The position numbers were made by a program, and so were the translations under genes. The notes under the pieces were generated by a model. It searched no databases and had not been told where the DNA came from. It saw nothing but the letters and a program-made list of their open reading frames with translations. Of a DNA stretch of 64,000 nucleotides, positions 1-64,000 are shown piece after piece; position 1 is the first letter of the stretch; the number at the start of each line of letters is the position of its first letter. Location: IMG/VR virus record IMGVR_UViG_3300023210_000031, positions 1-64,000 of that record; one strand, written 5' to 3'. This DNA comes from a virus.

Positions 1-36
1 AGGCGCCGGTTGCCAGCATAGCTTACATTGGGACAT
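1..36 (-). CDS. 5' fragment of a possible small CxxC protein
   Basis: An ATG at 36 opens a frame that runs off the left edge of the window (MSQCKLCWQPAP). It shows one C-x2-C pair, like the zinc-ribbon miniprotein just upstream. No clear ribosome binding site precedes it, and a GC-rich hairpin lies between it and the upstream gene, so this is a weak call. Confidence 0.2.
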   Translation of the reverse strand, partial: MSQCKLCWQPAP

Positions 37-48
37 AGATTCGGGGTA

Positions 49-65
49 GGGGGGTGGTACCCCCC
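49..65 (-). other. GC-rich hairpin
   Basis: Six Gs plus T at 49-55 pair with A plus six Cs at 59-65 around a 3-base loop. It lies just downstream of the zinc-ribbon gene ending at 86. There is no U-run after it on either strand, so it is not a classic terminator; it may be an mRNA 3' stabiliser or a boundary element. Confidence 0.45.
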
Positions 66-85
66 CTCTTGCTCTTCCCCTTACT

Positions 86-232
86 TTAGAAAAATAATTT
101 GTTTGCTTCACGGCTCTTCTGTTTGCTGCTCTTGTCGTCGTAACAGTCTGTACATATTAGCTTACCCTTCTCGTCCTCAATGATTGTACTCTCGTATTCA
201 TTTGCTTCACACTTGTAACAGTTGTCTTCCAT
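86..232 (-). CDS. 48-residue zinc-ribbon miniprotein
   Basis: A 48-residue protein with C-x2-C (residues 5-8) and C-x2-C (about residues 26-29), the spacing of a small zinc ribbon, followed by a Lys/Ser-rich tail. The open frame extends further upstream, but the ATG at 232 is preferred because AGGAT lies about 9 bases before it and the upstream extension is Arg/His-rich and overlaps other genes. Function unknown; such ribbons usually bind nucleic acid or another protein. Confidence 0.7.
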   Translation of the reverse strand: MEDNCYKCEANEYESTIIEDEKGKLICTDCYDDKSSKQKSREANKLFF

Positions 233-267
233 CTGGGTATCCTTTTTATTTTCTTTATGTATCGCGA

Positions 268-360
268 TTAAACATTGTTCATTGCGATGATGATTATGCT
301 GACGATGCCGATGCTCATAACACCTAGGGCTCCGCCTACTATGATATCGATTGGTGTCAT
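268..360 (-). CDS. 30-residue membrane microprotein
   Basis: ATG at 360 overlaps the TGA of the upstream gene (ATGA), so translation is probably coupled. The product is 30 residues: a short polar head (MTPID), then an uninterrupted hydrophobic segment IIVGGALGVMSIGIVSIIII, then AMNNV. One transmembrane helix is the only feature. It is one of several such microproteins in the window. Confidence 0.6.
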   Translation of the reverse strand: MTPIDIIVGGALGVMSIGIVSIIIIAMNNV

Positions 361-632
361 GACTTGCTTGCTTCCTTGGGTTTGGTTGGTGGCTTCTTCT
401 TTGTCTTAGCTTGCTTCTTCTTGAGCTGCTTGGTATCCTCAATCATACCGAATACCATCTTGATGTCTGATGGTGTGATGTACTTATGTAGGTAGTATCG
501 TTGCTTGAGTTTACCTAGCTCTTCCTTCTGTTCATCATTTAAATTTCTATACTCGCTCATAAAAGTGAGTAGTCCAAAGATGGAACCAATCTTGTTTCCT
601 TGATAATCGATTGTATTATAAGACCAGGGCAT
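357..632 (-). CDS. Small hypothetical protein, Lys-rich tail
   Basis: 91 residues. The N-terminal half looks globular (MPWSYNTIDYQGNKIG), and the C terminus is a Lys/Pro-rich tail typical of nucleic-acid contact. Its TGA overlaps the ATG of the membrane microprotein, and it follows the 636-914 gene by a few bases, so it sits inside the same leftward operon. No family recognised. Confidence 0.6.
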   Translation of the reverse strand: MPWSYNTIDYQGNKIGSIFGLLTFMSEYRNLNDEQKEELGKLKQRYYLHKYITPSDIKMVFGMIEDTKQLKKKQAKTKKKPPTKPKEASKS

Positions 633-635
633 ATG

Positions 636-914
636 TTATTCTCCTTGTTGGGTGGGTTCTTGGTAAATTTCACCATCGGGTGTTACGTACGGTTGGTAGA
701 GAGCTAACTGCTTCTCTAAGTTATAGATGGCATTGTTTGCATCTTTGATGTTCTGCTTATAGCGGTCATAGGTTTTGCCTTTGCCGCCATACTGATCCCT
801 ATGAGATACGGCACGTTCTAAATCCTTTTTATATGCCTCGATAAGAATCTTAAGATCAGCAGGAAAGGTATGGTTCTCTGGGGTGTACAACAGTCTTAGT
901 GTTACTTGTAACAT
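636..914 (-). CDS. Hypothetical helical protein
   Basis: 92 residues starting MLQVTLRLLY. The start at 914 is chosen because GAGGAG lies upstream and the longer frame runs into the neighbouring gene. A short beta-rich start is followed by a charged helical region containing KTYDRYKQNIKDANNAIYNL, probably a coiled coil. No family recognised. It is part of the early operon of miniproteins. Confidence 0.6.
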   Translation of the reverse strand: MLQVTLRLLYTPENHTFPADLKILIEAYKKDLERAVSHRDQYGGKGKTYDRYKQNIKDANNAIYNLEKQLALYQPYVTPDGEIYQEPTQQGE

Positions 915-918
915 TGTT

Positions 919-1149
919 TTATTTCTCCTCGGGAGTTTCGTTGATCCAATTGTGGAGGTAGGCATTCCGTTCGAAGTCCCGAGCCTCCCGCTCTTCTCTA
1001 TCTCTATGGTTTCTCTCGTGTAAGAGTGCTTCGAGTAGCTGGTCTAGCATCTCTGTTCTGAGGTGGACCTCATTATTGATAATGTCCTTAGCGGCGAGAT
1101 TGATGATGGTCCGCTTTGTTGTTGTATCATAGTTTCTGAAGTAAGACAT
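919..1149 (-). CDS. Small charged helical protein
   Basis: 76 residues, starting MSYFRNYDTTTK. It is predominantly helical and rich in Arg and Glu (HRDREEREARDFERN). It sits 4 bases upstream of the 636-914 gene. No recognised domain; it may be a small regulator or inhibitor of a host protein, but nothing in the sequence proves this. Confidence 0.6.
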   Translation of the reverse strand: MSYFRNYDTTTKRTIINLAAKDIINNEVHLRTEMLDQLLEALLHERNHRDREEREARDFERNAYLHNWINETPEEK

Positions 1150-1161
1150 TATTTATCCTTT

Positions 1162-1347
1162 CTAGAATCGAGCCAAGTTGGCTGTATCTTCCATGGAGAA
1201 GGACCAGTCTTTGGTCCATGCCCACCATACTTGGCAGCGCCCGTCTTCGCCGGCTTCCAATACAACGCCTATCTTGGCTTGATCGCCGCTGGTGTTAATC
1301 ACCAATTGGTGTGGCTTGATGTTCTCTAGTGTTTCGTCATTGATCAT
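1162..1347 (-). CDS. SH3-like small barrel protein
   Basis: 61 residues. The pattern QLV...AKIGVVLEA...CQVWWAWTKDW matches the short SH3/KOW-like barrel found repeatedly in this window: a hydrophobic strand, G-V/L-I/V strand, then V-x-W strand. Its ATG overlaps the stop of the upstream gene (ATGA). Function unknown. Confidence 0.65.
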   Translation of the reverse strand: MINDETLENIKPHQLVINTSGDQAKIGVVLEAGEDGRCQVWWAWTKDWSFSMEDTANLARF

Positions 1348-1526
1348 ATTGTTATTGCTACCTTTCGTACTGGGCGACCTTCTGCCTCTTCTCGATCACG
1401 TCGCTCCATTTCTGCAACATTGGCGAGTCGCCACTCGCTGGGTCGCTTCCATGCTGCTATCTCAGCCGCTCGCTCTGCTCGTTGTTCTTGCCACTTTGCT
1501 TTCATTGCTTCAGTCATCTTTGTCAT
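1344..1526 (-). CDS. Small Arg/Glu-rich helical protein
   Basis: 60 residues from MTKMTEAMKAKW. The ATG at 1526 has AGGAG 8 bases upstream; the longer frame to 1655 overlaps the next gene and is rejected. The middle (WQEQRAERAAEIAAW) is a strongly charged amphipathic helix. Its stop overlaps the start of the SH3-like gene. No family recognised. Confidence 0.6.
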   Translation of the reverse strand: MTKMTEAMKAKWQEQRAERAAEIAAWKRPSEWRLANVAEMERRDREEAEGRPVRKVAITI

Positions 1527-1543
1527 TGTATTGCTCCTAGGGT

Positions 1544-1777
1544 TTAGTGGGTGATGGTTACTGGGCGAACTGTTCGCCGTTGATACTCCTCGGTGGTCCC
1601 GTCTTCGAATGCCAGCTTGACATCGACACTCTTCCATTGTGCCATGGGGATCCATGTCTCTGCTGCTTTACCTATCCACTGGTATCGGTCTGACTGGGGA
1701 TCCAAGACAAGCACGGATGTGCCTTTCTCGATGGCTTTGTATGTGTATACTCCCTGGTGTCGTTCATAGTTAGTCAT
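1544..1777 (-). CDS. Small beta-rich hypothetical protein
   Basis: 77 residues with a likely barrel pattern: EKGTSVLVLDP, RYQWIGKAA, VDVKLAFEDG. It resembles the SH3-like group but lacks the usual GD-(L/I) start. The last codons overlap the start of the 1957-2130 neighbour cluster's next gene by 8 bases, showing tight packing. Function unknown. Confidence 0.55.
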   Translation of the reverse strand: MTNYERHQGVYTYKAIEKGTSVLVLDPQSDRYQWIGKAAETWIPMAQWKSVDVKLAFEDGTTEEYQRRTVRPVTITH

Positions 1778-1964
1778 TGGATTCTCCCGTGGTGATAAGG
1801 CTAAGTGATTGTGCTCGGTGTGATGTGCTCCAGTGTGCTCGACCTAGGTGCCGACCGTCGGCTCGTGTCCACTTGACATGGTACCAGTATGTATCTGTTA
1901 CACTCTCCACAATGCCGGACCAGTTCTTATGCACATGTCTTACAATATCACCAGGCTTAAACAT
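1770..1964 (-). CDS. SH3-like small barrel protein
   Basis: 64 residues beginning MFKPGDIVRHVHKNWSGIV and then YWYHVKWT, the clearest form of the recurring barrel in this window: GD-I-V, G-I-V, V-K-W. It overlaps its neighbours on both sides by 8 bases. Such barrels often bind nucleic acid or peptides; no specific role can be read here. Confidence 0.65.
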   Translation of the reverse strand: MFKPGDIVRHVHKNWSGIVESVTDTYWYHVKWTRADGRHLGRAHWSTSHRAQSLSLITTGESND

Positions 1965-2130
1965 AGTCTAGTCCTAGGTTAGCTAGCTGCTCTTGGAGGA
2001 CGGCAAATTTGAGTAAGTCAGTATCATCATCCATATTATACTCTGGATTAGATAGTACCCATTCATTCTCGTCTTTGCTCGGAGGTAAAGGTGTTCCCAT
2101 AATGCTAATGTTTTCATTGTAGTATCTCAT
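1957..2130 (-). CDS. 57-residue acidic hypothetical protein
   Basis: A 57-residue frame from ATG 2130 (MRYYNENISIMGTPLPPS) to TAA 1957, overlapping the next gene by 8 bases. The C-terminal half is acidic and helical (EYNMDDDTDLLKFAVLQEQ). It fills an otherwise empty gap in a gap-free operon, which supports it. No family recognised. Confidence 0.6.
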   Translation of the reverse strand: MRYYNENISIMGTPLPPSKDENEWVLSNPEYNMDDDTDLLKFAVLQEQLANLGLDYV

Positions 2131-2152
2131 AATCTTATATCCTCTTCTTAAG

Positions 2153-2347
2153 TTAAACAGTTAAGTCGTAATCGTGAAAGTGTTCTAGGGTGGCTAGCCA
2201 ACTATAGCCTGGCTGATCTTGCCGTTGAATCCTGCCCTCGTCAATATCCCAGTAATTGACCATTGCTACTTGCTGACCAAGCTTGGTTACTAGACCGATC
2301 TCCTGGGTGCGCTTGTTCTTCACTAATGATCCTACTTTGATATCCAT
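2153..2347 (-). CDS. SH3-like small barrel protein
   Basis: 64 residues: MDIKVGSLVKNKRTQEIGLV then VAMVNYWDIDEG, the same three-strand signature as its neighbours (GS-L-V, G-L-V, V-x-Y-W). Its ATG overlaps the last base of the upstream stop. A later stretch (GYSWLATLEHFHDYDL) would close the barrel. Function unknown. Confidence 0.6.
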   Translation of the reverse strand: MDIKVGSLVKNKRTQEIGLVTKLGQQVAMVNYWDIDEGRIQRQDQPGYSWLATLEHFHDYDLTV

Positions 2348-2568
2348 TATAGTAAGCCTTTCTTGCCCAGGTTAAGGTCGGCACAGATCCGATTATTGTT
2401 AATCAACATCTCGGCAACACGGGTATACTCTACGCGCAAGTGCTCGATCACGCCCATGTCCACCAATGCCTGAAAGAGGTCGATGGTTTGATCATCGCTC
2501 AGTTTGCCCCACTCATAGGCATTGAGGTACGTGCTAAGGGTGTTAAGGTTAAGGTCTTTGATATCCAT
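2347..2568 (-). CDS. Small helical hypothetical protein
   Basis: 73 residues, starting MDIKDLNLNTLSTYLNAY and ending GKKGLL. It is all-helical by composition, with regular Leu spacing. It is joined to both neighbours by one-base overlaps, so it is translated from the promoter at 2841-2869. It shares the MDIK start with the next gene, probably by chance. Confidence 0.6.
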   Translation of the reverse strand: MDIKDLNLNTLSTYLNAYEWGKLSDDQTIDLFQALVDMGVIEHLRVEYTRVAEMLINNNRICADLNLGKKGLL

Positions 2569-2801
2569 TATAGGTCTCCTCGCTTCTGGTTCCAGTCCAA
2601 GTTGCTCTCCTCGTTGGTGTCGTAATAGCTAGACTCCTCGAAGAGGGGAGCATAGCAAGCTTCACGGTCGTCCAACTCTGCCGCGACGGCAGCATACAAC
2701 TCGCCTAGCATCTCGTCGTCGAGGTGCTCAACAAACCGGGTTACATCTCGTGCCGCGAATCGTAACATGCTTAGCTGGGTGCTGGTGAGGTGCTTGGTCA
2801 T
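2568..2801 (-). CDS. First gene of the left operon, helical acidic protein
   Basis: 77 residues from MTKHLTSTQLSMLRFAARD. The start is decided by the ribosome binding site GGAAGGA 9 bases before ATG 2801; the longer frame would use a TTG that overlaps that site. It is the first gene after the sigma70-type promoter at 2841-2869. The centre (DDEMLGELYAAVAAELDD) is an acidic helix. Function unknown. Confidence 0.65.
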   Translation of the reverse strand: MTKHLTSTQLSMLRFAARDVTRFVEHLDDEMLGELYAAVAAELDDREACYAPLFEESSYYDTNEESNLDWNQKRGDL

Positions 2802-2819
2802 GGTGATCTGTCCTTCCAA

Positions 2820-2860
2820 AGTGATCTCTCTATATGATCTACTGTAGCAGAGTGATCTCT
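2820..2860 (-). promoter_or_regulatory. Twin AGTGATCTCT boxes around the left promoter
   Basis: On the plus strand AGTGATCTCT occurs at 2820-2829 and again at 2851-2860, flanking the -10 of the promoter at 2841-2869. Related boxes lie in the spacers of eight other promoters in the window. The arrangement looks like a pair of operator sites. Confidence 0.5.
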
Positions 2861-2869
2861 ATCTGTCAA
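2841..2869 (-). promoter_or_regulatory. Sigma70-type promoter, GATC in spacer
   Basis: On the minus strand, TTGACA (2864-2869), 17-base spacer, TACAGT (2841-2846). It drives the leftward operon of small genes beginning at 2801. The spacer contains the AGTGATCTCT-like box in inverted sense. Confidence 0.8.
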
Positions 2870-3254
2870 GCATATAATCAAGAAAAAGCACTAGATCTGT
2901 GATATAAATCACACCCTAAAATGCTTAGCAATTCCGTACCCTTACAAGGGGGAGCTATTTATTATATAAAAGAACGAAGGGGTATTGACAGACTACTTAT
3001 ATTGTGACTAGATACTACTAGCTTTTTCACTATATCCCAGTACCTCATTAGTATCCCTTGCTTACCCTTATCCCTTATATTTATATAACCTTATTATACT
3101 ATACAGGCACCACCACTTCTACTGTTAGAGCTTTGTAGCCCCAACTACTCCTTTCCCCCCTTATATAATAATAAAACTAAGCCCGTTTTGGCTGCTCATT
3201 GGCTGCTCATTGGCTGCTCATTGGCTAGTTCTTGGCTGGTAAGCTGGGCTCGCT
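2870..3254. other. Noncoding gap with tandem repeat
   Basis: About 385 bases without a credible gene. It is AT-rich, contains a plus-strand TTGACA at 2994-2999 without a strong -10, several TATA-like runs, and an 11-base tandem repeat at 3188-3226. It separates the leftmost operon from the membrane-protein genes. It could hold a replication or packaging element, but nothing diagnostic is seen. Confidence 0.5.
3188..3226. repeat. 11-base tandem repeat, three copies plus a partial
   Basis: The unit TTGGCTGCTCA occurs at 3188-3198, 3199-3209 and 3210-3220, followed by TTGGCT at 3221 and a degenerate TTGGCTGG nearby. It lies just downstream of the membrane-protein gene ending at 3255. Iterated sites like this may bind protein or result from slippage. 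Confidence 0.85.
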
Positions 3255-3659
3255 TTATCGCCTGTATTTACCTCCCTCAATATCAGTAATCACAAAGGCA
3301 ATCTTCTCCCGCTCTGCTTGCTCTTTCTTGGCTAGCTGTAAGGCTTGCTCTTCCCTCTTTGCTTGGTATCTATGTACATGTACTCCTACAGAGAAGGAAC
3401 TCTTGAACATAGCGAACAAGCATATTGCTCCTAAGATTATTGAGTGTATTATAACTGCTAGCTCTAATGGATCAGCTTTCTCCATCATCAATACTTCTAC
3501 AGCTAACAATGTAGATACTATAAACAATCCATAAGACAATACACATAACATTACTGGGTATGCTATATGATACTTCTCTTTTGCTAACTCTGTCTTCATT
3601 AGGTTATTGTCTATCTTGTTTGCTATACTACCTAATATGTTTTTTATTTTTTGTATCAT
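3255..3659 (-). CDS. Two-helix membrane protein with basic coiled-coil tail
   Basis: 134 residues. A basic amphipathic start is followed by two membrane helices, at about residues 33-56 (YPVMLCVLSYGLFIVSTLLA) and 66-86 (ELAVIIHSIILGAICLFAMF). A long Gln/Lys/Glu-rich helix follows (QAKREEQALQLAKKEQAERE). The two-helix layout is compatible with a holin or membrane anchor, but there is no family match. The 50-residue membrane protein lies 7 bases upstream. Confidence 0.65.
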   Translation of the reverse strand: MIQKIKNILGSIANKIDNNLMKTELAKEKYHIAYPVMLCVLSYGLFIVSTLLAVEVLMMEKADPLELAVIIHSIILGAICLFAMFKSSFSVGVHVHRYQAKREEQALQLAKKEQAEREKIAFVITDIEGGKYRR

Positions 3660-3665
3660 CGCTTA

Positions 3666-3818
3666 TTATTTCTCCTTGCTGATGCTTATTATCTTTACTT
3701 GGTTGCTGGCTTGCTCGCCTTGCCTCTTGGCTAGCGTTCGAAGTCTTGCCATCAAGTATGGTATTACCGGGACCATTCCCAATACTGCTGCTATTTCAAT
3801 TGGACATATATGAATCAT
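3666..3818 (-). CDS. 50-residue membrane microprotein
   Basis: ATG 3818 to TAA 3666. One hydrophobic segment (IEIAAVLGMVPVIPYLMA) is followed by a basic tail (RLRTLAKRQGEQ). AAGGAG for the following gene lies inside its end, so the pair is probably co-translated. It overlaps no other credible gene and fills the gap exactly. Function unknown. Confidence 0.6.
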   Translation of the reverse strand: MIHICPIEIAAVLGMVPVIPYLMARLRTLAKRQGEQASNQVKIISISKEK

Positions 3819-3819
3819 T

Positions 3820-4014
3820 CTATTCCTTCTTACCTAATGTTTCTTTATAGTGCTTATCACACAATGAGCTTCCGTCTTTTCCTTGCCACTCTTTCTTCTC
3901 AAAGCAGTGATCACATTTGTTCTGGAAGTCTATCTCTACCATAAGCATTCTATATGCTATCTGTAATATCTTTCTCTTTAGCTTCTGGATATTCATAATA
4001 TTTATTTCTTTCAC
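3820..4014 (-). CDS. Small zinc-finger-like protein
   Basis: 64 residues. The C-terminal half has C-x2-C (CDHC), 13 residues, then C-x2-H (CDKH), a compact zinc-binding arrangement. The N terminus is a basic helix (IQKLKRKILQIAYRML). The ATG overlaps the end of the phosphomannomutase gene; ATG 3996 is an alternative start. It may be a nucleic-acid binding miniprotein. Confidence 0.6.
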   Translation of the reverse strand: MKEINIMNIQKLKRKILQIAYRMLMVEIDFQNKCDHCFEKKEWQGKDGSSLCDKHYKETLGKKE

Positions 4015-4754
4015 TCTCGGCTTAATTCTTCCAAGAGATGCTCGTATGTGCTGCTGTGGTGGTATACTTGCACCACTGTTCCGCCAGCCGACAATACTGC
4101 TTTGGCTAGCGAGTGATCGTTGCCTCCAACCTCACACTTGTCGCCAAAGAAAACAATCTCTTTGCCGATGATGCCCTTGCTTGACTGTAGGTAGTCCAAG
4201 ACTTGTGACTTGTCCTTCCCCTTGAGGCTTATGTCGATGCTTATCTCTCCCCCTACTGAAAAGTCATAATCACTGTGCCTCTGGCTCATCCTCTCTACAA
4301 AGGCTTCTCTCTCTTTCTCAACCTTATCAAAGGAAGCATACTTCTTTCGCTCTGTATGGGGTATGAGGCGACCACAGGATGAAACATTGATCATTCCTAC
4401 CCTTCTCTCTATGTGATTGCCATACCTTAGCGGGAAATTGCTCTTTCTTATGAAATCACCACAGTCAGATAGCAACTGGTTATCTTCTGGAAACTCGTTG
4501 GTGTATACCACCTTCCCACTCTCCGAGTATTGGTTACCTAGGCAAGTGAACACTCCCGTGAACTTGGCTATGACTTCCTTTGGTAGCTGCTCTTCCAACT
4601 TCTCTGGGTCTGAGCCTGTTACAATATAGCGATGAGCTGCTGATGGGAGGGCTAGCCATTCCGTAAGCAGTTGTAGCTCCTTCTTTGTTATCCTTTTTCT
4701 AGGCTCCGTCAGTGTGCCATCAACATCAAAAAGATATATACGATTCTCGCTCAT
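4011..4754 (-). CDS. Eukaryote-type phosphomannomutase (HAD superfamily)
   Basis: 247 residues, the usual length of the eukaryotic PMM family that converts mannose-6-phosphate to mannose-1-phosphate. The HAD nucleophile motif is at residues 10-16 (DVDGTLT). Further hallmarks are the IVTGSD segment, RVGMINVSSCGR (substrate-binding loop), GGEISIDI, and FFGDKCEVGGNDHSLA near residue 200 (metal-binding loop with the GGND signature). Bacterial hosts usually use the unrelated ManB type, so this gene was probably acquired. It may feed GDP-mannose synthesis for surface or DNA glycosylation. Stop and start overlaps link it to both neighbours. Confidence 0.85.
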   Translation of the reverse strand: MSENRIYLFDVDGTLTEPRKRITKKELQLLTEWLALPSAAHRYIVTGSDPEKLEEQLPKEVIAKFTGVFTCLGNQYSESGKVVYTNEFPEDNQLLSDCGDFIRKSNFPLRYGNHIERRVGMINVSSCGRLIPHTERKKYASFDKVEKEREAFVERMSQRHSDYDFSVGGEISIDISLKGKDKSQVLDYLQSSKGIIGKEIVFFGDKCEVGGNDHSLAKAVLSAGGTVVQVYHHSSTYEHLLEELSRE

Positions 4755-5098
4755 TACTCCTCCTCGCTGTCGTAGGGCAGCCCCAACATGCCTGCTGCAT
4801 AGAGATCAGCATCGAGCTCGGCATCGGCAATATCATAATATTGCTTCCCCTTCTCGGTATTTTCGTGGCATTTCTGTAGTCGCTCGTAATAGAGAGGGAG
4901 GGCTTCCATTGTCAACTCACTACAGGAGTGTTCCACATAGCTAGCCTTAATCCATATGGGGCTAAAGTTTCCCCAATTCCACCATCGGATCAGATACAGA
5001 GAGCGACCCTCGTCCTTGCCGCAAATCAAGCCTACGTCGTCTGGCCATTCTCGGTCGTATATTATGGTCCCAACCTCGACCTTTAGTGGCTCTCTCAA
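4754..5098 (-). CDS. SH3-like barrel protein with acidic helical tail
   Basis: 114 residues. The N-terminal 60 form the recurring barrel: VEVGTIIYDREWPDDVGLI, then SLYLIRWWN. A helical acidic tail follows (YYDIADAELDADLYAAGML). The PDD-x-GLI stretch matches the protein at 5560-5913 closely, so the two are recent paralogs. It is the first gene after the promoter/hairpin region at 5170-5233. Confidence 0.65.
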   Translation of the reverse strand: MREPLKVEVGTIIYDREWPDDVGLICGKDEGRSLYLIRWWNWGNFSPIWIKASYVEHSCSELTMEALPLYYERLQKCHENTEKGKQYYDIADAELDADLYAAGMLGLPYDSEEE

Positions 5099-5169
5099 AG
5101 CATCTCCCGAGCTAGCAGCCTAAGCAGTAAGCAATAAGCAGTAAGCAGGCTCGTTGGAAAAATTACCGC

Positions 5170-5193
5170 GAAAAAATCGGGGCGATCTTTTAT
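5170..5193 (-). terminator. 24-base repeated hairpin with U-run, copy 1
   Basis: The minus strand reads AAAAGATCG-CCC-CGATTTTTT: a 9-bp stem (one G-U) and a U-run. An identical 24-base copy lies at 7186-7209. This copy lies after the 5241-5324 gene, as a terminator should, yet it is also only a few bases downstream of the promoter at 5204-5233. It could therefore act as an attenuator or 5' stabiliser. Confidence 0.6.
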
Positions 5194-5203
5194 ACATCTT
5201 ATA

Positions 5204-5233
5204 ACATTACCATAACACAATACTCTTTGTCAA
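5204..5233 (-). promoter_or_regulatory. Probable sigma70-type promoter
   Basis: TTGACA (5228-5233), 18-base spacer, TAATGT (5204-5209) on the minus strand. Predicted transcripts would start almost inside the repeated hairpin at 5170-5193 and read into the 4754-5098 gene. Confidence 0.55.
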
Positions 5234-5240
5234 GTCTTTT

Positions 5241-5324
5241 CTAAAACAATCTAAAAATACCAACGATACAGGCTACTATCACTACCACATAACCTATCCC
5301 TACCACGGTTACAAACAGTTCCAT
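5241..5324 (-). CDS. 27-residue membrane microprotein
   Basis: ATG 5324 to TAG 5241, overlapping the end of the upstream gene by 16 bases. The product is MELFVTVVGIGYVVVIVACI plus VGIFRLF, essentially a single membrane helix. AAAGG precedes the start. It belongs with the other microproteins listed at 268, 15547, 20689, 37521 and 37627. Confidence 0.55.
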   Translation of the reverse strand: MELFVTVVGIGYVVVIVACIVGIFRLF

Positions 5325-5560
5325 TTGCCTTTCGTCGTTATCCCCAACTTCACATTTGTTACTCTGACTTCTGACTCTTTCAACTTGAGCCTGAGCTTTT
5401 TATTCTTTTCCTTCTCTCGCTTCAATTTTGCCTTACAGTCATCAAGAGTCTCAAGCAGGTTCTTCACATCAGTATAGCTGCTTATGGTATGCTTCTTTAT
5501 CTCTCTTATGTCCTTCTCCTTAAGCACACGAGGGAAAGTCGGTTCCTTATTCTTTGCCAT
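5309..5560 (-). CDS. Small coiled-coil protein
   Basis: 83 residues. Residues 15-70 form a long charged helix with heptad-like Leu spacing (NLLETLDDCKAKLKREKEKN). The short tail ends KWNCL. Its ATG overlaps the upstream TAA (TAATG). No family recognised; a dimeric coiled-coil adaptor is the most that can be said. Confidence 0.6.
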   Translation of the reverse strand: MAKNKEPTFPRVLKEKDIREIKKHTISSYTDVKNLLETLDDCKAKLKREKEKNKKLRLKLKESEVRVTNVKLGITTKGKWNCL

Positions 5561-5913
5561 TATAAAACATCTCCTTTACTCGGCTGCTCTTCGGATACAA
5601 CAACACAGCCCTCTTCCACATACCACTGTAGCATCCAATAGCATCTGTTTTCCTCACCAATGTGGTTGAACACATACACCCTGTATGGGTCTTCCCTGCT
5701 TTCATCCACAGCCACTATCAAGCCGAAGTCATCCGGATGCTCTTTATCCTGGATGAGATCTCCCTTCTTGAGGGTGGGTGTTCTTGGACTAGCCCAGGTT
5801 CGCCGGTCTTCATCAACTGGTGCTGGTGCCATTGAGCGATCATACGAGCTAGACTCCGAGGGATACCAATTGACGAATGTCGTCTCTTCGGGTGGCTTAC
5901 TCTTCTTCGTCAA
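5560..5913 (-). CDS. SH3-like barrel protein, paralog of 4754-5098
   Basis: 117 residues. A disordered Pro/Ser-rich N terminus of about 45 residues is followed by the barrel: LKKGDLIQDKEHPDDFGLIV, YRVYVFNH, MLQWYVEEGCVVV. It shares HPDD-x-GLI with the 4754-5098 protein. It overlaps the upstream gene by 17 bases. Function unknown. Confidence 0.65.
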   Translation of the reverse strand: MTKKSKPPEETTFVNWYPSESSSYDRSMAPAPVDEDRRTWASPRTPTLKKGDLIQDKEHPDDFGLIVAVDESREDPYRVYVFNHIGEENRCYWMLQWYVEEGCVVVSEEQPSKGDVL

Positions 5914-6136
5914 GGAAAAGGTACTCGTTCATTGACTGGAGGGTGGTGAGGGAGTCTTCTGCCGAGGCAAGCTTATCTACCAGCCCGGCGATTTCCTCCA
6001 CGATGGTTGAATGATCAGCCACAGCTATTGGTTCATTGATATACATATGTAATGTTACCCGGTGGCGGGCAATCTCTGCTTCGTAGCGGCTGGCTACGGC
6101 ATCGAACAGTTCTTTCTTTCTAGCTTTTGAAACCAT
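5897..6136 (-). CDS. Small helical protein
   Basis: 79 residues, almost all helix: a basic N terminus (MVSKARKKELFDAVASRY), a His-containing middle, and an acidic end (YLFLDEEE). It is probably a two-helix hairpin. The last codons overlap the downstream SH3-like gene. No family recognised. Confidence 0.6.
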   Translation of the reverse strand: MVSKARKKELFDAVASRYEAEIARHRVTLHMYINEPIAVADHSTIVEEIAGLVDKLASAEDSLTTLQSMNEYLFLDEEE

Positions 6137-6154
6137 GTTGTCTCTCCTTCTCTT

Positions 6155-6430
6155 TTACCAGGTAATGCCGTACAGCCAGTCTCTCATGCTCCTGCTGTTG
6201 GCTAAGTATGCGTCGTGATGGTAGTGCTCTCCATCTGGCATTATGATTATATAATCTTCAGTCCTACAATTGGGATCGTTAGGGTACCAGCCGGACAGCG
6301 GAGAAGCTGAATCTTCGTTAACCAAAGTGTAATTCAGCTTCTCCAAGCCCGGCTCAAGACTATACCTCTTACACAAATCAAGATACTTCTCTACCTGTTT
6401 CCAAGTTATCCTTCTTGTGCCATCGCTCAT
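6155..6430 (-). CDS. Hypothetical protein
   Basis: 91 residues with a helical start (RRITWKQVEKYLDLCKRYSL) and a loop-rich end containing GWYPNDPNC and DGEHYHHDAYLA. The His/Asp cluster could bind metal, but no known motif is formed. It sits in the operon driven by the promoter at 7135-7163. Confidence 0.6.
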   Translation of the reverse strand: MSDGTRRITWKQVEKYLDLCKRYSLEPGLEKLNYTLVNEDSASPLSGWYPNDPNCRTEDYIIIMPDGEHYHHDAYLANSRSMRDWLYGITW

Positions 6431-6434
6431 AAGC

Positions 6435-6629
6435 CTAGCTTATGTCTCTGGGTTGGATGTAATCAATCTCCCGCTTCAGGGTGTTGAGGAGCTGTTCGAC
6501 TGATTCTAGACGGTCCAAGCATCGTGCCTCAATCTCGTTGATTTTATCGATGATGATATCACAATCATCAATCTTCTTACCGATAAGAGAGCCCTCTGCT
6601 ACTGCTAACAAACTATTATTTTCTTTCAT
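6435..6629 (-). CDS. Small coiled-coil protein
   Basis: 64 residues. From residue 18 to the end it is one amphipathic helix with Ile/Leu heptads (IDDCDIIIDKINEIEARCL). No recognised family. The gene lies 4 bases from its downstream neighbour. Confidence 0.55.
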   Translation of the reverse strand: MKENNSLLAVAEGSLIGKKIDDCDIIIDKINEIEARCLDRLESVEQLLNTLKREIDYIQPRDIS

Positions 6630-6666
6630 TCTCGGATCCTTCTTTTCTTTCTGTTGGGGGTTATGT

Positions 6667-6930
6667 TTATTTGCTGGCAGGGAGTACCTGGCAGACTACG
6701 TTCTCCTCAGAGAGGAGAAGAGCTTTATCTCGGTTTTCTACTTCACCGGAAATACCTTGTAGGCAAGCGACTTGATTGCCCAGAGCAACCACGATGTCAC
6801 CCGAGTGATAGCGAGACTTGTTATGGTCAGTAACTCGGAAGAAGGCATATGGGGGATTCACAGTCTGTCCCACCTCTGTGGGCTGGACCTGATCTACCTT
6901 TATGTATCCTTCGGCTGGCTTGATAATCAT
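6667..6930 (-). CDS. Possible GroES-like co-chaperonin
   Basis: 87 residues. The start MIIKPAEGYIKVDQV resembles the first GroES strand (RPL-D-RV-V). Further on, HSGDIVVALG, then KALLLSEENVVCQVL, match the GroES GD-x-V and L-I-M-S-E-x-D-I-L-A-V strands in order and spacing. The mobile loop region is short (VGQTVNPP). A GroEL gene lies 25 kb away at 31727. The resemblance is by eye only; another small beta-barrel is possible. It follows the SH3-like gene in the operon of the promoter at 7135-7163. Confidence 0.4.
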   Translation of the reverse strand: MIIKPAEGYIKVDQVQPTEVGQTVNPPYAFFRVTDHNKSRYHSGDIVVALGNQVACLQGISGEVENRDKALLLSEENVVCQVLPASK

Positions 6931-6950
6931 CTTGTGTATCCTTTCGTTCC

Positions 6951-7115
6951 CTACTGGAGGGTGTCTACATCGTCTTCTGGGAGGAGGTATTCATTGCCGT
7001 CCTCGTCTTTTACTTTATACACTGTGGGCTCCAAGTGGTCAATTATTTCTAACACTTCCACCTTGCCTCCCCATATAACATCACAAATCTTCTCGCCTAT
7101 ATGGTGCTTACTCAT
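6951..7115 (-). CDS. SH3/KOW-like small protein
   Basis: 54 residues from MSKHHIGEKICDVIWGGKVE. The in-frame ATG at 7136 overlaps the -10 box of its own promoter and cannot be used, so ATG 7115 with AAAGG upstream is chosen. The pattern (G-E-K-I, VEVLEII, TVYKVKDEDGNEYLL) is the same type of small barrel as its paralogs. First gene of its operon. Confidence 0.6.
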   Translation of the reverse strand: MSKHHIGEKICDVIWGGKVEVLEIIDHLEPTVYKVKDEDGNEYLLPEDDVDTLQ

Positions 7116-7134
7116 CTCTGTTGCCTTTCTATTC

Positions 7135-7163
7135 ATTATAGCGGATCATTTCCAGTATGTCAA
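7135..7163 (-). promoter_or_regulatory. Sigma70-type promoter, GATC in spacer
   Basis: TTGACA (7158-7163), 17-base spacer with ATGATCC, TATAAT (7135-7140) on the minus strand. A perfect-consensus promoter. It drives 6951-7115 and the operon to its left. Confidence 0.9.
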
Positions 7164-7185
7164 GCTAAAAGTAAGTGCTTGGTGT

Positions 7186-7209
7186 GAAAAAATCGGGGCG
7201 ATCTTTTAT
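7186..7209 (-). terminator. 24-base repeated hairpin with U-run, copy 2
   Basis: Identical to 5170-5193. Here it lies 30 bases after the stop of the adenine methyltransferase and before the next promoter, the expected place for an intrinsic terminator on the minus strand. Confidence 0.65.
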
Positions 7210-7238
7210 TGTCGTATCTGTCTACCAATGTCTATAAC

Positions 7239-8096
7239 TCATGGCTTTGATACCATCAACACTTCCACGGCTTTCTTCGCTTTAAAGCCGGTATCGGTCT
7301 TCTTTCTCCTGCCTGCCGTATAAGTGACAGGGAAATCAACCAAGAGAGTCTCTCCCTTCAGTGCCTCAAAGAAGCCGTCATCAAGCTTTCTATTCGAAAG
7401 CATGGCATGAGCTCCCCTACTGGCACAAGAGTGGAAGTGATCAACAACCTTCTTTTGAAATTCGTCATCAGACCGTGTGCCGTAGTTAGTAAAGCATCCT
7501 CTATAGGGCGGATCCAAGAACACATATGAGCCTTTGCCGACCTGGGATAGTGTTTCTGAGAAATCAACGCTCGTCAAAGTACACCGCTGGAGGGCTTCAT
7601 TCCAAAGCAAGACATTATCTTTATCGTAAACTTTGTCTTTTTGATTTAGGAGTCCTGCCGGTGTGCCATATCTACCATTAGTATTCTTGTTTATCTGCCA
7701 TATGCCATTGAATCCCGTCTTCATGAGAAAGTATAATGTCGCTGCTTCAGTTGTCTTGTCCCACTGCTGATAATCGTAAGCGTGTTTGTGCCGGAGGGAG
7801 AAATAATACTGCTTCCTTTCCTCTTTGGAGAGAGGAAGATATTCTTTTGATAACTCATCCATCCTAAGAATAAACGACTCCACGTCGCCTTTGATGGCTG
7901 AGTATATAGACACAATAGACTCGTTAATGTCGTTTAGAAAGAACCTAGCTTCGGGGTTCCTCTTGTATGCCCACACAAACATGGCGCCACCGCCGCAGAA
8001 GGGCTCATGGTAAGAAGAGAACCCAGTCGGCAAGTGCTCCTGGTACTTTTTGAGCATTTTGGTTTTGCCGCCAGCCCAGATGAATAATGGCTTCAT
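7239..8096 (-). CDS. dam: D12-class adenine-N6 DNA methyltransferase
   Basis: 285 residues, standard for Dam/DpnM-type enzymes. It has the AdoMet loop FCGGG (residues 33-37) and the catalytic DPPY (195-198), with the order of motifs of the alpha/D12 class, including the N-terminal KPLFIWAGGKTKM block. It transfers a methyl group from AdoMet to adenine N6, most likely in GATC, although the target cannot be proven from sequence. It overlaps the upstream nuclease-like gene by 4 bases, an arrangement typical of restriction-modification pairs. GATC sites lie inside many promoters of this window, so it may also affect transcription. Confidence 0.92.
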   Translation of the reverse strand: MKPLFIWAGGKTKMLKKYQEHLPTGFSSYHEPFCGGGAMFVWAYKRNPEARFFLNDINESIVSIYSAIKGDVESFILRMDELSKEYLPLSKEERKQYYFSLRHKHAYDYQQWDKTTEAATLYFLMKTGFNGIWQINKNTNGRYGTPAGLLNQKDKVYDKDNVLLWNEALQRCTLTSVDFSETLSQVGKGSYVFLDPPYRGCFTNYGTRSDDEFQKKVVDHFHSCASRGAHAMLSNRKLDDGFFEALKGETLLVDFPVTYTAGRRKKTDTGFKAKKAVEVLMVSKP

Positions 8097-8599
8097 GATA
8101 ATCGCCTCTTGACTGTGTTAGCTAGTTCTCGTACATTTGAGCTGGTTAGGATAAAATATTGTTCTGGTTCTAGGAACTCTCTAAATTCGTTTCTATACTT
8201 TTCTGGATTTATTGTAGATACTTTTCCCTTCTTCGAACGTGTTTCAAAAGGCTTTTTAGCAGCAAAAGTTCTTCCAGAGAAGACGATAAGGGGGAGATAT
8301 CCTGCCTTCTCGACTTTCCCGTTAGCTACATACCGGTAGCATCTCTCGTGAGCATTTCCGCCGTTGAGACCTAGCTTATCATCAATGACAAGCTTTTTAC
8401 CGTTTCTCAGATTCTCTATCAAAAGTTCAGGCTGGATTGTGGTTTTGCCAATAGCTATTTTAGGCTTCTTTCTTATCGAGTATTCTGTCGGGCTTAAGCT
8501 CTCTGTAAGCAAAGAATGAGTTCTTGCTTCGTTTTTTGAGGCTCTCTTGCCTGTATCGGTCTGCCAGTTTTCTCGTTCTGATAAATGTTTTGCTGCCAT
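8093..8599 (-). CDS. Putative type II restriction endonuclease (PD-D/ExK-like)
   Basis: 168 residues. The central block has acidic residues (E58, E62) followed by KKLVIDDKLG (D73-x-K75), the layout of a PD-(D/E)xK active site. GGNAHERCYRY and YLPLIVFSG follow, which resemble the cross-over helix and next strand of small type II enzymes. Position supports the call: it overlaps the adenine methyltransferase by 4 bases. A 12-bp inverted repeat lies immediately upstream of its start. It could equally be a degraded or repurposed nuclease. Confidence 0.55.
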   Translation of the reverse strand: MAAKHLSERENWQTDTGKRASKNEARTHSLLTESLSPTEYSIRKKPKIAIGKTTIQPELLIENLRNGKKLVIDDKLGLNGGNAHERCYRYVANGKVEKAGYLPLIVFSGRTFAAKKPFETRSKKGKVSTINPEKYRNEFREFLEPEQYFILTSSNVRELANTVKRRLS

Positions 8600-8628
8600 G
8601 TAAATCTCCTAATCCTAAGTTGGTTCCA

Positions 8629-8673
8629 AAGCTTTCCCTTAGCGAAAGGAAAAGAAACTCCAAGGGAAAGCTT
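8629..8673 (-). promoter_or_regulatory. Perfect 12-bp inverted repeat upstream of nuclease gene
   Basis: AAGCTTTCCCTT (8629-8640) and its exact complement AAGGGAAAGCTT (8662-8673), separated by 21 bases. It lies 30 bases upstream of the start of the nuclease-like gene. It may be an operator or an RNA hairpin controlling expression of that gene, or a terminator-like structure after the ParB-like gene. Confidence 0.6.
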
Positions 8674-8709
8674 CGAAATGAGAAGTGTGCTATTTTTTAA
8701 AACAATTCA

Positions 8710-9693
8710 TTATAAACTTCGGTCATATCGGTCTAACAAGCTATCTTTGCCAATCTTTTTGGTCGGATATCCCAAGCCTAAATCCTTGTTTGCCTGCTTG
8801 AACTTTGACAAAATCCCCATCGAGATAGAAAACCCATCTCTGTTGACTTTCGACCCGCCCTCGGTTTTACATGAGCGAGAAAATTGTGACAAAGATTGCT
8901 GAGAGGTCATTCCCGTAAACCACTTCGAAAACTCAGGGCTCCTAACGAGAGGTGTGTGGGTCATAAATAGCATAGACAAGGCAATAAAGAGTTGATTAGG
9001 AAAAGCACTATCTTCTGGCTTTTCTAGTTGTCCAGTTGATCTCAGTATTCCAACAGCTTCCTTCCCAAGGGAAACATTTTCATCTCCAAGGATCGACATG
9101 ACTGTCTCAGCGGATCCGACCTTAACTCGTGGTCCGTCGGGATCTCCGACACTTCCATTCTGCTCGCCGGAGCAATATACCGATAGACCCATTTGACCGA
9201 TCTGTTGAGCTAGCTTCTTTTTGGCTCTGGCTCCGGACAAGACCTCATGGACAAAAACCTCTTCCCGCCTCAAGTCTGTACGACAGAGCTTGTTTTTCTC
9301 GACAAACCTTCTGTGAATCTCCCCTTTGCTTTCTACATCCACCACCCTAGCTAGCATCATATCTTCGTCTGGGTATGCTAGCTGAAAAATGTGCCTGGAG
9401 TGATCTCCGTCGTAAAGAATCCTCGTTCCATCAGGCAATCTTCCAACGGTGGGAGGATCCCATTTATCTGATTTGAAGCCACCGCCGTTCTTCAAGATTT
9501 TAGAGATGTTTGAATCTAAAGTATCTCGGTTTATCAAAGATTCTATTTTAACGGGGACGAGCTCAAGCTGTCGAAAGTAAGACTCTTTGCTCGGAGGTGG
9601 CACATACCCTGGTTTTGCCGCTTCCCGTAGCCTTAGTTCTTTATCAGGTCCAATTTCTTTTCCGGTTGATTTTTCAATTATCGTGTTTGACAT
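8710..9693 (-). CDS. ParB/sulfiredoxin-like domain protein
   Basis: 327 residues. Residues 85-125 contain VGRLPDGTRILYDGDHSRHI, the ParB/Srx-type fold signature (G-x-(H/D)-R) seen in phage ParB-like families. The C-terminal 170 residues are helical and could bind DNA. Phage ParB-like proteins are often nucleases or specificity factors rather than partition proteins. It lies between the two methyltransferase modules and has its own promoter at 9816-9844, so it may belong to the modification island. Confidence 0.65.
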   Translation of the reverse strand: MSNTIIEKSTGKEIGPDKELRLREAAKPGYVPPPSKESYFRQLELVPVKIESLINRDTLDSNISKILKNGGGFKSDKWDPPTVGRLPDGTRILYDGDHSRHIFQLAYPDEDMMLARVVDVESKGEIHRRFVEKNKLCRTDLRREEVFVHEVLSGARAKKKLAQQIGQMGLSVYCSGEQNGSVGDPDGPRVKVGSAETVMSILGDENVSLGKEAVGILRSTGQLEKPEDSAFPNQLFIALSMLFMTHTPLVRSPEFSKWFTGMTSQQSLSQFSRSCKTEGGSKVNRDGFSISMGILSKFKQANKDLGLGYPTKKIGKDSLLDRYDRSL

Positions 9694-9815
9694 AAAACAC
9701 TCCTCATCTCAGGCTTCTAATCGCCCCTCTGAAGGTTGAATGTGGTATCGTACTTTTTCCTCAGAAGTTTTCGGACACCAGCTTTGTTGCTCTGCCTTAT
9801 TGCTGAACATACTTT

Positions 9816-9844
9816 ATTATACCCGATCACTTTCATTATGTCAA
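9816..9844 (-). promoter_or_regulatory. Sigma70-type promoter, GATC in spacer
   Basis: TTGACA (9839-9844), 17-base spacer with AGTGATCGG, TATAAT (9816-9821) on the minus strand. It drives the ParB-like gene and the nuclease/Dam pair downstream. Confidence 0.9.
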
Positions 9845-9908
9845 GCATATAATCGGTGTTTTTTTACTTTTTTTATAACCTCTTGATTTATAACAGGTTT
9901 TATTTTTA

Positions 9909-9927
9909 CAGATCTGGATCAGATCTG
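9909..9927. repeat. Twin CAGATCTG palindromes
   Basis: CAGATCTG at 9909-9916 and 9920-9927, separated by GAT. Each 8-mer is self-complementary and the whole 19 bases is also an inverted repeat with three GATC sites. It looks like a dimer-binding site. Confidence 0.75.
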
Positions 9928-9935
9928 CTTAGAAT

Positions 9936-10039
9936 ATCCATCGCCACAGATCAGAAAAAGTCGTTACTTTATAGTAGCATAGGAGCCTGACCGTAAGTGC
10001 TCGGATCTATTGACTTTCTCTGCTCAGGTGGCGATGGAT
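9936..10039. repeat. Long-spaced 12-base inverted repeat
   Basis: ATCCATCGCCAC (9936-9947) and GTGGCGATGGAT (10028-10039) are exact complements, 80 bases apart. They lie just after the second nuclease-like gene. The arms could pair in RNA to form a large hairpin or mark a protein site. Confidence 0.7.
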
Positions 10040-10062
10040 GTGTTTCAACTCGCTATTTCTTT

Positions 10063-10965
10063 TTATGCCGCTGCTTCAAACAAGGTGGGCATAATCTCGC
10101 CAGCCGGGGCTATCACCACCACATCTGGCGGGAGGACTTCCAAGACCTTCGACAAGGATGCTCTAAATTGTGGATTATGATAATTTTCCTTCTCGATGCC
10201 TCCGGAGCCCTTCATTTGTAGTGCTAGTGGTCCAAGATAAATGGCAGAAGCTCTGCCGTTGTAATAGTTCGGCTCCCATTCGTAGCTACTACAAATCTCG
10301 TCTATGAGGACATCCACAGGATATCCAACAAGCTTGTCAGCATTAGACTTCCCCGCTAGCGACGATTGGCACCATACCATGAAGTCCACTCCATCGGTTG
10401 CGGTCACCCCTCTCTTAAAAACTACCTCTAGTATTTCACGCTTAATAGCGATATCGTTGAAATAGCTTAGAAATGCACCGCGAAGGTTTACTGGAATAGA
10501 ATCCCACACTGCTCGTTGTCGCCTTTGTTCATGCTCGTAATCAAGAGAATCGTAGTCAACTCCTAGTCTATCACAATCGCTCTGAAACTTTTGACTACAC
10601 TTATCGCCGAAAAACAAATTAAAGAATTCCACCACATCTTCTGGGGTTTCCTTCACTTTGCCCAACTGAGCCAAAAGCTTAAGTTCTTTGATAACCTGCA
10701 TCTGAATCGTCGTGCCATTTGATTTTGGATTCTTGATACTGACACCATATGGCTTTACCCTGTTCGGACTTAATACCTCAATATCACTCTTGCTTGTTGC
10801 CGTCGGTGCGATATTCCCGCGAACAATCTGCTTTGCTTTGGTTGCGATTATGCCACTACAGTCTGCTGCATTGATACATTCTATAATCGCCTCCTCGAAC
10901 TCATACCCTTCGGCTCGCCCTTTGGCGCCTGCTTCTTGTTTCTTATTCTTCTTCTTTTTATTCAT
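10063..10965 (-). CDS. Putative restriction endonuclease paired with C5 methyltransferase
   Basis: 300 residues with a very basic N terminus (MNKKKKNKKQEAGAKGRAEG). Residues 55-85 carry KSDIEVL (D61) and PYGVSIKNPKSNG (K78), a PD-(D/E)xK-like site with Ser in the middle acidic position, as in some type II enzymes; E24/E25 may complete it. It overlaps the cytosine methyltransferase by 8 bases, the main support for a restriction role. No exact family was recognised. It could be a structure-specific or inactive nuclease. Confidence 0.5.
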   Translation of the reverse strand: MNKKKKNKKQEAGAKGRAEGYEFEEAIIECINAADCSGIIATKAKQIVRGNIAPTATSKSDIEVLSPNRVKPYGVSIKNPKSNGTTIQMQVIKELKLLAQLGKVKETPEDVVEFFNLFFGDKCSQKFQSDCDRLGVDYDSLDYEHEQRRQRAVWDSIPVNLRGAFLSYFNDIAIKREILEVVFKRGVTATDGVDFMVWCQSSLAGKSNADKLVGYPVDVLIDEICSSYEWEPNYYNGRASAIYLGPLALQMKGSGGIEKENYHNPQFRASLSKVLEVLPPDVVVIAPAGEIMPTLFEAAA

Positions 10966-12196
10966 TTACTTTATCCTTTCCCACGGTGGGGATGTTATTT
11001 ATAAGTGCCTTCGCCATCATTGGCGGAAAGCACTCTCCTAGAACTTTCCTTAGAAAGCCCTCTCTCCTCTTAGTATGCTCTAAGTGATCTACCCAGTCTT
11101 CGGGCAACCCCACTATAGCACACAATTCTTTTATTGTTAATACCCTTGCATCAGAAAAAGTACCATCGCCGTTATCGTTGCCTGGATGTACATTGTTTTG
11201 ACTATTGATAGAGCCATTTGTCATCCCCACAGTTGGAGCTGGTTCGTCCCACTTTATTCTTCTGTATGTGGACTCAAATCCGCTAACTTGTCTTGTCTCG
11301 ATGGTAACTTCTTTAAGCTTTACAGTTTTTGTTTTCATCTTCCGATATCTCTTTCTCTTATCCGAACTGAACTCATTCATTCGTTCATCGTCTTGCAAGA
11401 GTTTCGCGAAACCATCGTGTCTAACTTTAGGGTAATAAATCTTGTTGTGATATGCGGTATTGCCGGTTGCCGTATGCCGCATCCAATTAATATGATGTTT
11501 ATTGTGTGTCCAATATTCCATAGAGTGCCACTTGATGTCCGATTTCTCCCCAGATTCAAGAGGTAGAAGGTGCCCAATAGCTTCACGAACAGTAGCCTTC
11601 TTTGTGAGCTTCTTCGGGGGATCCCACACCGGGCACCCTTTTTTAGAGAGCAGTGTGATCAATCGCTGGCGATGGTGGGGAGTGCCATAGTTTGCCGCAT
11701 CTAGCACCTCATATCTCATTTCATAATCTGCCGCGAGCTCTCTCTCGATGTATGGCATAATGTTCGTTGGCTTATCGTCATCATCTAAAATAAATGTCTT
11801 CTTGCTTGCCATGCCACGGACATTCTCAATAAGAGCATAGTCCGGCTGCAAGTCCTTGATCGCACGGACAGCTTGTTTAATCAAGCTGTTTTTTTCCTGA
11901 ATCTTAGGATCGTCCTTCTTTGCGCGCAAGGCATGGGATGCACTCATGCCCTGGCACGGTGGAGTTGCTAGAATGAAATCAACACCGGCAGCTTTACTTT
12001 TAGAAATAATTTCGCTAAAAATATCTGACTTGGTAATGTCGCCGGCAATCATTTCTGTCTCGGGGTGCATCTTAGAGTAGAACTCTGCCCGATCTTCGAG
12101 CTTCTCATTGGCAACGACTACTTCTATACCACACTGGTCAAAATATGTTTCTCCGATGCCGACATTGGCAAACAAAGATAGGCATTTAAAATTCAC
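10958..12196 (-). CDS. Cytosine-C5 DNA methyltransferase
   Basis: 412 residues from a GTG start (12196) with GGAGG 4 bases upstream; the longer ATG at 12229 sits inside the -10 box of its promoter and is excluded. Motif I is CLSLFANVGIGETYF, motif IV PPCQGMS with the catalytic Cys, motif VI ENVRGM, motif VIII near GTPHHRQRL, and motifs IX-X RRIKWDEPAPTVGM and QNNVHP. It methylates cytosine C5 at an unknown target. It overlaps the following nuclease-like gene, giving a restriction-modification-like pair. Confidence 0.92.
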   Translation of the reverse strand: MNFKCLSLFANVGIGETYFDQCGIEVVVANEKLEDRAEFYSKMHPETEMIAGDITKSDIFSEIISKSKAAGVDFILATPPCQGMSASHALRAKKDDPKIQEKNSLIKQAVRAIKDLQPDYALIENVRGMASKKTFILDDDDKPTNIMPYIERELAADYEMRYEVLDAANYGTPHHRQRLITLLSKKGCPVWDPPKKLTKKATVREAIGHLLPLESGEKSDIKWHSMEYWTHNKHHINWMRHTATGNTAYHNKIYYPKVRHDGFAKLLQDDERMNEFSSDKRKRYRKMKTKTVKLKEVTIETRQVSGFESTYRRIKWDEPAPTVGMTNGSINSQNNVHPGNDNGDGTFSDARVLTIKELCAIVGLPEDWVDHLEHTKRREGFLRKVLGECFPPMMAKALINNIPTVGKDKVNE

Positions 12197-12227
12197 AATT
12201 CCTCCAATGACTATTTGCTGTGCGATC

Positions 12228-12256
12228 ATTATAGCAGATCACATTTGGCTTGTCAA
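12228..12256 (-). promoter_or_regulatory. Sigma70-type promoter, GATC in spacer
   Basis: TTGACA (12251-12256), 17-base spacer with TGTGATCTG, TATAAT (12228-12233) on the minus strand. It drives the cytosine methyltransferase/nuclease pair. Confidence 0.9.
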
Positions 12257-12270
12257 GCAGTATTTTCGTT

Positions 12271-13167
12271 TTATTTGGATGGTTGTTTGAGGTATGTCTT
12301 CCGAGCCGCTGCTCGAAGTCTATCTAGGTATTTCGACTCTTCTTCTGGAAAGTCTATCTCGTTACGGAAATCGATGAATTTCAGCATCGTATCCATCAGC
12401 GGGTAGCGCTCTCCCATCTCCTCTGAGAGGAGTTCCATAGTCTTGGCTTGCTTCTTACGGGCGAGGAGGAAGACTTCTCTGGGAGGGATGTCAAGAGCTC
12501 TGAAGTCGTCTTTTAGCTCCTTTAGCATCTCGAACTGCTTCATGTACCTAAAGAATTGCCATACGAGCAGATCTGCCTTGGCTATTGGTCCCATTTCAGA
12601 CATCATCTTGGGAAGGTATAGTGTTCCGAGTGCCACATGTCTTGCCTCGTCCTTTTCATACATCAGAAGCAGGTCCGATAGCACAGGCTCGATGTTTCTC
12701 TCCCTCACTACCTTGAACAGAGTAAGAGCCATCGGCTCAACCATCATTTGCATACCTAGTATCATTTTGGGTGTCGTGTCTGCTTCCATTATCGACTGGA
12801 GAAAGTCTTGGGAGTGACTCTTCATTCCTTGGACATCGGCTGTCTCTATTCCTAGGAAACGGAGGTAGTCTCTCATCACATAAAAGTGTCTGGCTTCGTC
12901 GTGTGCCTGTGATGTCGCTGCCATCCTGGCTGGCTCGTCTTCGAACCGGGCTGCCAAGATGGAAGATATCTTCCAGGCTGCCAGTTCGCCCCACAAGATG
13001 GTGCTAAAAATGTTTCCAAGGGCATTCTTTTTCTCTGGGGTAAGGCTTATTCCGCTGTTCTTTTCGATACATGCCTGGAGATATTCTCTACCATCCCAGA
13101 TGTTTTTCTGCCCCTTGTGGTAAAGTTGCTCTATTCTATTGCTATTTCTGTATTCTTCGATAGACAT
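12271..13167 (-). CDS. Ferritin-like di-iron protein
   Basis: 298 residues, all-helical. The two-iron carboxylate signature is complete: Glu in WGELAAW (about residue 61), E-x2-H in DEARHF (about 91-94), Glu in MMVEPMAL (about 144), and E-x2-H in KDEARHVAL (about 173-176). This is the pattern of ribonucleotide reductase R2, fatty-acyl desaturases and AurF-type oxygenases. A cobalamin-dependent reductase is encoded elsewhere, so a NrdB role is unlikely. It may be an oxygenase or desaturase acting on lipid, nucleotide or aromatic substrate. Confidence 0.75.
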   Translation of the reverse strand: MSIEEYRNSNRIEQLYHKGQKNIWDGREYLQACIEKNSGISLTPEKKNALGNIFSTILWGELAAWKISSILAARFEDEPARMAATSQAHDEARHFYVMRDYLRFLGIETADVQGMKSHSQDFLQSIMEADTTPKMILGMQMMVEPMALTLFKVVRERNIEPVLSDLLLMYEKDEARHVALGTLYLPKMMSEMGPIAKADLLVWQFFRYMKQFEMLKELKDDFRALDIPPREVFLLARKKQAKTMELLSEEMGERYPLMDTMLKFIDFRNEIDFPEEESKYLDRLRAAARKTYLKQPSK

Positions 13168-13182
13168 AGGAGCGACCCCTTT

Positions 13183-13776
13183 CTATTCCTGTGAGGTGGC
13201 GACAACATCGAGATGACCTGTAGCAATATCGCCTTCAGTCGTTGTGGTAAAATTGATTCGAACTGCTGGTGGTTCGTCGTTGGGCACCACGAGTTGCTCT
13301 ACTTCGATACCGACTGTGTTCACTATGTCGTCATACGACCATTCATGGGGGAATGCTCCCGAGCAAACAATAGCCTCTACATGTAAATCATCTTTATATC
13401 TCTCGGCAGAAGAAGGCACGAATCGATGGACATGTCCTGGTGCCACATCTGGGTGGGTGATGCCTCCATAGAAAGTAAAGGCGACCATGGCGGATCCGTG
13501 GATACTAGCCATCAATACCTCGACATAAGTATGGTCTCCTTCGTCGAAGCCAGAGACAGAGCTGGGGTCTGACTCAATGTCCTCTACCTGCCCCACCACA
13601 CCGTGGAGACTGCTGCCCACAATATCAACAAAAGTATCGCTGGAGTTGGAAAGGAAGCCATAGTAGTCGCCTCCGCTTGCTACCATAGATTGCTCTGATA
13701 CTACATCGTATTGCCTCTCTAGCATACATCCGGAGAGGAATGATAGTGATACGATCAGTGTAAGTAAGTTCTTCAT
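13183..13776 (-). CDS. Predicted lipoprotein
   Basis: 197 residues. MKNLLTLIVSLSFLSGC is a complete lipoprotein signal with lipobox LSGC (Cys 17). The mature part is rich in Asp/Ser and beta-type, with His clusters (HPDVAPGHVHRF). It may be exported to the host envelope, for example in superinfection exclusion or lysis, or be a virion decoration. It overlaps the membrane-coil gene by 4 bases. Confidence 0.7.
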   Translation of the reverse strand: MKNLLTLIVSLSFLSGCMLERQYDVVSEQSMVASGGDYYGFLSNSSDTFVDIVGSSLHGVVGQVEDIESDPSSVSGFDEGDHTYVEVLMASIHGSAMVAFTFYGGITHPDVAPGHVHRFVPSSAERYKDDLHVEAIVCSGAFPHEWSYDDIVNTVGIEVEQLVVPNDEPPAVRINFTTTTEGDIATGHLDVVATSQE

Positions 13777-13964
13777 TTGTTGTTCCCTTTGTTCTTTTTC
13801 CGATCCTGCTTCTGGATCTTCTTTTCTAGCTTAGATGTTTTCTCTTCTAGACTCTCTAGTCTTAGTTGGGTGGTGTAATAGAAGCCGCCAAAGTGAGCGA
13901 CAGAGCCGCCGACTAGGGCTATCAAACCTAGGATGGTTGCTAGTGTTTTTAGGTCCACCTTCAT
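13773..13964 (-). CDS. Membrane-anchored coiled-coil protein
   Basis: 63 residues: one N-terminal membrane helix (LATILGLIALVGGSVAHFGG), then a coiled coil (LRLESLEEKTSKLEKKIQK) and a basic end. The neighbouring gene makes a lipoprotein and overlaps it, a layout similar to inner/outer spanin pairs, but the lipoprotein is larger than a typical outer spanin. A lysis role is possible. Confidence 0.6.
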   Translation of the reverse strand: MKVDLKTLATILGLIALVGGSVAHFGGFYYTTQLRLESLEEKTSKLEKKIQKQDRKKNKGNNK

Positions 13965-13974
13965 CTTGCTCCCC

Positions 13975-15174
13975 CTAAATAGTTTTTCTGAGCTCTTGCT
14001 CTAGATGCTTGACTAGTTCAGTGACATTCTCAAGCTTTTTGCTTCTCATATATTTCGTAAAGAATTGAATGAAGGGTCTTCGGCGAGGATCTGTCCTAGC
14101 ACTTAGAAAGTCGGTGCCGAACACACTGGCTGCCTCGTTCTTAAACCGAGTGAGCCTTTCCTCAACATCATCGATGTCTTCCTTGGTAACTATCACTTGC
14201 CCTTCCAGGAACTTCCTTCGTAGCTCTCGCTTTTCGGGCTCATCATACTCTGGTAGCGGGTACTCCTCGAAGTTTGGCTTCTTGGACCACTCGTACAAAT
14301 CTGTTTTGACCTCCAGCATGTCCTCTCTCGTCGGGAACCATCTCTCAGATGAAGATGAATTAAAATTGCCGGCTTGAAGCATCTTGGTCAGCTCCATCAG
14401 TGGAGGAAGAAGAGAGTAGGATGTCGCATTCCTTAGCCTTACGTGGAAGGCATCTCGCTCCTTCCCACGATGTGTTCTTTCCTCTGGGTCTATGTCTAAC
14501 TCTTTTCTCATTTTATCGAATTCGTCGTAAGATACTGCTGAGGGCTGGTTGTTCATATAGAACTCACTTTCTTTTTCTTCTGTCGGTATTATCTTTAGAG
14601 GGATCCCGTGGGATTGAGCAAAATCGCTTACCTCTTCTAGAGCTTTGATATCGGCAAATCCAATATCTCGGTTGGGAATGTATTCATATTTTGTCGGCTT
14701 GTCCGATGCAATTGATCCTAGGATACTGTCTGAATCAGTTGCCTTTCCTTTGAGGATCGGAAGGTAGACGACTATCTCTGTAATGTAATCAGCAGCATTC
14801 TCTATCCAAGGATCGTCTGTTATGATCCTATCTTCCATCTCTGACTTGCCGCCTTTAGTTCGATCCCGCCAGTAATCTACTGGTCCGCCCGAATACTTCT
14901 GTCCGATCTTCTTGCCGTCTAGAGTGATACGAGTTTTGCCGTCCTTGACCAAAGGATATCCATGCTTGAAGGCTGATGGGGACCGTGCCGTAGAGAGAAA
15001 GTAGAACTTTCCCTTGCCGATGATCTCTTCAGCATCAGCACCGAAGACACCAGATGTCATAAGTCGGTTGCCTTTGGCGATATCCGATAGTCTACCTAGG
15101 CTGGTGCCGTGATAGACGATATTGCTTATTCCTTCTTCCAGGTGGCTTCGCCAGTTCTCAAACAATAGCTTCAT
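13975..15174 (-). CDS. ADP-ribosyltransferase-like protein with head-targeting-like N terminus
   Basis: 399 residues. The start MKLLFENWRSHLEEG is like the capsid-targeting peptides of T4 internal head proteins, ending in the L-x-E type site cut by prohead protease. The next 120 residues follow an ART pattern: IVYHGTSLGRLSDIAKGN (His 22), FYFLSTARSPSAF, ITLDGKKI, PVDYW and EMEDRI (Glu 112/114) before an exposed strand. The C-terminal 200 residues are charged and helical. If right, it is an injected ART like T4 Alt that modifies host proteins. Assignment is by motif only. Confidence 0.5.
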   Translation of the reverse strand: MKLLFENWRSHLEEGISNIVYHGTSLGRLSDIAKGNRLMTSGVFGADAEEIIGKGKFYFLSTARSPSAFKHGYPLVKDGKTRITLDGKKIGQKYSGGPVDYWRDRTKGGKSEMEDRIITDDPWIENAADYITEIVVYLPILKGKATDSDSILGSIASDKPTKYEYIPNRDIGFADIKALEEVSDFAQSHGIPLKIIPTEEKESEFYMNNQPSAVSYDEFDKMRKELDIDPEERTHRGKERDAFHVRLRNATSYSLLPPLMELTKMLQAGNFNSSSSERWFPTREDMLEVKTDLYEWSKKPNFEEYPLPEYDEPEKRELRRKFLEGQVIVTKEDIDDVEERLTRFKNEAASVFGTDFLSARTDPRRRPFIQFFTKYMRSKKLENVTELVKHLEQELRKTI

Positions 15175-15179
15175 AGCTC

Positions 15180-15503
15180 TTACTCGCTAGCAGGCTTCTT
15201 CCTGCCTGGCTTCGTTGGTTCCAAGGGAGATGCTCCAGCCACACCATCAAGGTGCTTCTTTATCATGTCCATGACGGATGGATCCTGGAGCACATACTGG
15301 ACGGCTTGGCGGATACGATCATCTTCATTGCTGGGGGCAGTTTTGCCGGAGTTCTTGAAGTCGGGAGAGCCTTTAAGCGGTGGTCCTACCCTGGGCTCTT
15401 CCTCTGATTCTATAGACGAGAAGTAAGCCTTCACTTCCTCGGGAGACATTTTCTGTAACTGCTGCTTTGATAGAGAGCCGTTACCTTCAATTATTATTCT
15501 CAT
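15180..15503 (-). CDS. Hypothetical, partly disordered protein
   Basis: 107 residues from MRIIIEGNGSLSKQQLQ; the longer frame to 15569 runs through the microprotein gene and is rejected. It has a helix with KMSPEEVKAYFSS, a disordered Pro/Gly middle, a second helix, and a basic tail (KPGRKKPASE). No ribosome binding site is visible: the late-type element ACTATTTAT ends only 5 bases before ATG, so the mRNA may be leaderless or come from upstream. It may be a head or scaffold-type protein. Confidence 0.55.
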   Translation of the reverse strand: MRIIIEGNGSLSKQQLQKMSPEEVKAYFSSIESEEEPRVGPPLKGSPDFKNSGKTAPSNEDDRIRQAVQYVLQDPSVMDMIKKHLDGVAGASPLEPTKPGRKKPASE

Positions 15504-15508
15504 AATAT

Positions 15509-15517
15509 ATAAATAGT
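15509..15517 (-). promoter_or_regulatory. Late-type promoter element
   Basis: Minus strand ACTATTTAT directly before the 15180-15503 gene, which leads into the ART-like gene. It matches the elements at 31715, 34851, 35581 and 60703. It is only 5 bases from the ATG. Confidence 0.45.
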
Positions 15518-15546
15518 CTTTCAAGCAGCAAAACCCCGATTTATAT

Positions 15547-15627
15547 CTACCACAAATAGTAGGCAACACAGCCTGCTAGAATCAGATAGCCTACAAAGAA
15601 AACGATTCCGAATGTTTCTACTACCAT
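15547..15627 (-). CDS. 26-residue membrane microprotein
   Basis: ATG 15627 to TAG 15547, the ATG sharing one base with the upstream TGA (TGATG). The product is MVVETFGIVFFVGYLILAGC plus VAYYLW, a single membrane helix with almost no soluble part. Coupled translation with the Smr-domain gene is likely. Confidence 0.55.
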   Translation of the reverse strand: MVVETFGIVFFVGYLILAGCVAYYLW

Positions 15628-15902
15628 CAGTCCAGCTCTTCTAGGTCAATGACAAGCTTGCCCGCCTCGTCCGTAGCTGGCTGCCTAATAGACATAAAGC
15701 CCATGTAGTCTACCACATTATTCACAACATCCCTCATAGCACTGCTGTTGCCCGTAATGACTTCCACAGGCATCCTTTTTTTGTCCATGCTCTTATAGAG
15801 GAAGGCGGATAGCACTTCCGGAACATCAGCATGGCTAACCTTGTGGAGGTCTAAGATTCTTCCCTTATATTTCTTTAGTTTACTTTTCTTTATCGGTTTC
15901 AT
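15627..15902 (-). CDS. Smr-domain-like protein
   Basis: 91 residues. After a basic N terminus, ILDLHKVSHADVPEVLSAFL matches the Smr start (L-D-L-H-G), and VEVITGNSSAMRDVVNN matches the V-x-I-I-H/T-G-x-G-S block; the C terminus ends in a beta strand (KLVIDL). Smr domains bind branched DNA or act as endoribonucleases. The usual second Gly of the TGKG loop is altered (TGNSS). It may act in mRNA cleavage or mismatch processing. Confidence 0.65.
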   Translation of the reverse strand: MKPIKKSKLKKYKGRILDLHKVSHADVPEVLSAFLYKSMDKKRMPVEVITGNSSAMRDVVNNVVDYMGFMSIRQPATDEAGKLVIDLEELD

Positions 15903-15908
15903 ATTATC

Positions 15909-16553
15909 TCACTTTCTAAAAGTCTTTACTTCTTTCTCTCTGAACTTCGTGAATCGTCGGCTTTCGAAAAACCGATTTCCGTATTTCACCTCTCCCGTTA
16001 TGGAATACCCGGCATACCACCTTCCCCCTTTACAAGGGTCAACCTCGTCCATCACTTTGGTGACCACGAATTGCAACCCCCTTAGATTCCAGCGAGAGCC
16101 GCTACCTTGTCGAGACTCAACCAAGTCGCCCAGACTAAACTTGGGCTCAGCATCAGAAGCTTCCAGCCATCGAACAAAATACTTATTCTGGGTCATTCTA
16201 TCGAAGTCTCGGCGAGTTGGGATGTGCCCATCTCGGTCTTTACAGTAGGCAATTCGTTGCCTGTAATAGTAAAGTGAGTTGGTACTATCAAAATAGCCGA
16301 CTGCCTTTTCAAACAATTCCCTCTTTTGTTCCGATGCTAAATATTCATCTTCCCAGTTGTCATCTGGAAGAATGTAGTCCCTCTCCCACATCTCAACCAT
16401 GGCAGTCTGCTTGGTGCTCAATTCACCCTTCTGGGAATGTTGCCTTAGCAGTGACTTGGCTATGCCGATGCTATTCCAGTTCCCTTGGCGCTCAAATACG
16501 GTCAGACATTCTTTGATTCTCTCTGGAATGGTATCGTCCTTTATTCGAACCAT
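15909..16553 (-). CDS. Hypothetical protein with SH3-like C terminus
   Basis: 214 residues from MVRIKDDTIPERIK; AGGAAG lies about 8 bases upstream and the longer frame overlaps the next gene. The N-terminal 120 residues are helical with many aromatic and charged positions. From residue 145 the segment PKFSLGDLVESRQ, LRGLQFVVTKV, GRWYAGYSI repeats the small barrel signature of this phage. So the barrel occurs here as a fused domain. Function unknown. Confidence 0.6.
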   Translation of the reverse strand: MVRIKDDTIPERIKECLTVFERQGNWNSIGIAKSLLRQHSQKGELSTKQTAMVEMWERDYILPDDNWEDEYLASEQKRELFEKAVGYFDSTNSLYYYRQRIAYCKDRDGHIPTRRDFDRMTQNKYFVRWLEASDAEPKFSLGDLVESRQGSGSRWNLRGLQFVVTKVMDEVDPCKGGRWYAGYSITGEVKYGNRFFESRRFTKFREKEVKTFRK

Positions 16554-16852
16554 GTTTCGATCTTCCTGCTTCTCTCGGGAGTAAGTAGCTCTGCTTTCTT
16601 GACAGAGGCAGTACACTTATACTTTCGAGGCTGAAGGTACCACTCGTCTGGTCCTTCTTCAACAAATGGACCTATGATCATTCCGTTAGCCCACATTCGA
16701 AGCTCTACAAGATCAAAAGGGCAGTGGGTGCTGTTGTACAGTGCCACAATGTTCTGAAGCTGCCGCTTTCCTCGCTCCCACACACTATGATCATCACTAT
16801 AGTTATAATACCAGTCGTGTCCTTTTAGCTTTTTTTTGAAGTCCTGCTTCAT
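16541..16852 (-). CDS. Hypothetical protein
   Basis: 103 residues from MKQDFKKKLKGHDWYYN. The longer frame would overlap a membrane-protein gene and is rejected. Mixed alpha/beta with WANGMIIGPFVEEG and a basic segment YLQPRKYKC. It overlaps its neighbours by 13 bases and 1 base. No family recognised. Confidence 0.55.
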   Translation of the reverse strand: MKQDFKKKLKGHDWYYNYSDDHSVWERGKRQLQNIVALYNSTHCPFDLVELRMWANGMIIGPFVEEGPDEWYLQPRKYKCTASVKKAELLTPERSRKIETWFE

Positions 16853-17085
16853 TATCGTATCCCTTCTTTTCTCGCGAGATATAATCCCGCTAAGGTTGTT
16901 GTTGCTCCGCCACATACAGGAAGCACTAGCCAGTTCCACCAGACCACATCAATTCCCAGGATGCCCGAGAGGTGGAGTCCCTTTATCCCTATCAACAAAA
17001 TGAGAATGAAGAGAGACCAAAAGAAGAAGTCCAGAATAACTAATGCCTTAAGCTTGCCGCTCATATATTTCAACTTCTTACTCAT
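16852..17085 (-). CDS. Small two-helix membrane protein
   Basis: 77 residues from MSKKLKYMSGKLKALV; the ATG at 17085 has GAGGAG 8 bases upstream. Two hydrophobic segments: VILDFFFWSLFILILLIGI and WWNWLVLPVCGGATTTLAGL, followed by a short basic end. It could be a holin or envelope protein; there is no family match. Confidence 0.6.
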   Translation of the reverse strand: MSKKLKYMSGKLKALVILDFFFWSLFILILLIGIKGLHLSGILGIDVVWWNWLVLPVCGGATTTLAGLYLARKEGIR

Positions 17086-17087
17086 TT

Positions 17088-17327
17088 TCATTTCTCCTCT
17101 GTTTGATATAATCGTGACCATTCTTCACAAAGATCAATTGTTGCCATTTGACCATATGCTTGTGCCATCAATACCCACAAAATCTTCTTTACTTCGTCGG
17201 TCTCAATGGTGTCTGAGCCTTCGTTCATAACAATTTCGCTAATACCATTAGCGAATGGGATAGGGTTTATTGGAAATGATGTATCGAACATGGCTTTAGT
17301 AATCTTTTTTCTTGTTTCGTTAGTCAT
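17088..17327 (-). CDS. Hypothetical helical protein
   Basis: 79 residues, starting MTNETRKKITKAMFDTSF and ending RLYQTEEK. Two predicted helices are separated by a Pro-rich turn (INPIPFANGI). The TGA abuts the start of the membrane protein gene. No family recognised. Confidence 0.55.
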   Translation of the reverse strand: MTNETRKKITKAMFDTSFPINPIPFANGISEIVMNEGSDTIETDEVKKILWVLMAQAYGQMATIDLCEEWSRLYQTEEK

Positions 17328-17331
17328 GTCT

Positions 17332-17616
17332 CTATCCGTTCGCCAAAATGTTTTCTAGTTCTTCCTGATCGACATCGAACCTTTCCCAGTTGGAAGGCAG
17401 ATCTTTCACATAAGAGTTGATGTGTCCGGAGGTGGTTCGAGTTCGGATTTGCTTGCCTTTCTCGTTTGCTCCGTTAGTGATGAACACCACCGGCTTTTGC
17501 CCAGCGACATAGTTAGTATGAACCACTACTGGGGTTTCGTATGAAAACAGGATAGTATGCTTGCTTGTCTTGATCTCAGTTTGGTTTGACCCGAGTGTTG
17601 TAAGTTTGAGTGACAT
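17332..17616 (-). CDS. Conserved small phage protein, substrate-mimic type repeat family
   Basis: 94 residues from MSLKLTTLGSNQTEIKT (AAGGGA 9 bases upstream; the longer frame crosses the promoter). The pattern N-Q-T-E-I, ILFSYETPVVVHT, PVVFITNG, TSGHINSYVKDL is that of a common phage family that carries a short beta sheet and a conserved final helix. Its role is unknown. First gene of the operon driven from 17651-17679. Confidence 0.6.
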   Translation of the reverse strand: MSLKLTTLGSNQTEIKTSKHTILFSYETPVVVHTNYVAGQKPVVFITNGANEKGKQIRTRTTSGHINSYVKDLPSNWERFDVDQEELENILANG

Positions 17617-17650
17617 AGTGGTGATCCCTTTCGCTTGATGTTGTAGGATC

Positions 17651-17679
17651 ATCGTAACACAGAGAGATCACTCTGTCAA
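17651..17679 (-). promoter_or_regulatory. Sigma70-type promoter, GATC in spacer
   Basis: TTGACA (17674-17679), 17-base spacer beginning GAGTGATCTCTC, TACGAT (17651-17656) on the minus strand. The spacer holds the clearest copy of the AGTGATCTCT box. Confidence 0.85.
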
Positions 17680-17761
17680 GAACATAATAACAGTTTTTTT
17701 TACACAGACATATCGGGCACTTACAAGAGCCAGATCTCGTCCCAAAAAAAGTATAACCTTT

Positions 17762-17965
17762 TCAGCTACTTATGTTTTCATCAGCAATATCAGGCACTTC
17801 GGCTGTTTTTTCAAGCCATGGTGATGAAATGATCTCTATGTTCTGCTCTTCGAGCCAATAAACTTCTACGATCTCCGAATACATTCCATCAAAACTATCT
17901 AGCACAATGCCCACCTTTACCCATGGTGTTCTTGGGTAGGCTGTTAGCCGACAGTATTGAACCAA
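17762..17965 (-). CDS. SH3-like small barrel protein, unusual start
   Basis: 67 residues if the TTG at 17965 is used (weak CGAGG upstream). Immediately upstream in frame is TYKRGD, which would complete the usual barrel start (K-R-G-D-L-V-Q-Y), but no ATG/GTG/TTG lies there; only ATA at the end of a run of nine As. KVGIVLDS and IVEVYWLEE are the other barrel strands. Either an ATA start or slippage on the A-run could include the missing strand. Confidence 0.5.
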   Translation of the reverse strand: MVQYCRLTAYPRTPWVKVGIVLDSFDGMYSEIVEVYWLEEQNIEIISSPWLEKTAEVPDIADENISS

Positions 17966-17975
17966 GTCGCCTCGC

Positions 17976-18206
17976 TTATAGGTTATTTTTTTTTCGAGTA
18001 TCAGGAGATACTTCTTGGAGGAAATTTTTCATAGAATCTACATCCGTTCCGAGAGGAGGCTTGAAGAACGGAAAAATAGCATGAATCAACTGAGTCGTCG
18101 AAACAAGAAAGCTTCTCCACGATATTCTTGAAGCCACTCGAAAGTGCTGCCAGTAAGTTTCGCCAACTTCGTTTGGGTGCTTTGTAAATAACTTCCTCAA
18201 CATCAT
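17976..18206 (-). CDS. DUF6356-like small protein
   Basis: 76 residues, MMLRKLFTKHPNEVGETYWQ then HFRVASRISWRSFLVSTTQL and IHAIFPFFKPP. The HP-x2-V-G-E-x-Y-x2-H start and I-H-A-x2-P-F block match a small conserved phage/bacterial family of unknown function (DUF6356 by recollection). The middle is amphipathic and could lie on the membrane. It ends in the A9 run noted for the next gene. Confidence 0.6.
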   Translation of the reverse strand: MMLRKLFTKHPNEVGETYWQHFRVASRISWRSFLVSTTQLIHAIFPFFKPPLGTDVDSMKNFLQEVSPDTRKKNNL

Positions 18207-18394
18207 TCTCCTCCCTTTTCAGATTCTGGGTGGATATAAATCACCTCTTCTTTCCTAAAAGCTTCTTGCCACCATGCACCCTTCACAATGATCTCTTCAC
18301 CTTGCAAGTCAATGATCATTCCTACACTTGGAATCTTCTGGAGGGTTACTTGAACCATATCGCCAACTGCCGGGTGCCAATCGTCACTAGTCAT
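18203..18394 (-). CDS. SH3-like small barrel protein
   Basis: 63 residues from MTSDDWHPAVGDMVQVTLQK; AGGA lies 5 bases before ATG 18394. The barrel signature is clear: VGDMVQV, SVGMIIDL, EIIVKGAWW. The longer frame overlaps the membrane protein and is rejected. It overlaps both neighbours by a few bases. Confidence 0.6.
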   Translation of the reverse strand: MTSDDWHPAVGDMVQVTLQKIPSVGMIIDLQGEEIIVKGAWWQEAFRKEEVIYIHPESEKGGE

Positions 18395-18641
18395 AGTTCC
18401 TGAGTCTCTCTCGGATGGCATTCGATAGCCTCGTAAGATTGAAAAACACTGCTGCACCATTTATCGAGAGCAATAGCCCTAGAAAAAGGACATTTGTCAC
18501 TGTAGCGACATCATGGCTGACTATCATAGCCACCCCCTCAAGACAAATGAACAAGCAAAAAAGACTCACAGCAAGAAGAAGGACTGATATCCCCACCTCA
18601 CATCTCTTTTTCATACCGATCATTTTTTCAAAAATTTTCAT
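18387..18641 (-). CDS. Small two-helix membrane protein
   Basis: 84 residues from MKIFEKMIGMKKRCEVG (GGAGG 7 bases upstream). Two membrane segments: ISVLLLAVSLFCLFICLEGV and VTNVLFLGLLLSINGAAVFF, with basic residues before the first and after the second. Similar in layout to the 16852-17085 protein but not clearly a paralog. Function unknown. Confidence 0.6.
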   Translation of the reverse strand: MKIFEKMIGMKKRCEVGISVLLLAVSLFCLFICLEGVAMIVSHDVATVTNVLFLGLLLSINGAAVFFNLTRLSNAIRERLRNYD

Positions 18642-18888
18642 CTGATTTCCTCCCATTTGATGCTCGCCAGCTTTCGTGATACCTGGCATCGTAATAGATC
18701 ATACTTGATGGCTCTCTCTTTCGAGGTGTCATGTACGACTCAACCCATTCTCTCAAATCATACAGTTCTTCTCGCTGCCCAATAAGTTCTGGGTCTCTGT
18801 CGAATCGTAGTTTCCTATCGATAGCCTCAATAGAACTGCCAAGCTCTTGTAAAATTAGTTCAGAGTTACATGTGTAAAGGTTATACAT
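18628..18888 (-). CDS. Small helical hypothetical protein
   Basis: 86 residues, starting MYNLYTCNSELILQELGSS. It is mainly helical, with ELIGQREELYDLREWVESY and a basic end. It lies 4 bases after the fibre gene and overlaps the membrane-protein gene by 14 bases. No family recognised. Confidence 0.55.
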   Translation of the reverse strand: MYNLYTCNSELILQELGSSIEAIDRKLRFDRDPELIGQREELYDLREWVESYMTPRKREPSSMIYYDARYHESWRASNGRKSDENF

Positions 18889-18891
18889 TTT

Positions 18892-20253
18892 CTATTCCTC
18901 TTCTATGAATGATTCGCCCGTGAGCTCTTCCAGTTTCCTAATCATCTTTTCCATTTTGATTCTGACAACCTTGCCAGTTTTTGAGTTTCTAGAATAGTAT
19001 TGCCATTCGCCATCAGTGTCGTGTGGAGAGATTTGTGTTTCATTGCCAGAAGAGTCCTTGACATACATCTCGCCCGATTTGGCATACAATACCGCTGAAT
19101 CTGATGGAGTGGAAGGCTCAGTGGTGTCCTTTGCCTTAAAGAGGGATGTCGATAGAGTTCCAGCTTTTGCTATGTCCAAAGAGCCATTCACACTCACAAG
19201 GCTGCCCCTGGCTCTAAGGAGGGATTCGCTATCGTCAGAATCTACTCTCAGGCAAGACTCCGGGAGTTCAAAGACATTGATATCTCCATCGTGGTATGCT
19301 GTCCAGAAAACTTTACCAGTAGTGCTTTCAACATCGATTCCATAAGCAGTGGTGCTCGATACGAGTAGTTCAACCTGTGTCCCCCCATCCATATCAGCAC
19401 GGTATACTCCTCGGTCAGCAGTGGCTCCGCTATGGGTCCAGTATACCTTCCTAGTGCTAATGTCCAAAGAGAGGTGTAGGGGTCCAGTTCCTGGGTCTGA
19501 AACCACAGATTCAATCGTGCCGCCTGCCATTGGAGCTTTCTGTATCTTATCGGTACTGCCATCATTAGTCCAATACATCATGCCGTTAGCAATATCGAGA
19601 GCGATGTCTCTAGGCATACCGGCTGAACTTACAGTCGCCACCACCTCGGCACTACTTCCATCCATCGTCGCTCGCCAGATTTTGTCCGAACTGTTTTCTA
19701 CCCAATACATCATATTTGAGGCAGTATCAAGAGCGAGTCCATAGTAAGTGTGGCTCGTGCTTTCAATCAAAGTCTCTTCATTCGAGCCGTCCAGATCTGC
19801 TCGCTTGATTCTTCCGGAGGCAGGAGATGAGGTGTATTCCGTCCAATATATCTTGGAAGCGGATTCATCCACATCAACACTGTGTCCGGCACTCGATAGG
19901 GTCACCAGTGTAGTCATCGAGTCGCCCTCTATTGAGATGCTCCTAATCCTCTGCCCCGTCAATTCGGCAAAGAATACTTTGCCAACTGATGGCACTGCCT
20001 TGACTCCAACTGGCTTTGTTGCAGAAGCAAATAAAGTTTGCTGCCCGACCAGTGTGAGTTCAGTAGTGGGATCGGTGGCGTAAATCTCTGGGGCTGTGAT
20101 AGAGCCATTGACTTTTATCTCCCCCTCGATGGCGAGCGAACCCGTTACCTGGATTACATCATCTGACGTGTTACCTAGCTTTACCTTTCCGTCATCGGTA
20201 AGCTGGAACCCATAAGTCCCGTCGCCTCCATCTTTGTATCCTATTCCTGCCAT
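18892..20253 (-). CDS. Virion fibre-like protein with YWTD beta-propeller
   Basis: 453 residues. The N terminus resembles phage fibre attachment regions (VTGSLAIEGEIKVNGSITAP). Residues about 90-330 contain five LDL-receptor-type repeats ending in K/M-(I/V/M)-(Y/F)-W-T/V: KIYWTEYT, MMYWVENS, MMYWTNDG, KVYWTHSG, KVFWTAYH, each followed by R-A-D-L/M-D-G-type strands. This gives a YWTD propeller. The C terminus (LYAKSGEMYVKDSSGNETQI, then a helix RIKMEKMIRKLEELTG) matches phage structural proteins. The propeller may bind a host receptor. GGAGGG precedes the start. Confidence 0.7.
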   Translation of the reverse strand: MAGIGYKDGGDGTYGFQLTDDGKVKLGNTSDDVIQVTGSLAIEGEIKVNGSITAPEIYATDPTTELTLVGQQTLFASATKPVGVKAVPSVGKVFFAELTGQRIRSISIEGDSMTTLVTLSSAGHSVDVDESASKIYWTEYTSSPASGRIKRADLDGSNEETLIESTSHTYYGLALDTASNMMYWVENSSDKIWRATMDGSSAEVVATVSSAGMPRDIALDIANGMMYWTNDGSTDKIQKAPMAGGTIESVVSDPGTGPLHLSLDISTRKVYWTHSGATADRGVYRADMDGGTQVELLVSSTTAYGIDVESTTGKVFWTAYHDGDINVFELPESCLRVDSDDSESLLRARGSLVSVNGSLDIAKAGTLSTSLFKAKDTTEPSTPSDSAVLYAKSGEMYVKDSSGNETQISPHDTDGEWQYYSRNSKTGKVVRIKMEKMIRKLEELTGESFIEEE

Positions 20254-20277
20254 CTTACAATTCCCTCCATTGCTGAA

Positions 20278-20505
20278 TCATTTCACCTCTTCTCTCATTC
20301 GGCAAAGTATGTCGTTATGTGAATCCAAACTAAATTGCTTGCCGTCTTCAGCGATAACCACACTATAGTGCCCCTCTGTATATATGTTTGATAATTCGTG
20401 ATAGCACCTTAGTGCTAAATATCTAAGCTCAAAATGCTCTTGTAGTATTACAGAACTCAGATCTGAATAGGCTGGATGCTCTAATACCACAGTAACACTA
20501 TTCAT
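20278..20505 (-). CDS. Small hypothetical protein
   Basis: 75 residues from MNSVTVVLEHPAYSDLSS; the longer frame overlaps its neighbour. Beta strands at both ends (NSVTVVLEH; HYSVVIAEDGKQFSL) and a helix between (RYLALRCYHELSNI). It lies directly upstream of the fibre gene. No family recognised. Confidence 0.55.
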   Translation of the reverse strand: MNSVTVVLEHPAYSDLSSVILQEHFELRYLALRCYHELSNIYTEGHYSVVIAEDGKQFSLDSHNDILCRMREEVK

Positions 20506-20716
20506 CGATGCCTCCTTGTGCTCGCCTTGCTTCATTCGCTCTCTTGAACATGTCGCCCATATCACTCATGGGATGCACCTCTCTCTTGAAATCTTTTATC
20601 TTCCTGCCCGCTAGAGTGAAGCAATTTTCTATTAAGTCTAACTCTGCAGACAGTGGTCCAACAATCACTTCAGTGGGGCTGGTATAAATTACCATTTCTC
20701 TCTTCTTCTTTGACAT
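20498..20716 (-). CDS. Small hypothetical protein
   Basis: 72 residues, starting MSKKKREMVIYTSPTEVIVG and ending ARRAQGGIDE. Mixed alpha/beta with a basic start and end. It overlaps the microprotein at 20689-20790 by 28 bases and the next gene by 8. Function unknown. Confidence 0.55.
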   Translation of the reverse strand: MSKKKREMVIYTSPTEVIVGPLSAELDLIENCFTLAGRKIKDFKREVHPMSDMGDMFKRANEARRAQGGIDE

Positions 20717-20790
20717 CTTCCAAACTCCTTAATAGTTCTTAGTACAATAAAGGTGGCACCAAGTGCCAGTAGCGAGTAGCAATATATCAT
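20689..20790 (-). CDS. 33-residue membrane microprotein
   Basis: ATG 20790 to TAA 20689, preceded by AGG. MIYCYSLLALGATFIVLRTI is a single membrane helix; the tail KEFGRCQRRREKW is strongly basic. It is read in a different frame over the start of the 20498-20716 gene. One of the microprotein set. Confidence 0.5.
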   Translation of the reverse strand: MIYCYSLLALGATFIVLRTIKEFGRCQRRREKW

Positions 20791-20795
20791 CGGAC

Positions 20796-21044
20796 CTATT
20801 TTTGCTTGTCTCCTATCAACCATCTTAGTGCCGATCTCCTTGTTGAGAACCCATCACTCATACCAAAAATAGATATGCTCTGAGTGGTGGACTCAATTGC
20901 TCGTATGGTGTAGCGACGACTGAACCCAACGATCCTCGATGTAACAAAATACCTCTCTCTGATGATTTCTGTCTCTACCTTAACACCGACTGCCAAAAGT
21001 TCCTTACGACATTCGACCAGTAGATCGTTGTTAGACTTTCTCAA
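20796..21044 (-). CDS. Small basic hypothetical protein
   Basis: 82 residues with alternating strands (VKVETEIIRERYFVTSRIVG) and a C-terminal helix (TRRSALRWLIGDKQK). The high basic content suggests nucleic-acid binding. No motif such as helix-turn-helix can be assigned with confidence. Confidence 0.55.
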   Translation of the reverse strand: MRKSNNDLLVECRKELLAVGVKVETEIIRERYFVTSRIVGFSRRYTIRAIESTTQSISIFGMSDGFSTRRSALRWLIGDKQK

Positions 21045-21062
21045 AGCCTATGGCTCCTCCGC

Positions 21063-21506
21063 TCACACTTCATTTGATTTTATCCAACTTACTTCGATCC
21101 ATCGATTGGATTCCGAATCTGAGTAGCGAACAAAGGTATCTAAAAGACACCTCTTCACCTCTTGCACAGTTGGCATCAGGTATGCCCGAGGGAGCTTCGT
21201 CATATCATATCTATAGCTCCACTCGCCGGCTTCGGCGGATAAGTAAACCCATTCTAAAATACTGTAAGCAACTTGGCGAGCATGAGCGTTTACCTCTTCC
21301 TGTTGCTCTGGGGATACAAAACTCTTCTTGCTCTCCTCTTCCGCGAGAGCCCTCTTCGTAATGTTCATTAGCTTTTCTTTGTCCAGTGTAATGTCTTCTG
21401 GCGGAGTTTCGTAGAGAGCATCGAGCTCCTTCTGTTTTTCTTCTTCGCTTTTTGCTTCCTCTTCATCAAAATAAATATCGAACTCTGTCCAATCGTTAGT
21501 CATCAT
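21063..21506 (-). CDS. Acidic hypothetical protein
   Basis: 147 residues. The N-terminal third is very acidic (FDIYFDEEEAKSEEEKQKEL). The rest is helical, with YSILEWVYLSAEAGEWSYRY. It belongs to the operon ending in the fibre gene. It may be a fibre-assembly or head protein; nothing specific is seen. Confidence 0.55.
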   Translation of the reverse strand: MMTNDWTEFDIYFDEEEAKSEEEKQKELDALYETPPEDITLDKEKLMNITKRALAEEESKKSFVSPEQQEEVNAHARQVAYSILEWVYLSAEAGEWSYRYDMTKLPRAYLMPTVQEVKRCLLDTFVRYSDSESNRWIEVSWIKSNEV

Positions 21507-21518
21507 GATACTTTCCTT

Positions 21519-21788
21519 TCATTGTATGTTCCTCGTTATAAAGATGGCTCTGGTTGCCACCGCTTGAAAAAGATATTCGTAGTATGTTCGAGAGTCTGGC
21601 TGTCCTGCTTGTTGGCTCCACATCACCCAGGCATCCATATAGTCCTGTAAGATTGTTGAAGCTTCCGTTAGGGGTGGTAATCCACCTTCTTCAGTTTGGA
21701 GGTCAGCGATGAGAGAAGCCAAATCTTCCATCTTATCGCTGGCAAATTCGTCGCCCACATCAACTGATCCGCTGAACTCGTCTGTCAT
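21519..21788 (-). CDS. Hypothetical helical protein
   Basis: 89 residues: an acidic start (MTDEFSGSVDVGDEFASDKM) and a helical rest with WVMWSQQAGQPDSRTYYEYL. It is the first gene after the late-type element at 21859-21867. A 12-codon frame (MLSLLNSGKSQL) ends in ATGA at its start and might be a leader peptide. Confidence 0.55.
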   Translation of the reverse strand: MTDEFSGSVDVGDEFASDKMEDLASLIADLQTEEGGLPPLTEASTILQDYMDAWVMWSQQAGQPDSRTYYEYLFQAVATRAIFITRNIQ

Positions 21789-21858
21789 AACTGTGACTTT
21801 CCTGAATTTAATAAAGATAACATTTCATATTCTCCTATAGTAAATTTTGCCTCTATAG

Positions 21859-21867
21859 GTAAGTAGT
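21859..21867 (-). promoter_or_regulatory. Late-type promoter element
   Basis: Minus strand ACTACTTAC, about 70 bases upstream of the 21519-21788 gene that begins the fibre operon. The position suits a promoter. Confidence 0.5.
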
Positions 21868-21868
21868 A

Positions 21869-23044
21869 TTATTTTAGTACCAACACCCTCTCTTTGGTCT
21901 TAAAGTAAGGCATCGATGCTCCGTTTGAGTCCGTTATCCAAGCTCTCTGGCATTTAGAAGCCTTTGGCATCGGAGCATACATGTCTGTCAATATCAGGTG
22001 ACCATCAAACTTATGTTGATTCACATACTCTGTTGGGGCATCAAAATTGGTTCCCCCTCTTAGAACCCTATTCAGTTCTCGGCGCTCACCCTTTTTCCAG
22101 ACAAATACTTCGTCAGTATAAACCAAGTCATCGAATGGAACCACTACAAACTCTGCAATCTTGGCGAGAGCCTCAAGCTCTGAGAAGAAAAGCTCAAGAA
22201 GGCTATCGCTTACCGAGCCAGACTGGTCAATACTAATAGCTATCCTTGCCTGTCGCTCTGACTTCTTGCCGGCATGTATGTATGGGTATCGGCGGTTAAT
22301 TCGTTTGATAGAAGACTTCTTGGATGATGTCTGAGATGTCCTCACGAAGTATCTAAGCATCTTTCGCCAGTCAATCGTGGCAGAGCTCACCTTTGTCCGA
22401 ATCTGCTCTCTGATGCTGTGAGATAGAGAGCCCCAGCCTCGCCCCTTATCACACTCCTCGACAGCCTTCTTAGCCATGTCTTTGAATCTCTCTTTGGCTA
22501 TTTCTTTGGTCTGAGAATCACTTTTGCCCCAAGATTCGTGGCTATCAAACTGACCCTCTGGGCTTCCGGAGCCCCCTGCTGAGCCTGACTGAGGAGACAT
22601 GAAGCTTGGATCCTTCTCCTTCTTCTTCTTAAGCTCTTCGAAGTACCATTCCGCTGTTTGGAGTGGGATCATCTCGCTGAAATCGTCAACTCCTGGAATA
22701 CAACACTTTGGAGGTAGCTCGCTCTTTAAAAATCCGTTGATAGCAAGATCTGTAGCAATGTTCCACATCGGAGACATTCCCTCTTCTGGAAGTCTTTCGG
22801 TAACATGTTCGAAAACAAGGTGGTAGAACTCGTGCTTGATGACACCAGCTTTCTGTTGATCGGTGAGGGTATCGAAATACTGGGGGTTATAAAACATCTC
22901 GAACTGACCGGAGTCTGGGTTGATTCCTATTCCAGCCGTGGGTACCCCTAGGGTTTCTCTCTTATCAATTCGCCGGGAAAGAGCAGCAAAAAACGGCTCA
23001 TCCTGTAGGAGCCTGAATATATGTTTGTTCAGATCAAACGACAT
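21869..23044 (-). CDS. VWA-domain zinc-protease-like protein (MoxR partner)
   Basis: 391 residues. It has a HExxH zinc motif in IKHEFYHLVFEH (H71-E-x2-H75) near the N terminus, a disordered Gly/Ser linker (about 150-175), and a C-terminal von Willebrand A domain with MIDAS DQSGS (273-277). This is the layout of the VWA-like metallopeptidase family (DUF2201) that pairs with MoxR AAA ATPases. The MoxR-type gene is 0.8 kb upstream. Such pairs remodel or mature proteins and metal centres; here the target could be a host complex or phage particle. Confidence 0.75.
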   Translation of the reverse strand: MSFDLNKHIFRLLQDEPFFAALSRRIDKRETLGVPTAGIGINPDSGQFEMFYNPQYFDTLTDQQKAGVIKHEFYHLVFEHVTERLPEEGMSPMWNIATDLAINGFLKSELPPKCCIPGVDDFSEMIPLQTAEWYFEELKKKKEKDPSFMSPQSGSAGGSGSPEGQFDSHESWGKSDSQTKEIAKERFKDMAKKAVEECDKGRGWGSLSHSIREQIRTKVSSATIDWRKMLRYFVRTSQTSSKKSSIKRINRRYPYIHAGKKSERQARIAISIDQSGSVSDSLLELFFSELEALAKIAEFVVVPFDDLVYTDEVFVWKKGERRELNRVLRGGTNFDAPTEYVNQHKFDGHLILTDMYAPMPKASKCQRAWITDSNGASMPYFKTKERVLVLK

Positions 23045-23279
23045 TGTTTCTCACCACTTTCCTCTCTCTATGCTTCTTACTCAATTGTCTCACTCGCTTA
23101 TCTGTGGGTGAGACCAGGCTCTTTCTGTATCCTCTGGAGTTGTCCATCCACCAGACATAGAAATATACTTGTCTCTTGGTGATGTTGTACGGATCCTGAT
23201 GGACTCCATAGACAAGACCGATTAGCCCGGTTTTCCGGTCCTCGATCAGATCTCCTGGATGGAAATCATGCCGGCGCAT
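23034..23279 (-). CDS. SH3-like small barrel protein
   Basis: 81 residues from MRRHDFHPGDLIEDRKTGLI; the longer frame overlaps the peptidase gene. Barrel strands: PGDLIED, GLIGLVYGV, VYFYVWW. It is followed by a basic tail (KRVRQLSKKHRERKVV). It is closely similar to the 5560-5913 and 27188-27466 proteins. It sits between two proteases of the MoxR cassette. Confidence 0.65.
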   Translation of the reverse strand: MRRHDFHPGDLIEDRKTGLIGLVYGVHQDPYNITKRQVYFYVWWMDNSRGYRKSLVSPTDKRVRQLSKKHRERKVVRNNVV

Positions 23280-23727
23280 TCCACTCTCTTTCGGCAGCCC
23301 AGTCGATATACGACATAATACACTTGGCGGCACAGTTCTCGTATGCCCGTTCATCTAGCTTCATTCCAAGACCTTCGGCAATTTCTTTGCCGTTCTTCCA
23401 TGCCTGCATCTCTTCGTCAAGAAGCTGGACTCTGTAGGCATATGACTTGATCGGCTTGCCTGTCTCATCTGATTTAGCTAGCAGTTTATATTTGCCATAG
23501 CGATAGGCGAGATTACCGGTCTCTCTATTCATTGAGTGACCCACTTCATGCAGGAGAGTGTAGAGCTGATTTTCGTCGGTCTGAGTTTCGTTGATTATGA
23601 TTAGCCTATCTTCTGGCATGTATCTATCTACCTGACCTGTGGCAAAAACAACAGTGATCTGCTTGACTTCTTTCGCCCATTTTACTAACTTATTGATGTT
23701 CTTGCTGTATTTGCTCTTATATGGCAT
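23266..23727 (-). CDS. Small zinc metallopeptidase-like protein
   Basis: 153 residues from MPYKSKYSKNINKLVKW (AGGAG 8 bases before ATG 23727). The zinc site is LLHEVGHSMNR (HExxH), followed by E in QLLDEEMQAW as a candidate third ligand. The family resembles small phage gluzincins of unknown substrate. It overlaps the SH3-like gene by 14 bases. Confidence 0.7.
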   Translation of the reverse strand: MPYKSKYSKNINKLVKWAKEVKQITVVFATGQVDRYMPEDRLIIINETQTDENQLYTLLHEVGHSMNRETGNLAYRYGKYKLLAKSDETGKPIKSYAYRVQLLDEEMQAWKNGKEIAEGLGMKLDERAYENCAAKCIMSYIDWAAEREWNAPA

Positions 23728-23759
23728 ATTAGTGCTCCTTCTTTGCCTGTGAATATAAT

Positions 23760-23788
23760 ACCATATCACAGGAGATCAACTCTGTCAA
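23760..23788 (-). promoter_or_regulatory. Sigma70-type promoter, GATC in spacer
   Basis: TTGACA (23783-23788), 17-base spacer starting GAGTTGATCTCC, TATGGT (23760-23765) on the minus strand. It drives the peptidase, the SH3-like gene and the VWA gene. Confidence 0.8.
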
Positions 23789-23829
23789 GCTCTTTTTTGG
23801 TGTTTTTTTGTCCCTTATTAATCAAGCAC

Positions 23830-24930
23830 TTACGGCTGCTCTACGGCTTCCTGATCTGTCATATTCGAGACCAAGGACACAACGTGATCCCCGATCCGCT
23901 TTCCTTCCACTTCTGTGCCGTGAAAGCTGAGAATATTCTCTCTCAATGGAGACTTTCCTATGATGCTAAACAGCTTCATTGCCATTTCACCGGGAATTGA
24001 TACAAAGTATCCGGCGAGATTCGAGAGATTGCTTTCAGATAAGAGAGTGTTGAATACTCCAGAAGCTTCCATCTTCTCAATCAAGGCACCGTGCTCATTG
24101 ATGTCGAAGTCTTTCGTCATCGAAACATTGCCTTCATGGATAACATCCTCAACAGTAACCTGTTTGCCATAATTGATGGCGAAATCTCTGAGAGCGATTG
24201 CAGCTTCGAAGCCGACGAAACCCTGAGAAAGAGTAAAGAGTAGAGGCTCGTGCATCTGAGCTAGCTGGTCTGGACATGTCTTGAGTGTCTTGTCGAGCCG
24301 GACCCAGGATCGTCGGCTGGGGTATACTTTGTTCGGCTCGAAGTTATCCAGGTGCTCAAGATGGCTTCGATTCTGGTTGATGAAATCCCATACCACTTCC
24401 GAAACTTCCCCCTTCGACCATGTTAACCAATCTTCGACTGTGGGCTCCACATCAAAAACAGTGTATCGATCCAGTTCTGCTGGATCCATTTCCCCTACTT
24501 GATACTCCGAACCGTGCTCTCCGCCATTGACGGCAGCAACGATGACAGTATTCTCGTGTAGAGAGTACCCATTGATCTTCCGGCTATCGGTGAGCTCGAA
24601 AATTCCCTGCCTCACTTCTGGGATTGCTCTGTCTATCTCGTCTAGAAAGAGCAGCACTCCACGGGAACATGCTTCCGTGAACCAATCTGGTGGATTCCAT
24701 CGGGTTGATGAAGAGTCTGAGGAGATTGACGGCAAGCCAATCAGATCGCCTTCCGTCATCTGCGATGCTCGTCTCTCGATAACACCATCGGTGTATCCCA
24801 GCATTTCCTCAATCTGGTAGACTATTTCTGACTTGCCGATGCCGTGGCGACCTCGAAGGATAACAGGGTATCGAGCCCCAAGGACGACGGGGGCTGCTGA
24901 AAGAAACGTTTTAAAATCTACTGATGCCAT
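23830..24930 (-). CDS. MoxR-type AAA+ ATPase
   Basis: 366 residues. Walker A is GRHGIGKSEI (about residue 30), Walker B LLFLDEIDRA (about 100), sensor 1 VIVAAVNGGE, and an arginine-finger region near ELDRYTVFDVEP. This is the MoxR/RavA branch of AAA+ ATPases, which work with VWA-domain partners. The partner gene lies next to it downstream. TTACTTAC, weakly like the late element, lies upstream. Probably a phage-encoded remodelling machine. Confidence 0.8.
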   Translation of the reverse strand: MASVDFKTFLSAAPVVLGARYPVILRGRHGIGKSEIVYQIEEMLGYTDGVIERRASQMTEGDLIGLPSISSDSSSTRWNPPDWFTEACSRGVLLFLDEIDRAIPEVRQGIFELTDSRKINGYSLHENTVIVAAVNGGEHGSEYQVGEMDPAELDRYTVFDVEPTVEDWLTWSKGEVSEVVWDFINQNRSHLEHLDNFEPNKVYPSRRSWVRLDKTLKTCPDQLAQMHEPLLFTLSQGFVGFEAAIALRDFAINYGKQVTVEDVIHEGNVSMTKDFDINEHGALIEKMEASGVFNTLLSESNLSNLAGYFVSIPGEMAMKLFSIIGKSPLRENILSFHGTEVEGKRIGDHVVSLVSNMTDQEAVEQP

Positions 24931-24990
24931 AATAGCTTTTCCTTTTCTCTTTTAATTTTGTAAGTAAGCCAATCTAAAAAACACTGGCGG

Positions 24991-25656
24991 CTAAAGTCTT
25001 TTTCTTCTTTTCTCTAAGTAGTAACTGCCTTGATGGCAACTCTCAATATTTAAATCCAAAAAATAGTCATCAATCCCATTCCACCCAAGATAGAAGCCAA
25101 GAGGCTGACTCTGAACTAGAGCCTCCTTGCTGATGGTCACTGGAGATATTACATTCCACTCGCCAGATGAAAGGAACGGGTATGAACTATAGTCAGCGGC
25201 TCTGTCGGCTGACCGGGTGCGATGTGGTTTCAAAACTTCAGAATAAATATATGTTCCCTTCTTGCTATCGTAAGTTCTATCAAGCTCATGTTGGGGGAAT
25301 TTAACTCTCCGGATATTGCTCCCGATATGATAGTTGGGCACTCCGTTCATCATCTTTATTGATACCCATCGGCGACCTGGCTTTCTATAAAAGAGCTGTT
25401 CCCAATGAAGATCAGTAACCATCGCCAGCGGCGTGGGCTCTCCATCTGTAGTCTCCTTGCTTGGAATAGTGAACTCGATAAGAGCGCCTGGACCAATCCC
25501 TCGCTCTACCATGTCTTCCACCACAAGATCAACAAACCTTCTGTTTACCTCGGCTGCCTTAGACTTATCTCGCCTAAGAGGGGCACATGTCCTTCTGTCG
25601 TGACCTTCATCTCGACAGTAGGAACATCTTCTTGGCTTCCTCTGCTTCGTAACCAC
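24991..25656 (-). CDS. Protein with CCHC zinc knuckle
   Basis: 221 residues. The N terminus has RRCSYCRDEGHDRRTCAPLR, a C-x2-C-x4-H-x4-C retroviral-type zinc knuckle (residues 11-24), which binds single-stranded RNA or DNA. The rest is beta-rich, including ALIEFTIPS, AMVTDLHWEQLFYR and FYLGWNG. It starts 4 bases from the upstream gene. Zinc-knuckle proteins occur in marine myophages, but the role is unknown. Confidence 0.65.
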   Translation of the reverse strand: MVTKQRKPRRCSYCRDEGHDRRTCAPLRRDKSKAAEVNRRFVDLVVEDMVERGIGPGALIEFTIPSKETTDGEPTPLAMVTDLHWEQLFYRKPGRRWVSIKMMNGVPNYHIGSNIRRVKFPQHELDRTYDSKKGTYIYSEVLKPHRTRSADRAADYSSYPFLSSGEWNVISPVTISKEALVQSQPLGFYLGWNGIDDYFLDLNIESCHQGSYYLEKRRKRL

Positions 25657-25659
25657 TTC

Positions 25660-25926
25660 TTATGCCTTTCCGATAAGATGATCTGTCATATCAGTATTGC
25701 CGTATTTCATATGTATCTCATCGAAAGCAGAAGAAAGACGAACCCAGTTTTTGCCTCGGGGGGAAATCTTGCCGTAGGTCGCGACAACCATGTACTCATC
25801 TGGATCGTAAAGGGAGATAATATCCATTATAGTCTTCTTTTCGAAAGAATCCATTGTAAATTCTTTCGTCACGGTTGGTACACTGAGTCCATCTTTGCTT
25901 TTCTGATAAATCTTAACGGAAACCAT
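25660..25926 (-). CDS. Small hypothetical protein
   Basis: 88 residues, alternating strand/helix (MVSVKIYQKSKDGLSVPTVT; FEKKTIMDIISLYDPDEY; ISPRGKNWVRLSS). It is the first gene after the promoter at 25963-25991. No family recognised. Confidence 0.55.
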   Translation of the reverse strand: MVSVKIYQKSKDGLSVPTVTKEFTMDSFEKKTIMDIISLYDPDEYMVVATYGKISPRGKNWVRLSSAFDEIHMKYGNTDMTDHLIGKA

Positions 25927-25962
25927 TCTTGTTGCTCCTTTGTGAGTAATGCTGATTTACAT

Positions 25963-25991
25963 ATTATTACACAAAGCAGAGATCATGTCAA
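25963..25991 (-). promoter_or_regulatory. Sigma70-type promoter, GATC in spacer
   Basis: TTGACA (25986-25991), then either 17 bases and AATAAT or 16 bases and TAATAA (25963-25969) on the minus strand. The spacer starts TGATCTCTG. Confidence 0.75.
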
Positions 25992-26344
25992 GTCTTTTGT
26001 GAGGATTTTTTTACTCGGCTGGTTTTCTTGGACTTTTTTGCCCTCGATTTCTTTGGCTTTGCTAAGTCGCTGTTTTTACTCGCTTTAGGTGTTTCCGTCT
26101 TATTTTTCGACTGGTTAGCTCCCTCTAGTACCCGAATGCGATCTCTCTGGTATTCTACGAGATCACTTAGCTTGGACACCTCCGATTTAGATTTGACCAG
26201 TTCGGCAAATAAACTCTCAATTTGCTTTTCCATTTCTTTTACGATTTTTGCCGCCTTGGTGGGTATAACATGCACATTGCCGTTTTCTCTCATCGCCTGT
26301 GCCAGTTGTTGTGCCGGTGAAATTCGGCTTTGTTTGTTAGACAT
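25988..26344 (-). CDS. Coiled-coil protein with histone-like tail
   Basis: 118 residues. A central coiled coil (KIVKEMEKQIESLFAELVKS) is followed by an extremely Lys/Ser-rich, disordered tail from residue 80 to the end, which resembles histone H1 tails. It may bind DNA or RNA non-specifically. The last codons overlap the -35 of the next promoter. Confidence 0.6.
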   Translation of the reverse strand: MSNKQSRISPAQQLAQAMRENGNVHVIPTKAAKIVKEMEKQIESLFAELVKSKSEVSKLSDLVEYQRDRIRVLEGANQSKNKTETPKASKNSDLAKPKKSRAKKSKKTSRVKKSSQKT

Positions 26345-26362
26345 TTTCTCGCTCCTTTTCTT

Positions 26363-26644
26363 TTATAGTATCCCGGTGGGATAAACTTGAGTAGCATAAT
26401 ATACATAGCACGAGCCATATAAAATAACTGCTAACCACTCTCTATTCATTTTCTTGACCAAAAGTCCATAGCTACGAAGAACGAGCATCCAGATTAGACA
26501 CGCCTTAACCATGAATGTACTTGCCGTAAATAAGGACGAAATAAGCATTGCGAAAGCTAGGATACACAAAAGACCGTACCTATCGGGGCTGGGAGCTTGT
26601 TCTTCCTTCTCTTTGTTTGTTTCTTCTTGTTTCTCTTCAGACAT
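26363..26644 (-). CDS. Small membrane protein
   Basis: 93 residues from MSEEKQEETNKEKEEQAPSP (ATG 26644 has AGGAG 10 bases upstream). An acidic N terminus is followed by two or three membrane segments (LLCILAFAMLISSLFTASTF; ACLIWMLVLRSYGLL; WLAVILYGSCYVYYATQ). It directly follows the endolysin-like gene with an 8-base overlap, so it is a holin candidate. Confidence 0.6.
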   Translation of the reverse strand: MSEEKQEETNKEKEEQAPSPDRYGLLCILAFAMLISSLFTASTFMVKACLIWMLVLRSYGLLVKKMNREWLAVILYGSCYVYYATQVYPTGIL

Positions 26645-27176
26645 TATCACTTTTCTCCTTTGGTGGTTCTCTCACCTTCTTTTTTGGGGGTGGCGGATTA
26701 TCTCCGTAGAATGTCCAGTGCCATGGCTCTGCTTCCACATCATTGTAGAATCCATACCGCTTGGCATTTCGCTTCATCCACCAATACAAGATTGTCCTGT
26801 ATCTCTTCCCTTGAATGATTCTAGTTGTGCCGCCCACATCGATGGACAGTCCCATTTGATGATTGCTCCAGCCGGGCGGAGCTGCTAAATCGCCTCTCTG
26901 TCTTTTCATCCGATGCTGCTCTCCGTGGGTACGGAAGGCACTGAGTACATCTAAGTGGAATCCATCCTTCGCTGCTCTAACTACCATCTCTCTAAAGTTA
27001 TCAGAAGCATCTCGTGATAGAAGGAGGGTCTTCGATTTTCTCTTCTGTAGGATCGAAGATACATAGAGAGGCTTAGGCTCTCCGTTTTCATACCCCCTAA
27101 CTTTCATAGAAAAATTGGCAGCACTGACATCGCCAGAGCTAATGAAGAACATAAGTAAAATATTAGAAACTATCAT
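26637..27176 (-). CDS. VanY-type D-Ala-D-Ala carboxypeptidase, probable endolysin
   Basis: 179 residues. The N terminus is a short secretion signal (MIVSNILLMFFISSGDVSAA, predicted cut after VSA). The catalytic domain is peptidase M15B: SAFRTHGEQ, SNHQMGLSIDV (H106, D113) and EAEPWHWTF (E150, H153) bind the zinc and the peptide. It cleaves peptidoglycan peptides. With a membrane protein directly downstream, it is the best candidate for the lysis enzyme. The longer frame to 27230 is rejected because it would bury the signal. Confidence 0.8.
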   Translation of the reverse strand: MIVSNILLMFFISSGDVSAANFSMKVRGYENGEPKPLYVSSILQKRKSKTLLLSRDASDNFREMVVRAAKDGFHLDVLSAFRTHGEQHRMKRQRGDLAAPPGWSNHQMGLSIDVGGTTRIIQGKRYRTILYWWMKRNAKRYGFYNDVEAEPWHWTFYGDNPPPPKKKVREPPKEKSDNV

Positions 27177-27187
27177 CTTATCTCCGC

Positions 27188-27466
27188 TCAGCTCTTTTCC
27201 AACAAGCAAAGATCTTGCTCGTCCATCCAAAGCTTCTTATCTCCTTGGGTCCACCAAACATACACCTTTGGTAACAGCACGGAAAATGACTTTCCTGCCT
27301 TGTGATCTCTCAAGTCGTGCATATCAAAACTCCTGAATTCTGTTGATAAAATCAACCCAACTCCCGATCTCAGAGAGAGATCACTTTTTAAGTATACCAG
27401 ATCTCCCACATGAAAGTCAAGCACTTTTTTCTGTCGTGTGTTCGAATCTTTAGGGTCCGTCATCAT
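27188..27466 (-). CDS. SH3-like small barrel protein
   Basis: 92 residues: FHVGDLVYLKSDLSLRSGVG, then LPKVYVWWTQGDKKLW, the full barrel signature with a longer loop. The ATG lies only 4 bases from the late-type element at 27471-27479, so its mRNA may start at or just before the gene. It precedes the endolysin. Confidence 0.6.
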   Translation of the reverse strand: MMTDPKDSNTRQKKVLDFHVGDLVYLKSDLSLRSGVGLILSTEFRSFDMHDLRDHKAGKSFSVLLPKVYVWWTQGDKKLWMDEQDLCLLEKS

Positions 27467-27470
27467 ACCA

Positions 27471-27479
27471 GTAAGTAGT
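27471..27479 (-). promoter_or_regulatory. Late-type promoter element
   Basis: Minus strand ACTACTTAC immediately before the gene at 27466, which leads to the endolysin and membrane protein. No ribosome binding site fits between element and ATG. Confidence 0.4.
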
Positions 27480-27493
27480 GCCCCCTTCGAGAG

Positions 27494-29452
27494 TCATGCC
27501 CCTCCGTCTGCTCCGTATAAGCAGATGTTGGCGAAGATGTCGTTTAGGACTTCGGTATAGCGATTTCCGTCAGGTGGAGAAATTTCATAATATCTGTCTG
27601 GATCTCCATAAATTATCTCATGGAAGCCGAAAAAGAACTGTGTCTTGTTTATGATAAAGGTCTCTATCTCGTCGCCTGGCTCACAAGAACCAATCTGGCA
27701 GTTGTGAGCATTCCAATACACCGAAGATGCTTGGAGTGAGGACCAGCTCTGTGCTGGCTCGTCGCTGATCAAGATTATGTAAGGGTAGGCATCTTCCCTC
27801 CAGCCGATGTCGGCAGGATCAGCAGGATCTACCAAGTCATACATCACATCTATGGATGGCTCATACCCTCCGCCTTGGGCATTTATTATAGATGTCAGTG
27901 CGGTAAGGAAGGTATTTACATCAACCAGAGGTGGTGCCGACTCAACAGTGTAGGGTGCTCCACTTCCGCCCATGCCGTCTGGATAGTCTGGGAATGAAAC
28001 AAGGGCAAAGCGATGCTCTGTGTCTTCGAAGTCTGCTACATAGTTCGAGATGCCCTCGGCGAGAGCAAGAATGTATGGAGTCATAGAGCCGGAAATATCA
28101 ATGGCGAATACCATATCTACTCTGTCGTGGATATTTAGATCTTCGTCTACTTCTCCGTCACAGTCGTTGTCTAAGCCATCACACACTTCCTCTGTTGGTA
28201 CTATCTCTCCAACACATTCGCCAAACTCGCCGGCTGTACAAATAGCAACTCCGGCTTTGCACTCTCCAACTCCCATATTCTCCTCTGGCTGGACACCACA
28301 TATGACTTCCATTCCGTCTATGATGTTGTCACAGTCGTCATCCCAATTGTTACATACCTCGACATCTGGACCGAACCAAAAGCATTCTCCCCACACTCCG
28401 AAGTTATCACATACTTGGATTCCGATGCCGCAGCTCATCATAGCACCCGTGTATTGATCCATCATAGGATCCTCTTGACATGTCTGGGCATCACCCTCTA
28501 CACAGGGACAGTTCTCGTCCACTTCTCCATCACAGTCATTATCAACACCATCACAATATTCTATCCCTGGTGATGGTGCTGTACAGCCGCCCCAAGAGCC
28601 ATAAGAGCAGAACTCTATGCCCATTCCACACTCAGTCTCACAGAGCCTTTCCAAATCGTTATCAATGATGCCGTCACAATCATTGTCGATATCATCACAT
28701 ACTTCGTTCTGGGAATACTGGGCGTCGATACAGAGGAGCTCTCCGCCAACACACGAATTTCTGCCGTAAGAGCATTGCCCGACAGTAGTGTCTGGACCGC
28801 AAGGAAAGCCCTCTAGCCAAGACTCTTCGTCTACTTCCCCGTCACAATCATTATCAACAAGATCACACAATTCGTGTGCTGGTAATATCTGTTCTTCACA
28901 TCCGGTCCAAGCTCCAGCGATACATGAGACTACCCCAGTCTGGCATGGAGTTCCTTCGAAAACAGAGTCAGATTCGCCGGTCCAGCACTCATAAGGACCA
29001 ACCTCGTCTATCTCGCCGTTACAATCATTGTCGATGCCATCACAAGTCTCGGAGGCACTTGGGTGAATGTATGGGTCGCTGTCGTCACAATCAGCAGGAT
29101 TTAGGCATGACCAATAGTCATTGAACAAATCACCGTCGGCATCAGTGGATAGTCCATTGTCTATGGTGCCGTCACAGTCGTTGTCTAGACCATCACACAC
29201 TTCATCAACGGGCTTTATCTCGTTGACACAGATTTGTCGGTTTAGAGCATCACAGGTGGTATTGCCGAGTTCACACTCGCCCTTTGCTCGGGAGATGATG
29301 TCGTCATCAAAAACATATATACCACCGTCAGAAAGATTTAGGCACGGGCTAGGCTCTGGGCATGAAAAAGAGAGAAGGTCATCGTCACAATTACATGCAC
29401 TCGTAAGTGCCATCATCGTTATAAGAAACATCCATATCTTTCTGATTATCAT
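27494..29452 (-). CDS. Lipoprotein with seven MopE-type repeats and a VWA domain
   Basis: 652 residues. Signal with lipobox LTSAC (Cys 20). Seven repeats of E-x-C-D-G-x-D-N-D-C-D-G-x-(I/V)-D-(N/E) follow, for example EVCDGLDNDCDGTIDN at 84-99, ELCDLVDNDCDGEVDE, and DVEVCNNWDDDCDNIID. These are the MopE-like calcium-binding motif. A von Willebrand A domain with MIDAS AIDISGSM starts near residue 455. The C terminus has more paired Cys. The architecture is common in Myxococcota/Bradymonadota surface proteins and very unusual for a phage. It may alter the host surface or act as an adhesin. It has its own strong promoter. Confidence 0.75.
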   Translation of the reverse strand: MIIRKIWMFLITMMALTSACNCDDDLLSFSCPEPSPCLNLSDGGIYVFDDDIISRAKGECELGNTTCDALNRQICVNEIKPVDEVCDGLDNDCDGTIDNGLSTDADGDLFNDYWSCLNPADCDDSDPYIHPSASETCDGIDNDCNGEIDEVGPYECWTGESDSVFEGTPCQTGVVSCIAGAWTGCEEQILPAHELCDLVDNDCDGEVDEESWLEGFPCGPDTTVGQCSYGRNSCVGGELLCIDAQYSQNEVCDDIDNDCDGIIDNDLERLCETECGMGIEFCSYGSWGGCTAPSPGIEYCDGVDNDCDGEVDENCPCVEGDAQTCQEDPMMDQYTGAMMSCGIGIQVCDNFGVWGECFWFGPDVEVCNNWDDDCDNIIDGMEVICGVQPEENMGVGECKAGVAICTAGEFGECVGEIVPTEEVCDGLDNDCDGEVDEDLNIHDRVDMVFAIDISGSMTPYILALAEGISNYVADFEDTEHRFALVSFPDYPDGMGGSGAPYTVESAPPLVDVNTFLTALTSIINAQGGGYEPSIDVMYDLVDPADPADIGWREDAYPYIILISDEPAQSWSSLQASSVYWNAHNCQIGSCEPGDEIETFIINKTQFFFGFHEIIYGDPDRYYEISPPDGNRYTEVLNDIFANICLYGADGGA

Positions 29453-29469
29453 AGATTCACCTTTTTTTG

Positions 29470-29676
29470 CTAATCGCCTTCCTTTATTGCTGCCATATTT
29501 ATTATATCTTGCCTTCTGTCATCTGTCAACTGACTGAGCCATTTTGAGACAGTTTTATCTGATGCTTCAACAAAAACACTACCAACACCGTCACAGTACG
29601 AACACGCATACGATTTATTTAAGCACACTAGGCATCCCGTCTTCACGTAGAGCTTGTTATGTTCATTTTCAGGCAT
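29470..29676 (-). CDS. 68-residue zinc protein with CxxCxGxG
   Basis: ATG 29676 gives MPENEHNKLYVKTGCLVCLN; the longer frame to 29811 reads through the tRNA and its terminator and cannot be real. Two C-x2-C pairs: CLVC and CSYCDGVG, the second in the DnaJ/zinc-ribbon form C-x2-C-x-G-x-G. The promoter for the MopE gene lies inside its 3' half. Confidence 0.55.
   Translation of the reverse strand: MPENEHNKLYVKTGCLVCLNKSYACSYCDGVGSVFVEASDKTVSKWLSQLTDDRRQDIINMAAIKEGD
29501..29529 (-). promoter_or_regulatory. Sigma70-type promoter of the MopE/VWA gene
   Basis: TTGACA (29524-29529), 17-base spacer, TATAAT (29501-29506) on the minus strand. It lies within the 29470-29676 gene and precedes the lipoprotein start at 29452. 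Confidence 0.85.
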
Positions 29677-29746
29677 TTTTGTTCGTTTCAGGCACTGTTT
29701 CCGCTTACTCTCCCTAAAATAACTAGTTCCTAAAAAGCTAAAAAAG

Positions 29747-29772
29747 AAAAAACACACCGAAGTGTGTTTTTC
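29747..29772 (-). terminator. Intrinsic terminator after the tRNA
   Basis: Minus strand ACACAC-TTCG-GTGTGT followed by TTTTTT. A stable UUCG tetraloop hairpin located directly after the tRNA. Confidence 0.9.
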
Positions 29773-29777
29773 TATAG

Positions 29778-29853
29778 TGGTGGACCCGGTAGGATTTGAA
29801 CCTACGACCAACCCGTTATGAGCGGGTCGCTCTACCGCTGAGCTACAAGTCCA
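29778..29853 (-). tRNA. tRNA with anticodon CAT (Met or Ile2)
   Basis: 76 bases, including an encoded CCA. Acceptor stem TGGACTT/GGGTCCA with two G-U pairs, D-arm AGCTCAGCGGTAGAGCG, anticodon stem CCCGC/GCGGG-type around CTCATAA, and T-arm GTTCAAATC. The anticodon is CAT, so it is elongator tRNA-Met or, if modified by lysidine, tRNA-Ile reading AUA. The start pairs T1-A72, so it is not an initiator type call by itself. It has its own promoter and terminator. Confidence 0.93.
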
Positions 29854-29863
29854 GGCAGATTAG

Positions 29864-29892
29864 ATCATAACAGGTCGCATCTAATCTGTCAA
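29864..29892 (-). promoter_or_regulatory. Sigma70-type promoter of the tRNA
   Basis: TTGACA (29887-29892), 17-base spacer, TATGAT (29864-29869) on the minus strand, placing the RNA start a few bases before the tRNA. Confidence 0.85.
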
Positions 29893-29916
29893 GCTATTTC
29901 TCAATGTTTCTGTTCT

Positions 29917-30300
29917 CTATGAAACTACGGCACCTTCTGACCAAAAACGCTTATTCTTTCTTTCGTTTGTGATCACCAGAACTTCAATGCCGGCTGGTGT
30001 GATCTTATGCTTGTAGTATTCTAGGCACCCATAAAGTGGCTTGCCTTCTTTCCTCTGGAACTTTTGTCTCGGAGGAGGTCTGTTCAGGTATGCCAAGCAT
30101 CCCTCGACTATTTCCTTCTCCGTAAGCCCATCTGACTTTAGCTCCTCATAATCAACTTCTAGGTATCCTCCGACAACCCAGCGCTTTAAGCCGAATCCTT
30201 TGACATTCCAAAACATAGAGCCGTGATACCTGCCGTATTTCTTCTCTTCGTTCCTAAATGAGAACTCCTCGATTGGTTTCCATTTACAGGGGATTTCCAT
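29917..30300 (-). CDS. Hypothetical beta-rich protein
   Basis: 127 residues: MEIPCKWKPIEEFSFRNEEK, GSMFWNVKGFGLKRWVVGGY, a helix with GLTEKEIVEGCLAYL, and a C-terminal strand GIEVLVITNER. It probably forms a compact alpha/beta domain. No family recognised. It follows the glutaredoxin gene by 8 bases. Confidence 0.55.
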   Translation of the reverse strand: MEIPCKWKPIEEFSFRNEEKKYGRYHGSMFWNVKGFGLKRWVVGGYLEVDYEELKSDGLTEKEIVEGCLAYLNRPPPRQKFQRKEGKPLYGCLEYYKHKITPAGIEVLVITNERKNKRFWSEGAVVS

Positions 30301-30308
30301 AGCTGCTC

Positions 30309-30563
30309 CTATTTTTTCTGTGCCTCAAGAAACTCAATGAGTTCTCGGGCGCCGCCAACTAAGTCCATTGCTCCGTCGCTCTTACAGTGTAAGATGACGG
30401 GAACTGTCTCGTGTCCGAATTGCTTTTTCACCATGTTGAGATATCCCTGGCACTTATCGACAACAGATACCACATAGCTTTCTCGATGTTCTTCCAGTAG
30501 CTCTATCGCTTCTCGGCAGTATGGGCAATCCACTTTTATAAACAGATGATAAAATGAAAACAT
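30309..30563 (-). CDS. Glutaredoxin-like protein
   Basis: 84 residues with the redox motif C13-P-Y-C16 after the first strand, a cis-Pro region TVPVILHC (the T-V-P of thioredoxin folds), and GGARELIEFL at the end. It matches phage glutaredoxins. It could reduce the phage ribonucleotide reductase or other thiol enzymes. The second Cys pair region (DKCQGYL) may be structural. Confidence 0.85.
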   Translation of the reverse strand: MFSFYHLFIKVDCPYCREAIELLEEHRESYVVSVVDKCQGYLNMVKKQFGHETVPVILHCKSDGAMDLVGGARELIEFLEAQKK

Positions 30564-30566
30564 TTT

Positions 30567-30845
30567 CTACCCTTTCAAAAGGCGAGAGGTTGCAACATGG
30601 CACTTTTCCATAACCTGTGCTGGGGTTCCTATTACTACCAGAGTCTCTTCTGTCGTAGCTCCAAGCACGATCCTAGAAAATGATTGCTGCTTGTGGAGAT
30701 CCCACGGAAGCTTACCTTCATCTAGGAGCCTCTTGGTATTGTCGTCCCTCTTGACACTCACTATACTATCTGGATTTACGAAGACCTCTTTTATTTCGTA
30801 GTCTCCCTTTCCTCTGTCCACTACTTCTACAAGCTCAATTAACAT
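30567..30845 (-). CDS. Hypothetical beta-rich protein
   Basis: 92 residues from MLIELVEVVDRGKGDYEIKE; GGAGG precedes ATG 30845, and the longer frame overlaps the SH3-like gene. Several strands (EVFVNPDSIVSVKRDD; RIVLGATTEETLVVIG) and a C-terminal helix. It resembles small flagellar-type/PH-like sheets common in phages. Function unknown. Confidence 0.55.
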   Translation of the reverse strand: MLIELVEVVDRGKGDYEIKEVFVNPDSIVSVKRDDNTKRLLDEGKLPWDLHKQQSFSRIVLGATTEETLVVIGTPAQVMEKCHVATSRLLKG

Positions 30846-31054
30846 CTCGCCTCCTTCTTGCCAAAAGGGTAGGCACACTCTTGGCGAATCGTCCACTCCC
30901 TTCCTAGGCAATAAATCTTGTAATACTTTCCATCATTAAGGCTTTCCCGAGTCACGATGCCCAATGTGGGCTCGGTGGTAAACTTAAACGAACCTTCAGT
31001 ATCAGAAAGAAGAAGGACATTTGACGGTACATGAACTAGATCACCGCTCTTCAT
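30839..31054 (-). CDS. SH3-like small barrel protein
   Basis: 71 residues beginning MKSGDLVHVPSNVLLL, with LGIVTRES and YYKIYCLGREW as later strands: the same barrel as the others. It overlaps the next two genes by a few bases. Function unknown. Confidence 0.6.
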   Translation of the reverse strand: MKSGDLVHVPSNVLLLSDTEGSFKFTTEPTLGIVTRESLNDGKYYKIYCLGREWTIRQECAYPFGKKEARC

Positions 31055-31346
31055 CGGGCTCTGCCTCTGAGGTGCTAAGTGTCATGTGTTCCTCGTACTG
31101 TCGTAAAATAGAAATACAGTCCTCTATTCTGGATTCGATCTTTTTCATGTCTTTCTTCATATCTTCTAGAGATGAGATGGCTCGACTACATCTGCCTTGG
31201 GATAGAGAGTCAGAAGCCGCTCTACTGTTGTTGGCTTCCAACTGTAAGTTATTAGCTATGTCGGAAATCAATAATTTTATATCTCCCGGCAAATCCTTAA
31301 GGGATGTTCGGAAAGAAATCTTTACGTCGCTCACAAATACCTCCAT
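31041..31346 (-). CDS. Helical hypothetical protein
   Basis: 101 residues, all helix: KISFRTSLKDLPGDIKLLIS and a long coiled coil SLEDMKKDMKKIESRIED. It is the first gene after the promoter at 31368-31396. It may form a helical bundle. No family recognised. Confidence 0.55.
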   Translation of the reverse strand: MEVFVSDVKISFRTSLKDLPGDIKLLISDIANNLQLEANNSRAASDSLSQGRCSRAISSLEDMKKDMKKIESRIEDCISILRQYEEHMTLSTSEAEPDEER

Positions 31347-31367
31347 ACTTGTCCAGTGCTAGTCATA

Positions 31368-31396
31368 ATCATAGCACCTTAGTGTAAATAAGTCAA
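31368..31396 (-). promoter_or_regulatory. Sigma70-type promoter
   Basis: TTGACT (31391-31396), 17-base spacer, TATGAT (31368-31373) on the minus strand. No GATC in the spacer. Confidence 0.75.
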
Positions 31397-31408
31397 GTGT
31401 TTTTTTGT

Positions 31409-31690
31409 TTAGCCTATGGTTTTTGTGATGGTGTATGCAACAATGCCTATCATCGTCGAGACAACCATCCAGATGATCTTCGAGGATGTCTTCTGCCAAG
31501 CCTCCAGCTCTCTAAGTCGAGCATACAATCCTTGATCGGGGTGGTATACCGATTCTCGGATTTTCGCCATGTCTTCAGCCATGTCTTCTTGCCTTTCTTT
31601 TACTTCGTCAATTTTCATCTCTAGCATATCCAGCTTAGAATTAAGCTCAACTAGTTGTTTTACTGTCTCGTCAGAGTCCATGGGCGACAT
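31409..31690 (-). CDS. XhlA-like membrane-anchored coiled coil
   Basis: 93 residues. A long N-terminal coiled coil (LVELNSKLDMLEMKIDEVKE and on to residue 65) ends in a C-terminal membrane helix (IIWMVVSTMIGIVAYTITK). This is the layout of XhlA/hemolysin-type phage membrane proteins linked to lysis. A late-type element (31715-31723) and GAGGA precede the start. Confidence 0.65.
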   Translation of the reverse strand: MSPMDSDETVKQLVELNSKLDMLEMKIDEVKERQEDMAEDMAKIRESVYHPDQGLYARLRELEAWQKTSSKIIWMVVSTMIGIVAYTITKTIG

Positions 31691-31714
31691 AAAAAATCCT
31701 CTTGGCTAGATACC

Positions 31715-31723
31715 ATAAATAGT
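31715..31723 (-). promoter_or_regulatory. Late-type promoter element
   Basis: Minus strand ACTATTTAT, 24 bases upstream of the XhlA-like gene, with a ribosome binding site in between. Good geometry for a T4-type late promoter. Confidence 0.55.
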
Positions 31724-31726
31724 ATG

Positions 31727-33292
31727 CTAGTCCTCGATAATGGCGTGACTCGTAGTAATAAGTGTCCCTATTGCCGATACAGCATTCTGAAGAGCACACC
31801 TGGTTACTTTTGCCGGATCTATGATCCCGCTGCCCAGCAGATCCACCGTATTGCCTGTTGACATATCGAAGCCATAGCCCTCGTCAAGCCCTAGAGCTCC
31901 GTCTAGCAAGACATCTGGCTTCTTGCCGGCATTAGCCGCCATTTGCCGTAAGGGCTCCTGAATCGCCTTGAGCACAATCTGAGCACCATATTCCTGGTCA
32001 GAGTTATCTGCCTGTATCTCCACACCTCGGGCTGCCGACAGGAGTGCCATGCCTCCGCCACATACCATCCCCTCTTGCTGAGCTGACTTCACTGCCTCAA
32101 GAGCATCTTCGATGCGATGCTTCTTTTCTGTCATCTCTATTTCAGTGTTGCCCCCCACACTAATGATAGCAATGCCGCTAGCCAATCTGGTAATCCTCTC
32201 TTGAATTCTCTCACAAGCCTGCATGTTGTCTGTCTGCTCGAAGAGTGACTTGAGAGATTCGATCCTTTGTTCTACCTGGGCAGTATCCCCGTTGCCGCCA
32301 ACGATGGTTGTGGCTATCTTTGATGCCTCAATCGTTTTAGCATTTCCGAGGTGAGTCAATTTGATATCACGAAGACTGAGCCCTGACTCCCTGGTTACAA
32401 AAGTGGCACCGACACTGGTAGCCAAGTCTTGGAGGATGTTCCTTCGCTCGTCTCCGTAGCGAGGTGCCTTGATGGCGGCAACCTTCATTGTTCCCCTCAC
32501 CGTATTCATAATCATTGCCGCTAAAGCCTGACCCTCAATCTCTTCTGCTACGACGACGATGGGGCGACCATCTCGTGCCGCCAGTTCTAGTGCTGGGAGG
32601 ATGTCTTCCACGAACTCAATCTTTTCGTCTGTGATTAGGAAGAGAGGATCGTTATACTTTAGAACTCCTCTCCGCTCATCAGTGATAAAGGCACTGGCGG
32701 CATAGCCGCTGTCGAAGCGAAAGCCCTCAACTACATCTAGGCTGGTCTCTAGCGACTTGCCGTCCTCGATGGTTATTGAGCCGTCTTTGCCGATCATGTC
32801 GATGGCTGTGGAGATGAGCTTTCCTATTGTCCGATCACCGTTAGCCGAGATGGTGGCGATGTCTTCGATGTCGTCAAGCTTCGTCACCCTCTTAGCACTG
32901 GCTCGGAGATTATTTACGATAACGGCTGTTGCCTTGTCGATGCCTCGCTTGAGCTCAACTGGAGATGCTCCAGCAGCGATGTATTTCTGTGCCTCAATGA
33001 AGATTGCCCGAGAGAGGACGATGGCTGTGGTGGTGCCGTCACCAGCACTGGTGTTCGTCTCTTCGCTTGCCTGTTTGATTACTTGGGCACCGACATTTTC
33101 GAATGGGTCAGTAAAGTCTATGAACCGTGCTACTGTTACCCCGTCTTTGGTTATGATCGGATTTCCATTCTTAGGCTGGATAACAACATTCCTGCCCCTT
33201 GGTCCCATTGTGGCGGCAACATTGTCCGCCAACTTGTTAACTCCGTCTAGAATTTTTTGTGATAAAGAACTGCCGTCATCATAATTTTTCAT
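31727..33292 (-). CDS. groEL: GroEL-type chaperonin
   Basis: 521 residues, slightly shorter than bacterial GroEL (about 545). The ATP site is intact (GDGTTTA at 84-90), as are DGVTVA (50-55), VEGFRFDSGY, KAPRYGDERR and VCGGGMALL. The C-terminal Gly-Gly-Met tail is missing: it ends SHAIIED. Phage GroELs fold phage proteins or substitute for host chaperonin. Two small GroES-like candidates are encoded far away (6667 and 45090). It has its own promoter with a 16-base spacer. Confidence 0.95.
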   Translation of the reverse strand: MKNYDDGSSLSQKILDGVNKLADNVAATMGPRGRNVVIQPKNGNPIITKDGVTVARFIDFTDPFENVGAQVIKQASEETNTSAGDGTTTAIVLSRAIFIEAQKYIAAGASPVELKRGIDKATAVIVNNLRASAKRVTKLDDIEDIATISANGDRTIGKLISTAIDMIGKDGSITIEDGKSLETSLDVVEGFRFDSGYAASAFITDERRGVLKYNDPLFLITDEKIEFVEDILPALELAARDGRPIVVVAEEIEGQALAAMIMNTVRGTMKVAAIKAPRYGDERRNILQDLATSVGATFVTRESGLSLRDIKLTHLGNAKTIEASKIATTIVGGNGDTAQVEQRIESLKSLFEQTDNMQACERIQERITRLASGIAIISVGGNTEIEMTEKKHRIEDALEAVKSAQQEGMVCGGGMALLSAARGVEIQADNSDQEYGAQIVLKAIQEPLRQMAANAGKKPDVLLDGALGLDEGYGFDMSTGNTVDLLGSGIIDPAKVTRCALQNAVSAIGTLITTSHAIIED

Positions 33293-33325
33293 GTATCCTC
33301 CGAGAAAAGAAAAATCTCTCTTAGT

Positions 33326-33353
33326 ATTATAACCGTATTATTTAGAAAGTCAA
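33326..33353 (-). promoter_or_regulatory. Sigma70-type promoter of groEL
   Basis: TTGACT (33348-33353), 16-base spacer, TATAAT (33326-33331) on the minus strand, 34 bases before the groEL start. Confidence 0.75.
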
Positions 33354-33366
33354 GGATTATTTTTCG

Positions 33367-34641
33367 TCAGGAAGCGGAAATTTGCCTTTCAACATCTTCG
33401 TCGAAATCGAAAAATCCAGATCCCGTTGACATTAGATGTCGGAACCAAGGAGAATATTTGCCTGAACTGCTCTTAGCACTGTCTGCTCTGGGTCTGATCT
33501 TGAGAAGTTCATACTCTTTGCCTGTCGTTTTGTTGACGACACTAACCTTTATCTCTGGCCAGCCTTTTTCACCGACAAGCTCAGTTTTAAAGTCGAAAAC
33601 ATCTTTTTCAGCCAGCTTAGATATCGCCTCCCTATTCCTCACAAAGTATCGTCCCGCTCGGTTATCAATCTTTAGCATAACTATGTCCTCTTTTCCAACC
33701 ATTCCCTCTACAATCGCACTAGCTAATGTCGTTTTTATGTACTCTGGATCCTTCAGAAGCTGGCTGAGCTTTTCTTCTGCTTTTTTATAAACATTTTTAT
33801 ACTCGAAGATTGCTTTCTCTAGAAAACGTTTCATCCTAGGATCTTTCTCAGCATTTTCCTGGGAAATTCTAGCAGAATATTGAGTTTTCCAGCCTGGCTC
33901 ATTGTCATAGTATTTTTTGAAGCCTGGAACACTAATACCTAGCTTTAGGGTATCGTTAAACATTTTGTCAATGCCGGCAACAGGATTGGTGACTGCCACT
34001 TGAAAAAATTGCTCGCCACCCTTTACTTTCAGGCTCAGAGGCTTCAAGCCAGCTATAGGCTCATCATCCAGAAGCACTTTTACATCAGCCTTTGACCCTT
34101 TTTGGTCAGAAGTTCCGTCCGCTCCGATATAAATCGTATGGGGCGACTTACTCTTAGCTCGATTAATCCCTTCTATTGTCTCTTTAACTATGCCAGCAGC
34201 ATAATCGTTCACATAACTTAGTGCCCCCTCGTATTCTCCGATTAGGCACGGGACAAATCTAACATCTTCTAGGTGAGAGTCTCCACCACCAGCCACCTTG
34301 GAAGTGAAATCAATCGAGATGTGGGGGTGCCCTGGAAGCTCGAAAACTCCTGCCCCTTCTTTGAGCCACCAGAAGATCTGCCCTGCCTTAACTGGCGCGC
34401 CTTTGTTATAAAAAGAAGCAGCGATGGCTGCAGCCACAATGCCCTCAACGATGTCTCCTCTGTTTACTTTATCCTGCCTACAATCATATCCATCTGCCGA
34501 TGCTTTGGTCTGCCCCGAGCTCGCTAGATCGTGTAGTCCCATGCCCTCAGTAGCCTCTCTCAAAAGGCGAGCCTTTGAAGGGGCGATTGCCTCCATCTCT
34601 TCGTCGATAAATTCCAGCAATAGCTTAGATTCTTTCTTCAT
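33367..34641 (-). CDS. Putative internal head protein with nuclease-like core
   Basis: 424 residues. The first residues (MKKESKLLLEFIDEEMEA) resemble a head-targeting peptide, like those at 13975 and 42679. RGDIVEGIVAAAIAASF and KADVKVLLDD...LKPLSLKVKGGEQF suggest a PD-(D/E)xK-like order (E in the helix, D, then L-K-V-K), but this is weak. It overlaps a 62-residue basic protein and both lie downstream of a dual early/late promoter region. It could be an injected nuclease. Confidence 0.45.
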   Translation of the reverse strand: MKKESKLLLEFIDEEMEAIAPSKARLLREATEGMGLHDLASSGQTKASADGYDCRQDKVNRGDIVEGIVAAAIAASFYNKGAPVKAGQIFWWLKEGAGVFELPGHPHISIDFTSKVAGGGDSHLEDVRFVPCLIGEYEGALSYVNDYAAGIVKETIEGINRAKSKSPHTIYIGADGTSDQKGSKADVKVLLDDEPIAGLKPLSLKVKGGEQFFQVAVTNPVAGIDKMFNDTLKLGISVPGFKKYYDNEPGWKTQYSARISQENAEKDPRMKRFLEKAIFEYKNVYKKAEEKLSQLLKDPEYIKTTLASAIVEGMVGKEDIVMLKIDNRAGRYFVRNREAISKLAEKDVFDFKTELVGEKGWPEIKVSVVNKTTGKEYELLKIRPRADSAKSSSGKYSPWFRHLMSTGSGFFDFDEDVERQISAS

Positions 34642-34826
34642 CTCATCTTCTTCCTTTCGGACTCAATTCTGGTCCGTATTTCTTCGCTTTTCAAAAATTC
34701 AGTTGCCATCTTGCCGATCTGACCGGAGCATCTCAGTTTAAGACATCTGCTCCACTGCCGATCATATTTCTTCTGTAGGGTGTGTAGCACTGTCTTGTAC
34801 CATAACTTTCTAGAAAACTCGACCAT
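34638..34826 (-). CDS. Small basic helical protein
   Basis: 62 residues: VEFSRKLWYKTVLHTLQKKY, CLKLRCSGQIGKMATEFL and a basic helical end. The TGA overlaps the start of the next gene. Strongly basic, so it may bind DNA or act as a core protein. First gene after the dual promoter at 34851-34896. Confidence 0.55.
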   Translation of the reverse strand: MVEFSRKLWYKTVLHTLQKKYDRQWSRCLKLRCSGQIGKMATEFLKSEEIRTRIESERKKMR

Positions 34827-34850
34827 GATAAATAACTTCCCATATTCAAA

Positions 34851-34859
34851 ATAAATAGT
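34851..34859 (-). promoter_or_regulatory. Late-type promoter element
   Basis: Minus strand ACTATTTAT inside TTCTGAACTATTTATTTT, 24 bases before the 34638-34826 gene. The flanking CTGAAC is shared with the element at 35581. It lies just downstream of a sigma70-type promoter, giving tandem early and late starts. Confidence 0.6.
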
Positions 34860-34867
34860 TCAGAAAG

Positions 34868-34896
34868 ATTATAAAACTTCTTTTCAAGCTTGTCAA
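34868..34896 (-). promoter_or_regulatory. Sigma70-type promoter
   Basis: TTGACA (34891-34896), 17-base spacer, TATAAT (34868-34873) on the minus strand. It starts directly after a terminator and just before the late-type element. Confidence 0.85.
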
Positions 34897-34898
34897 GC

Positions 34899-34938
34899 AA
34901 AAAAACCACCTGCTCAAAGGGATGCAGGTGGTTTTTTC
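34899..34938 (-). terminator. Intrinsic terminator of the acidic-protein gene
   Basis: ACCACCTGC (34905-34913) pairs with GCAGGTGGT (34924-34932) around a 10-base loop, flanked by A-runs and T-runs on both sides, so it can work in both directions. It lies 23 bases after the stop at 34961. Confidence 0.93.
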
Positions 34939-34960
34939 CATCTTCTTCTAGATGTATAGC

Positions 34961-35518
34961 TTATTGCTTAGCAGCTAGTCGTTCTTTTACTCGCTTGCTA
35001 ACCTCGGCTACCAAGTCATCTAGGTTCTCGTACATATCTCTCATGGCAGGAGCTTCTTCCTCTTCCTCGGAAGCCATTTCCATCTCTTCTCCGCCCATGT
35101 CGTCAGCGGGTGCCTCTAGCTCGGAATCCATTTCCATCTCGTCTTCGGCAGGAGCCTCTTCGGCACCAGCGGCAGCAATCTTCTGCCCCAGCTTCACGAG
35201 AATTCCAGCCTCTTCTGGAGTGATGGAGAGCTCTTCTGCTTCCATGTCCATCTCAGGGGCTGGCTCTTCTACGGCTGGCTCTTCTTCGAAGTCCATCGCC
35301 ATCTCTTCTTCGCTAACGACTTCTTCGGTCACGTCTTCGTCAACAACTTCTTCCTTGATCTCTTCTGCCGTATCAGCTTTAACTGCTTCGGCGACTTCCT
35401 CTTCGGCTACTTCTTCCTTGTACAAATCCGATACGAACTCTTCAGCTAGTGGTTGTAGGCTAGCCAATTTCATAAAATGACGGACTGAACCTTCTTCTAG
35501 CAACGTTTTCTTAGACAT
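34961..35518 (-). CDS. Highly acidic repeat-rich protein (putative prohead core/scaffold)
   Basis: 185 residues. A short non-acidic start (MSKKTLLEEGSVRHFMKLAS) precedes a region that is almost all Glu, Ala, Asp and Met (for example EEVAEEEVAEAVKADTAEE), then a basic helical C terminus (VAEVSKRVKERLAAKQ). Such acidic, low-complexity proteins are typical of T4-like core or scaffold proteins. A late-type element 63 bases upstream and a strong terminator downstream make it a one-gene late unit, as expected for an abundant product. Confidence 0.6.
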   Translation of the reverse strand: MSKKTLLEEGSVRHFMKLASLQPLAEEFVSDLYKEEVAEEEVAEAVKADTAEEIKEEVVDEDVTEEVVSEEEMAMDFEEEPAVEEPAPEMDMEAEELSITPEEAGILVKLGQKIAAAGAEEAPAEDEMEMDSELEAPADDMGGEEMEMASEEEEEAPAMRDMYENLDDLVAEVSKRVKERLAAKQ

Positions 35519-35580
35519 AACTCTCTCTCCCTATGAATATTAATTCGCCTTTGTGGCGATAAAGAAACTTTAAATCATCT

Positions 35581-35589
35581 ATAAATAGT
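35581..35589 (-). promoter_or_regulatory. Late-type promoter element
   Basis: Minus strand ACTATTTAT within TTCTGAACACTATTTATAG, 63 bases before the acidic-protein gene. It shares the CTGAAC flank with 34851. Confidence 0.6.
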
Positions 35590-35616
35590 GTTCAGAAAGG
35601 CAAAAATCCCTTTTTA

Positions 35617-35853
35617 TCACTCTATAACAAGCAATCTTTTATTAAGCTTGTTTAGTGCCTTATCTTGTATCTGCTTCACTCTCACATAACTAACTCCCAG
35701 CCTTTCAGAAATCTGGTGGAGAGTCATTTCTCCGTTCTTCTCTATGGATATCGCTACACAGTTGTTATCCTCTTTGTGCTCTATCCACAGCCTACAATCC
35801 TCTTTCAGGCACATATCGCCCGATGTGTAGCATTTCTTAGCGCAGTCCTTCAT
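35617..35853 (-). CDS. Sigma-region-4-like protein with Cys cluster
   Basis: 78 residues. The C-terminal half EMTLHQISERLGVSYVRVKQ plus IQDKALNKLNKRLL is a sigma70 region 4 helix-turn-helix (T-L-x2-I-x3-L-G-V-S-x-x-R-V-x-Q-I). The N-terminal half has C4, C8, C15, C20 and C32, a likely zinc or iron-sulfur site (DCAKKCYTSGDMCLKEDC). It lacks region 2. It may be a late-transcription factor working at the ACTATTTAT elements, or a small DNA-binding regulator. It overlaps the next gene by 4 bases. Confidence 0.65.
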   Translation of the reverse strand: MKDCAKKCYTSGDMCLKEDCRLWIEHKEDNNCVAISIEKNGEMTLHQISERLGVSYVRVKQIQDKALNKLNKRLLVIE

Positions 35854-36152
35854 ATGTCCATTTCCTCTTCAAACATGTCGAATAAGCCTTCTATCTCATC
35901 TTCTGATAGTCTAAACTTTCTCTTTGTATTATCGGATATTTGCTTCTCTTTGTCAAGTATTTTCTGCTTACTTTTTACAAAAAGATGCTTCTTTTTTTTG
36001 AACTCTATTATGTAGTCGGCAAACTTCGGGTCATCTTCCAGGAAAGAAGACACAACCCCTCTGAAAAACTGTCTCTTTGTGATGCCCTCATGCTTAAGCT
36101 TGGTAAGTAGCTTAGCATAAGTGGTGTCTTCGTCCTCGAACCCGATGATCAC
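35850..36152 (-). CDS. Hypothetical helical protein
   Basis: 100 residues. DEDTTYAKLLTKLKHEGITK, FFRGVVSSFLEDDPKFADYI, a basic helix, and an acidic end (SEDEIEGLFDMFEEEMDI). It lies directly upstream of the sigma-like gene with a 4-base overlap, so they may act together, as T4 gp33 does with gp55; that comparison is positional only. Confidence 0.5.
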   Translation of the reverse strand: MIIGFEDEDTTYAKLLTKLKHEGITKRQFFRGVVSSFLEDDPKFADYIIEFKKKKHLFVKSKQKILDKEKQISDNTKRKFRLSEDEIEGLFDMFEEEMDI

Positions 36153-36406
36153 TTTATGCTCGATTCGAAATCTTCAACAACCGAGGTGGCTGCCTTCCAG
36201 CAACTTGTACAATAAAGCCTGACCACATTCTCGTCATTCTTTACCACTACATGCCAGGACTTCACCATCTCCTTGTCTTTTTTGTCGAACGATTTCAAGC
36301 AAGCACTACACTCGTCTGGTAATCTATCGAACATGTTCATTTTTTGTTGTAGGTCTTTTTTCGCTCGTTTGGAAGACTTCGTAGTCTTTTTTATCTTTTT
36401 CGGCAT
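36149..36406 (-). CDS. Zinc-ribbon protein of the late-gene cluster
   Basis: 85 residues. A Lys-rich N terminus is followed by a four-Cys zinc ribbon: CSAC and CTSC about 33 residues apart, with EMVKSWHVVV between. It overlaps the end of the upstream lipoprotein gene by 83 bases. A shorter start at 36340 would reduce that overlap, but the basic N terminus looks genuine. Related small proteins are found near sigma-like genes in marine myophages. Confidence 0.55.
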   Translation of the reverse strand: MPKKIKKTTKSSKRAKKDLQQKMNMFDRLPDECSACLKSFDKKDKEMVKSWHVVVKNDENVVRLYCTSCWKAATSVVEDFESSIK

Positions 36407-37004
36407 TTCTTAAATCCATCAATTTTAAAATTTCGTTTGCTTCTTTTATGAGTCGTGTATGGTTCTCTGTCCATCCAGGGTATATGCCACCTTCGTGGTC
36501 TGGGTCTCCTCGATTATCTGGAGAGAGAACCCTTATCGAGGCATGGACAAGTTCGTGAATCAGAGATGTGTCTGGTACTTTTTCTCCTGGACCTAAATAA
36601 ACAACGACATAATCTTTATCTAATGTAAGTCCAATTGCTGTCCCTTGCTCTATGAAAGTGCCGTCCATCCGGTAGCCATTGTTGAATACCATCTTTTCTA
36701 GTCGCCACTCAATAGTCATCCTGTTCAAGTTCTTGAGCACGATGTTCGACTTATCTCCGAATCTTTTATACCACTCCATGTAGAAAATGTGTAATGCTAG
36801 CGATGTGTCGGCTGGATCGGGGAGGCTACAAGATGGTTCTATCTGATAGGACATATCCCATCCTGGTATCCTCGTTATCTCGCTCTTTTCCTCACAAGAA
36901 GGTGGTCGGAGCCTAACATCTTCGCCGAGAGATACACACCCAGCACCCAGGAAAAATATGGCTGCTAATAATACGACGGGGAGGGTAAAAACTCTAGACA
37001 CCAT
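36324..37004 (-). CDS. Lipoprotein metallopeptidase-like protein
   Basis: 226 residues. MVSRVFTLPVVLLAAIFFLG leads to lipobox GAGC (Cys 23). Near residue 150, DTSLIHELVHASIRVL contains HExxH, then DHEGGIYPGW provides a possible third ligand. The family resembles small secreted peptidases of unknown target. The late-type element lies only 2 bases from the ATG, so its start signal is unusual. It may process envelope proteins. Confidence 0.6.
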   Translation of the reverse strand: MVSRVFTLPVVLLAAIFFLGAGCVSLGEDVRLRPPSCEEKSEITRIPGWDMSYQIEPSCSLPDPADTSLALHIFYMEWYKRFGDKSNIVLKNLNRMTIEWRLEKMVFNNGYRMDGTFIEQGTAIGLTLDKDYVVVYLGPGEKVPDTSLIHELVHASIRVLSPDNRGDPDHEGGIYPGWTENHTRLIKEANEILKLMDLRNAEKDKKDYEVFQTSEKRPTTKNEHVR

Positions 37005-37006
37005 AA

Positions 37007-37015
37007 GTAAGTAGT
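37007..37015 (-). promoter_or_regulatory. Late-type element at a gene start
   Basis: Minus strand ACTACTTAC, 2 bases before the ATG of the lipoprotein peptidase. The spacing is too short for a normal leader, so this copy may be a chance match or drive a downstream start. Confidence 0.3.
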
Positions 37016-37019
37016 ATTT

Positions 37020-37499
37020 TTACCTAGTGATCGCTCCCATCAGCGGGTTTTGTTGCTTCCAGTGGTCCCGAAAAACAACAACTGCAGACGGAAATGGAGC
37101 TGACATACTGCTATCGCTAAATTTGATTCGCCCTTTTATGAAGTAGATCTCGGCGGCTTTCATACAATATTCGTGCCAATACGATGTATCAGTCCGAGAA
37201 GGTATCAGCATTACAACAGTGGTCTTTTCTTTTCGACTCTCGTCGTAAGCCTTTTTTACCCAGCTCTTTATCGCCTTGCCATATGGTGGGTTGACGAATA
37301 TTGATTTGTTCGGTCCCCATTCCTGTGCTAGTCCGTCGTCGTCCTCCGTAAAGAAGTTCTTACATTTAGCATTATCGGTGGAGGCACAAGGATCCAAATC
37401 AAAGCTGAACTCCTCGTTTAGTTTGTCGAACAGCTTTTGAGGAGTTTCCCAACTCATATCTTTACTGCTAAACATAACCTTTTTTGTATTCTTATCCAT
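37020..37499 (-). CDS. Phage-type DNA N6-adenine methyltransferase
   Basis: 159 residues, the length of the phage Dam family (PF05869-like). Signature: WETPQKLFDKLNEEFSFDLD (start), IFVNPPYGKAIKSW (catalytic NPPY), TVVMLIPSRTDTSYWHEY and AEIYFIKGRIKF. It transfers methyl groups to adenine N6 and is the third DNA methyltransferase in the window, unrelated to the D12 enzyme. It may block host restriction or mark phage DNA. Confidence 0.85.
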   Translation of the reverse strand: MDKNTKKVMFSSKDMSWETPQKLFDKLNEEFSFDLDPCASTDNAKCKNFFTEDDDGLAQEWGPNKSIFVNPPYGKAIKSWVKKAYDESRKEKTTVVMLIPSRTDTSYWHEYCMKAAEIYFIKGRIKFSDSSMSAPFPSAVVVFRDHWKQQNPLMGAITR

Positions 37500-37520
37500 T
37501 TTCCATTCCTTTTCTTGTGA

Positions 37521-37640
37521 CTATTGTTTCCTGTAATATTTGGTTATAGTCCATATGAAGATTCCAACAAATGCCCAGGGCATCAGTGTCTCCGTGGCTA
37601 GGAGTAAAAAGTCTACTCCTAGCCAATCATTCTCCGGCAT
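37521..37640 (-). CDS. 39-residue membrane microprotein
   Basis: ATG 37640 has GAGGAG 8 bases upstream. MPENDWLGVDFLLLATETLM is followed by PWAFVGIFIWTITKYYRKQ: one membrane helix and a basic end. It overlaps the end of the upstream microprotein gene. Function unknown. Confidence 0.55.
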   Translation of the reverse strand: MPENDWLGVDFLLLATETLMPWAFVGIFIWTITKYYRKQ

Positions 37641-37776
37641 CATTGAACTCCTCACACATTCGCTCAAGCCCCATTGGAGCCGTGAAAGCTGAAAGAAGGA
37701 GGGCTGTGATAATGAAGCCTGCTAATGATGCTATTATTATCAAAAAGATACCATCATAATGTTTTTTGCCGCTCAA
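37627..37776 (-). CDS. 49-residue membrane microprotein, TTG start
   Basis: A TTG at 37776 with GGGGAG about 6 bases upstream overlaps the TGA of the dUTPase gene (TTGA), giving MSGKKHYDGIFLIIIASLAG and FIITALLLSAFTAPMGLERM, ending DAGE. A single long membrane helix and a short acidic tail. Coupled translation with dUTPase is likely. Confidence 0.5.
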   Translation of the reverse strand: MSGKKHYDGIFLIIIASLAGFIITALLLSAFTAPMGLERMCEEFNDAGE

Positions 37777-38303
37777 GACCGCTCCCCTTCGAAGTCGAAG
37801 CACATATCAGCATACACAGGAAGCTTCGAAAGCAGATCCTGCTTCTTGTTGTCGGTGCTCCCAAGTGCGCCATCCTTACGATCACTCATCGCTATTGGAT
37901 AGTAGTTATACAAATCTTGGTCATGCTTCTCGAATGCCTTGAAGTGGACAATCGGATACATCACCACCTGGGCAATTTTATCACCTGGACTGATTTGTCG
38001 CTGCTCTGTGCCAACATTGTGTAGGTTGACAAAGACTTCGCCATCGTAGCCTGGGTCGATAACACAGGCTCCGACCAGCAGATTCTTCTTGGAAGCATTA
38101 CCAGAGCGGTTCTTCACCTCCAAGCAGTATCCGTGAGGAATACCAAACTTGTAGCCTGTCTGAAACAGCTTGCTTTGACCGGGCTCGATTGAAATCGACT
38201 CTTTGTTTTCTGGATTGAAAAACAAATCCAATCCTGCATCGCTCGGGTTTGCCCGTTCGGGAGGCAAAGCATCTTCTCTTACTCTTACATATTCTAGTAT
38301 CAT
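37773..38303 (-). CDS. dut: dUTPase
   Basis: 176 residues, trimeric dUTPase type. All five motifs are present: DAGLDLFF, RSGNASKK, GACVIDPGYDGEV, SPGDKIAQVV and the P-loop-like RKDGALGSTD. It converts dUTP to dUMP and PPi, keeping uracil out of DNA. An insertion of about 15 residues before the last motif (EKHDQDLYNYYP) is unusual but seen in some phage enzymes. The gene overlaps GIY-YIG-like and microprotein genes. Confidence 0.93.
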   Translation of the reverse strand: MILEYVRVREDALPPERANPSDAGLDLFFNPENKESISIEPGQSKLFQTGYKFGIPHGYCLEVKNRSGNASKKNLLVGACVIDPGYDGEVFVNLHNVGTEQRQISPGDKIAQVVMYPIVHFKAFEKHDQDLYNYYPIAMSDRKDGALGSTDNKKQDLLSKLPVYADMCFDFEGERS

Positions 38304-38722
38304 TTTTTTCTTCCTTTGTTCATATCCAAATAAGTTTCTGTCGTTATTTTTACTGTCTTTGTTTGGTTATACACTTTCGTGCCCTCTTCTACATATTCAG
38401 CCTTTACTGTTGATGAAATCTCCAAGAGGTTCCACAAAGTAACATGCTGCCCCTTCTCAGCGAGAACGGCTCGCTCTATCTCATACGAGAACGAGTCTTC
38501 TCCCAGAGAATCATAATCTCCCTGGAGACGGGCATTCCGGTGGAGCCCCTTTCCCAAGATAAATCTCTGAATCTCCTCTTCCTTGCTTAGATCGGAGGAG
38601 TGACCTATGAATTTCTTGCCTGTTTTTAAGTTTGTAATCGAAAAAACGCCACAGCCAGAGTCTTCAAGCTCAGAAGACCGCTTCAGCTTCTTGAAAAGAG
38701 AAATGAAGAAGGCACGAACCAT
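38300..38722 (-). CDS. GIY-YIG-like protein
   Basis: 140 residues. From residue 24, GVFSITNLKTGKKFIGHSSD follows the GIY-YIG pattern (G-V-x-x-I-x-N-x3-G-K-x-F-I-G), then GLHRNARLQGDYDSLGEDSF matches the H-x-N-x2-L-Q block. The catalytic Tyr positions are Phe here and the usual catalytic Arg is not obvious, so nuclease activity may be lost. It could still bind DNA. Confidence 0.65.
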   Translation of the reverse strand: MVRAFFISLFKKLKRSSELEDSGCGVFSITNLKTGKKFIGHSSDLSKEEEIQRFILGKGLHRNARLQGDYDSLGEDSFSYEIERAVLAEKGQHVTLWNLLEISSTVKAEYVEEGTKVYNQTKTVKITTETYLDMNKGRKK

Positions 38723-38728
38723 TATTCC

Positions 38729-38902
38729 CTAATCCTTTACCTGGTAGAAGGGCATTTGACGAGGAAGGACGATCTTCTTGTTTCCTTCTACATCAAGCTC
38801 AAACTCTGTTTGTCGATACACAGATACTTCTTTGTCAACTTCTACCCGGACAAACTTATCCTCATAATTGTTCGGGTCGCTTACTAGTTCCATTCTAATC
38901 AT
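38729..38902 (-). CDS. 57-residue hypothetical protein
   Basis: ATG 38902, just after a GGAGAAAG site, to TAG 38729. MIRMELVSDPNNYEDKFVRV then EVDKEVSVYRQTEF and FELDVEGNKKIVLPR: a small beta-sheet protein. It fills a gap between the lipoprotein and GIY-YIG genes. Confidence 0.55.
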   Translation of the reverse strand: MIRMELVSDPNNYEDKFVRVEVDKEVSVYRQTEFELDVEGNKKIVLPRQMPFYQVKD

Positions 38903-38912
38903 TTTCTTTCTC

Positions 38913-39089
38913 CTATCGTTCTATGTGGACTACCATATCTGGAAATGCAATGATTTCTTCATCCACACATCCAGCATCGCTGGCGGCTCCAGCATCGGAC
39001 AATCCACCGTCCAAGTCGGTACATCTTACTCTATCATCTTCGATACATCCTGTCAAGGACAAAATGCCTGCTACTATAATTTTTTTCAT
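38913..39089 (-). CDS. 58-residue lipoprotein
   Basis: ATG 39089 with GGAG upstream. MKKIIVAGILSLTGC is a short lipoprotein signal (lipobox LTGC, Cys 15). The mature part is acidic and rich in Ala/Gly/Asp (DGGLSDAGAASDAGCVDEE), a style common in Myxococcota/Bradymonadota lipoproteins. Function unknown; it could be a surface-exclusion or host-derived gene. Confidence 0.6.
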   Translation of the reverse strand: MKKIIVAGILSLTGCIEDDRVRCTDLDGGLSDAGAASDAGCVDEEIIAFPDMVVHIER

Positions 39090-39148
39090 ATTTACTCCTT
39101 TTGTCTCTCAAGTATAAAATACGGGAGAGAAACAATATTAATGTTTTT

Positions 39149-42100
39149 TTACCCTAGCATCCTAAAAGAATGCCTGATGCTTCTTGTGCTAAATCCCCAT
39201 ACCGGATCGTGATCTAGTCGTGCCATGTAGGGGCGGTTTAGCTGTACACTGTCAGAGCCCTTCTTGACTCCCCAGCACTTTATTGCTGTCACAGTGCTGT
39301 TCTTGTCTATGGCTTCTATGAGCCACCAATCCTTGCCGTGCTTCGTCTTTTTCTCCACTACTTTCCTGGGAATGAACCACACAATTCCTAGCTCTGGATC
39401 ATACTCGCTGATGGGAGGGACAGCAACCTCTTCCAGGCGTCGAGACACTTCCTTTGTCATAACAAGCTCGAATGGGAATAGCCCAGTCAAGTCAATGAGG
39501 TAATCAAGCTTCTCCTCTGGGGTGAAGTCTCCTTCGCTAACATACTTCTCTATGTTCTCTACAAGATTCTTCTCTTTTCTCGGACGATCATTGGCTATCG
39601 CCATCCAGAAGTGCCTCATCCCACTAAACCTATCGTCAATAAGTTCGTTCATCGCCTGAGAGCGAGCAAGTGCATCGATGCTCTTCTTGTTTACCTTCGA
39701 GTAGAGCATCCTATCGTTGAAGAGGAAATCCTCCACCGTATTGAATGGTCGGTGGGTCATTATCTCTTTGATGGCTGTACTCCCCAAGCCCTTGATGCTC
39801 GAAAGCGGCTGGATTAGTGTGTTGCCATCTTCGTTGATTTCCCAAGTGAAGCCGCTAGTATTTACATTGAGCTTCTCAATTTCGAATCCCATACTTCGTG
39901 CTATGTTGATAGCCTTCTCTTTTCGTGCTTCTGGCTCCTTGTCTAGGAATGCTGCCATCCACTCGGAAGGATAGTAGTTCAGCAACCAAGCACACTGAAA
40001 CGATAGGATGCTGTAGCTCAAGGCATGAGACTTGTTGAATCCATACCCTGAGAAGAACTCAAATGTATCCCATAGTCTTTGAGCATCGTCTGCTCTCATG
40101 TCTTTCTCTAAACATCCCGTGATGAACCGATTGTGGATATCCTCTTTGAGCTTGTCTTTCCCAGAGCCTCGCTTGGTCAAAATCTTACGAAGCATATTCC
40201 CTTCGTCTAGACTGATGTCGTGACCAAGGCGATGGGCTAGCAATGCTATTTGCTCCTGGAAGATAAGAAACCCGTAAGTCTCCTTGGTTACTTCCTCGAC
40301 AATCTCGTGAGCATATTCAATCTCATCAGGATTGTTCTTTGCTTGGATGTAATGCTTGTCCACTTTAGCGGAGAGAGGTCCAGGTCGATAGATACTCGTA
40401 ATAGCAGAGAGATCAACGATGTTGTTTGGCTTGACATGCTTACAAAACCTTTGGGCTCCGTCTTCAGTAAACTGGAAGATGCCTGCCCATTTTCCTCTCC
40501 CGAAGATATTCTTGTATACATTCTGGTCATCCAAGTTGATAGCTGTTGGGTGAAGATTCTTGTCGTAGAATTCTTTCACATCATCAAAAGTGGGCTCAGG
40601 ATTACCCTTGTGTCGCTTGAGAACATGGACGATTGCTGACTCCATCATTCGAAGCGATGCTAGTCCCAGGATATCAAACTTAATGAAGCCCATGGGCTCT
40701 AGATGCCGGACATTCTGCCCTTCGCTCCATGGAGTCTGTTTCACACCACCACTATTGATGATCGGCATATGCTGGTCTAGATTGTCTCCAACAACTACTC
40801 CGCCAGCATGACGAGAGCAGCTTCTCACTTGACCGTACAGTACATCAACATTAGTCTCTACATCGGGATACTTTCGAAAGAACTCCTGTAATGTAGGGCT
40901 GTATTCTTTCACTTCCTCGAAGCCTGGAATATACATGCCTGCCGTCATGCCCTTCGCCTTTTTAGCCAAAGGGGTTGCCTCTCTCATCATCACACTGGTA
41001 ACTAAGTTCACTTCCTTGAAGGGAATGCCCTGCATCTTGCTGATGTCTTTTATCAGAGATTTTAGTTGAAGGGTGTTCCAGTTTGAGATGGGCACAACTT
41101 TATCGTCGCCCCACTCTTCTATCAGAGCCTCTTTCAGTTCAAAAGGATCTGAAACATCATAGTCGATGTCGGGAAAGCCTACATCCTTCTGGTTCCTCGT
41201 CATGAACCGCTCAAACAGAAGATCATACTTTATCGGATCCACTTGGGTTATACCCAGAACATAAGCAACAAGAGAGCCTGCCGCACTACCACGGGCTGGA
41301 CCTACGAGCTGCTTGGATGAGGCGATGTCTGCAATTGCTTTCATCGTAAGAAAGTATTGAGAGAACTCGTTAGTGTTGATTACCTCAAGCTCTTCGTTTA
41401 GGCGATTTACATAAACATCTTTCTTATCAAGACCGGCTTCTCGGAGCCCCTCAGTGGAACACTCAATGAGAGTATCTGCTGGCGTTTTACCTTCGGGGAC
41501 CACAAAACTTGGAAGCCGTACCTGGTTATCTGGTAAAAACCTGGATATTCTCTCATGGGCAATGTTATGCGTCTCGGCAATAGAGTCGCGTACCAGATTA
41601 TCATCGTATTCATATCCACAATCCTTTGAGTACCCTTTGTAAGATGCCCACATTTCATCACCATTCTTGGGATAAAGCTGGTAATCCATTTCGTCGATTG
41701 TCTCGGGGATTCCCGAGCCATCATCGCCCTTTTTGAGCCATCCGATCTTTTTGTATACCTCTCGCTGCTTCCACACATCGGGTCTTGGATAGTGACTATC
41801 AGCGGTACTAATTAGACTCACATCAAACTCTTTTGCTACCTCGATAATATGCTTGTTTAGTTGATGCTGTTCATCGATTCTGTTCCATTGGAGCTCGGCA
41901 TACCATCTGTCGCCGAAGATGTCCACCATCCTCGATGTTGTCTTTCTCATTGCCTCTCTGACTGCCTCAGAGCCTTCCTCTCGGTTCTCCCAGAAGTCTC
42001 CGGCATATACACCACCTAGGCAAGCGGAGGCAGCAATGACCCCCTCATTGTGTTCCTGTAGCATATCAAAATCTAGGCGAGGAAAGCGATAATAGTTCTC

Positions 42101-42583
42101 TTCCTTATAGCTCTTACTGATTAGTTGAAAAATGTTATTTAGCCCTTTTTGGTTCTGGGCTAATAGAATCAAGTGGCGTCGCCTATTCAGGATGCTCTTG
42201 ATAGCCTTCTTTGTCTCTTCCTCATCTTCGACAGTCGCACCGGATACATCATCGTCCAACTTGGATTGCCGCTTTTTGCTCTCGGCTCGCTCTTTCTTGA
42301 TTCGATCATAGTCATCTCGCCATTCCGATACGGACGGAATAAAGTATGCCTCAACACCAAAAATTGGCTTAAAGTCTTTACCTTGTTCTTTCATCTTTTT
42401 AGCATGAAGCACTTGATATGCCAGCCCGTTCATGTTGCCGTGATCAGTTAGAGCCAGGGCATCCATACCGTTCTCATAAGCAAAGTCCATGTGTTCTTGT
42501 GGGTATCCAAGACCGTCAAACACACTGGCGACACTGTGGGCATGTAATCCTACGAACGGAATCGTTGATTCTTTTCTTTCCAT
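39149..42583 (-). CDS. dnaE: DNA polymerase III alpha subunit (DnaE type)
   Basis: 1144 residues, full length for DnaE. PHP domain at the start (HAHS at 14-17, TDHGN at 46-50, LISTADSHYP), GPARGSAAGSLVAYVLG at 428-444, and the catalytic FPDIDYD at 470-476. Further fingers/thumb motifs include SCSRHAGGVV and FNKSHALSYS. C-terminal OB-type strands (IVWFIPRKVVEKKTKHGKDW) follow. A phage with a cellular-type replicase is uncommon; a family A polymerase is also present at 54175. Promoter at 42618-42646. Confidence 0.97.
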   Translation of the reverse strand: MERKESTIPFVGLHAHSVASVFDGLGYPQEHMDFAYENGMDALALTDHGNMNGLAYQVLHAKKMKEQGKDFKPIFGVEAYFIPSVSEWRDDYDRIKKERAESKKRQSKLDDDVSGATVEDEEETKKAIKSILNRRRHLILLAQNQKGLNNIFQLISKSYKEENYYRFPRLDFDMLQEHNEGVIAASACLGGVYAGDFWENREEGSEAVREAMRKTTSRMVDIFGDRWYAELQWNRIDEQHQLNKHIIEVAKEFDVSLISTADSHYPRPDVWKQREVYKKIGWLKKGDDGSGIPETIDEMDYQLYPKNGDEMWASYKGYSKDCGYEYDDNLVRDSIAETHNIAHERISRFLPDNQVRLPSFVVPEGKTPADTLIECSTEGLREAGLDKKDVYVNRLNEELEVINTNEFSQYFLTMKAIADIASSKQLVGPARGSAAGSLVAYVLGITQVDPIKYDLLFERFMTRNQKDVGFPDIDYDVSDPFELKEALIEEWGDDKVVPISNWNTLQLKSLIKDISKMQGIPFKEVNLVTSVMMREATPLAKKAKGMTAGMYIPGFEEVKEYSPTLQEFFRKYPDVETNVDVLYGQVRSCSRHAGGVVVGDNLDQHMPIINSGGVKQTPWSEGQNVRHLEPMGFIKFDILGLASLRMMESAIVHVLKRHKGNPEPTFDDVKEFYDKNLHPTAINLDDQNVYKNIFGRGKWAGIFQFTEDGAQRFCKHVKPNNIVDLSAITSIYRPGPLSAKVDKHYIQAKNNPDEIEYAHEIVEEVTKETYGFLIFQEQIALLAHRLGHDISLDEGNMLRKILTKRGSGKDKLKEDIHNRFITGCLEKDMRADDAQRLWDTFEFFSGYGFNKSHALSYSILSFQCAWLLNYYPSEWMAAFLDKEPEARKEKAINIARSMGFEIEKLNVNTSGFTWEINEDGNTLIQPLSSIKGLGSTAIKEIMTHRPFNTVEDFLFNDRMLYSKVNKKSIDALARSQAMNELIDDRFSGMRHFWMAIANDRPRKEKNLVENIEKYVSEGDFTPEEKLDYLIDLTGLFPFELVMTKEVSRRLEEVAVPPISEYDPELGIVWFIPRKVVEKKTKHGKDWWLIEAIDKNSTVTAIKCWGVKKGSDSVQLNRPYMARLDHDPVWGFSTRSIRHSFRMLG

Positions 42584-42617
42584 ATCAAAAAGCTCCTGGG
42601 AATGGGTTAGTTATAGG

Positions 42618-42646
42618 AGTATATCATATCACAGATCTCTTGTCAA
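42618..42646 (-). promoter_or_regulatory. Sigma70-type promoter of the polymerase gene
   Basis: TTGACA (42641-42646), 17-base spacer with AGAGATCTG, TATACT (42618-42623) on the minus strand. Confidence 0.85.
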
Positions 42647-42678
42647 GAGATTTGTTGAGTATTTGTAAGTTGTTGATT

Positions 42679-43326
42679 TTACGAGAGAATTTTCTTGGCG
42701 ATGTTCTTTACAGCCATTCTCTCGTTCTTGGAGAGATCATTATATGTCTCCAGCCCTTCAGCGAAAGTAAATGGACGTTTGCCGACTCGGGTCATAAATT
42801 CCGACTCTTTGCCCATTTTTATATCCCCTACGGATATTTGTTGTCCGAGCCCAGGGAATTCGCTGTTGTTAGTGCCAAGCAAGTATGCTCCCTTGCCGCC
42901 TTTTGGTATTACTAACACGGAGTCTTGGCAGAACTTCTTACCAATCTCCTCAACTCTGGAAGCGAAAGAAGGATCATCTTTGAGGTTGACTACGAAAAAG
43001 CTATCTTCCGACACTTCCATTGCCGAGGGTGTATCAAAGTCTTCGATGTAAGAGCCATCCACTTTGGTAACTCCGTAGCCGCTAGCCAATAAGGAAGCCT
43101 TCACATCTCGGTTCCGAAGCATGTTCGCGCTTTTCGCCTTACCCTTCTTCACTTCCTCTACCTCTTCCTCATACTCTGCTGAGTCTTCTACACACCTGGA
43201 GGTGTCAGATGGATCTCCACGGAAGCCCGTGAGTATAGCCGTGTCATGCTCTCCAATATGCTGGTATACACGAGACAGAGATGACTCGTTCAAGTATTGT
43301 CGCCATTCATTGATAATCTTTTTCAT
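42679..43326 (-). CDS. Conserved virion-type protein with head-targeting-like N terminus
   Basis: 215 residues. MKKIINEWRQYLNESS repeats the W-R-x-x-L-x-E tag of the ART-like protein. A family typical of marine T4-like phages follows: LSRVYQHIGEHDTAILTGFR, RNRDVKASLL, GYGVTKVDGSYIEDF, SFFVVNL, FCQDSVLVIPKGGKGAYLLG and EFMTRVGKRPF. The function is not known to me; the Asp/His/Arg pattern might be enzymatic. It has a late-type element and ribosome binding site upstream. Confidence 0.6.
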   Translation of the reverse strand: MKKIINEWRQYLNESSLSRVYQHIGEHDTAILTGFRGDPSDTSRCVEDSAEYEEEVEEVKKGKAKSANMLRNRDVKASLLASGYGVTKVDGSYIEDFDTPSAMEVSEDSFFVVNLKDDPSFASRVEEIGKKFCQDSVLVIPKGGKGAYLLGTNNSEFPGLGQQISVGDIKMGKESEFMTRVGKRPFTFAEGLETYNDLSKNERMAVKNIAKKILS

Positions 43327-43344
43327 TTTCTCTCCCTTAGTCCT

Positions 43345-43354
43345 AATAAGTAGT
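43345..43354 (-). promoter_or_regulatory. Late-type promoter element
   Basis: Minus strand ACTACTTATT, 19 bases upstream of the gene at 43326, with GGGAGAG in between. Confidence 0.5.
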
Positions 43355-43355
43355 C

Positions 43356-44300
43356 CTAAACTTCTTCTTTTGTATCCTCGCCGAAAGGATTGTGTTCGTG
43401 ATACTTAAGTATCATTTTTGGTTTTATTACATATTTCGAATATTCGTCAGCCATATATGTACAATAGTTCTCCCAACTCCCGATGTTGAAATACCTGTCT
43501 GTTTCCATAATGGTGTGACCTGTCGTGTCTAGCTGCCCAAATACTTTCTCTAACGGGAAGTGGCGGGCACTGTATCGTTCCTCTGGCGGAAGCTTGTCTC
43601 CCTTGAGAGTCTTCTCTTCATCATCAAAATAAGAGCCTGGCTCATAGATACCAGTGCCTTCACTTCTTATTATCCTCCGGAAATTCTTCCAGTCCTCCAC
43701 ATCAAATGTGAAAGACAGATACTCTCCATCCTTGACCGTCTTGCCGTTGTGAGAGATGTAAAACTTCTTCTTCTGGTCGGATATAGCCTTCCTATGTTTT
43801 CTAAGGCTTCGGACACTGTGAACTCCATACGGAAAAGAAACATAGTATTTGTCTGGGACAGTCCACTTACTTATGATCTTAGATACGGAGAATGCTCTCA
43901 TCGAACCGTAGATGACGCTCCAAGCCAAGCAGTCTCGCTTGTCTCTGTCCTTTGGGTGGATGGGGACATAGAAGATGGGTATCGTCTTTTCGTGCTGCTT
44001 GCCTCCGCCAAAGAATGAAAACTTCCTTCTGTTTGCTGCTGTCCAAACCGGATCAACAATCCAATCTCCTATCCGGTGCCTTATCAGGGGCTGCATCTCT
44101 CGATGGCACACTATCCAGATACTCTCACAGCCAGCCATGGCACACTCATAGACACTTCGCTCTACAGCAAGATAATCCTTTCCAATGGGCATCAAGGAGT
44201 CGTGCCACGGAAAGCCAAAATCCAGCTTCTCCCCAGCGACGGGAATGATCCCCGCTAAGGTAAAGTATGTCGTGTCGCCAATTGGCTTGATCTCATCCAT
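43356..44300 (-). CDS. Nucleotidyltransferase-like protein
   Basis: 314 residues. The start TLAGIIPVAGEKLDFGFPWH plus DSLMPIGKDYLAVERSVYEC and AGCESIWIVC matches the sugar-nucleotide transferase fold (strand, P-x-G/K loop, L-x3-I/V-x-x-A helix, strand). The middle contains HPKDRDKRDCLAWSVIYGSM with conserved Asp residues. The typical GXGTRL signature is degenerate. It may activate a sugar for DNA or surface glycosylation. It overlaps the next gene by 8 bases. Confidence 0.55.
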   Translation of the reverse strand: MDEIKPIGDTTYFTLAGIIPVAGEKLDFGFPWHDSLMPIGKDYLAVERSVYECAMAGCESIWIVCHREMQPLIRHRIGDWIVDPVWTAANRRKFSFFGGGKQHEKTIPIFYVPIHPKDRDKRDCLAWSVIYGSMRAFSVSKIISKWTVPDKYYVSFPYGVHSVRSLRKHRKAISDQKKKFYISHNGKTVKDGEYLSFTFDVEDWKNFRRIIRSEGTGIYEPGSYFDDEEKTLKGDKLPPEERYSARHFPLEKVFGQLDTTGHTIMETDRYFNIGSWENYCTYMADEYSKYVIKPKMILKYHEHNPFGEDTKEEV

Positions 44301-45093
44301 TCAGATACTTTCTTAGTGTCCTGATATATTTGTTCTGGGAGGGCTCTTTCTCGTATAGCCTCAGAAGCTCCTCCTCGGAGAATGGCTCTCTAAATACAGG
44401 AAGGACATCTCTGCTGGCTGTCTCTAGCTTTATAGAGAGGTTCTTTTCTCTGCCAGTCTTCTTATCTATGCCGTTCTTTCTTCCTTTGATTCCAGCATCC
44501 GTCATCATTTCCAATACCTTGAACCTGGCATAAGTGTCGGTGTATTCCACACTCCTGATCTGCTGCTCTGTTAGCCACGAGATAGAAAGAATGTCTTTCT
44601 TCTTTTGGGGGTTTCCGAAAATCCTATCAGACAAATAAAAGTGAACATCTCTCACAAAGTCATCTGGAGTTTCGAGGAAGTCTATGTCGTGAGGAGAGCT
44701 CCCCCTATCGTTCATCCAATCAAGCACCATAAGCTTCTTTTCTTTTTCGATCTTCTCATCCCAGCCATGAATCTCGGTGTCGTCAAAGACAATGATATCA
44801 TCAAAGGCGAAATGACCGTATACCGGATCTTCTGTAAAGGCTTTGAGGGTGCCGTCCTCAATTCGGATGCTTTGAGTCTTGTTTCCCATCGGGAGCAAGC
44901 CAGACAGAGACATGGTTGCGGACAACTCTCTCCATAGCTGACTCTTGCTGCCTAGTCGCTCATCAGTCTCAAAAAATAAAGGTATCCTCGGCATCGTATA
45001 GATTACGGGAATATTATAACAATACCCACATAACAACGATGCCAAGGATCCCCCAATTATTATTCTATCATATTGGTATATTTTATTCTTCAT
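44293..45093 (-). CDS. Rossmann-like phage protein
   Basis: 266 residues. YDRIIIGGSLASLLCGYCYN is a likely dinucleotide-binding turn (G-G-S-L-A-S-L-L-C-G). The middle has FAFDDIIVFDDTEIHGWDEK; the C terminus is helical and basic. This family sits next to the nucleotidyltransferase gene in marine myophages, so they may work together. I cannot name the activity. Confidence 0.55.
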   Translation of the reverse strand: MKNKIYQYDRIIIGGSLASLLCGYCYNIPVIYTMPRIPLFFETDERLGSKSQLWRELSATMSLSGLLPMGNKTQSIRIEDGTLKAFTEDPVYGHFAFDDIIVFDDTEIHGWDEKIEKEKKLMVLDWMNDRGSSPHDIDFLETPDDFVRDVHFYLSDRIFGNPQKKKDILSISWLTEQQIRSVEYTDTYARFKVLEMMTDAGIKGRKNGIDKKTGREKNLSIKLETASRDVLPVFREPFSEEELLRLYEKEPSQNKYIRTLRKYLNG

Positions 45094-45371
45094 TCATTTT
45101 CATAAAGAACAACAAAGTTCTCTGGGATTATGAATATCTTTTTGTCGCCTAAACTTACTGATCTTACCATAGACTCTTCTACAATAACTCTAGAATTAAC
45201 GGCGAATACTGGAGAGCAGTCCATAGACTTGCCCACAACCCTATAAGTGCCAAAATCTTTAACAGCTTTATAGTCGTCCGGTACCAGTACCTTTGAAATA
45301 GGAGCCTCCTCATTAGCTTCACACTCCTCTAGCATCAAGTGCCTATTGAAGGGGGAATATTTCATCAGCAC
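45090..45371 (-). CDS. GroES-like co-chaperonin candidate
   Basis: 93 residues. MLMKYSPFNRHLMLEECEAN matches the first GroES strand (P-x-x-x-R-x-L-x-E). KVLVPDDYKAVKDFGTYRVV covers the mobile loop and second strand (L-P-D-D-Y), and RVIVEESMVRS and KKIFIIPENFVVLYENE match the later strands (V-L-I-x3-D-I-L-A). It fits GroES better than the 6667 protein. A GroEL gene is present at 31727. The resemblance is by eye. Confidence 0.5.
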   Translation of the reverse strand: MLMKYSPFNRHLMLEECEANEEAPISKVLVPDDYKAVKDFGTYRVVGKSMDCSPVFAVNSRVIVEESMVRSVSLGDKKIFIIPENFVVLYENE

Positions 45372-45643
45372 ACCTTCGTCTTAGAATAGAGCTCAAAGAA
45401 ATCTCTCATTTGCTCAAGATCGACTTCTGACTTCATCAGCCGATAAGCCTTAACAGCGGCAGAGATCTCTTCTTTGGAGAGCCAACCGTTCTCCACATAG
45501 TTTTGTTTTAGATCTCGCTTCTGTTCTTTGTATGGTTCCATTTCGGTTTCCAAGGCAGAAAGTGATTTAATGTAATCAACAATTCTGTTCTCCTTCTCCA
45601 CGTCATTTCCACCATCAACTACCTTCAAATTACCATTAGACAT
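45365..45643 (-). CDS. GapR/DUF2312-like helical protein
   Basis: 92 residues from MSNGNLKVVDGGNDVEKENR (AGGAG upstream; the longer frame crosses the promoter). RIVDYIKSLSALETEMEPYK, EQKRDLKQNYVENGWLSKEE, ISAAVKAYRLMKSEVD follows the helical plan of GapR-type DNA-binding proteins (R-x-x-I-x-x-I-x-x-L-x3-K). GapR binds overtwisted AT-rich DNA ahead of the replisome, which would suit this replication region. Tentative. Confidence 0.5.
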   Translation of the reverse strand: MSNGNLKVVDGGNDVEKENRIVDYIKSLSALETEMEPYKEQKRDLKQNYVENGWLSKEEISAAVKAYRLMKSEVDLEQMRDFFELYSKTKVC

Positions 45644-45669
45644 ACAGTCTCCTTTTTGTTTATTGTCTA

Positions 45670-45698
45670 AGTATAGCATATTCTTTTTGCCGTGTCAA
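45670..45698 (-). promoter_or_regulatory. Sigma70-type promoter
   Basis: TTGACA (45693-45698), 17-base spacer, TATACT (45670-45675) on the minus strand, upstream of the GapR-like gene and its operon. Confidence 0.85.
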
Positions 45699-45701
45699 GC
45701 T

Positions 45702-47558
45702 TTATTTTATCTCACAGCTTCCGCCGGCACATGCTAGCTCACCTTTGAGATCAGTATTGTCTTCCGCTTCACTGATCTGAGTGAGATCAACATCCTTAAG
45801 ATGCTTCATCATCTCCTCGTAGGTTTCCTCCGAACATTCCTCGAACGGCTCTTGAACATAAGAGCCTCCATCATACGGCAAGCAAGAAATCCCGTTGTAG
45901 CATCCTCGGTTGTCCCACATCCAGCGACCGACGGTTTCCCATTCGTTATCTTTGATCGATATTGTAGCAGAGATATTGTGGGTGTTTTGTCCTTTAGAAT
46001 GTCCCGGCTTTATCCAATTTTTGGAAAACCACTTGATCCTTTGGAGGAGGTCGAGGGCACTCTCATCCCTCAAGGTTGCTCCTTCTGGTGCTTTCTGTGG
46101 GACTGAGATAATGGCTGTGTCGTGAGGTCGAAAATACTCATCCTCAACAAGCTCTGGATGGTTCTTTAATAGATATCCATATATTGGCTCGTTTTTTCCT
46201 ACTCTTATCCGGCGAATATAATGCTGGCTATGCCAAGCATGGATCCCAGAACTACAACCAAGTGCTAGCGAAGTTGTTCCCGCTGGCTTGATGGTGGTGA
46301 CCCTAGCGGCACTCTTGATTCCAATCAATGACGACACCTCTTTGTTCTTTTGCCGTGCCGCTTTTGCCGCTGCCTTTACATCCAAGTCTTGTATCTTATT
46401 CGAAGCAATACCGGTCAGACTAATGCCCAAAAGAGCCTCTCTCTCGGTGGTTCGTTGCCATACAGATCTTAAATAATGAAAGTTGGTATATCCTGCCTGT
46501 AGGGTGCCGATAAGGGTAGCAGCACGAATCCTAGCTTCCAAGTCTTCCTGCCCCTCTACCGTTGAAGCATTAACCTCACACAAGTTACAGAACTGAAACG
46601 GTCTTAGTGCAATTTCACAGCACGGGTTGGTGCCATAATCTTTATCGTTAGAAAAGTATATCCCCGGCTCGCCCGAGTTGCTTAACTTTATCTTCTCCCA
46701 CAACTGGAAAAAGAACTCTTCGTCCACCTTGTGTCGTAAAAGAACAGCACTATTGTTTGCTCTCCCTCGTTGTGGATTGAGCTCATACCAGTTGCCGTAT
46801 TTGCTAGCTATCATCTCGTCATCGTCTGCAGAGAACAGGGATATCAAAGCTGCTCGACGAATACCGCCTGCCAATACGGCATCAGCAATATAGCAAACGA
46901 TATCGTGAACCTCAATCGGTCGAAGTTGATCTCCGTCAGACTTTTCATTCAAGATACTTTTGATGTGTCTCAGGCAGTTTTTGAGTGGTTCTGGTCCGGG
47001 AGCCTTGCCACCACTAGTAATCAGTTGGGAGCCTTTGGGGCGAATGTCACTGAAATCGAAATCTAAGGTGGCAGTTCCTCGAAAGTAAGACTTCATAAGA
47101 ACTTTCACGGAGTCAGCCCAGCCCTCAATACTATCGCTAACTAGGTATCTCTTTACTTTGCCTGGATTTGGCTTTTTAATCTCTGGGAGATCTTCTACAT
47201 GATGGGATTGTACACTATATCCTACTCCCGTGCCGCCGAGGAGGAGAAACAAGATCTCCCCAAATGCTCGCCAATCATCTACCGGCAAATAGGCACAGTT
47301 ATAGATTCGGTTAGGCGAAATCTCAATAGGCTTGCCGCTGAACTGTAGCGACCTCATAGAAGGTAGCACCTTCTTGTCGTGAACTAGTTCGTAAGCTTCT
47401 TCTATATCATCATAGAGGTGAGGGTACTTTTTCTGGTGCATTTGCTTGTTCCTAGTGACTAGCTCATCCCAAGTTTCCCTTCTCTTTTTATCCTCTAAGT
47501 ACCGAGCATATTTCATGTGGACGGTAATGTTGCTCAAAATCTCACTTGCTAATTCCAT
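45702..47558 (-). CDS. nrdJ: Cobalamin-dependent ribonucleotide reductase (class II, monomeric)
   Basis: 618 residues, class II RTPR type. Motifs: YNCAYLP with the first redox Cys (88), GGTGVGYS (109-116), NPCCEIAL (311-318), FQFCNLCEVNAS (321-332) with the thiyl-radical Cys, KPAGTTSLALGCSSGIH, and a C-terminal CAGGSC pair that relays electrons. It makes deoxynucleotides from ribonucleotides with B12, without a separate radical subunit, and works without oxygen. It requires host cobalamin. The glutaredoxin at 30309 could reduce it. Confidence 0.93.
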   Translation of the reverse strand: MELASEILSNITVHMKYARYLEDKKRRETWDELVTRNKQMHQKKYPHLYDDIEEAYELVHDKKVLPSMRSLQFSGKPIEISPNRIYNCAYLPVDDWRAFGEILFLLLGGTGVGYSVQSHHVEDLPEIKKPNPGKVKRYLVSDSIEGWADSVKVLMKSYFRGTATLDFDFSDIRPKGSQLITSGGKAPGPEPLKNCLRHIKSILNEKSDGDQLRPIEVHDIVCYIADAVLAGGIRRAALISLFSADDDEMIASKYGNWYELNPQRGRANNSAVLLRHKVDEEFFFQLWEKIKLSNSGEPGIYFSNDKDYGTNPCCEIALRPFQFCNLCEVNASTVEGQEDLEARIRAATLIGTLQAGYTNFHYLRSVWQRTTEREALLGISLTGIASNKIQDLDVKAAAKAARQKNKEVSSLIGIKSAARVTTIKPAGTTSLALGCSSGIHAWHSQHYIRRIRVGKNEPIYGYLLKNHPELVEDEYFRPHDTAIISVPQKAPEGATLRDESALDLLQRIKWFSKNWIKPGHSKGQNTHNISATISIKDNEWETVGRWMWDNRGCYNGISCLPYDGGSYVQEPFEECSEETYEEMMKHLKDVDLTQISEAEDNTDLKGELACAGGSCEIK

Positions 47559-47584
47559 TTTCTCTCTCCTATTTGTTTTATTTA

Positions 47585-48940
47585 CTAATCTTCTTTTCTT
47601 GTTTCATCCCTGAGCATCTTATATACCTTCTGTGGACCCGACAAAACCTCTGCCGAGTGCTCGTCTTGTGGAAATACCTTTATCGAGACATTTCCTGGGT
47701 CCATAAAAATTGGAAACACTACACCGTCAATACCATTCCTATTTTTGGCTATATAAACCCTCCCCGTATTGTTCATCTTGTCAGCACCAGTTCTTGATAC
47801 TGAGAAAATAAAATCAGCCACGAAACATTTCGAGAATGCTTCACTAATAGATTCCATTGTAATGACTTCAGCGTTTATCCCACTCCTGTTCGTTTGAGAT
47901 GCTGTCCAGACGGGGCACTCGAATTCATGAGCGATTGCCCTCAACTCTTCATAAATAGTTTCGAGCTCTTCCCTTTTCTCCTTCGAGTGTGAAATAGGCT
48001 TCAAAATGTCGCCATAGTCAACAACAATCATTCCAGGCTTGAAATCTCGGTTTCGGAGCTTCTCCAGGTGAGTCCTGAGAGTCTGGGTGGTAGCCGACTT
48101 CGTTGGGTATTCTTTGATCAAAAGCTTTCCTGGCAGTTCTTTGATCTCCTCGAATACATCCTCTTTGCTGTGGCGAAGTTCGTTGATGGGGATTCCAGTC
48201 AGGCAACTATCATATCTATTCCCGATTGTCATGTCTTGAAGTTCTAGTGTATAGTGAACAACATTTACTCCGTTCCTCAAAGCCATGGCACCCAAGTGAG
48301 CTAGCACCATACTTTTACCTACACCAGTAGGAGCTATAACGACTCCGAGTTCTCCTTTTCCCATGCCTCCGCCAGTGATTCTATCTAGTTCTCCCCAGCC
48401 AGTTGCAATTGGATGCCTGGATCTGAGTTCGTACCTTGCCTCGAAATCTTTTATGAAGTCATACCCAGTATCGTTATCGACACCTAGTTTGAGAGCATCA
48501 TTGATGATCTTGCTAACTTCGTCGAAGGAAGACTTTTGCATCAGCTTCACACTTTTGAGCATAGCTTCTTGGAGCTTTTGCTTCCGACAGAAGTCAAGGG
48601 ATTTATCCTGGACAAACTCTTCATCAACATTAGAGAAGTTTCCGCTGGCGATTCGGACATAGAAATCCCGAACCTGCTTTCTAACGGCTTCGTTCCCAGA
48701 GGAAGTTTCGCTCTTGAGAATGCTCTCGAATGTGTCTCTCGATGGGTGCTTCTTATACTTCTCTTTGTACAGATAAACTTTATCTACAAAATTTTGAAGA
48801 TACTTTAGTTCAAAGAAGTTTATGTTAAGCACTTCGCCAATCTGTGTCGAAAAGCGAGAATCATCTAGAATCATCTTTGCTAGGGATTCTTGGAATCCTT
48901 TTCCGAAAGAGCCAAAAGTCGAATCGTTGTCTAGTTCCAT
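47585..48940 (-). CDS. Replicative DnaB-type helicase
   Basis: 451 residues. RecA-like core with Walker A VIAPTGVGKS (201-210), Walker B GMIVVDYGDIL, and WTASQTNRSG (H4-like). The N-terminal 170 residues are helical, like DnaB/gp41 N domains. It unwinds DNA at the fork, moving 5'-3'. TTTCTTTCGAAAGTC forms part of the promoter downstream that drives the exonuclease. No primase gene was identified here. Confidence 0.9.
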   Translation of the reverse strand: MELDNDSTFGSFGKGFQESLAKMILDDSRFSTQIGEVLNINFFELKYLQNFVDKVYLYKEKYKKHPSRDTFESILKSETSSGNEAVRKQVRDFYVRIASGNFSNVDEEFVQDKSLDFCRKQKLQEAMLKSVKLMQKSSFDEVSKIINDALKLGVDNDTGYDFIKDFEARYELRSRHPIATGWGELDRITGGGMGKGELGVVIAPTGVGKSMVLAHLGAMALRNGVNVVHYTLELQDMTIGNRYDSCLTGIPINELRHSKEDVFEEIKELPGKLLIKEYPTKSATTQTLRTHLEKLRNRDFKPGMIVVDYGDILKPISHSKEKREELETIYEELRAIAHEFECPVWTASQTNRSGINAEVITMESISEAFSKCFVADFIFSVSRTGADKMNNTGRVYIAKNRNGIDGVVFPIFMDPGNVSIKVFPQDEHSAEVLSGPQKVYKMLRDETRKED

Positions 48941-48961
48941 GTATTTTTCTCCCAGGTATAT

Positions 48962-48990
48962 AGTATACCTTTTTTTCTTTCGAAAGTCAA
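48962..48990 (-). promoter_or_regulatory. Sigma70-type promoter of the helicase gene
   Basis: TTGACT (48985-48990), 17-base spacer rich in A, TATACT (48962-48967) on the minus strand, just before the helicase start at 48940. Confidence 0.8.
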
Positions 48991-49973
48991 GAGGTTTGTT
49001 TCTTTAGTTCATAAACAGTTCTCTGAAATAGGGCAAAGAGATTGTCGAGGTTGATTTGAGGGCAGCCGTCTTCGAACAGAAGCTTTACCATTCCCGTCTT
49101 ATTAAAGAGGGGAACATACTCGTCAAATGTTTCCCTTATTTTTCTAGTTGTCTGAGTTGAGAGGGATGGTGAATAGAGCTGCATCATCTTGTAGTTGATT
49201 TTTACGATATCAATATTCTCCAAGACATCTCTATAAAACTTAACCTTTTCTTCCTCTCTCTCTTCACAATATTTCTCTATATCAGCTACCAGATATTCCT
49301 TGTCCTCCGACAGGAATGGGAGTCGTTTTGCCACAGTCGGAATTCCAACTCTCGGCACACCAGGAAGGTTGTCTGATTTATCCCCAGAGATTGCCCTAGC
49401 GAGGGCAAAGTTATCGGGGTGGATGCTGAATTTTTCCAAAATAGAATTCTTGTTCACAACCTCGTCCTGTATGGGACGGTATAAGACTGTCGAATCGCCA
49501 CATAGCTGGAAGAAATCCTTGTCGCTGGATACTATCACTTTGTGCCAGTCACTAAGCTGAGGGAGTTGACTCACATATGCTACGGTGTCATCTGCCTCTG
49601 TTTCTGGAAACATAAACTGGATCACAGGTGTCTCGTTTAGATATTCAAGGACTCTGACCTGCTGCCAGATGAGATTTTTTGACTCCTCATTCTCAGGCAG
49701 GTTTCTTATAAATCGATTGAGCCGGACTGGCTTCCTGCCTTCCTTGTACCCCTTGACGATGCTTCGACGTCGGCGGCTGCCGTTTTCTCCGTCCCATACA
49801 ACAGATATTAGATCTGGCTTTATCGTTCTTGCTAACTTTTGTAGTCCCTGGAGGAAGCCTACTAAGCCTCCGATAGGCTGACCGTTGGAGGAGATAGTTG
49901 GGTTCACAATATAGTGCCTAATAAAAGCATTGTGACCGTCAACTATCATTATTCTTTTCTTATTTTCGCCCAT
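48987..49973 (-). CDS. 5'-3' exonuclease (FEN/T4 RNase H type)
   Basis: 328 residues. Metal-binding Asp/Glu clusters are in order: RIMIVDGHNAFIR, SVVWDGENGSRRRR, ETEADDTVAY, VSSDKDFFQL and ISGDKSDNLPGVPRVG (helix-hairpin-helix). It removes RNA primers and 5' flaps. It overlaps a coiled-coil gene by 14 bases and lies between helicase and protease genes. Confidence 0.9.
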   Translation of the reverse strand: MGENKKRIMIVDGHNAFIRHYIVNPTISSNGQPIGGLVGFLQGLQKLARTIKPDLISVVWDGENGSRRRRSIVKGYKEGRKPVRLNRFIRNLPENEESKNLIWQQVRVLEYLNETPVIQFMFPETEADDTVAYVSQLPQLSDWHKVIVSSDKDFFQLCGDSTVLYRPIQDEVVNKNSILEKFSIHPDNFALARAISGDKSDNLPGVPRVGIPTVAKRLPFLSEDKEYLVADIEKYCEEREEEKVKFYRDVLENIDIVKINYKMMQLYSPSLSTQTTRKIRETFDEYVPLFNKTGMVKLLFEDGCPQINLDNLFALFQRTVYELKKQTS

Positions 49974-50136
49974 TCTCAGATTCCAATCGCTTAAGCTTCG
50001 CCCTAACAGACTGTAGCTTCTTCTTTATCTTTTCATTCTCTTCTCTCAGTAGAAATATTTCGTCAAGAAGGTTTTCTATTGCATCTATAGATATCTTGAC
50101 TGTCTCTTTGAGAGTTTCTATTTTCGTTTTTTTCAT
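49960..50136 (-). CDS. 58-residue coiled-coil protein
   Basis: ATG 50136 to TAA 49960: MKKTKIETLKETVKISIDAI, ENLLDEIFLLREENEKIKKK and a basic end. A single heptad-patterned coiled coil. It overlaps the exonuclease start. Function unknown. Confidence 0.6.
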   Translation of the reverse strand: MKKTKIETLKETVKISIDAIENLLDEIFLLREENEKIKKKLQSVRAKLKRLESENGRK

Positions 50137-50148
50137 CTACGAATCGGC

Positions 50149-50757
50149 TCAAATAATTTCGTCAACTAAACCATATTTTAGACAGGTGTCAGCATCGAAC
50201 CACAAATCGTGCTTGAGAATCTCGTCAAGCTTCTTTTTTGGAATGTTAGTGTGCTTGTTATAGATCTCCCTGATGGTCTGCATCAAAATCTCACAATTCT
50301 CCATACTGTCCTTGAGCTCTTCAAACTTGCCCCACATACCAGAAGATAGTTGATGGATGAGCATGAATGAATTCTTATGGATGTATCGCTTTTCAGCCAC
50401 GACACTCATCAGTGTTGCTGCTGATGCTGCACATCCCTCTACTACCGAGTGGATCGGTGCCTTGGAAGCCATTATATAATCCACCGATGAGAGTCCAGCG
50501 AAGACAGATCCTCCGTAGGAATTGATATGTAGCCGGATTGGGGGAACTGGAATATTGTAGTTATGACCATTTGTACACATAGCATCAGATAGGGTCTGGA
50601 TGTTTTTGTTTAGTGCCAGACATTCCGGTCGAGTTACTTCTGAGTAGAAATAGATCCTGTTGTTTAAGGAAGATACCTCATTCTCGTTCGAGCTGCTGTC
50701 GTCTAGGCGGATATCACAAGTGCTCCCCCAGTATTTATCTTGCTTTAACATTTTCAT
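50149..50757 (-). CDS. clpP: ClpP-type serine protease
   Basis: 202 residues, as in ClpP. INSYGGSVFAG (79-89) is the substrate-binding strand, GCAASAATL contains the catalytic Ser 112, and FMLIHQLSSG the His 135; FDADTCLKYGLVDEI is the typical C terminus. The catalytic Asp probably lies near DLWFDAD. No Clp ATPase gene is seen nearby, so it may use a host partner. Encoded in the recombination/replication operon. Confidence 0.85.
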   Translation of the reverse strand: MKMLKQDKYWGSTCDIRLDDSSSNENEVSSLNNRIYFYSEVTRPECLALNKNIQTLSDAMCTNGHNYNIPVPPIRLHINSYGGSVFAGLSSVDYIMASKAPIHSVVEGCAASAATLMSVVAEKRYIHKNSFMLIHQLSSGMWGKFEELKDSMENCEILMQTIREIYNKHTNIPKKKLDEILKHDLWFDADTCLKYGLVDEII

Positions 50758-50759
50758 TC

Positions 50760-51884
50760 TTATACCTCTGATTCAGTTTCATCGTAAAAGTGTTGGGCAT
50801 CTACATCCCTATTATCAAACTTCAGGACGACTTCTTCGTCCACAAGCCGTAAAACTCTATCTCGGAATTTTGAATCCAGCATGAATTCACCCCATTTGGC
50901 GGCTTGGAATTTCTGTTCAGATCCATCACCATATTTGAGAGTCCACCATGGACCCGAGTTCATCAACTGGTCCGAAGACTGTATAGCCTCAAATAAACTC
51001 TCGTCATCCCTCACCCCGATGTCTTTGCCCCACATAATCTTGAAATTACATATTCTGCCGGCTGTTCCAAATCGAGACTTTTCCAATCGAGCCTTAACTT
51101 CGTTGCCGACAATGAAACCCTTGTCGTCAGCGATGATGCTCTTCTTGCCTCGCTTGCCAGTCAGCCAAATTCTCAAACTGTAGGCATACATCATCGACTT
51201 GCCTCCAGGAGTGGTATATTTTTCACTATCCGTCGCGTACTTCGGGTTCGCTACTTGGAGATTTGTCTTGAGCTGATTTAATACCAAAAGGGTAGACTGT
51301 GAGTTGGCTAGCGACACTATTAGTTTGGACATTCCCTTAGCCAATACACGAGCCTTGACAGCTACCGATTCGTTAGGGTTAAATGTTCCCTCTACATCAC
51401 TTACCGCTGGTGTCAAGGCGAGACTGTCCCAAATAAACAGCATCTTATCTTCCGTCGAATTCAAGAGCTCCTCAATCGTCTCCAGCACAAACTCAACAGA
51501 GCTCGCCTGGACATACAGAACTTCATCGACATTCAGACCGCTTTTGCTAAGAAAAGTAGGATCGATGGATGATTCCGAGTCGAAGTATACCACATTGATT
51601 CCCATTTTCTGGGCATTGGCTGCTGTCTGGGCTGCCATATAGCTCTTTCCGGAGGCTTCTAATCCTGCTATCTCTGATATCTTTCCTACTGGGATGCCAG
51701 CAGTCTTTCCTCGGCAAATGACACTATTTAGCCATGTGGAGCCTGTGGGAATCCAGTCTTTGACTTCAGTTGGATTATCTGTCGTAAGATCGTGTGCTAC
51801 ATTCATGCCAGCCTTTTTATTGATCTTCTTCCTAAGCTCATCGATGTTCAAAGAACCTTTTTTCTGTTTCAAACTTCTCACCAT
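50760..51884 (-). CDS. RecA/UvsX-type recombinase
   Basis: 374 residues from MVRSLKQKKGSLNIDELRKK (ATG 51884 with ACGGAG upstream; the longer frame crosses the terminator). Walker A GLEASGKS (74-81), Walker B MLFIWDSLAL, and VLNQLKTNLQV (L2 region). It catalyses strand exchange in recombination-dependent replication. An intrinsic terminator lies just upstream, after the SSB gene, so RecA is made from read-through or is attenuated. Confidence 0.92.
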   Translation of the reverse strand: MVRSLKQKKGSLNIDELRKKINKKAGMNVAHDLTTDNPTEVKDWIPTGSTWLNSVICRGKTAGIPVGKISEIAGLEASGKSYMAAQTAANAQKMGINVVYFDSESSIDPTFLSKSGLNVDEVLYVQASSVEFVLETIEELLNSTEDKMLFIWDSLALTPAVSDVEGTFNPNESVAVKARVLAKGMSKLIVSLANSQSTLLVLNQLKTNLQVANPKYATDSEKYTTPGGKSMMYAYSLRIWLTGKRGKKSIIADDKGFIVGNEVKARLEKSRFGTAGRICNFKIMWGKDIGVRDDESLFEAIQSSDQLMNSGPWWTLKYGDGSEQKFQAAKWGEFMLDSKFRDRVLRLVDEEVVLKFDNRDVDAQHFYDETESEV

Positions 51885-51906
51885 AGCACAACTCCGTAAA
51901 TAAAGT

Positions 51907-51938
51907 AAAAAAAGAGGCACCCGTTAACCCTGTGCCTC
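51907..51938 (-). terminator. Intrinsic terminator between ssb and recA
   Basis: Minus strand GAGGCAC (51932-51938) pairs with GTGCCTC (51914-51920) around an 11-base loop, followed by a run of seven Us. It lies 19 bases after the stop of the SSB gene and before recA. Confidence 0.9.
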
Positions 51939-51956
51939 CCCGTGGGTGTGTGATGT

Positions 51957-52709
51957 TTAACGAGTCATCAATTCGTCAAGGGCATTATCAACCTTGTTCA
52001 CACTTTTTCCAGGATATTTTTCCACTTCACTGGAAAACTCCTCTGGATTGTCGGCTGTCAAATGAACATCCAAGAATCCTTGGACTTCGACAGTCGTCTT
52101 TTTCTCAAAGAGAGATTCAAAATCTGGTACAGTACCCAAAAGACCTTCACACTGCTCTTCGCTAATCTTATCGCTGCAAAGGCGGCTAGAACGTCGCTTT
52201 GGTGTCACCTTGGTCATAGGAAATTGACCTCCAGGTGGCTTACCGTAATGTAGATCCAGATCGATACCAGTTTCAATATCCGTAATATCCCCGTAGTCCG
52301 GATTCAGCACAAGACCCAGGAGAGTTTCATATACCGTCTTGGAAAAACCCCATAGACGGACTCCAAGCTCCTCTTCCCCTCGAACAAGGACGGGAGAGAA
52401 GAATCGAGATTTCACACCGAGCTGTCGTGCCATAGCTTTGCTCTCTTCATCGCCTTCTTGGTAAAGACCACGAACAAAACCACATACTGGGCAATCCTCT
52501 CCAAAGTTATTCTTTGGACACAGGAAGCCGCCCTCTTTGCCGACACCATAATGGAAAGAAAAGCTCTTGAAAGGATCTCCGTCTTCAGTCGGAACAATCC
52601 GTACAGTCTGTGAACCCTCGGAAGGTTTCCAGAACTGACTACCACCACCCTGACCTCGGTTTTTGAGGGTGCTGTACTTTTCTCTCATTTTTTTCATATC
52701 AATCGTCAT
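51957..52709 (-). CDS. gp32-like single-stranded DNA-binding protein
   Basis: 250 residues. SQFWKPSEGSQTVRIVPTED opens an OB fold. The zinc subdomain is HYGVGKEGGFLCPKNNFGED plus CPVCGF (H, C, C, C ligands). KSRFFSPVLVRG and VRLWGFSKTVYETLL follow, as in T4-like SSBs. The expected acidic tail is weak. It binds ssDNA with the helicase, RecA and polymerases. The single gene lies between a promoter and a terminator. Confidence 0.88.
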   Translation of the reverse strand: MTIDMKKMREKYSTLKNRGQGGGSQFWKPSEGSQTVRIVPTEDGDPFKSFSFHYGVGKEGGFLCPKNNFGEDCPVCGFVRGLYQEGDEESKAMARQLGVKSRFFSPVLVRGEEELGVRLWGFSKTVYETLLGLVLNPDYGDITDIETGIDLDLHYGKPPGGQFPMTKVTPKRRSSRLCSDKISEEQCEGLLGTVPDFESLFEKKTTVEVQGFLDVHLTADNPEEFSSEVEKYPGKSVNKVDNALDELMTR

Positions 52710-52740
52710 TTAAGACTCCTTTTACTTTTTGTTAGACACT

Positions 52741-52769
52741 ATTATATCAGATCACTTTGCTTATGTCAA
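52741..52769 (-). promoter_or_regulatory. Sigma70-type promoter of ssb, GATC in spacer
   Basis: TTGACA (52764-52769), 17-base spacer with AGTGATCTG, TATAAT (52741-52746) on the minus strand, upstream of the SSB gene. Confidence 0.9.
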
Positions 52770-53036
52770 GTGCTTTTTCTCAAAATTTTCTTTTTCCTTT
52801 CCTTCCAGTAGTTTCACATCTACTTCTCCCAGTGCTGAGTTCCAGTTGAATGTCCGGAAAGCAGACTCGGAAACATCCCAGACGAGCTCTTGCCCTTCTG
52901 GTACTTTTCGCTGAGATGATCCATCCTTAACCTTGGAACTTAAAAAGCTGGAGGGGAGATCTTCCAGCTTTACAAAAGTCATAGTCCGAATGTCGTCGTT
53001 CTTCTTCTTAAAAGAACCTGTAAAAATTTTAACCAT
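52761..53036 (-). CDS. Small Sm/SH3-like phage protein (WYL_2/DUF2693 type)
   Basis: 91 residues: FTGSFKKKNDDIRTMTFVKL, EDLPSSFLSS, QELVWDVSESAFRTFNWNSA. The T-G-x-F-K-K-K-x-x-x-x-R-T-M-x-F-V-K-L block is typical of a widespread small phage family with an Sm-like barrel. Function unknown, perhaps nucleic-acid binding. Its 3' end overlaps the SSB promoter. Confidence 0.65.
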   Translation of the reverse strand: MVKIFTGSFKKKNDDIRTMTFVKLEDLPSSFLSSKVKDGSSQRKVPEGQELVWDVSESAFRTFNWNSALGEVDVKLLEGKEKENFEKKHLT

Positions 53037-53871
53037 AGTTTACTCCTTGAATTATCTTTGTTTGAGAAACAATATAGATGTAGTTCTTGTCATATTCCGT
53101 TGAGTATACTCCAAAACCTACTTTTATGTCCTCGTCTTTTTGTGTTACTCTCTTCTTTACCCTAAAGAGGAGATCAGAATCGTTATCTACCTGTTTTTTG
53201 TTTATAGCAAAATAATAGCTCTTTTCGTTCACATTGTCAAGAGAAAAGCACATCTGATCTGCCATTTTTTCCATCTCACCGATTCCTATAGTACAAATTC
53301 GGCAGATACCAGACTCCTTTGGGTAGCTGGATATTACTGCTTCGGTGTTTCTATAGACATTTAGCATATGAATGGTGGAAGAGACAAATTCATTGATCGT
53401 GTCTTGATATCTGCCAATCGGAATATTCCCAATGACTTTTTCGATTGCGGAATTTGAAATAAGATAGAGTCTCTCGAATAGCCCAGAGCGAGCATATTCC
53501 TGGAATACATTAGATACCACTCTGTCGAGGTTCTTTGAATGATCGTCAGTAAGGTCTGGCTTTATGTATAGTACCTCTATCCTTCTCGGACTTACTGCCT
53601 CCAATATTCTTAGCGATGCTGAGGAAATGTCTGTGCCGCCTGAAACCACAAAGAGAATGTCGCCATCAATCTTCTTGAGAGCATTCGTAACCCTCGCTGG
53701 AAACTTTTCCTCGTAGTCTTCTGGTGCCGATCTCTTCTTGATGGAAAAGCAGTTCTTATTATCCTTATCGGGAAGCCCTGCTCCTATCTTATATACTTCA
53801 TACTGGGGATGCTTTCTAAACTTCTCGGCTATAGCACATCCGACTTTGCCCAAGCCAATCACATTAATCAT
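53029..53871 (-). CDS. FtsZ/tubulin-like or Rossmann-type protein
   Basis: 280 residues. MINVIGLGKVGCAIAEKF gives a G-x-G-x2-G N-terminal loop. ILFVVSGGTDISSASLRILE (73-91) sits where FtsZ has the GGGTGTG signature. RIEVLYIKPDLTDDHSKNLD, FERLYLISNSAIEKVIGNIP and QDTINEFVSSTIHM follow the order of H7/T7-like and later strands in tubulin-fold proteins. The exact signature is degenerate, so polymerisation is unproven. A dinucleotide-binding protein is the alternative. It is joined to MazG and SSB-type genes. Confidence 0.4.
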   Translation of the reverse strand: MINVIGLGKVGCAIAEKFRKHPQYEVYKIGAGLPDKDNKNCFSIKKRSAPEDYEEKFPARVTNALKKIDGDILFVVSGGTDISSASLRILEAVSPRRIEVLYIKPDLTDDHSKNLDRVVSNVFQEYARSGLFERLYLISNSAIEKVIGNIPIGRYQDTINEFVSSTIHMLNVYRNTEAVISSYPKESGICRICTIGIGEMEKMADQMCFSLDNVNEKSYYFAINKKQVDNDSDLLFRVKKRVTQKDEDIKVGFGVYSTEYDKNYIYIVSQTKIIQGVNYG

Positions 53872-54178
53872 CTTCTTTCACTTCCTCTAGGATGATTCCC
53901 TCGTAATATGCCCCAAGGTCAGCCTCTTTCTGGATTCTTTCTTCCATAAGCTCGTCGATGGTGTATCCCAGCTCAAGAGAAAGAGCATACACCACTTCCA
54001 AGACTTCTGCCAGTGCTCCGAGAGATCGATTCTCCAAATAGCCATTTACATGCTCAAGCAATGCGTCATCAACATAATCTAAGTATTCCTCTTTCAGTGC
54101 CTCTCGGCATGAGAATACCTTCTTCTTCTTTATTAAGAGATGTGGTACTTTATCTCGAACGAGTTTATCGTATTTCAT
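53864..54178 (-). CDS. MazG-like pyrophosphohydrolase
   Basis: 104 residues starting MKYDKLVRDKVPHLLIKKKK, the well-known K-L-V-R-D-K-I/V-P start of MazG-like proteins. REALKEEYLDYVDD and GALAEVLEVVYALSLELGYT carry the E-x2-E...E-x2-E/D helix pattern. It may hydrolyse nucleoside triphosphates such as modified dNTPs or alarmones. It overlaps the polymerase gene by 4 bases. Confidence 0.75.
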   Translation of the reverse strand: MKYDKLVRDKVPHLLIKKKKVFSCREALKEEYLDYVDDALLEHVNGYLENRSLGALAEVLEVVYALSLELGYTIDELMEERIQKEADLGAYYEGIILEEVKEDD

Positions 54179-55350
54179 ATATCAATCCTCCTCATGTTGC
54201 CGAAGTCTCTGCCGGCACTAACATTGACTAAAAAATCTCCAATTTTGTTCCGGGAAAAAATTTCCTTGATCTCGTATATCAAGGCTCGCTCTTCCTGTGC
54301 CAAATCCACCACAAAGCTGTCGTGGATCAAGAATACTATCTTAGATTTCTTCCCCTCTAGGATCTTGTTTATCTTCATAGCTTGATCAAGAACCAGATCG
54401 CTAGTAGTGCTCTGTAAAATATAGTTCAGGGCATGTCCGTCGTCACATTCTATTTCTCTTCCGTATGGAGTATTGATCTTACCTGAGTTGTAATACTTTT
54501 TTAATACCTTTTCCACCTTATAATAGTCTTGGTCAATGTTCGGATTATATATCGCAGAGAAGATCTTCTTCTTCGCTTCGGCTCTGGTCATTTCCTTTTT
54601 GAAGACATTCTCAATATTCCACTCGTGGATATCTCTTTTCGGCTGCTCTTGTCCAGATAGAGAGAGTAGTGTTCTTAGCTCGGCAGCATTGTAATCAAAC
54701 TCCACAAACAGATCGTTATTCGGTTTGACTATTTCCCTGAGAGATCGCTCAATGTTTAGAATGGGAAAGCTAGAATTTGTTACTGTTAGCCTGCCGGTAA
54801 TAGTCCCGAACTGATTGTATTCTATCGAAGTCTTTCCTCTGACTCTATGGAGGAAGTTTCTAACTGCCGAATTTCCGAGCTTGCCTCGGAGGCTCGATGT
54901 ATCAATCTTGAGAGTGTTTTCTTTGATTCCGGCAAATAGTTTTTCCAGCCCAAGCATGAAGTCGTATGCCTCTGGCTTGTGGAGGTTTTGATGAACATGC
55001 TCAAGAATCTCACATTTGAGCTGGGAGATTTCTTTCATAAACCATGGCGGGACCAGATCGTATACACATACATCTTGGACTTCTATTTTACTATTCTTGA
55101 TGGCTGTTTCGAATGCCTTTCTTTTTTCCAGTGCTCCGTCCCAGTCTCTACCCAGATGCTCGGGGCACATTTCTCCCAAAGATTTGCCGCCACAATAAAG
55201 CTTCAGATACTCTATTCCGTCTTGGTGATGAGAATGGGAGTAGTCCCATGTTACATTGTTTTTGTCGGGATCGGGGCTCGTATCGTGGATGGCGCCGTCA
55301 TAGTAATATCCTAAACACTCTTCCTTCGAATCAAGAGTTATGTAAAACAA
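54175..55350 (-). CDS. Family A DNA polymerase, compact
   Basis: 391 residues, much shorter than T7 or E. coli enzymes. The polymerase core is present: FGTITGRLTV (181-190), motif A VEFDYNAAELRTLLSLSG (Asp 219), fingers helix RAEAKKKIFSAIYNP (256-270), NTPYGREI, and motif C FLIHDSFVVD (340-349), in which HDS replaces the common HDE. No 3'-5' exonuclease domain is seen in the N-terminal 150 residues. It may serve in repair, primer processing or lagging-strand synthesis beside the Pol III alpha enzyme. It overlaps the MazG gene by 4 bases. Confidence 0.85.
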   Translation of the reverse strand: MFYITLDSKEECLGYYYDGAIHDTSPDPDKNNVTWDYSHSHHQDGIEYLKLYCGGKSLGEMCPEHLGRDWDGALEKRKAFETAIKNSKIEVQDVCVYDLVPPWFMKEISQLKCEILEHVHQNLHKPEAYDFMLGLEKLFAGIKENTLKIDTSSLRGKLGNSAVRNFLHRVRGKTSIEYNQFGTITGRLTVTNSSFPILNIERSLREIVKPNNDLFVEFDYNAAELRTLLSLSGQEQPKRDIHEWNIENVFKKEMTRAEAKKKIFSAIYNPNIDQDYYKVEKVLKKYYNSGKINTPYGREIECDDGHALNYILQSTTSDLVLDQAMKINKILEGKKSKIVFLIHDSFVVDLAQEERALIYEIKEIFSRNKIGDFLVNVSAGRDFGNMRRIDI

Positions 55351-55351
55351 G

Positions 55352-56572
55352 CTATCCTCGCTTTCTTTTAAGCATGAAAGTTCCTCGGCGATATTTGTCT
55401 ATCTGAGAGCTTTCTTTCCACGGTCGGCGGACCTCTTTATTGATGAATTTGTATGCTGCTTCTTCTCCGGAGTAGAGAAAGAACTCTGCTGCCTTTGAGG
55501 CAACCTGGTCAAGCTTGTATTGGTTCCAGTCTCGGTTCGTCTCTTTCGCTCTAATAAACACATACAGCCTAATCCAGAATGAATTATCAAAATACCACTC
55601 CTCGTTATATTGTTCTTTGCTAATGGTATCACGATGGATAATCTTTGTCAAGCTTTTCTTTTTACCTTTTCCTCCCACGAGGGGGATTCTGACTGTCGGA
55701 AGGGTTTTGACGAAGGCATTGTAAAACTCTCTCATATACACTTTGAGATTTGGTATATCAAAGTGGTGGGATCGATAGTAGTATTTGTCTACCATGGTTT
55801 CGGAGTTTATCCCGTAGGTATTCATATGATTTTGAATCTGAGGGGCATATGGTAGTGCTAGCAATCTCCACGGGGCATTCTTATCGAGAACGAATCCATT
55901 GTTTGCTGCAATCTGCCTGTATATTTCGAAGTTGGAGTCATTAGTGTAGGATAGTATTTTCTCTAGATCGTCTCCGTGATCGAGGGAGTCTTCGATCTCG
56001 ACAGCAAGTCCGCTATACATTGGAGTTCCCAAGTTGCTTGTTATGTATTCCGTCTTTGTAAATGGCGAGAGCAGTGTTGTTCTGTCTATCAGTATCGTGA
56101 ACTGCTCAACGAAGTCCTGGAAGCTTTGGATGCGCTCGTTGATTTCTGGGGAGGATAGAAATGGGAAGAGGTAGTTGCTATAAAAAGAGTTTATAAACGA
56201 ATCGTAATCGCTGTTGACGCTTTGCCAGCCTCGAAGGGGTTGTAGAAAATTTGTGTCCTCTATGAACCCTCCGGCATATAACATCCCATCCGAACGAAGT
56301 AAGTCCATATTTCTTCGGAATGTGGTAAAGGCATCTGCTACAAAGTTCAAAGCTACCACACTTGTCTCGTCATCGGGTATTTCTTTTAGGAAGTTCTGGG
56401 ATGGGTATATTGAGTCTTGGTTCTTATCAATCCTGCCAAATAAAATATGGTCGTACCAATAGTCGGCAGAGCTCTGCTCTAAAATACCGACAGGGTAGTT
56501 CTTTATATACGACAGTCTCTCGCTGTAAGAGCTGCTTGCTGGGAGGCTATTTGATCCAAAACTTAGCTTCAT
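55352..56572 (-). CDS. Virion/baseplate-associated protein
   Basis: 406 residues. MKLSFGSNSLPASSSYSERL, FGRIDKNQDSIYPSQNFLKE, an aromatic-rich middle, and a basic end (KYRRGTFMLKRKRG). I do not recognise the family by name; its position at the head of the tail cluster and the size suggest a structural or baseplate component. An in-frame shorter start is not obvious. Confidence 0.5.
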   Translation of the reverse strand: MKLSFGSNSLPASSSYSERLSYIKNYPVGILEQSSADYWYDHILFGRIDKNQDSIYPSQNFLKEIPDDETSVVALNFVADAFTTFRRNMDLLRSDGMLYAGGFIEDTNFLQPLRGWQSVNSDYDSFINSFYSNYLFPFLSSPEINERIQSFQDFVEQFTILIDRTTLLSPFTKTEYITSNLGTPMYSGLAVEIEDSLDHGDDLEKILSYTNDSNFEIYRQIAANNGFVLDKNAPWRLLALPYAPQIQNHMNTYGINSETMVDKYYYRSHHFDIPNLKVYMREFYNAFVKTLPTVRIPLVGGKGKKKSLTKIIHRDTISKEQYNEEWYFDNSFWIRLYVFIRAKETNRDWNQYKLDQVASKAAEFFLYSGEEAAYKFINKEVRRPWKESSQIDKYRRGTFMLKRKRG

Positions 56573-56587
56573 TCTTTGCTCCTAATC

Positions 56588-59350
56588 TTACTTTCTACCG
56601 TAATTACTGTTGGCAGCATCAGAGTTTGTTGATGTGATGTCTGATAGCGACGGCTCTGGCGGCTGCGGTGGTGGGGCTGATGGAAGACTCAATAAATACT
56701 TGTTGCCGTCTATCGCCTTAACACCGCCTAGTGCTCCTCCGTCATCGTCTTCGAGTTCGTCTTTTCCAAGAGGGAACGACTGAAAATTACAGTCGAGCGA
56801 ACTCTGGAGGGTTCCCATTGATATCTCTGATGATATCTTATGTACTATATAGTAGCCTCCCAAGCCGAGTTTTGTAGCAATGGATCGTCTAGAGCTGAGT
56901 GATCCAACTCCTGTAAGTGCGGGTGAAATAAAGACAGCTTGTCCTGGGTAGAACGGTGACGAGCCAAACAGTTCTACAGTCGAATTGTATGGTAGCTTGA
57001 GGACACCGACATTAACATTCCCCGTCTCTCTGGATTTCAATATCCTTTGATCTCTCAGTCTGCTCTCCATCTGCTTGAACTTAACTCCCTTGACGATTCC
57101 CCTGTCTGAACCAGGAGTAAGATGATAAACTCCATTCTCAGCACTTGTCTGTTCGCTAGGATCTAGCCTGAGCCATGCTGGCACTCGTGAGCCGTAAATG
57201 ATAAAGAAATTGGATGGGGACTGGAAGCCTCCATCAGTCGATAGCCTTGGTGGAGCGATCCGGAAATCTGGGTGTGGTTTGGGGATGTCCAACATGGAGC
57301 CCTTATTTCTTTGTAGTTTTTTTGAGTGTCCAGACACAGTAGTGGCTTTGATGGAAGCCCTGTCTTCAGTAAATTTTTTCCGAGCATCTTCTCCCACTCG
57401 ATTCGAAACGAAGCTATCGAGGGCATTATCTATTAGCTCGGTAGTTACCTTCTTTATAAAATTATCAAATGTGAATGTTGAGCTTCCCCTCTTCATCACA
57501 TTTTCGTACATAAAGAGATTGTACATATCAAGAGATATTGGCATCGAGGAAAGATTAACCCTTATTCTCTTGACATTCTTCAAGTCCTCAGAAGAAAGTT
57601 GTTCTTGCTGTATTTCGATTTTTCCCTTCTTGTTTTTCACCTTCTTTTCTCTTGGTGGAGGGAACAAGTAAAATTCATAATCACCAACAACTACTTCGGA
57701 AACCATGGAGTCGTTTTGCTTTAGAGCCTCAGCCATATAATTGATGAGATCACCCAGGTAGAAATACGAGATGGTCCTCTTTCCTGTTGGTGTAGGCTTG
57801 CTGTCTAGGTTTTTGCCAGCCTTCTCTTTCTCCCTAAATTCCTTAATAAGATCTTTTACAGCTTGCTCGTCTATAATTCCTTTTGGGAAGATCTGCCCCA
57901 AGCTCTTGGACTTAGGCAGGATGCCGCTCTTATACTGATCCTCGCTCACGGAGAACGAGAATAGCCGCTGTGCTCCAACGAGGTGCTGGAGGAATTTCGT
58001 GTAGTTCGATGCTCTATTTCTTTGAGTGGCTTTTTCGAGCTCTTCTTGAAGCTCGTCTCTTTTGTCTTTCAAAGCCTTTTTTGCCTCTGACTCCTTTTCG
58101 TTTTTGAGATTCTTTTTGTTTGTCGCGATCTTGTTTTTGACTTTTTTAAGTTCCTCTTCTGTCTTGTCGTCTGAGTCTTTTTTCGTGCCAATCGTGAGAA
58201 CATTGGATGTGTATTGATCGGAGAGAAATTCTCCGGAGGCAGTGTATGATACTTTCAGCTCTATGCTGCCGTCCTCTTTGAAATCAAACTCTGTCTGGTT
58301 GGGGTACAGAGATAAGAAAACCCGGCTGTCCTCAAGTGCAAGCTTTAGTTCTGGCGACAAATCGGCATTGTCTGGATACTTATATCCCATCTCGGCGAGG
58401 ATTTCGATCTTCTCAGGATCAACTTGGGCAGCTTCGTCTTCCTCTTTCGTATTTTCTGGACTGTGAAGAATCAGGTCCATCCACGAAATTCCGGATGACG
58501 GCTTCTGCAGATCGACCATCGAAGAGAAGGAAAGAACAATTTCGGCAGTCAACGATCTTCGTGCGTTAAACAAGTTATCTCCGTTAGTCTCCCAAGAAAA
58601 GCTCTTTAAGCCAACATTTTTATAACTATCAGAGCCATCAGCAAAATACTTTTTCATGTCTGGCGATGTTGTAGAGAACTTGAACTCTTCTATGATCCGC
58701 TTTCCAGTGGTGTCCTTCTTGCTCTTAAAGAATCTGATATATGGTATCAAGCTACTCAATTGAGCAGGAGTGATTGCCATCAAAGGCAACAGACCCGTGC
58801 CGATGGTTAATGTGTTTATCAGATTTCCTTCTGAGTTAGCGAGTATCAGATTGTTCATATCTTCTGGCTTTGGTATGTTTTTCGAAGCAATAAAGCTCTC
58901 AACATTCTGAATCAAATATGCTTGCTCTGTCTGTTCAAAAATACCTTTCCTTGATTCTCGCTTCTTTCTCCTGCCGCCAGCAACTCTGTTGTTGCCTTCT
59001 CTAATCTTTCTTTCAGCCTCTCTTTCGGCTAGCCTTCGTAACTTCCTTTGGCGCTCTTTTTCGTCTTTACTTACTCCGGTAAGTTCACCGTAAACCAGGT
59101 CAGGTCCATCGACCGAACTCTGTTCAATCCCAAGCTCAGCTAGGGCGGCAGCATTGCCAGTATCTGTGTCTATCGATATCGGACTATCTTCTTCGTCCGA
59201 GTATTGGGCGATTAAAGCTGGATCAAGGGATTGATCCAGATCTGAAATGGGCTCCTTGGTGCTATTGTTATCCTCAATTGGCTTACCACCCTTAGTCCAC
59301 CCCCGTTGAGTGTTGGTGGATAGGGCAGCATCTAGTTCTTCGTCTTCCAC
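56588..59350 (-). CDS. Large baseplate/hub-like structural protein
   Basis: 920 residues. A disordered, charged N terminus (through residue 140, with EKERQRKLRRLAEREAERKI) precedes beta-rich domains. A coiled coil lies around residues 400-450. The end has GSSPFYPGQAVFISPALTG and GLGGYYIVHKISSEISMGTL, the G-x-Y-x-I-x-K-x-S pattern of T4-like baseplate hub or tail proteins, and a Pro-rich tail. It probably belongs to the baseplate. The stop abuts the LysM gene. Confidence 0.6.
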   Translation of the reverse strand: MEDEELDAALSTNTQRGWTKGGKPIEDNNSTKEPISDLDQSLDPALIAQYSDEEDSPISIDTDTGNAAALAELGIEQSSVDGPDLVYGELTGVSKDEKERQRKLRRLAEREAERKIREGNNRVAGGRRKKRESRKGIFEQTEQAYLIQNVESFIASKNIPKPEDMNNLILANSEGNLINTLTIGTGLLPLMAITPAQLSSLIPYIRFFKSKKDTTGKRIIEEFKFSTTSPDMKKYFADGSDSYKNVGLKSFSWETNGDNLFNARRSLTAEIVLSFSSMVDLQKPSSGISWMDLILHSPENTKEEDEAAQVDPEKIEILAEMGYKYPDNADLSPELKLALEDSRVFLSLYPNQTEFDFKEDGSIELKVSYTASGEFLSDQYTSNVLTIGTKKDSDDKTEEELKKVKNKIATNKKNLKNEKESEAKKALKDKRDELQEELEKATQRNRASNYTKFLQHLVGAQRLFSFSVSEDQYKSGILPKSKSLGQIFPKGIIDEQAVKDLIKEFREKEKAGKNLDSKPTPTGKRTISYFYLGDLINYMAEALKQNDSMVSEVVVGDYEFYLFPPPREKKVKNKKGKIEIQQEQLSSEDLKNVKRIRVNLSSMPISLDMYNLFMYENVMKRGSSTFTFDNFIKKVTTELIDNALDSFVSNRVGEDARKKFTEDRASIKATTVSGHSKKLQRNKGSMLDIPKPHPDFRIAPPRLSTDGGFQSPSNFFIIYGSRVPAWLRLDPSEQTSAENGVYHLTPGSDRGIVKGVKFKQMESRLRDQRILKSRETGNVNVGVLKLPYNSTVELFGSSPFYPGQAVFISPALTGVGSLSSRRSIATKLGLGGYYIVHKISSEISMGTLQSSLDCNFQSFPLGKDELEDDDGGALGGVKAIDGNKYLLSLPSAPPPQPPEPSLSDITSTNSDAANSNYGRK

Positions 59351-59611
59351 TTATGCTGATCTCCTCATATAGATTGAGAGTGCCCTATCGAGCGGCTGAG
59401 GCACTTCGATGGTGTCGCCGACGGTAATGTGGGATTCGGTGGGAGCTTGGTTGTACCAGGCTATGAGCCACCACAGGGTGGGATCTCCGTAGAAGGTGTT
59501 AGCCAACTTATAAAGCCTATCTCCCACTTTCCAAACAACAGTAGTGCTCTCCAAGAAAGCTTGCTCTTCTTCTGTGGGGTAACTGATGCTAGGAGTTCCG
59601 AACTGTCTCAT
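59351..59611 (-). CDS. LysM-type baseplate wedge protein (gp53-like)
   Basis: 86 residues from MRQFGTPSISYPTEEEQAFL; GAGGAG lies 8 bases before ATG 59611, and longer frames overlap the promoter. TVVWKVGDRLYKLANTFYGD, PTLWWLIAWYNQAPTESHIT and VGDTIEVPQPLDRAL form a LysM domain, as in T4 gp53 and similar wedge proteins. It probably joins the baseplate to the tail tube. Confidence 0.75.
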   Translation of the reverse strand: MRQFGTPSISYPTEEEQAFLESTTVVWKVGDRLYKLANTFYGDPTLWWLIAWYNQAPTESHITVGDTIEVPQPLDRALSIYMRRSA

Positions 59612-59675
59612 AGTTCTTACTCCTCTCTTCTCTCTTAACTTCTTATCTCTCTCGGAATTATTCCTGGAGATTTTC

Positions 59676-59705
59676 ATATTATCATATCTGGATACCATTT
59701 GTCAA
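59676..59705 (-). promoter_or_regulatory. Probable sigma70-type promoter
   Basis: TTGACA (59700-59705), 18-base spacer, TAATAT (59676-59681) on the minus strand, upstream of the LysM gene. Confidence 0.6.
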
Positions 59706-59720
59706 CTCCATTTTCTTTAT

Positions 59721-60683
59721 TTAGCTATCGCCGCCAGTTCTGCTTATTGTCCCAAATAAGCTGCCCAGCTTTCTAACGGGGGAGAGCATTTTGTTTTTCT
59801 GAACTTCATAGCGAGCTAGCATGAGATCTTTCTGTAGATTGAGATCGGTTGAGATGCTTCTCTCTCTAATGATCTGTCGCTTCGGCTCGAATGGCTTTAA
59901 AGTGCTTGGATCTGGCGGGGGTATGGCAGGCGGGTGGGGTGCTCTCTCGCCACCATATGGGTATCGTCCAGGTTCCCGGCGAGTGCCATCGGGTCCGTAT
60001 CCTAATTTTTGCTCATGAATAACGGAAAGTTCAAGATCTATCGTTATAGCCTGGGGATAAAGTATGCCGGGCTCGGGATCGAAAAATCCCTCATCTAAGC
60101 TCGGATTATATTTGAAGCCGCCTATAGTACAAGTAAGTCCAGCAGTTTCGGCTAGTGCCATGCCTTCACCCTCAGTCAGCCCTTGCTTACAGATCAGGTT
60201 CCCTAGCTTAACTCTGAACATTGGTCCAGCTTTTAAATTTGTACTGGACTCTCCGTCTCCATCGTAAGCCGGGTACATCATGGATGCGAATCGGTTTGCC
60301 TTATCCATATTTGCTCTCGCTTCTTGGAGGTTGGAGGCGACGACAGAAAAAGCCACATTGATTATCCTCTCTGTATTCTGGTATGTGATAACAGGGTCAG
60401 TCCTACCAAAGACCTGCTCTTTGTTGTGACTAACATTGAAGTTATCGCTGAAGTCTGTCAGAAAGGCTTTGAAGTAAAGGGATGTCTTGGAAATGATGTG
60501 ATATATCTCAATGAAGTGTCCTCGCCTGATGGCGCCCTCTGTTGTCGGATCATTGTAGAACTGACTCCCTTGAGCATCTGGGGCGGCATTGCCATAAGAT
60601 AGAGCCTTCGCCAGGTTAGGGTCTTCGCCCAGGGCTCGATCATGACCAGCAATCAACCCATCCAGATCTAAATCGTCTTCCAT
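59721..60683 (-). CDS. Tail/baseplate structural protein
   Basis: 320 residues. HFIEIYHIISKTSLYFKAFL, DNFNVSHNKEQVFGRTDPVI, RIINVAFSVVASNLQEARAN and PMFRVKLGNLICKQGL follow the plan of tail-tube-initiator/baseplate proteins in marine T4-like phages. A Pro-rich linker (APHPPAIPPPDPSTLKPFEP) and a helical end follow. A late-type element and GAGGAG precede the start. Confidence 0.6.
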   Translation of the reverse strand: MEDDLDLDGLIAGHDRALGEDPNLAKALSYGNAAPDAQGSQFYNDPTTEGAIRRGHFIEIYHIISKTSLYFKAFLTDFSDNFNVSHNKEQVFGRTDPVITYQNTERIINVAFSVVASNLQEARANMDKANRFASMMYPAYDGDGESSTNLKAGPMFRVKLGNLICKQGLTEGEGMALAETAGLTCTIGGFKYNPSLDEGFFDPEPGILYPQAITIDLELSVIHEQKLGYGPDGTRREPGRYPYGGERAPHPPAIPPPDPSTLKPFEPKRQIIRERSISTDLNLQKDLMLARYEVQKNKMLSPVRKLGSLFGTISRTGGDS

Positions 60684-60702
60684 AGTGATTTTCTCCTCTA
60701 TT

Positions 60703-60710
60703 ATAAATAG
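60703..60710 (-). promoter_or_regulatory. Late-type promoter element
   Basis: Minus strand CTATTTAT, 20 bases before the structural gene at 60683, with GAGGAG in between. Same geometry as 31715. Confidence 0.55.
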
Positions 60711-60737
60711 GAAGGTGGAGCTTTTTTATCGTGATTT

Positions 60738-63530
60738 CTATCGGCGCCGATTGATCGTTCCGTTGACTGAATTCCAGATGTATTCGTTCAGTGCTTTGCC
60801 GCCTATTTCGAGCCTGATAATTGTCTCTCCGGCTCCTGCTCCAGCAGGCTGAGCAGCTCCTGTGGCTTTTAGAATCTCGGCAAGAGCATCAACATTGTCT
60901 TTGTTTTTTACTACTTCTTTTTGATACTCTTTTGCTTCCTCGATAACCTGTACCGCTCCCCGAGCACTTGCTGGTGTTACTTGTGCTGTTGCTTCAAGTG
61001 TCCTCGTAAGATCCCAAGAAAATTTGCCGAACTTATCGGAATCAATGCCTGAAAGGGCAGTTGCTAAGCTATTGATTGCTGAGACAAAGTTGTTTGTCGA
61101 ATCGGCTGCAGCCTTTGAATGGGCGGCAATACTTCTCATGATATTGCTTAGGTGATTAAATTTATCTTGCTTAATTTTATTCCCCGCTACCGCTATCGCA
61201 TTTATTCCTTCGGCTATGCCGAGGAGGAATCCCACAAAGCCGCCGGCTTCGGACCAGCTAGCACTTTCAAAAATGTCAAACAATAACTTTACCGTTGCGC
61301 CAAGCTTCTCAATGGCATCGCCGGCTTTTGCAAAAATGTCTCCCCATGAATCAAACAAAGCAGAAAGTTGCTTTGCTACTTCGGCAAAAGAGAGGAATGT
61401 AACGGTCAGCAAGCCAACGATGACTGTGACTTTACCTATAACTGCCCACGATAGACCGGCACCTATGGCTTTCGAAAAAAGCCAAATTGCTCCCGCGGCC
61501 CCAGCGACGTACCACGCGAAATCTTTCAGTGCCGGCAAGACGATGGTTTTGATTTTTTCAAAAGCCATCACCAGAGTATCGGCGATAAAAGTTGAAACAC
61601 TTGTTTTCATGTTGTCGAAAAATGTTGTCAGTTTGTCTCCGGCGCCTCCATTCTCTGGATCTAGAGATTCCCACCATTTATCTGCCCATTTAATAAATCT
61701 CTTAATCGAAGCTAACATCCCAGTTATTCCATCCATGATCAGATTGGCGGTACCTTCAGCAGCATCGCCGGCACCTTCCATCTTTTTTGAGAAAAAACCT
61801 CCAATCATTTCGCCGACATCTTTGAAGGCTGGGGCGACATCAGTCTCAAACCTCTTTACTAACACCTTAGCCACTTTTGTCACAAACTTTATTGCTGAAA
61901 CCATCGGTCCAGCGATCACATCAGTAACTGACTTTGCTCCCTTTTGGGAACTCATCAGGACACCTATCAATTCTTTTATTGCTTTTGCTACTCCACCCTT
62001 AACAAAGACAGCTTGGAAAAAGTTTCTTATCTGCTCGCCTAGGCTTAGTGTTGACCGAAGCATCGATTGATATCTTTTTTGAGTATTAGCATCTCTTTTT
62101 GCTGCCTTGGCTGCCGCCTTGGCTTCATCTGATTCATACCCCATAAGTTTAGCAAATTTATCAGCAGACATCCCTAGAGTCTCGGCATATGACTTCCTTT
62201 CCATATAGTTCATGTCTTCAAATGTTTTTCCGGCGGAAGAGAAGGCATCCTTAAGTGCTGCTGCTACAGCATCCGGACCTTCTTCTGCCTGTAATCTCAT
62301 CATCTCCATGCTATCAACGAAAGGTCCGCCCAGCAACGCATTCAGGTTTCCTGCTTTGGAGGACGCATCATCGAAAGAATCAAAAGACTCGCCAAGGGAA
62401 GCTAGTTCCTGAATCTCTAACCCTGATGCCTTTGCGGCTGCAGCCAAATCGTAAAACTCGTCCATCATTCTGTTGCCATAAAGAGCCAGGCTTGATGAAA
62501 CGGAGGCAAAATCAGAAGCTAGCTTAGCCGGAGTTGTGCCGAGGGACATTGCCGCAGATGCCATTCCCTTCATCGTGTCCTCTGCCTGCTTAGTAGACAT
62601 TCCCATGCCTTTCGTCAAAAGACTCACACTAGCACCAGTTTCCTGAGCCCCGATGCCTAGCCTTTCGAGCTCGGCAGCGGTCCTTATCATAGACACTCTG
62701 GCTCCCTTAGAGGCATCGGCAAAGCCCTGCCAACTAGCAGCCAAACCAGAAGCAGCCTGGGCTGCTTGCTCTATGTTGACTCCGGTGCCGAGGCTCATTG
62801 CTGCACCAACATCTCTTGCCATGGCTCCAGCATCACCAGCGGCAGCACTAAAGTTAGATATAGCCTCTGAGCTCCTAAACATGAACTCGATACTTGCTTT
62901 GAAAATCGCTTTCATCGCTGATGATATCATACTTACTGGGTTGAAGGCGTCCCAGAGAGCTTTGCCGATACTCAGGACACTCTTGAGGGTTCCTTTGATG
63001 ATACCATCTTGTTTTACTGCCGATCTCCAAGAGCTAAACATATTCTTAGCCATACCAGCAGATTCGCTCTTTGAAATACCAAGCCTAACTGCAATCGAGC
63101 CAAAAATGTCTGAGCTGGACTGGTATACATTATTCTGTGCTTGAGCAGATCTAGTTTGCTTTTCAACTTTCTTCTGACGGGCATCTAGCTTTTCATTCTG
63201 ATCTTTGAGTTTTTTTGATTGCTTTTCTTGTTCGGAAGTTGACTTTCCCTGAGCTTTGTTATATTCTATCTCTGCCTGGATAGCCCTTTGCTTAGCCTCA
63301 TTAGTCATCTTCTGGGCTTCAAATATATCTTCTTGGGTTTCTAGCTGTTCTGCAGAGAGGGCATTAGCCTCGCCGAATGACCCAAGGAGCTTTTCACCAA
63401 AAGAAAGCACAGAGTCCGTCATAGACTTAGCAGACTTCTCAGTCTCCTTGAGATCCTCCGACATCTTGTCGGCAATCTTGGAAAGCTCCTCGGCTTCTCC
63501 CTTTAATTCATCTAATGTCTTCTCAGCCAC
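60738..63530 (-). CDS. Tail tape measure protein
   Basis: 930 residues, by far the longest tail gene. A long coiled-coil N terminus (through about residue 130), many Ala/Gly/Ser-rich helices, and hydrophobic stretches such as AAGAIWLFSKAIGAGLSWAV and GFLLGIAEGINAIAVAGN. This is the composition of tape measures, which set tail length and line the tail tube. Its position directly before tail genes fits. The C terminus ends in a conserved-looking beta segment (GAGETIIRLEIGGKALNEYI). Confidence 0.8.
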   Translation of the reverse strand: MAEKTLDELKGEAEELSKIADKMSEDLKETEKSAKSMTDSVLSFGEKLLGSFGEANALSAEQLETQEDIFEAQKMTNEAKQRAIQAEIEYNKAQGKSTSEQEKQSKKLKDQNEKLDARQKKVEKQTRSAQAQNNVYQSSSDIFGSIAVRLGISKSESAGMAKNMFSSWRSAVKQDGIIKGTLKSVLSIGKALWDAFNPVSMISSAMKAIFKASIEFMFRSSEAISNFSAAAGDAGAMARDVGAAMSLGTGVNIEQAAQAASGLAASWQGFADASKGARVSMIRTAAELERLGIGAQETGASVSLLTKGMGMSTKQAEDTMKGMASAAMSLGTTPAKLASDFASVSSSLALYGNRMMDEFYDLAAAAKASGLEIQELASLGESFDSFDDASSKAGNLNALLGGPFVDSMEMMRLQAEEGPDAVAAALKDAFSSAGKTFEDMNYMERKSYAETLGMSADKFAKLMGYESDEAKAAAKAAKRDANTQKRYQSMLRSTLSLGEQIRNFFQAVFVKGGVAKAIKELIGVLMSSQKGAKSVTDVIAGPMVSAIKFVTKVAKVLVKRFETDVAPAFKDVGEMIGGFFSKKMEGAGDAAEGTANLIMDGITGMLASIKRFIKWADKWWESLDPENGGAGDKLTTFFDNMKTSVSTFIADTLVMAFEKIKTIVLPALKDFAWYVAGAAGAIWLFSKAIGAGLSWAVIGKVTVIVGLLTVTFLSFAEVAKQLSALFDSWGDIFAKAGDAIEKLGATVKLLFDIFESASWSEAGGFVGFLLGIAEGINAIAVAGNKIKQDKFNHLSNIMRSIAAHSKAAADSTNNFVSAINSLATALSGIDSDKFGKFSWDLTRTLEATAQVTPASARGAVQVIEEAKEYQKEVVKNKDNVDALAEILKATGAAQPAGAGAGETIIRLEIGGKALNEYIWNSVNGTINRRR

Positions 63531-63552
63531 TTACTCGTTTTCCCATGGTCTA

Positions 63553-63906
63553 TTATTTGAACGGCCACTTAAGCCCGGTTGCTCTTTCGAATTTATTTAT
63601 CGCTGAATTAAGCTTGCTCTTGTTTCTATATGTCGCCGGACTGTGGAGCCCTTGATTCTTCCAAGTTTGAAGAAACTTCTTTTCTTTAGACAAGACATTA
63701 GCAAAATTGCTAACTTGACTCTTGTTGCCTCGAATCTGAACTGGGAGGGCTCCTCCCCTAAATAAAGATGGCATAATCCATCTGAGGGCTGCTCCGAAAG
63801 TAAGAACCCAAGATTCATTTATTTGTCCGCTCTCATCTTTCATCTTCGTGAAATCAATAACACTCGGTACTATTTCGCCGCTTTCTTCTATTTTGCTATC
63901 TTTCAT
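63553..63906 (-). CDS. Small conserved tail-region protein
   Basis: 117 residues. DESGQINESWVLTFGAALRW, IMPSLFRGGALPVQIRGNKS, SKEKKFLQTWKNQGLHSPAT and INKFERATGLKWPFK match a small protein found next to tape measure genes in marine myophages. It may be a tail-assembly chaperone or virion component. A late-type element and GGAGG precede it. Confidence 0.65.
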   Translation of the reverse strand: MKDSKIEESGEIVPSVIDFTKMKDESGQINESWVLTFGAALRWIMPSLFRGGALPVQIRGNKSQVSNFANVLSKEKKFLQTWKNQGLHSPATYRNKSKLNSAINKFERATGLKWPFK

Positions 63907-63920
63907 AGGGTAGCCTCCAC

Positions 63921-63930
63921 AATAAGTAGT
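63921..63930 (-). promoter_or_regulatory. Late-type promoter element
   Basis: Minus strand ACTACTTATT just before the GGAGG of the gene at 63906, after a terminator. It would give a very short leader. Confidence 0.45.
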
Positions 63931-63941
63931 TTTTTAGCACG

Positions 63942-63966
63942 AAAAAAGGCATTCTTGGAATGCCTT
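63942..63966 (-). terminator. Intrinsic terminator overlapping a stop codon
   Basis: AAGGCATTC (63946-63954) pairs with GAATGCCTT (63958-63966) around 3 bases and is followed by a U-run on the minus strand. The hairpin begins at the stop codon of the upstream gene. Confidence 0.9.
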
Positions 63967-64000
63967 ATTTCTTCTTGACGGAATCTGATTCATCTTTTAT
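63965..64000 (-). CDS. C-terminal end of an upstream tail gene (partial)
   Basis: The last 11 residues (IKDESDSVKKK) and TAA of a gene entering from the right edge. The start is outside the window. The terminator directly at its end marks the end of an operon. Confidence 0.5.
   Translation of the reverse strand: MKDESDSVKKK

What the first reader, a model, noticed from the sequence alone, without database searches (positions are those of the whole stretch)
7239..12196. Two methyltransferase/nuclease pairs in one phage
A D12 adenine methyltransferase overlaps a small protein with a PD-(D/E)xK-like core, and a C5 cytosine methyltransferase overlaps a second protein with a similar core. Each pair is an operon with overlap of 4-8 bases. 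Phages commonly carry orphan methyltransferases but rarely complete restriction-modification units. They could attack competing phages or host DNA.
Basis: partly seen in the sequence, partly recalled or inferred. Interest (0 to 1): 0.62.

Follow-up and report, generated by a model that had tools for sequence, protein, structure and literature searches.

The report
Swappable restriction-modification cassettes in marine phage
This uncultured phage carries two complete gene pairs for restriction-modification, each a DNA-marking enzyme beside a relative of a known DNA-cutting enzyme; a near-identical phage has swapped one pair for two others at the same spot, so phages appear to use and trade a weapon usually credited to bacteria.

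Summary
Both small proteins are homologues of solved type II restriction endonucleases. The 168-aa protein beside the D12 adenine methyltransferase is MunI/EcoRI-like (profile vs PDB 1e-7; predicted model vs MunI Z 10.6; GNAxER recognition motif). The 300-aa protein beside the C5 methyltransferase is HinP1I-like (profile 1.2e-6; model Z 17.7, next hit 6.5). Both pairings recur in other viruses: 43 of 80 relatives of the D12 enzyme have the MunI/EcoRI-like nuclease next to or near them. All eight HinP1I-like relatives lie beside C5 enzymes, though only there were they sought. In relatives the MunI/EcoRI-like nucleases are under purifying selection. A sister virus keeps the first pair but has replaced the second with an HNH/D12 pair and an MvaI-like/N4 pair, across shared promoter leaders. 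Complete R-M systems are known in chloroviruses and marseilleviruses; multi-system, exchanging cassettes in a tailed phage are the new part. Caveat: in this phage and its sister the MunI-like nuclease has its two catalytic acids exchanged (D to E, E to D), is unusually diverged, and shows 5 nonsynonymous to 2 synonymous changes. Its activity is uncertain. No cleavage, target site or host was tested.

The parts
7239..8096 (-). D12-class N6-adenine DNA methyltransferase (pair 1), 285 aa, motifs FIWAGGK and DPPY intact
   Evidence: Pfam PF02086 4.5e-34 and NCBIfam dam 4.7e-49, both above cut-off; closest solved DpnM and EcoDam, but the GATC-enzyme loop (FNGLYRVN..FNVPYG) is replaced by FNGIWQINKNTNGRYGTPAG
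8093..8599 (-). MunI/EcoRI-like restriction endonuclease homologue (pair 1), 168 aa; catalytic positions E58/D73/K75 (D/E/K in relatives), recognition motif GNAHER 81-86
   Evidence: A2 profile vs PDB: MunI 1.1e-7; AF2 pLDDT 85.6; Foldseek top hit MunI, VIA Z 10.6, rmsd 2.5 over 125 aa; alignment
8710..9693 (-). ParB-like (DGDH motif) protein, 327 aa, accessory or regulator of unknown role, recurrent beside these pairs
   Evidence: No convincing database hit itself; phmmer relatives next to D12 pairs in L017-L019 (E 4e-26; weak DndB) and, weakly (0.02), between nuclease and methyltransferase in L061/L075 (weak DUF6551)
9787..9865 (-). Promoter leader TTGACA-N17-TATAAT shared with two places of the sister virus; likely recombination border and promoter of the 327 aa-nuclease-D12 group
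   Evidence: 14 sites with at most 1 mismatch vs 0-5 in shuffles; 91% over 79 bp to G001 1164-1242, inside an 85% block to G001 2622-3020
10063..10965 (-). HinP1I-like restriction endonuclease homologue (pair 2), 300 aa; motif SKSD61...S76-I-K78, GPLALQMKGSG, YHxxQF
   Evidence: A3 profile vs PDB HinP1I 1.2e-6; hhalign 2.7e-7 with SKSDIEV over YKSDINV; AF2 pLDDT 77.8; VIA Z 17.7, rmsd 3.2 over 225 aa, next 6.5
10958..12196 (-). C5-cytosine DNA methyltransferase (pair 2), 412 aa from GTG at 12196 (ORF open to 12229), motifs PPCQ and ENV intact
   Evidence: Pfam PF00145 4.4e-42; PADLOC MTase_II PDLC03384 6e-93; closest annotated M.LlaJI of pNP40, 36%
12228..12256 (-). Perfect sigma70-type promoter of pair 2 (TTGACA-N17-TATAAT)

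Best explanation
The locus is a phage-borne island of type II restriction-modification (R-M) cassettes. In each cassette the methyltransferase would mark the phage's own replicating DNA at a short site, and the partner nuclease would cut DNA that lacks the mark at that site in the infected cell. Pair 1 (D12 + MunI/EcoRI-like) is predicted to act on a site containing AATT; pair 2 (C5 + HinP1I-like) on a GCGC-like site. Shown here: gene pairing, homology and predicted fold of both nucleases, recurrence of both pairings across viruses, and cassette exchange between two near-identical phages. Inferred: enzymatic activity, site specificity, and the target. I think the most likely target is DNA of competing phages, because near-identical phages carry different sets, which host-DNA breakdown alone would not favour; breakdown of unmethylated host DNA is a second likely effect. 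Pair 2 is likely active; pair 1's nuclease may be weakened or altered.
For: Homology and fold of both nucleases. 34 of 80 viral D12 relatives have the MunI/EcoRI-like gene directly adjacent and 9 more within 2 kb. All eight HinP1I-like relatives lie beside C5 enzymes, before, after or convergent. Purifying selection on MunI/EcoRI-like nucleases in close virus pairs, dN/dS about 0.02-0.23, like their methyltransferases. The sister virus G001 keeps pair 1 (97% DNA identity) but has an HNH + D12 pair and an MvaI_BcnI (Pfam 4.5e-17) + N4 methyltransferase pair in place of pair 2 and the ParB-like gene, with 95-97% flanks and shared promoter leaders at the borders. GAATTC (14 seen, 14.1 expected) and CAATTG (16 seen, 13.3 expected) are not avoided although many other palindromes are, as expected of a self-protected site. 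No integrase family hit in either fragment.
Against: The pair 1 nuclease has E58 and D73 where the other 22 of 24 aligned proteins have D and E. Its identity to relatives is 33-38% at methyltransferase identity 60-65%, where the relative L052 keeps 46-60%. Between the two sister phages it has 5 nonsynonymous and 2 synonymous changes, so it may be degenerate or repurposed. No cleavage or methylation data exist, and no cultured relative. The HinP1I-like relatives were found only in the flanks of C5 enzymes, so their pairing rate is biased upward. GCGC is mildly under-represented (27 seen, 45 expected), which does not especially favour self-protection at GCGC.
Confidence: 0.74

Rival explanations
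1. Host takeover: the nucleases mainly cut the unmethylated host chromosome to stop host transcription and feed phage nucleotide pools, while the methyltransferases protect phage DNA.
For: The phage encodes ribonucleotide reductase, and an ORF at 37773-38303 reads as dUTPase by eye; there is no integrase hit. Chloroviruses package R-M nucleases that are held responsible for early host DNA degradation (PMC7019647).
Against: It does not explain why near-identical phages exchange cassettes of different specificity. In marseilleviruses an R-M system did not degrade host DNA (PMC7253447).
Confidence: 0.3
2. Anti-restriction: the methyltransferases are kept to mask phage DNA from host restriction, and the nucleases are passengers or decaying remnants.
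For: 37 of 80 D12 relatives have no such nuclease in the DNA held, and L019/L020 keep only a 40-aa C-terminal remnant of it. The pair 1 nuclease has altered acids and a relaxed-looking substitution pattern. The genome avoids several palindromes, pointing to pressure from host restriction.
Against: MunI/EcoRI-like nucleases of relatives are under strong purifying selection; the pair 2 motif is intact; G001 carries further nuclease-methyltransferase pairs.
Confidence: 0.2
3. The nuclease-like proteins are not restriction enzymes but other PD-(D/E)xK proteins, such as recombination or repair nucleases, that merely sit beside methyltransferases.
For: Holliday-junction resolvases and other nucleases also match the models at lower score.
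Against: Best matches by sequence profile and by fold are MunI and HinP1I specifically, with recognition motif GNAxER and C-terminal motif QxKG shared.
Confidence: 0.05

Closest known systems
MunI / EcoRI type IIP restriction enzymes
   Same: PD-(D/E)xK fold, N-terminal similarity to MunI (LSxRxNWQ), GNAxER recognition segment, adenine methyltransferase partner
   Different: Shorter (168 vs about 200 to 277 aa); catalytic D and E exchanged in the window protein; partner is a D12 (Dam-like) methyltransferase; encoded by a phage
HinP1I type II restriction enzyme
   Same: Fold over 225 residues, KSD..xK core, QxKG C-terminal motif, C5 methyltransferase partner
   Different: Only 13% identical over the structural alignment; S76-I-K78 in place of Q-V-K in HinP1I; longer C-terminus; the C5 enzyme is nearest M.LlaJI
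Chlorovirus and marseillevirus R-M systems (PMC7019647, PMC7253447)
   Same: Virus-encoded adjacent nuclease and methyltransferase pairs, patchy presence among close relatives
   Different: Those infect eukaryotes; here it is a tailed-phage genome with two or three different systems in one exchanging locus
Orphan phage Dam-like methyltransferases
   Same: Same D12 family; solitary versions occur in related viruses
   Different: Here a nuclease gene overlaps the methyltransferase gene

Membership tests
Type II restriction-modification system | Adjacent endonuclease and DNA methyltransferase genes | tested here: met
   Both pairs, overlaps of 4 and 8 bases; recur in relatives
Type II restriction-modification system | Nuclease cuts a site that the methyltransferase protects | not testable with these tools
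   No biochemical or methylation data
MunI/EcoRI endonuclease family (168 aa) | PD-(D/E)xK fold closest to MunI | tested here: met
   Foldseek rank 1; VIA Z 10.6, rmsd 2.5 over 125 aa; profile 1.1e-7
MunI/EcoRI endonuclease family (168 aa) | GNAxER recognition segment | tested here: met
   GNAHER at 81-86; G, N, A, E and R invariant in 24 sequences
MunI/EcoRI endonuclease family (168 aa) | Catalytic D...E-x-K | tested here: inconclusive
   Acids present but exchanged: E58...D73-D-K75; K invariant. Effect on activity unknown, so it is called a homologue, not an active member
HinP1I endonuclease family (300 aa) | HinP1I fold | tested here: met
   VIA Z 17.7, rmsd 3.2 over 225 aa, next 6.5; the relative L187 passes the Pfam R-HINP1I cut-off, 1.9e-11
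HinP1I endonuclease family (300 aa) | SD...(Q/S)xK catalytic core | tested here: met
   SKSD61...S76-I-K78; K59, D61, S76 and K78 invariant in 9 sequences; hhalign pairs SKSDIEV with YKSDINV. That SD..QxK is the HinP1I core is from my own knowledge
HinP1I endonuclease family (300 aa) | Cleaves GCGC | not testable with these tools
   No cleavage data
D12 adenine methyltransferase | Pfam D12 above cut-off, DPPY motif | tested here: met
   118.8 bits vs cut-off 22; FLDPPY in sequence
C5 cytosine methyltransferase | Pfam PF00145 above cut-off, PCQ and ENV motifs | tested here: met
   145 bits vs cut-off 22; PPCQ and ENV invariant in alignment
Orphan phage methyltransferase | No companion nuclease gene | tested here: not met
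   Companion nuclease homologues overlap both genes

The most novel reading that the evidence does not exclude
Tailed marine phages keep a dedicated exchange island in which type II R-M cassettes of differing specificity are swapped between shared promoter leaders, so that near-identical phages exclude one another's DNA (a phage-to-phage incompatibility system), with ParB-like proteins as regular accessories.
Probability: 0.3. Interest if true: 0.75.

Novelty: new variant of a known kind. Interest (0 to 1): 0.56.

Why it matters
Restriction-modification is usually seen as a bacterial defence against phages, and phage methyltransferases as solitary. Here a lineage of tailed phages carries several complete pairs and exchanges them between close relatives. 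That makes it testable whether phages use restriction against one another, and whether many orphan phage methyltransferases are leftovers of lost nucleases. It also offers small MunI/EcoRI-like and HinP1I-like enzymes for characterisation.

Tried and rejected
Direct searches with the two nucleases found nothing in phage or plasmid records and little in IMG/VR; the route that worked was through their methyltransferases. The genome-contig scan with the 300-aa protein found nothing. The C5 enzyme being nearest M.LlaJI suggested an LlaJI-type system, but the LlaJI locus has two C5 enzymes, an AAA ATPase and an LlaJI-family nuclease, and no second C5 enzyme, ATPase or LlaJI-family nuclease was found beside this gene. 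GATC as the D12 target was considered because of Dam-family hits; the specificity loop differs from DpnM and EcoDam, so it is left open. HMMER's own alignment of A3 to HinP1I placed the catalytic segment elsewhere; hhalign was used for residues. Literature searches for phage-encoded complete R-M found precedents in eukaryotic viruses and a sea-ice study reporting orphan enzymes in phages, but no report of this locus; the held library is partial.

Full report
What is there. The window is most of an IMG/VR virus record of 64,394 bases. Its genes in this region are all on the minus strand. The C5 gene most likely starts at GTG 12196, behind GGAGG, because the upstream ATG at 12229 lies inside the -10 box of a perfect TTGACA-N17-TATAAT promoter. 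The record encodes a phage head maturation protease, a weak tape-measure match, a weak baseplate-wedge match, UvsX, a replicative helicase, a DNA polymerase, ribonucleotide reductase and GroEL. It has no integrase hit. The closest UvsX among named phages is only about 30% identical, so it is an uncultured tailed-phage lineage. That it is marine is inferred from the company of its relatives, not tested.

Methyltransferases. The D12 protein passes Pfam and NCBIfam cut-offs, and the C5 protein passes the Pfam cut-off. The closest annotated C5 relative is M.LlaJI of plasmid pNP40 at 36% identity. A third, solitary methyltransferase lies at 37020-37499.

Nuclease 1. The 168-aa protein alone gives only weak hits to MunI. 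Relatives were reached through the D12 enzyme: of 80 viral loci with a D12 relative, 34 have a homologous small nuclease directly adjacent and 9 within 2 kb. They fall into a MunI-like group (GNAHER) and an EcoRI-like group (PDGG...EGKKQ...GNAIER). The profile of 24 sequences finds MunI at 1.1e-7. The AlphaFold2 model (pLDDT 85.6) matches MunI best (Foldseek 3e-5; VIA Z 10.6, rmsd 2.5 over 125 residues). K75 and the G, N, A, E and R of the GNAxER segment are invariant. The catalytic acids are D and E in 22 of 24 sequences, but E58 and D73 in the window and its sister virus.

Nuclease 2. The 300-aa protein has no convincing hits alone. Eight relatives turned up in the flanks of C5 relatives: upstream, downstream or convergent, and always next to the C5 gene. 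Because only such flanks were searched, the pairing rate is biased upward, but the changing gene order shows that the association, not a frozen arrangement, is kept. The profile of nine sequences finds HinP1I at 1.2e-6. One relative, from a Thiovulum genome, passes Pfam's HinP1I cut-off. The model (pLDDT 77.8) matches HinP1I at Z 17.7 over 225 residues, far above the next hit at 6.5. hhalign places SKSDIEV over YKSDINV.

Selection. Between related viruses the MunI/EcoRI-like nucleases show dN/dS of about 0.02 to 0.23, similar to their methyltransferases, so they are functional genes in general. For the window against sister G001, the D12 fragment shows dN/dS 0.075. The nuclease shows only 7 changes, 5 of them nonsynonymous, with synonymous divergence of 0.018 against about 0.13 to 0.3 for most of the backbone. 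This suggests a recent exchange and relaxed or altered constraint; the numbers are small. The window nuclease is also unusually far from its relatives for the divergence of its methyltransferase.

Cassette exchange. G001 is nearly collinear with the window. In place of the C5/HinP1I-like pair and the ParB-like gene it has an HNH protein + D12 methyltransferase and an MvaI/BcnI-family nuclease + N4 methyltransferase. Homology resumes at 7456-8610 (97%), in a leader at 9666-10067 (85%) and from 12248 (95.5%). A 79-bp piece of that leader with its promoter occurs a second time in G001, directly before the MunI-like gene. The leaders therefore look like both the promoters and the homology used for exchange; this last step is inference.

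From complete to solitary. Of the 80 D12 loci, 37 have no such nuclease in the DNA held, although some contigs are short. L019 and L020 keep a 40-aa C-terminal remnant of it in front of the methyltransferase, direct evidence that R-M pairs become orphan methyltransferases in these phages.

Function. The most economical reading is that these are working R-M modules of the phage. Precedents exist: chlorovirus R-M nucleases are packaged and are held responsible for early host DNA degradation (PMC7019647), whereas in marseilleviruses host DNA is not degraded and exclusion of other viruses is proposed (PMC7253447). Turnover of specificity between near-identical phages fits competition between phages or evasion of host restriction better than host takeover alone. 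Which is right cannot be decided from sequence.

Ordinary and new. The protein families are known and virus-encoded R-M is known. Several different type II systems in one exchanging locus of a tailed phage, and a wide EcoRI/MunI-like R-M family in viruses, are the new part as far as the searches here reach. I rate it a new variant of a known kind.

Noticed in passing
window, whole; G001: GGCC is almost absent (4 seen, about 200 expected; 0 of 150 in G001), and several palindromes (TGCA, CTCGAG, CAGCTG, CGATCG) are strongly avoided, suggesting hosts with HaeIII-like and other restriction. Some related viral loci also avoid GGCC.
   Followed up: partly
window 8710-9693; L018 4945-5880; L061, L074, L075 2985-4004; L060 2925-4004: ParB-like proteins with a DG(D/Q)H motif recur beside or inside these R-M cassettes in three layouts (before the nuclease, after the D12 gene, between nuclease and D12). 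Role unknown; weak DndB and DUF6551 similarity.
   Followed up: partly
L019 and L020, 122 bases upstream of the D12 gene at 4001: A 40-aa open frame is the C-terminal remnant of the MunI-like nuclease in front of an intact D12 gene: decay from R-M pair to orphan methyltransferase.
   Followed up: yes
window 7163, 9844, 12256, 52769 (minus strand): Perfect TTGACA-N17-TATAAT promoters share a spacer end TGATCnG next to the -10 box; at 12256 the ORF's first ATG overlaps the -10 box. A GATC beside the -10 box could make them methylation-sensitive.
   Followed up: no
window 37020-37499: A third, solitary phage-type DNA methyltransferase, 159 aa (phrog_111 3.5e-62, PADLOC orphan MTase 3.7e-58), 99% identical in the sister virus.
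   Followed up: no
window 21869-23044 and 23830-24930: A DUF2201 metallopeptidase/VWA protein near an ORF that by eye looks like a MoxR-type AAA ATPase; PHROGs calls the former an HNH endonuclease, which Pfam does not support.
   Followed up: no
window 31727-33292, 12271-13167, 4011-4754: Phage-encoded GroEL, a weak AurF-like (diiron oxygenase) protein and a phosphomannomutase-like HAD hydrolase.
   Followed up: no
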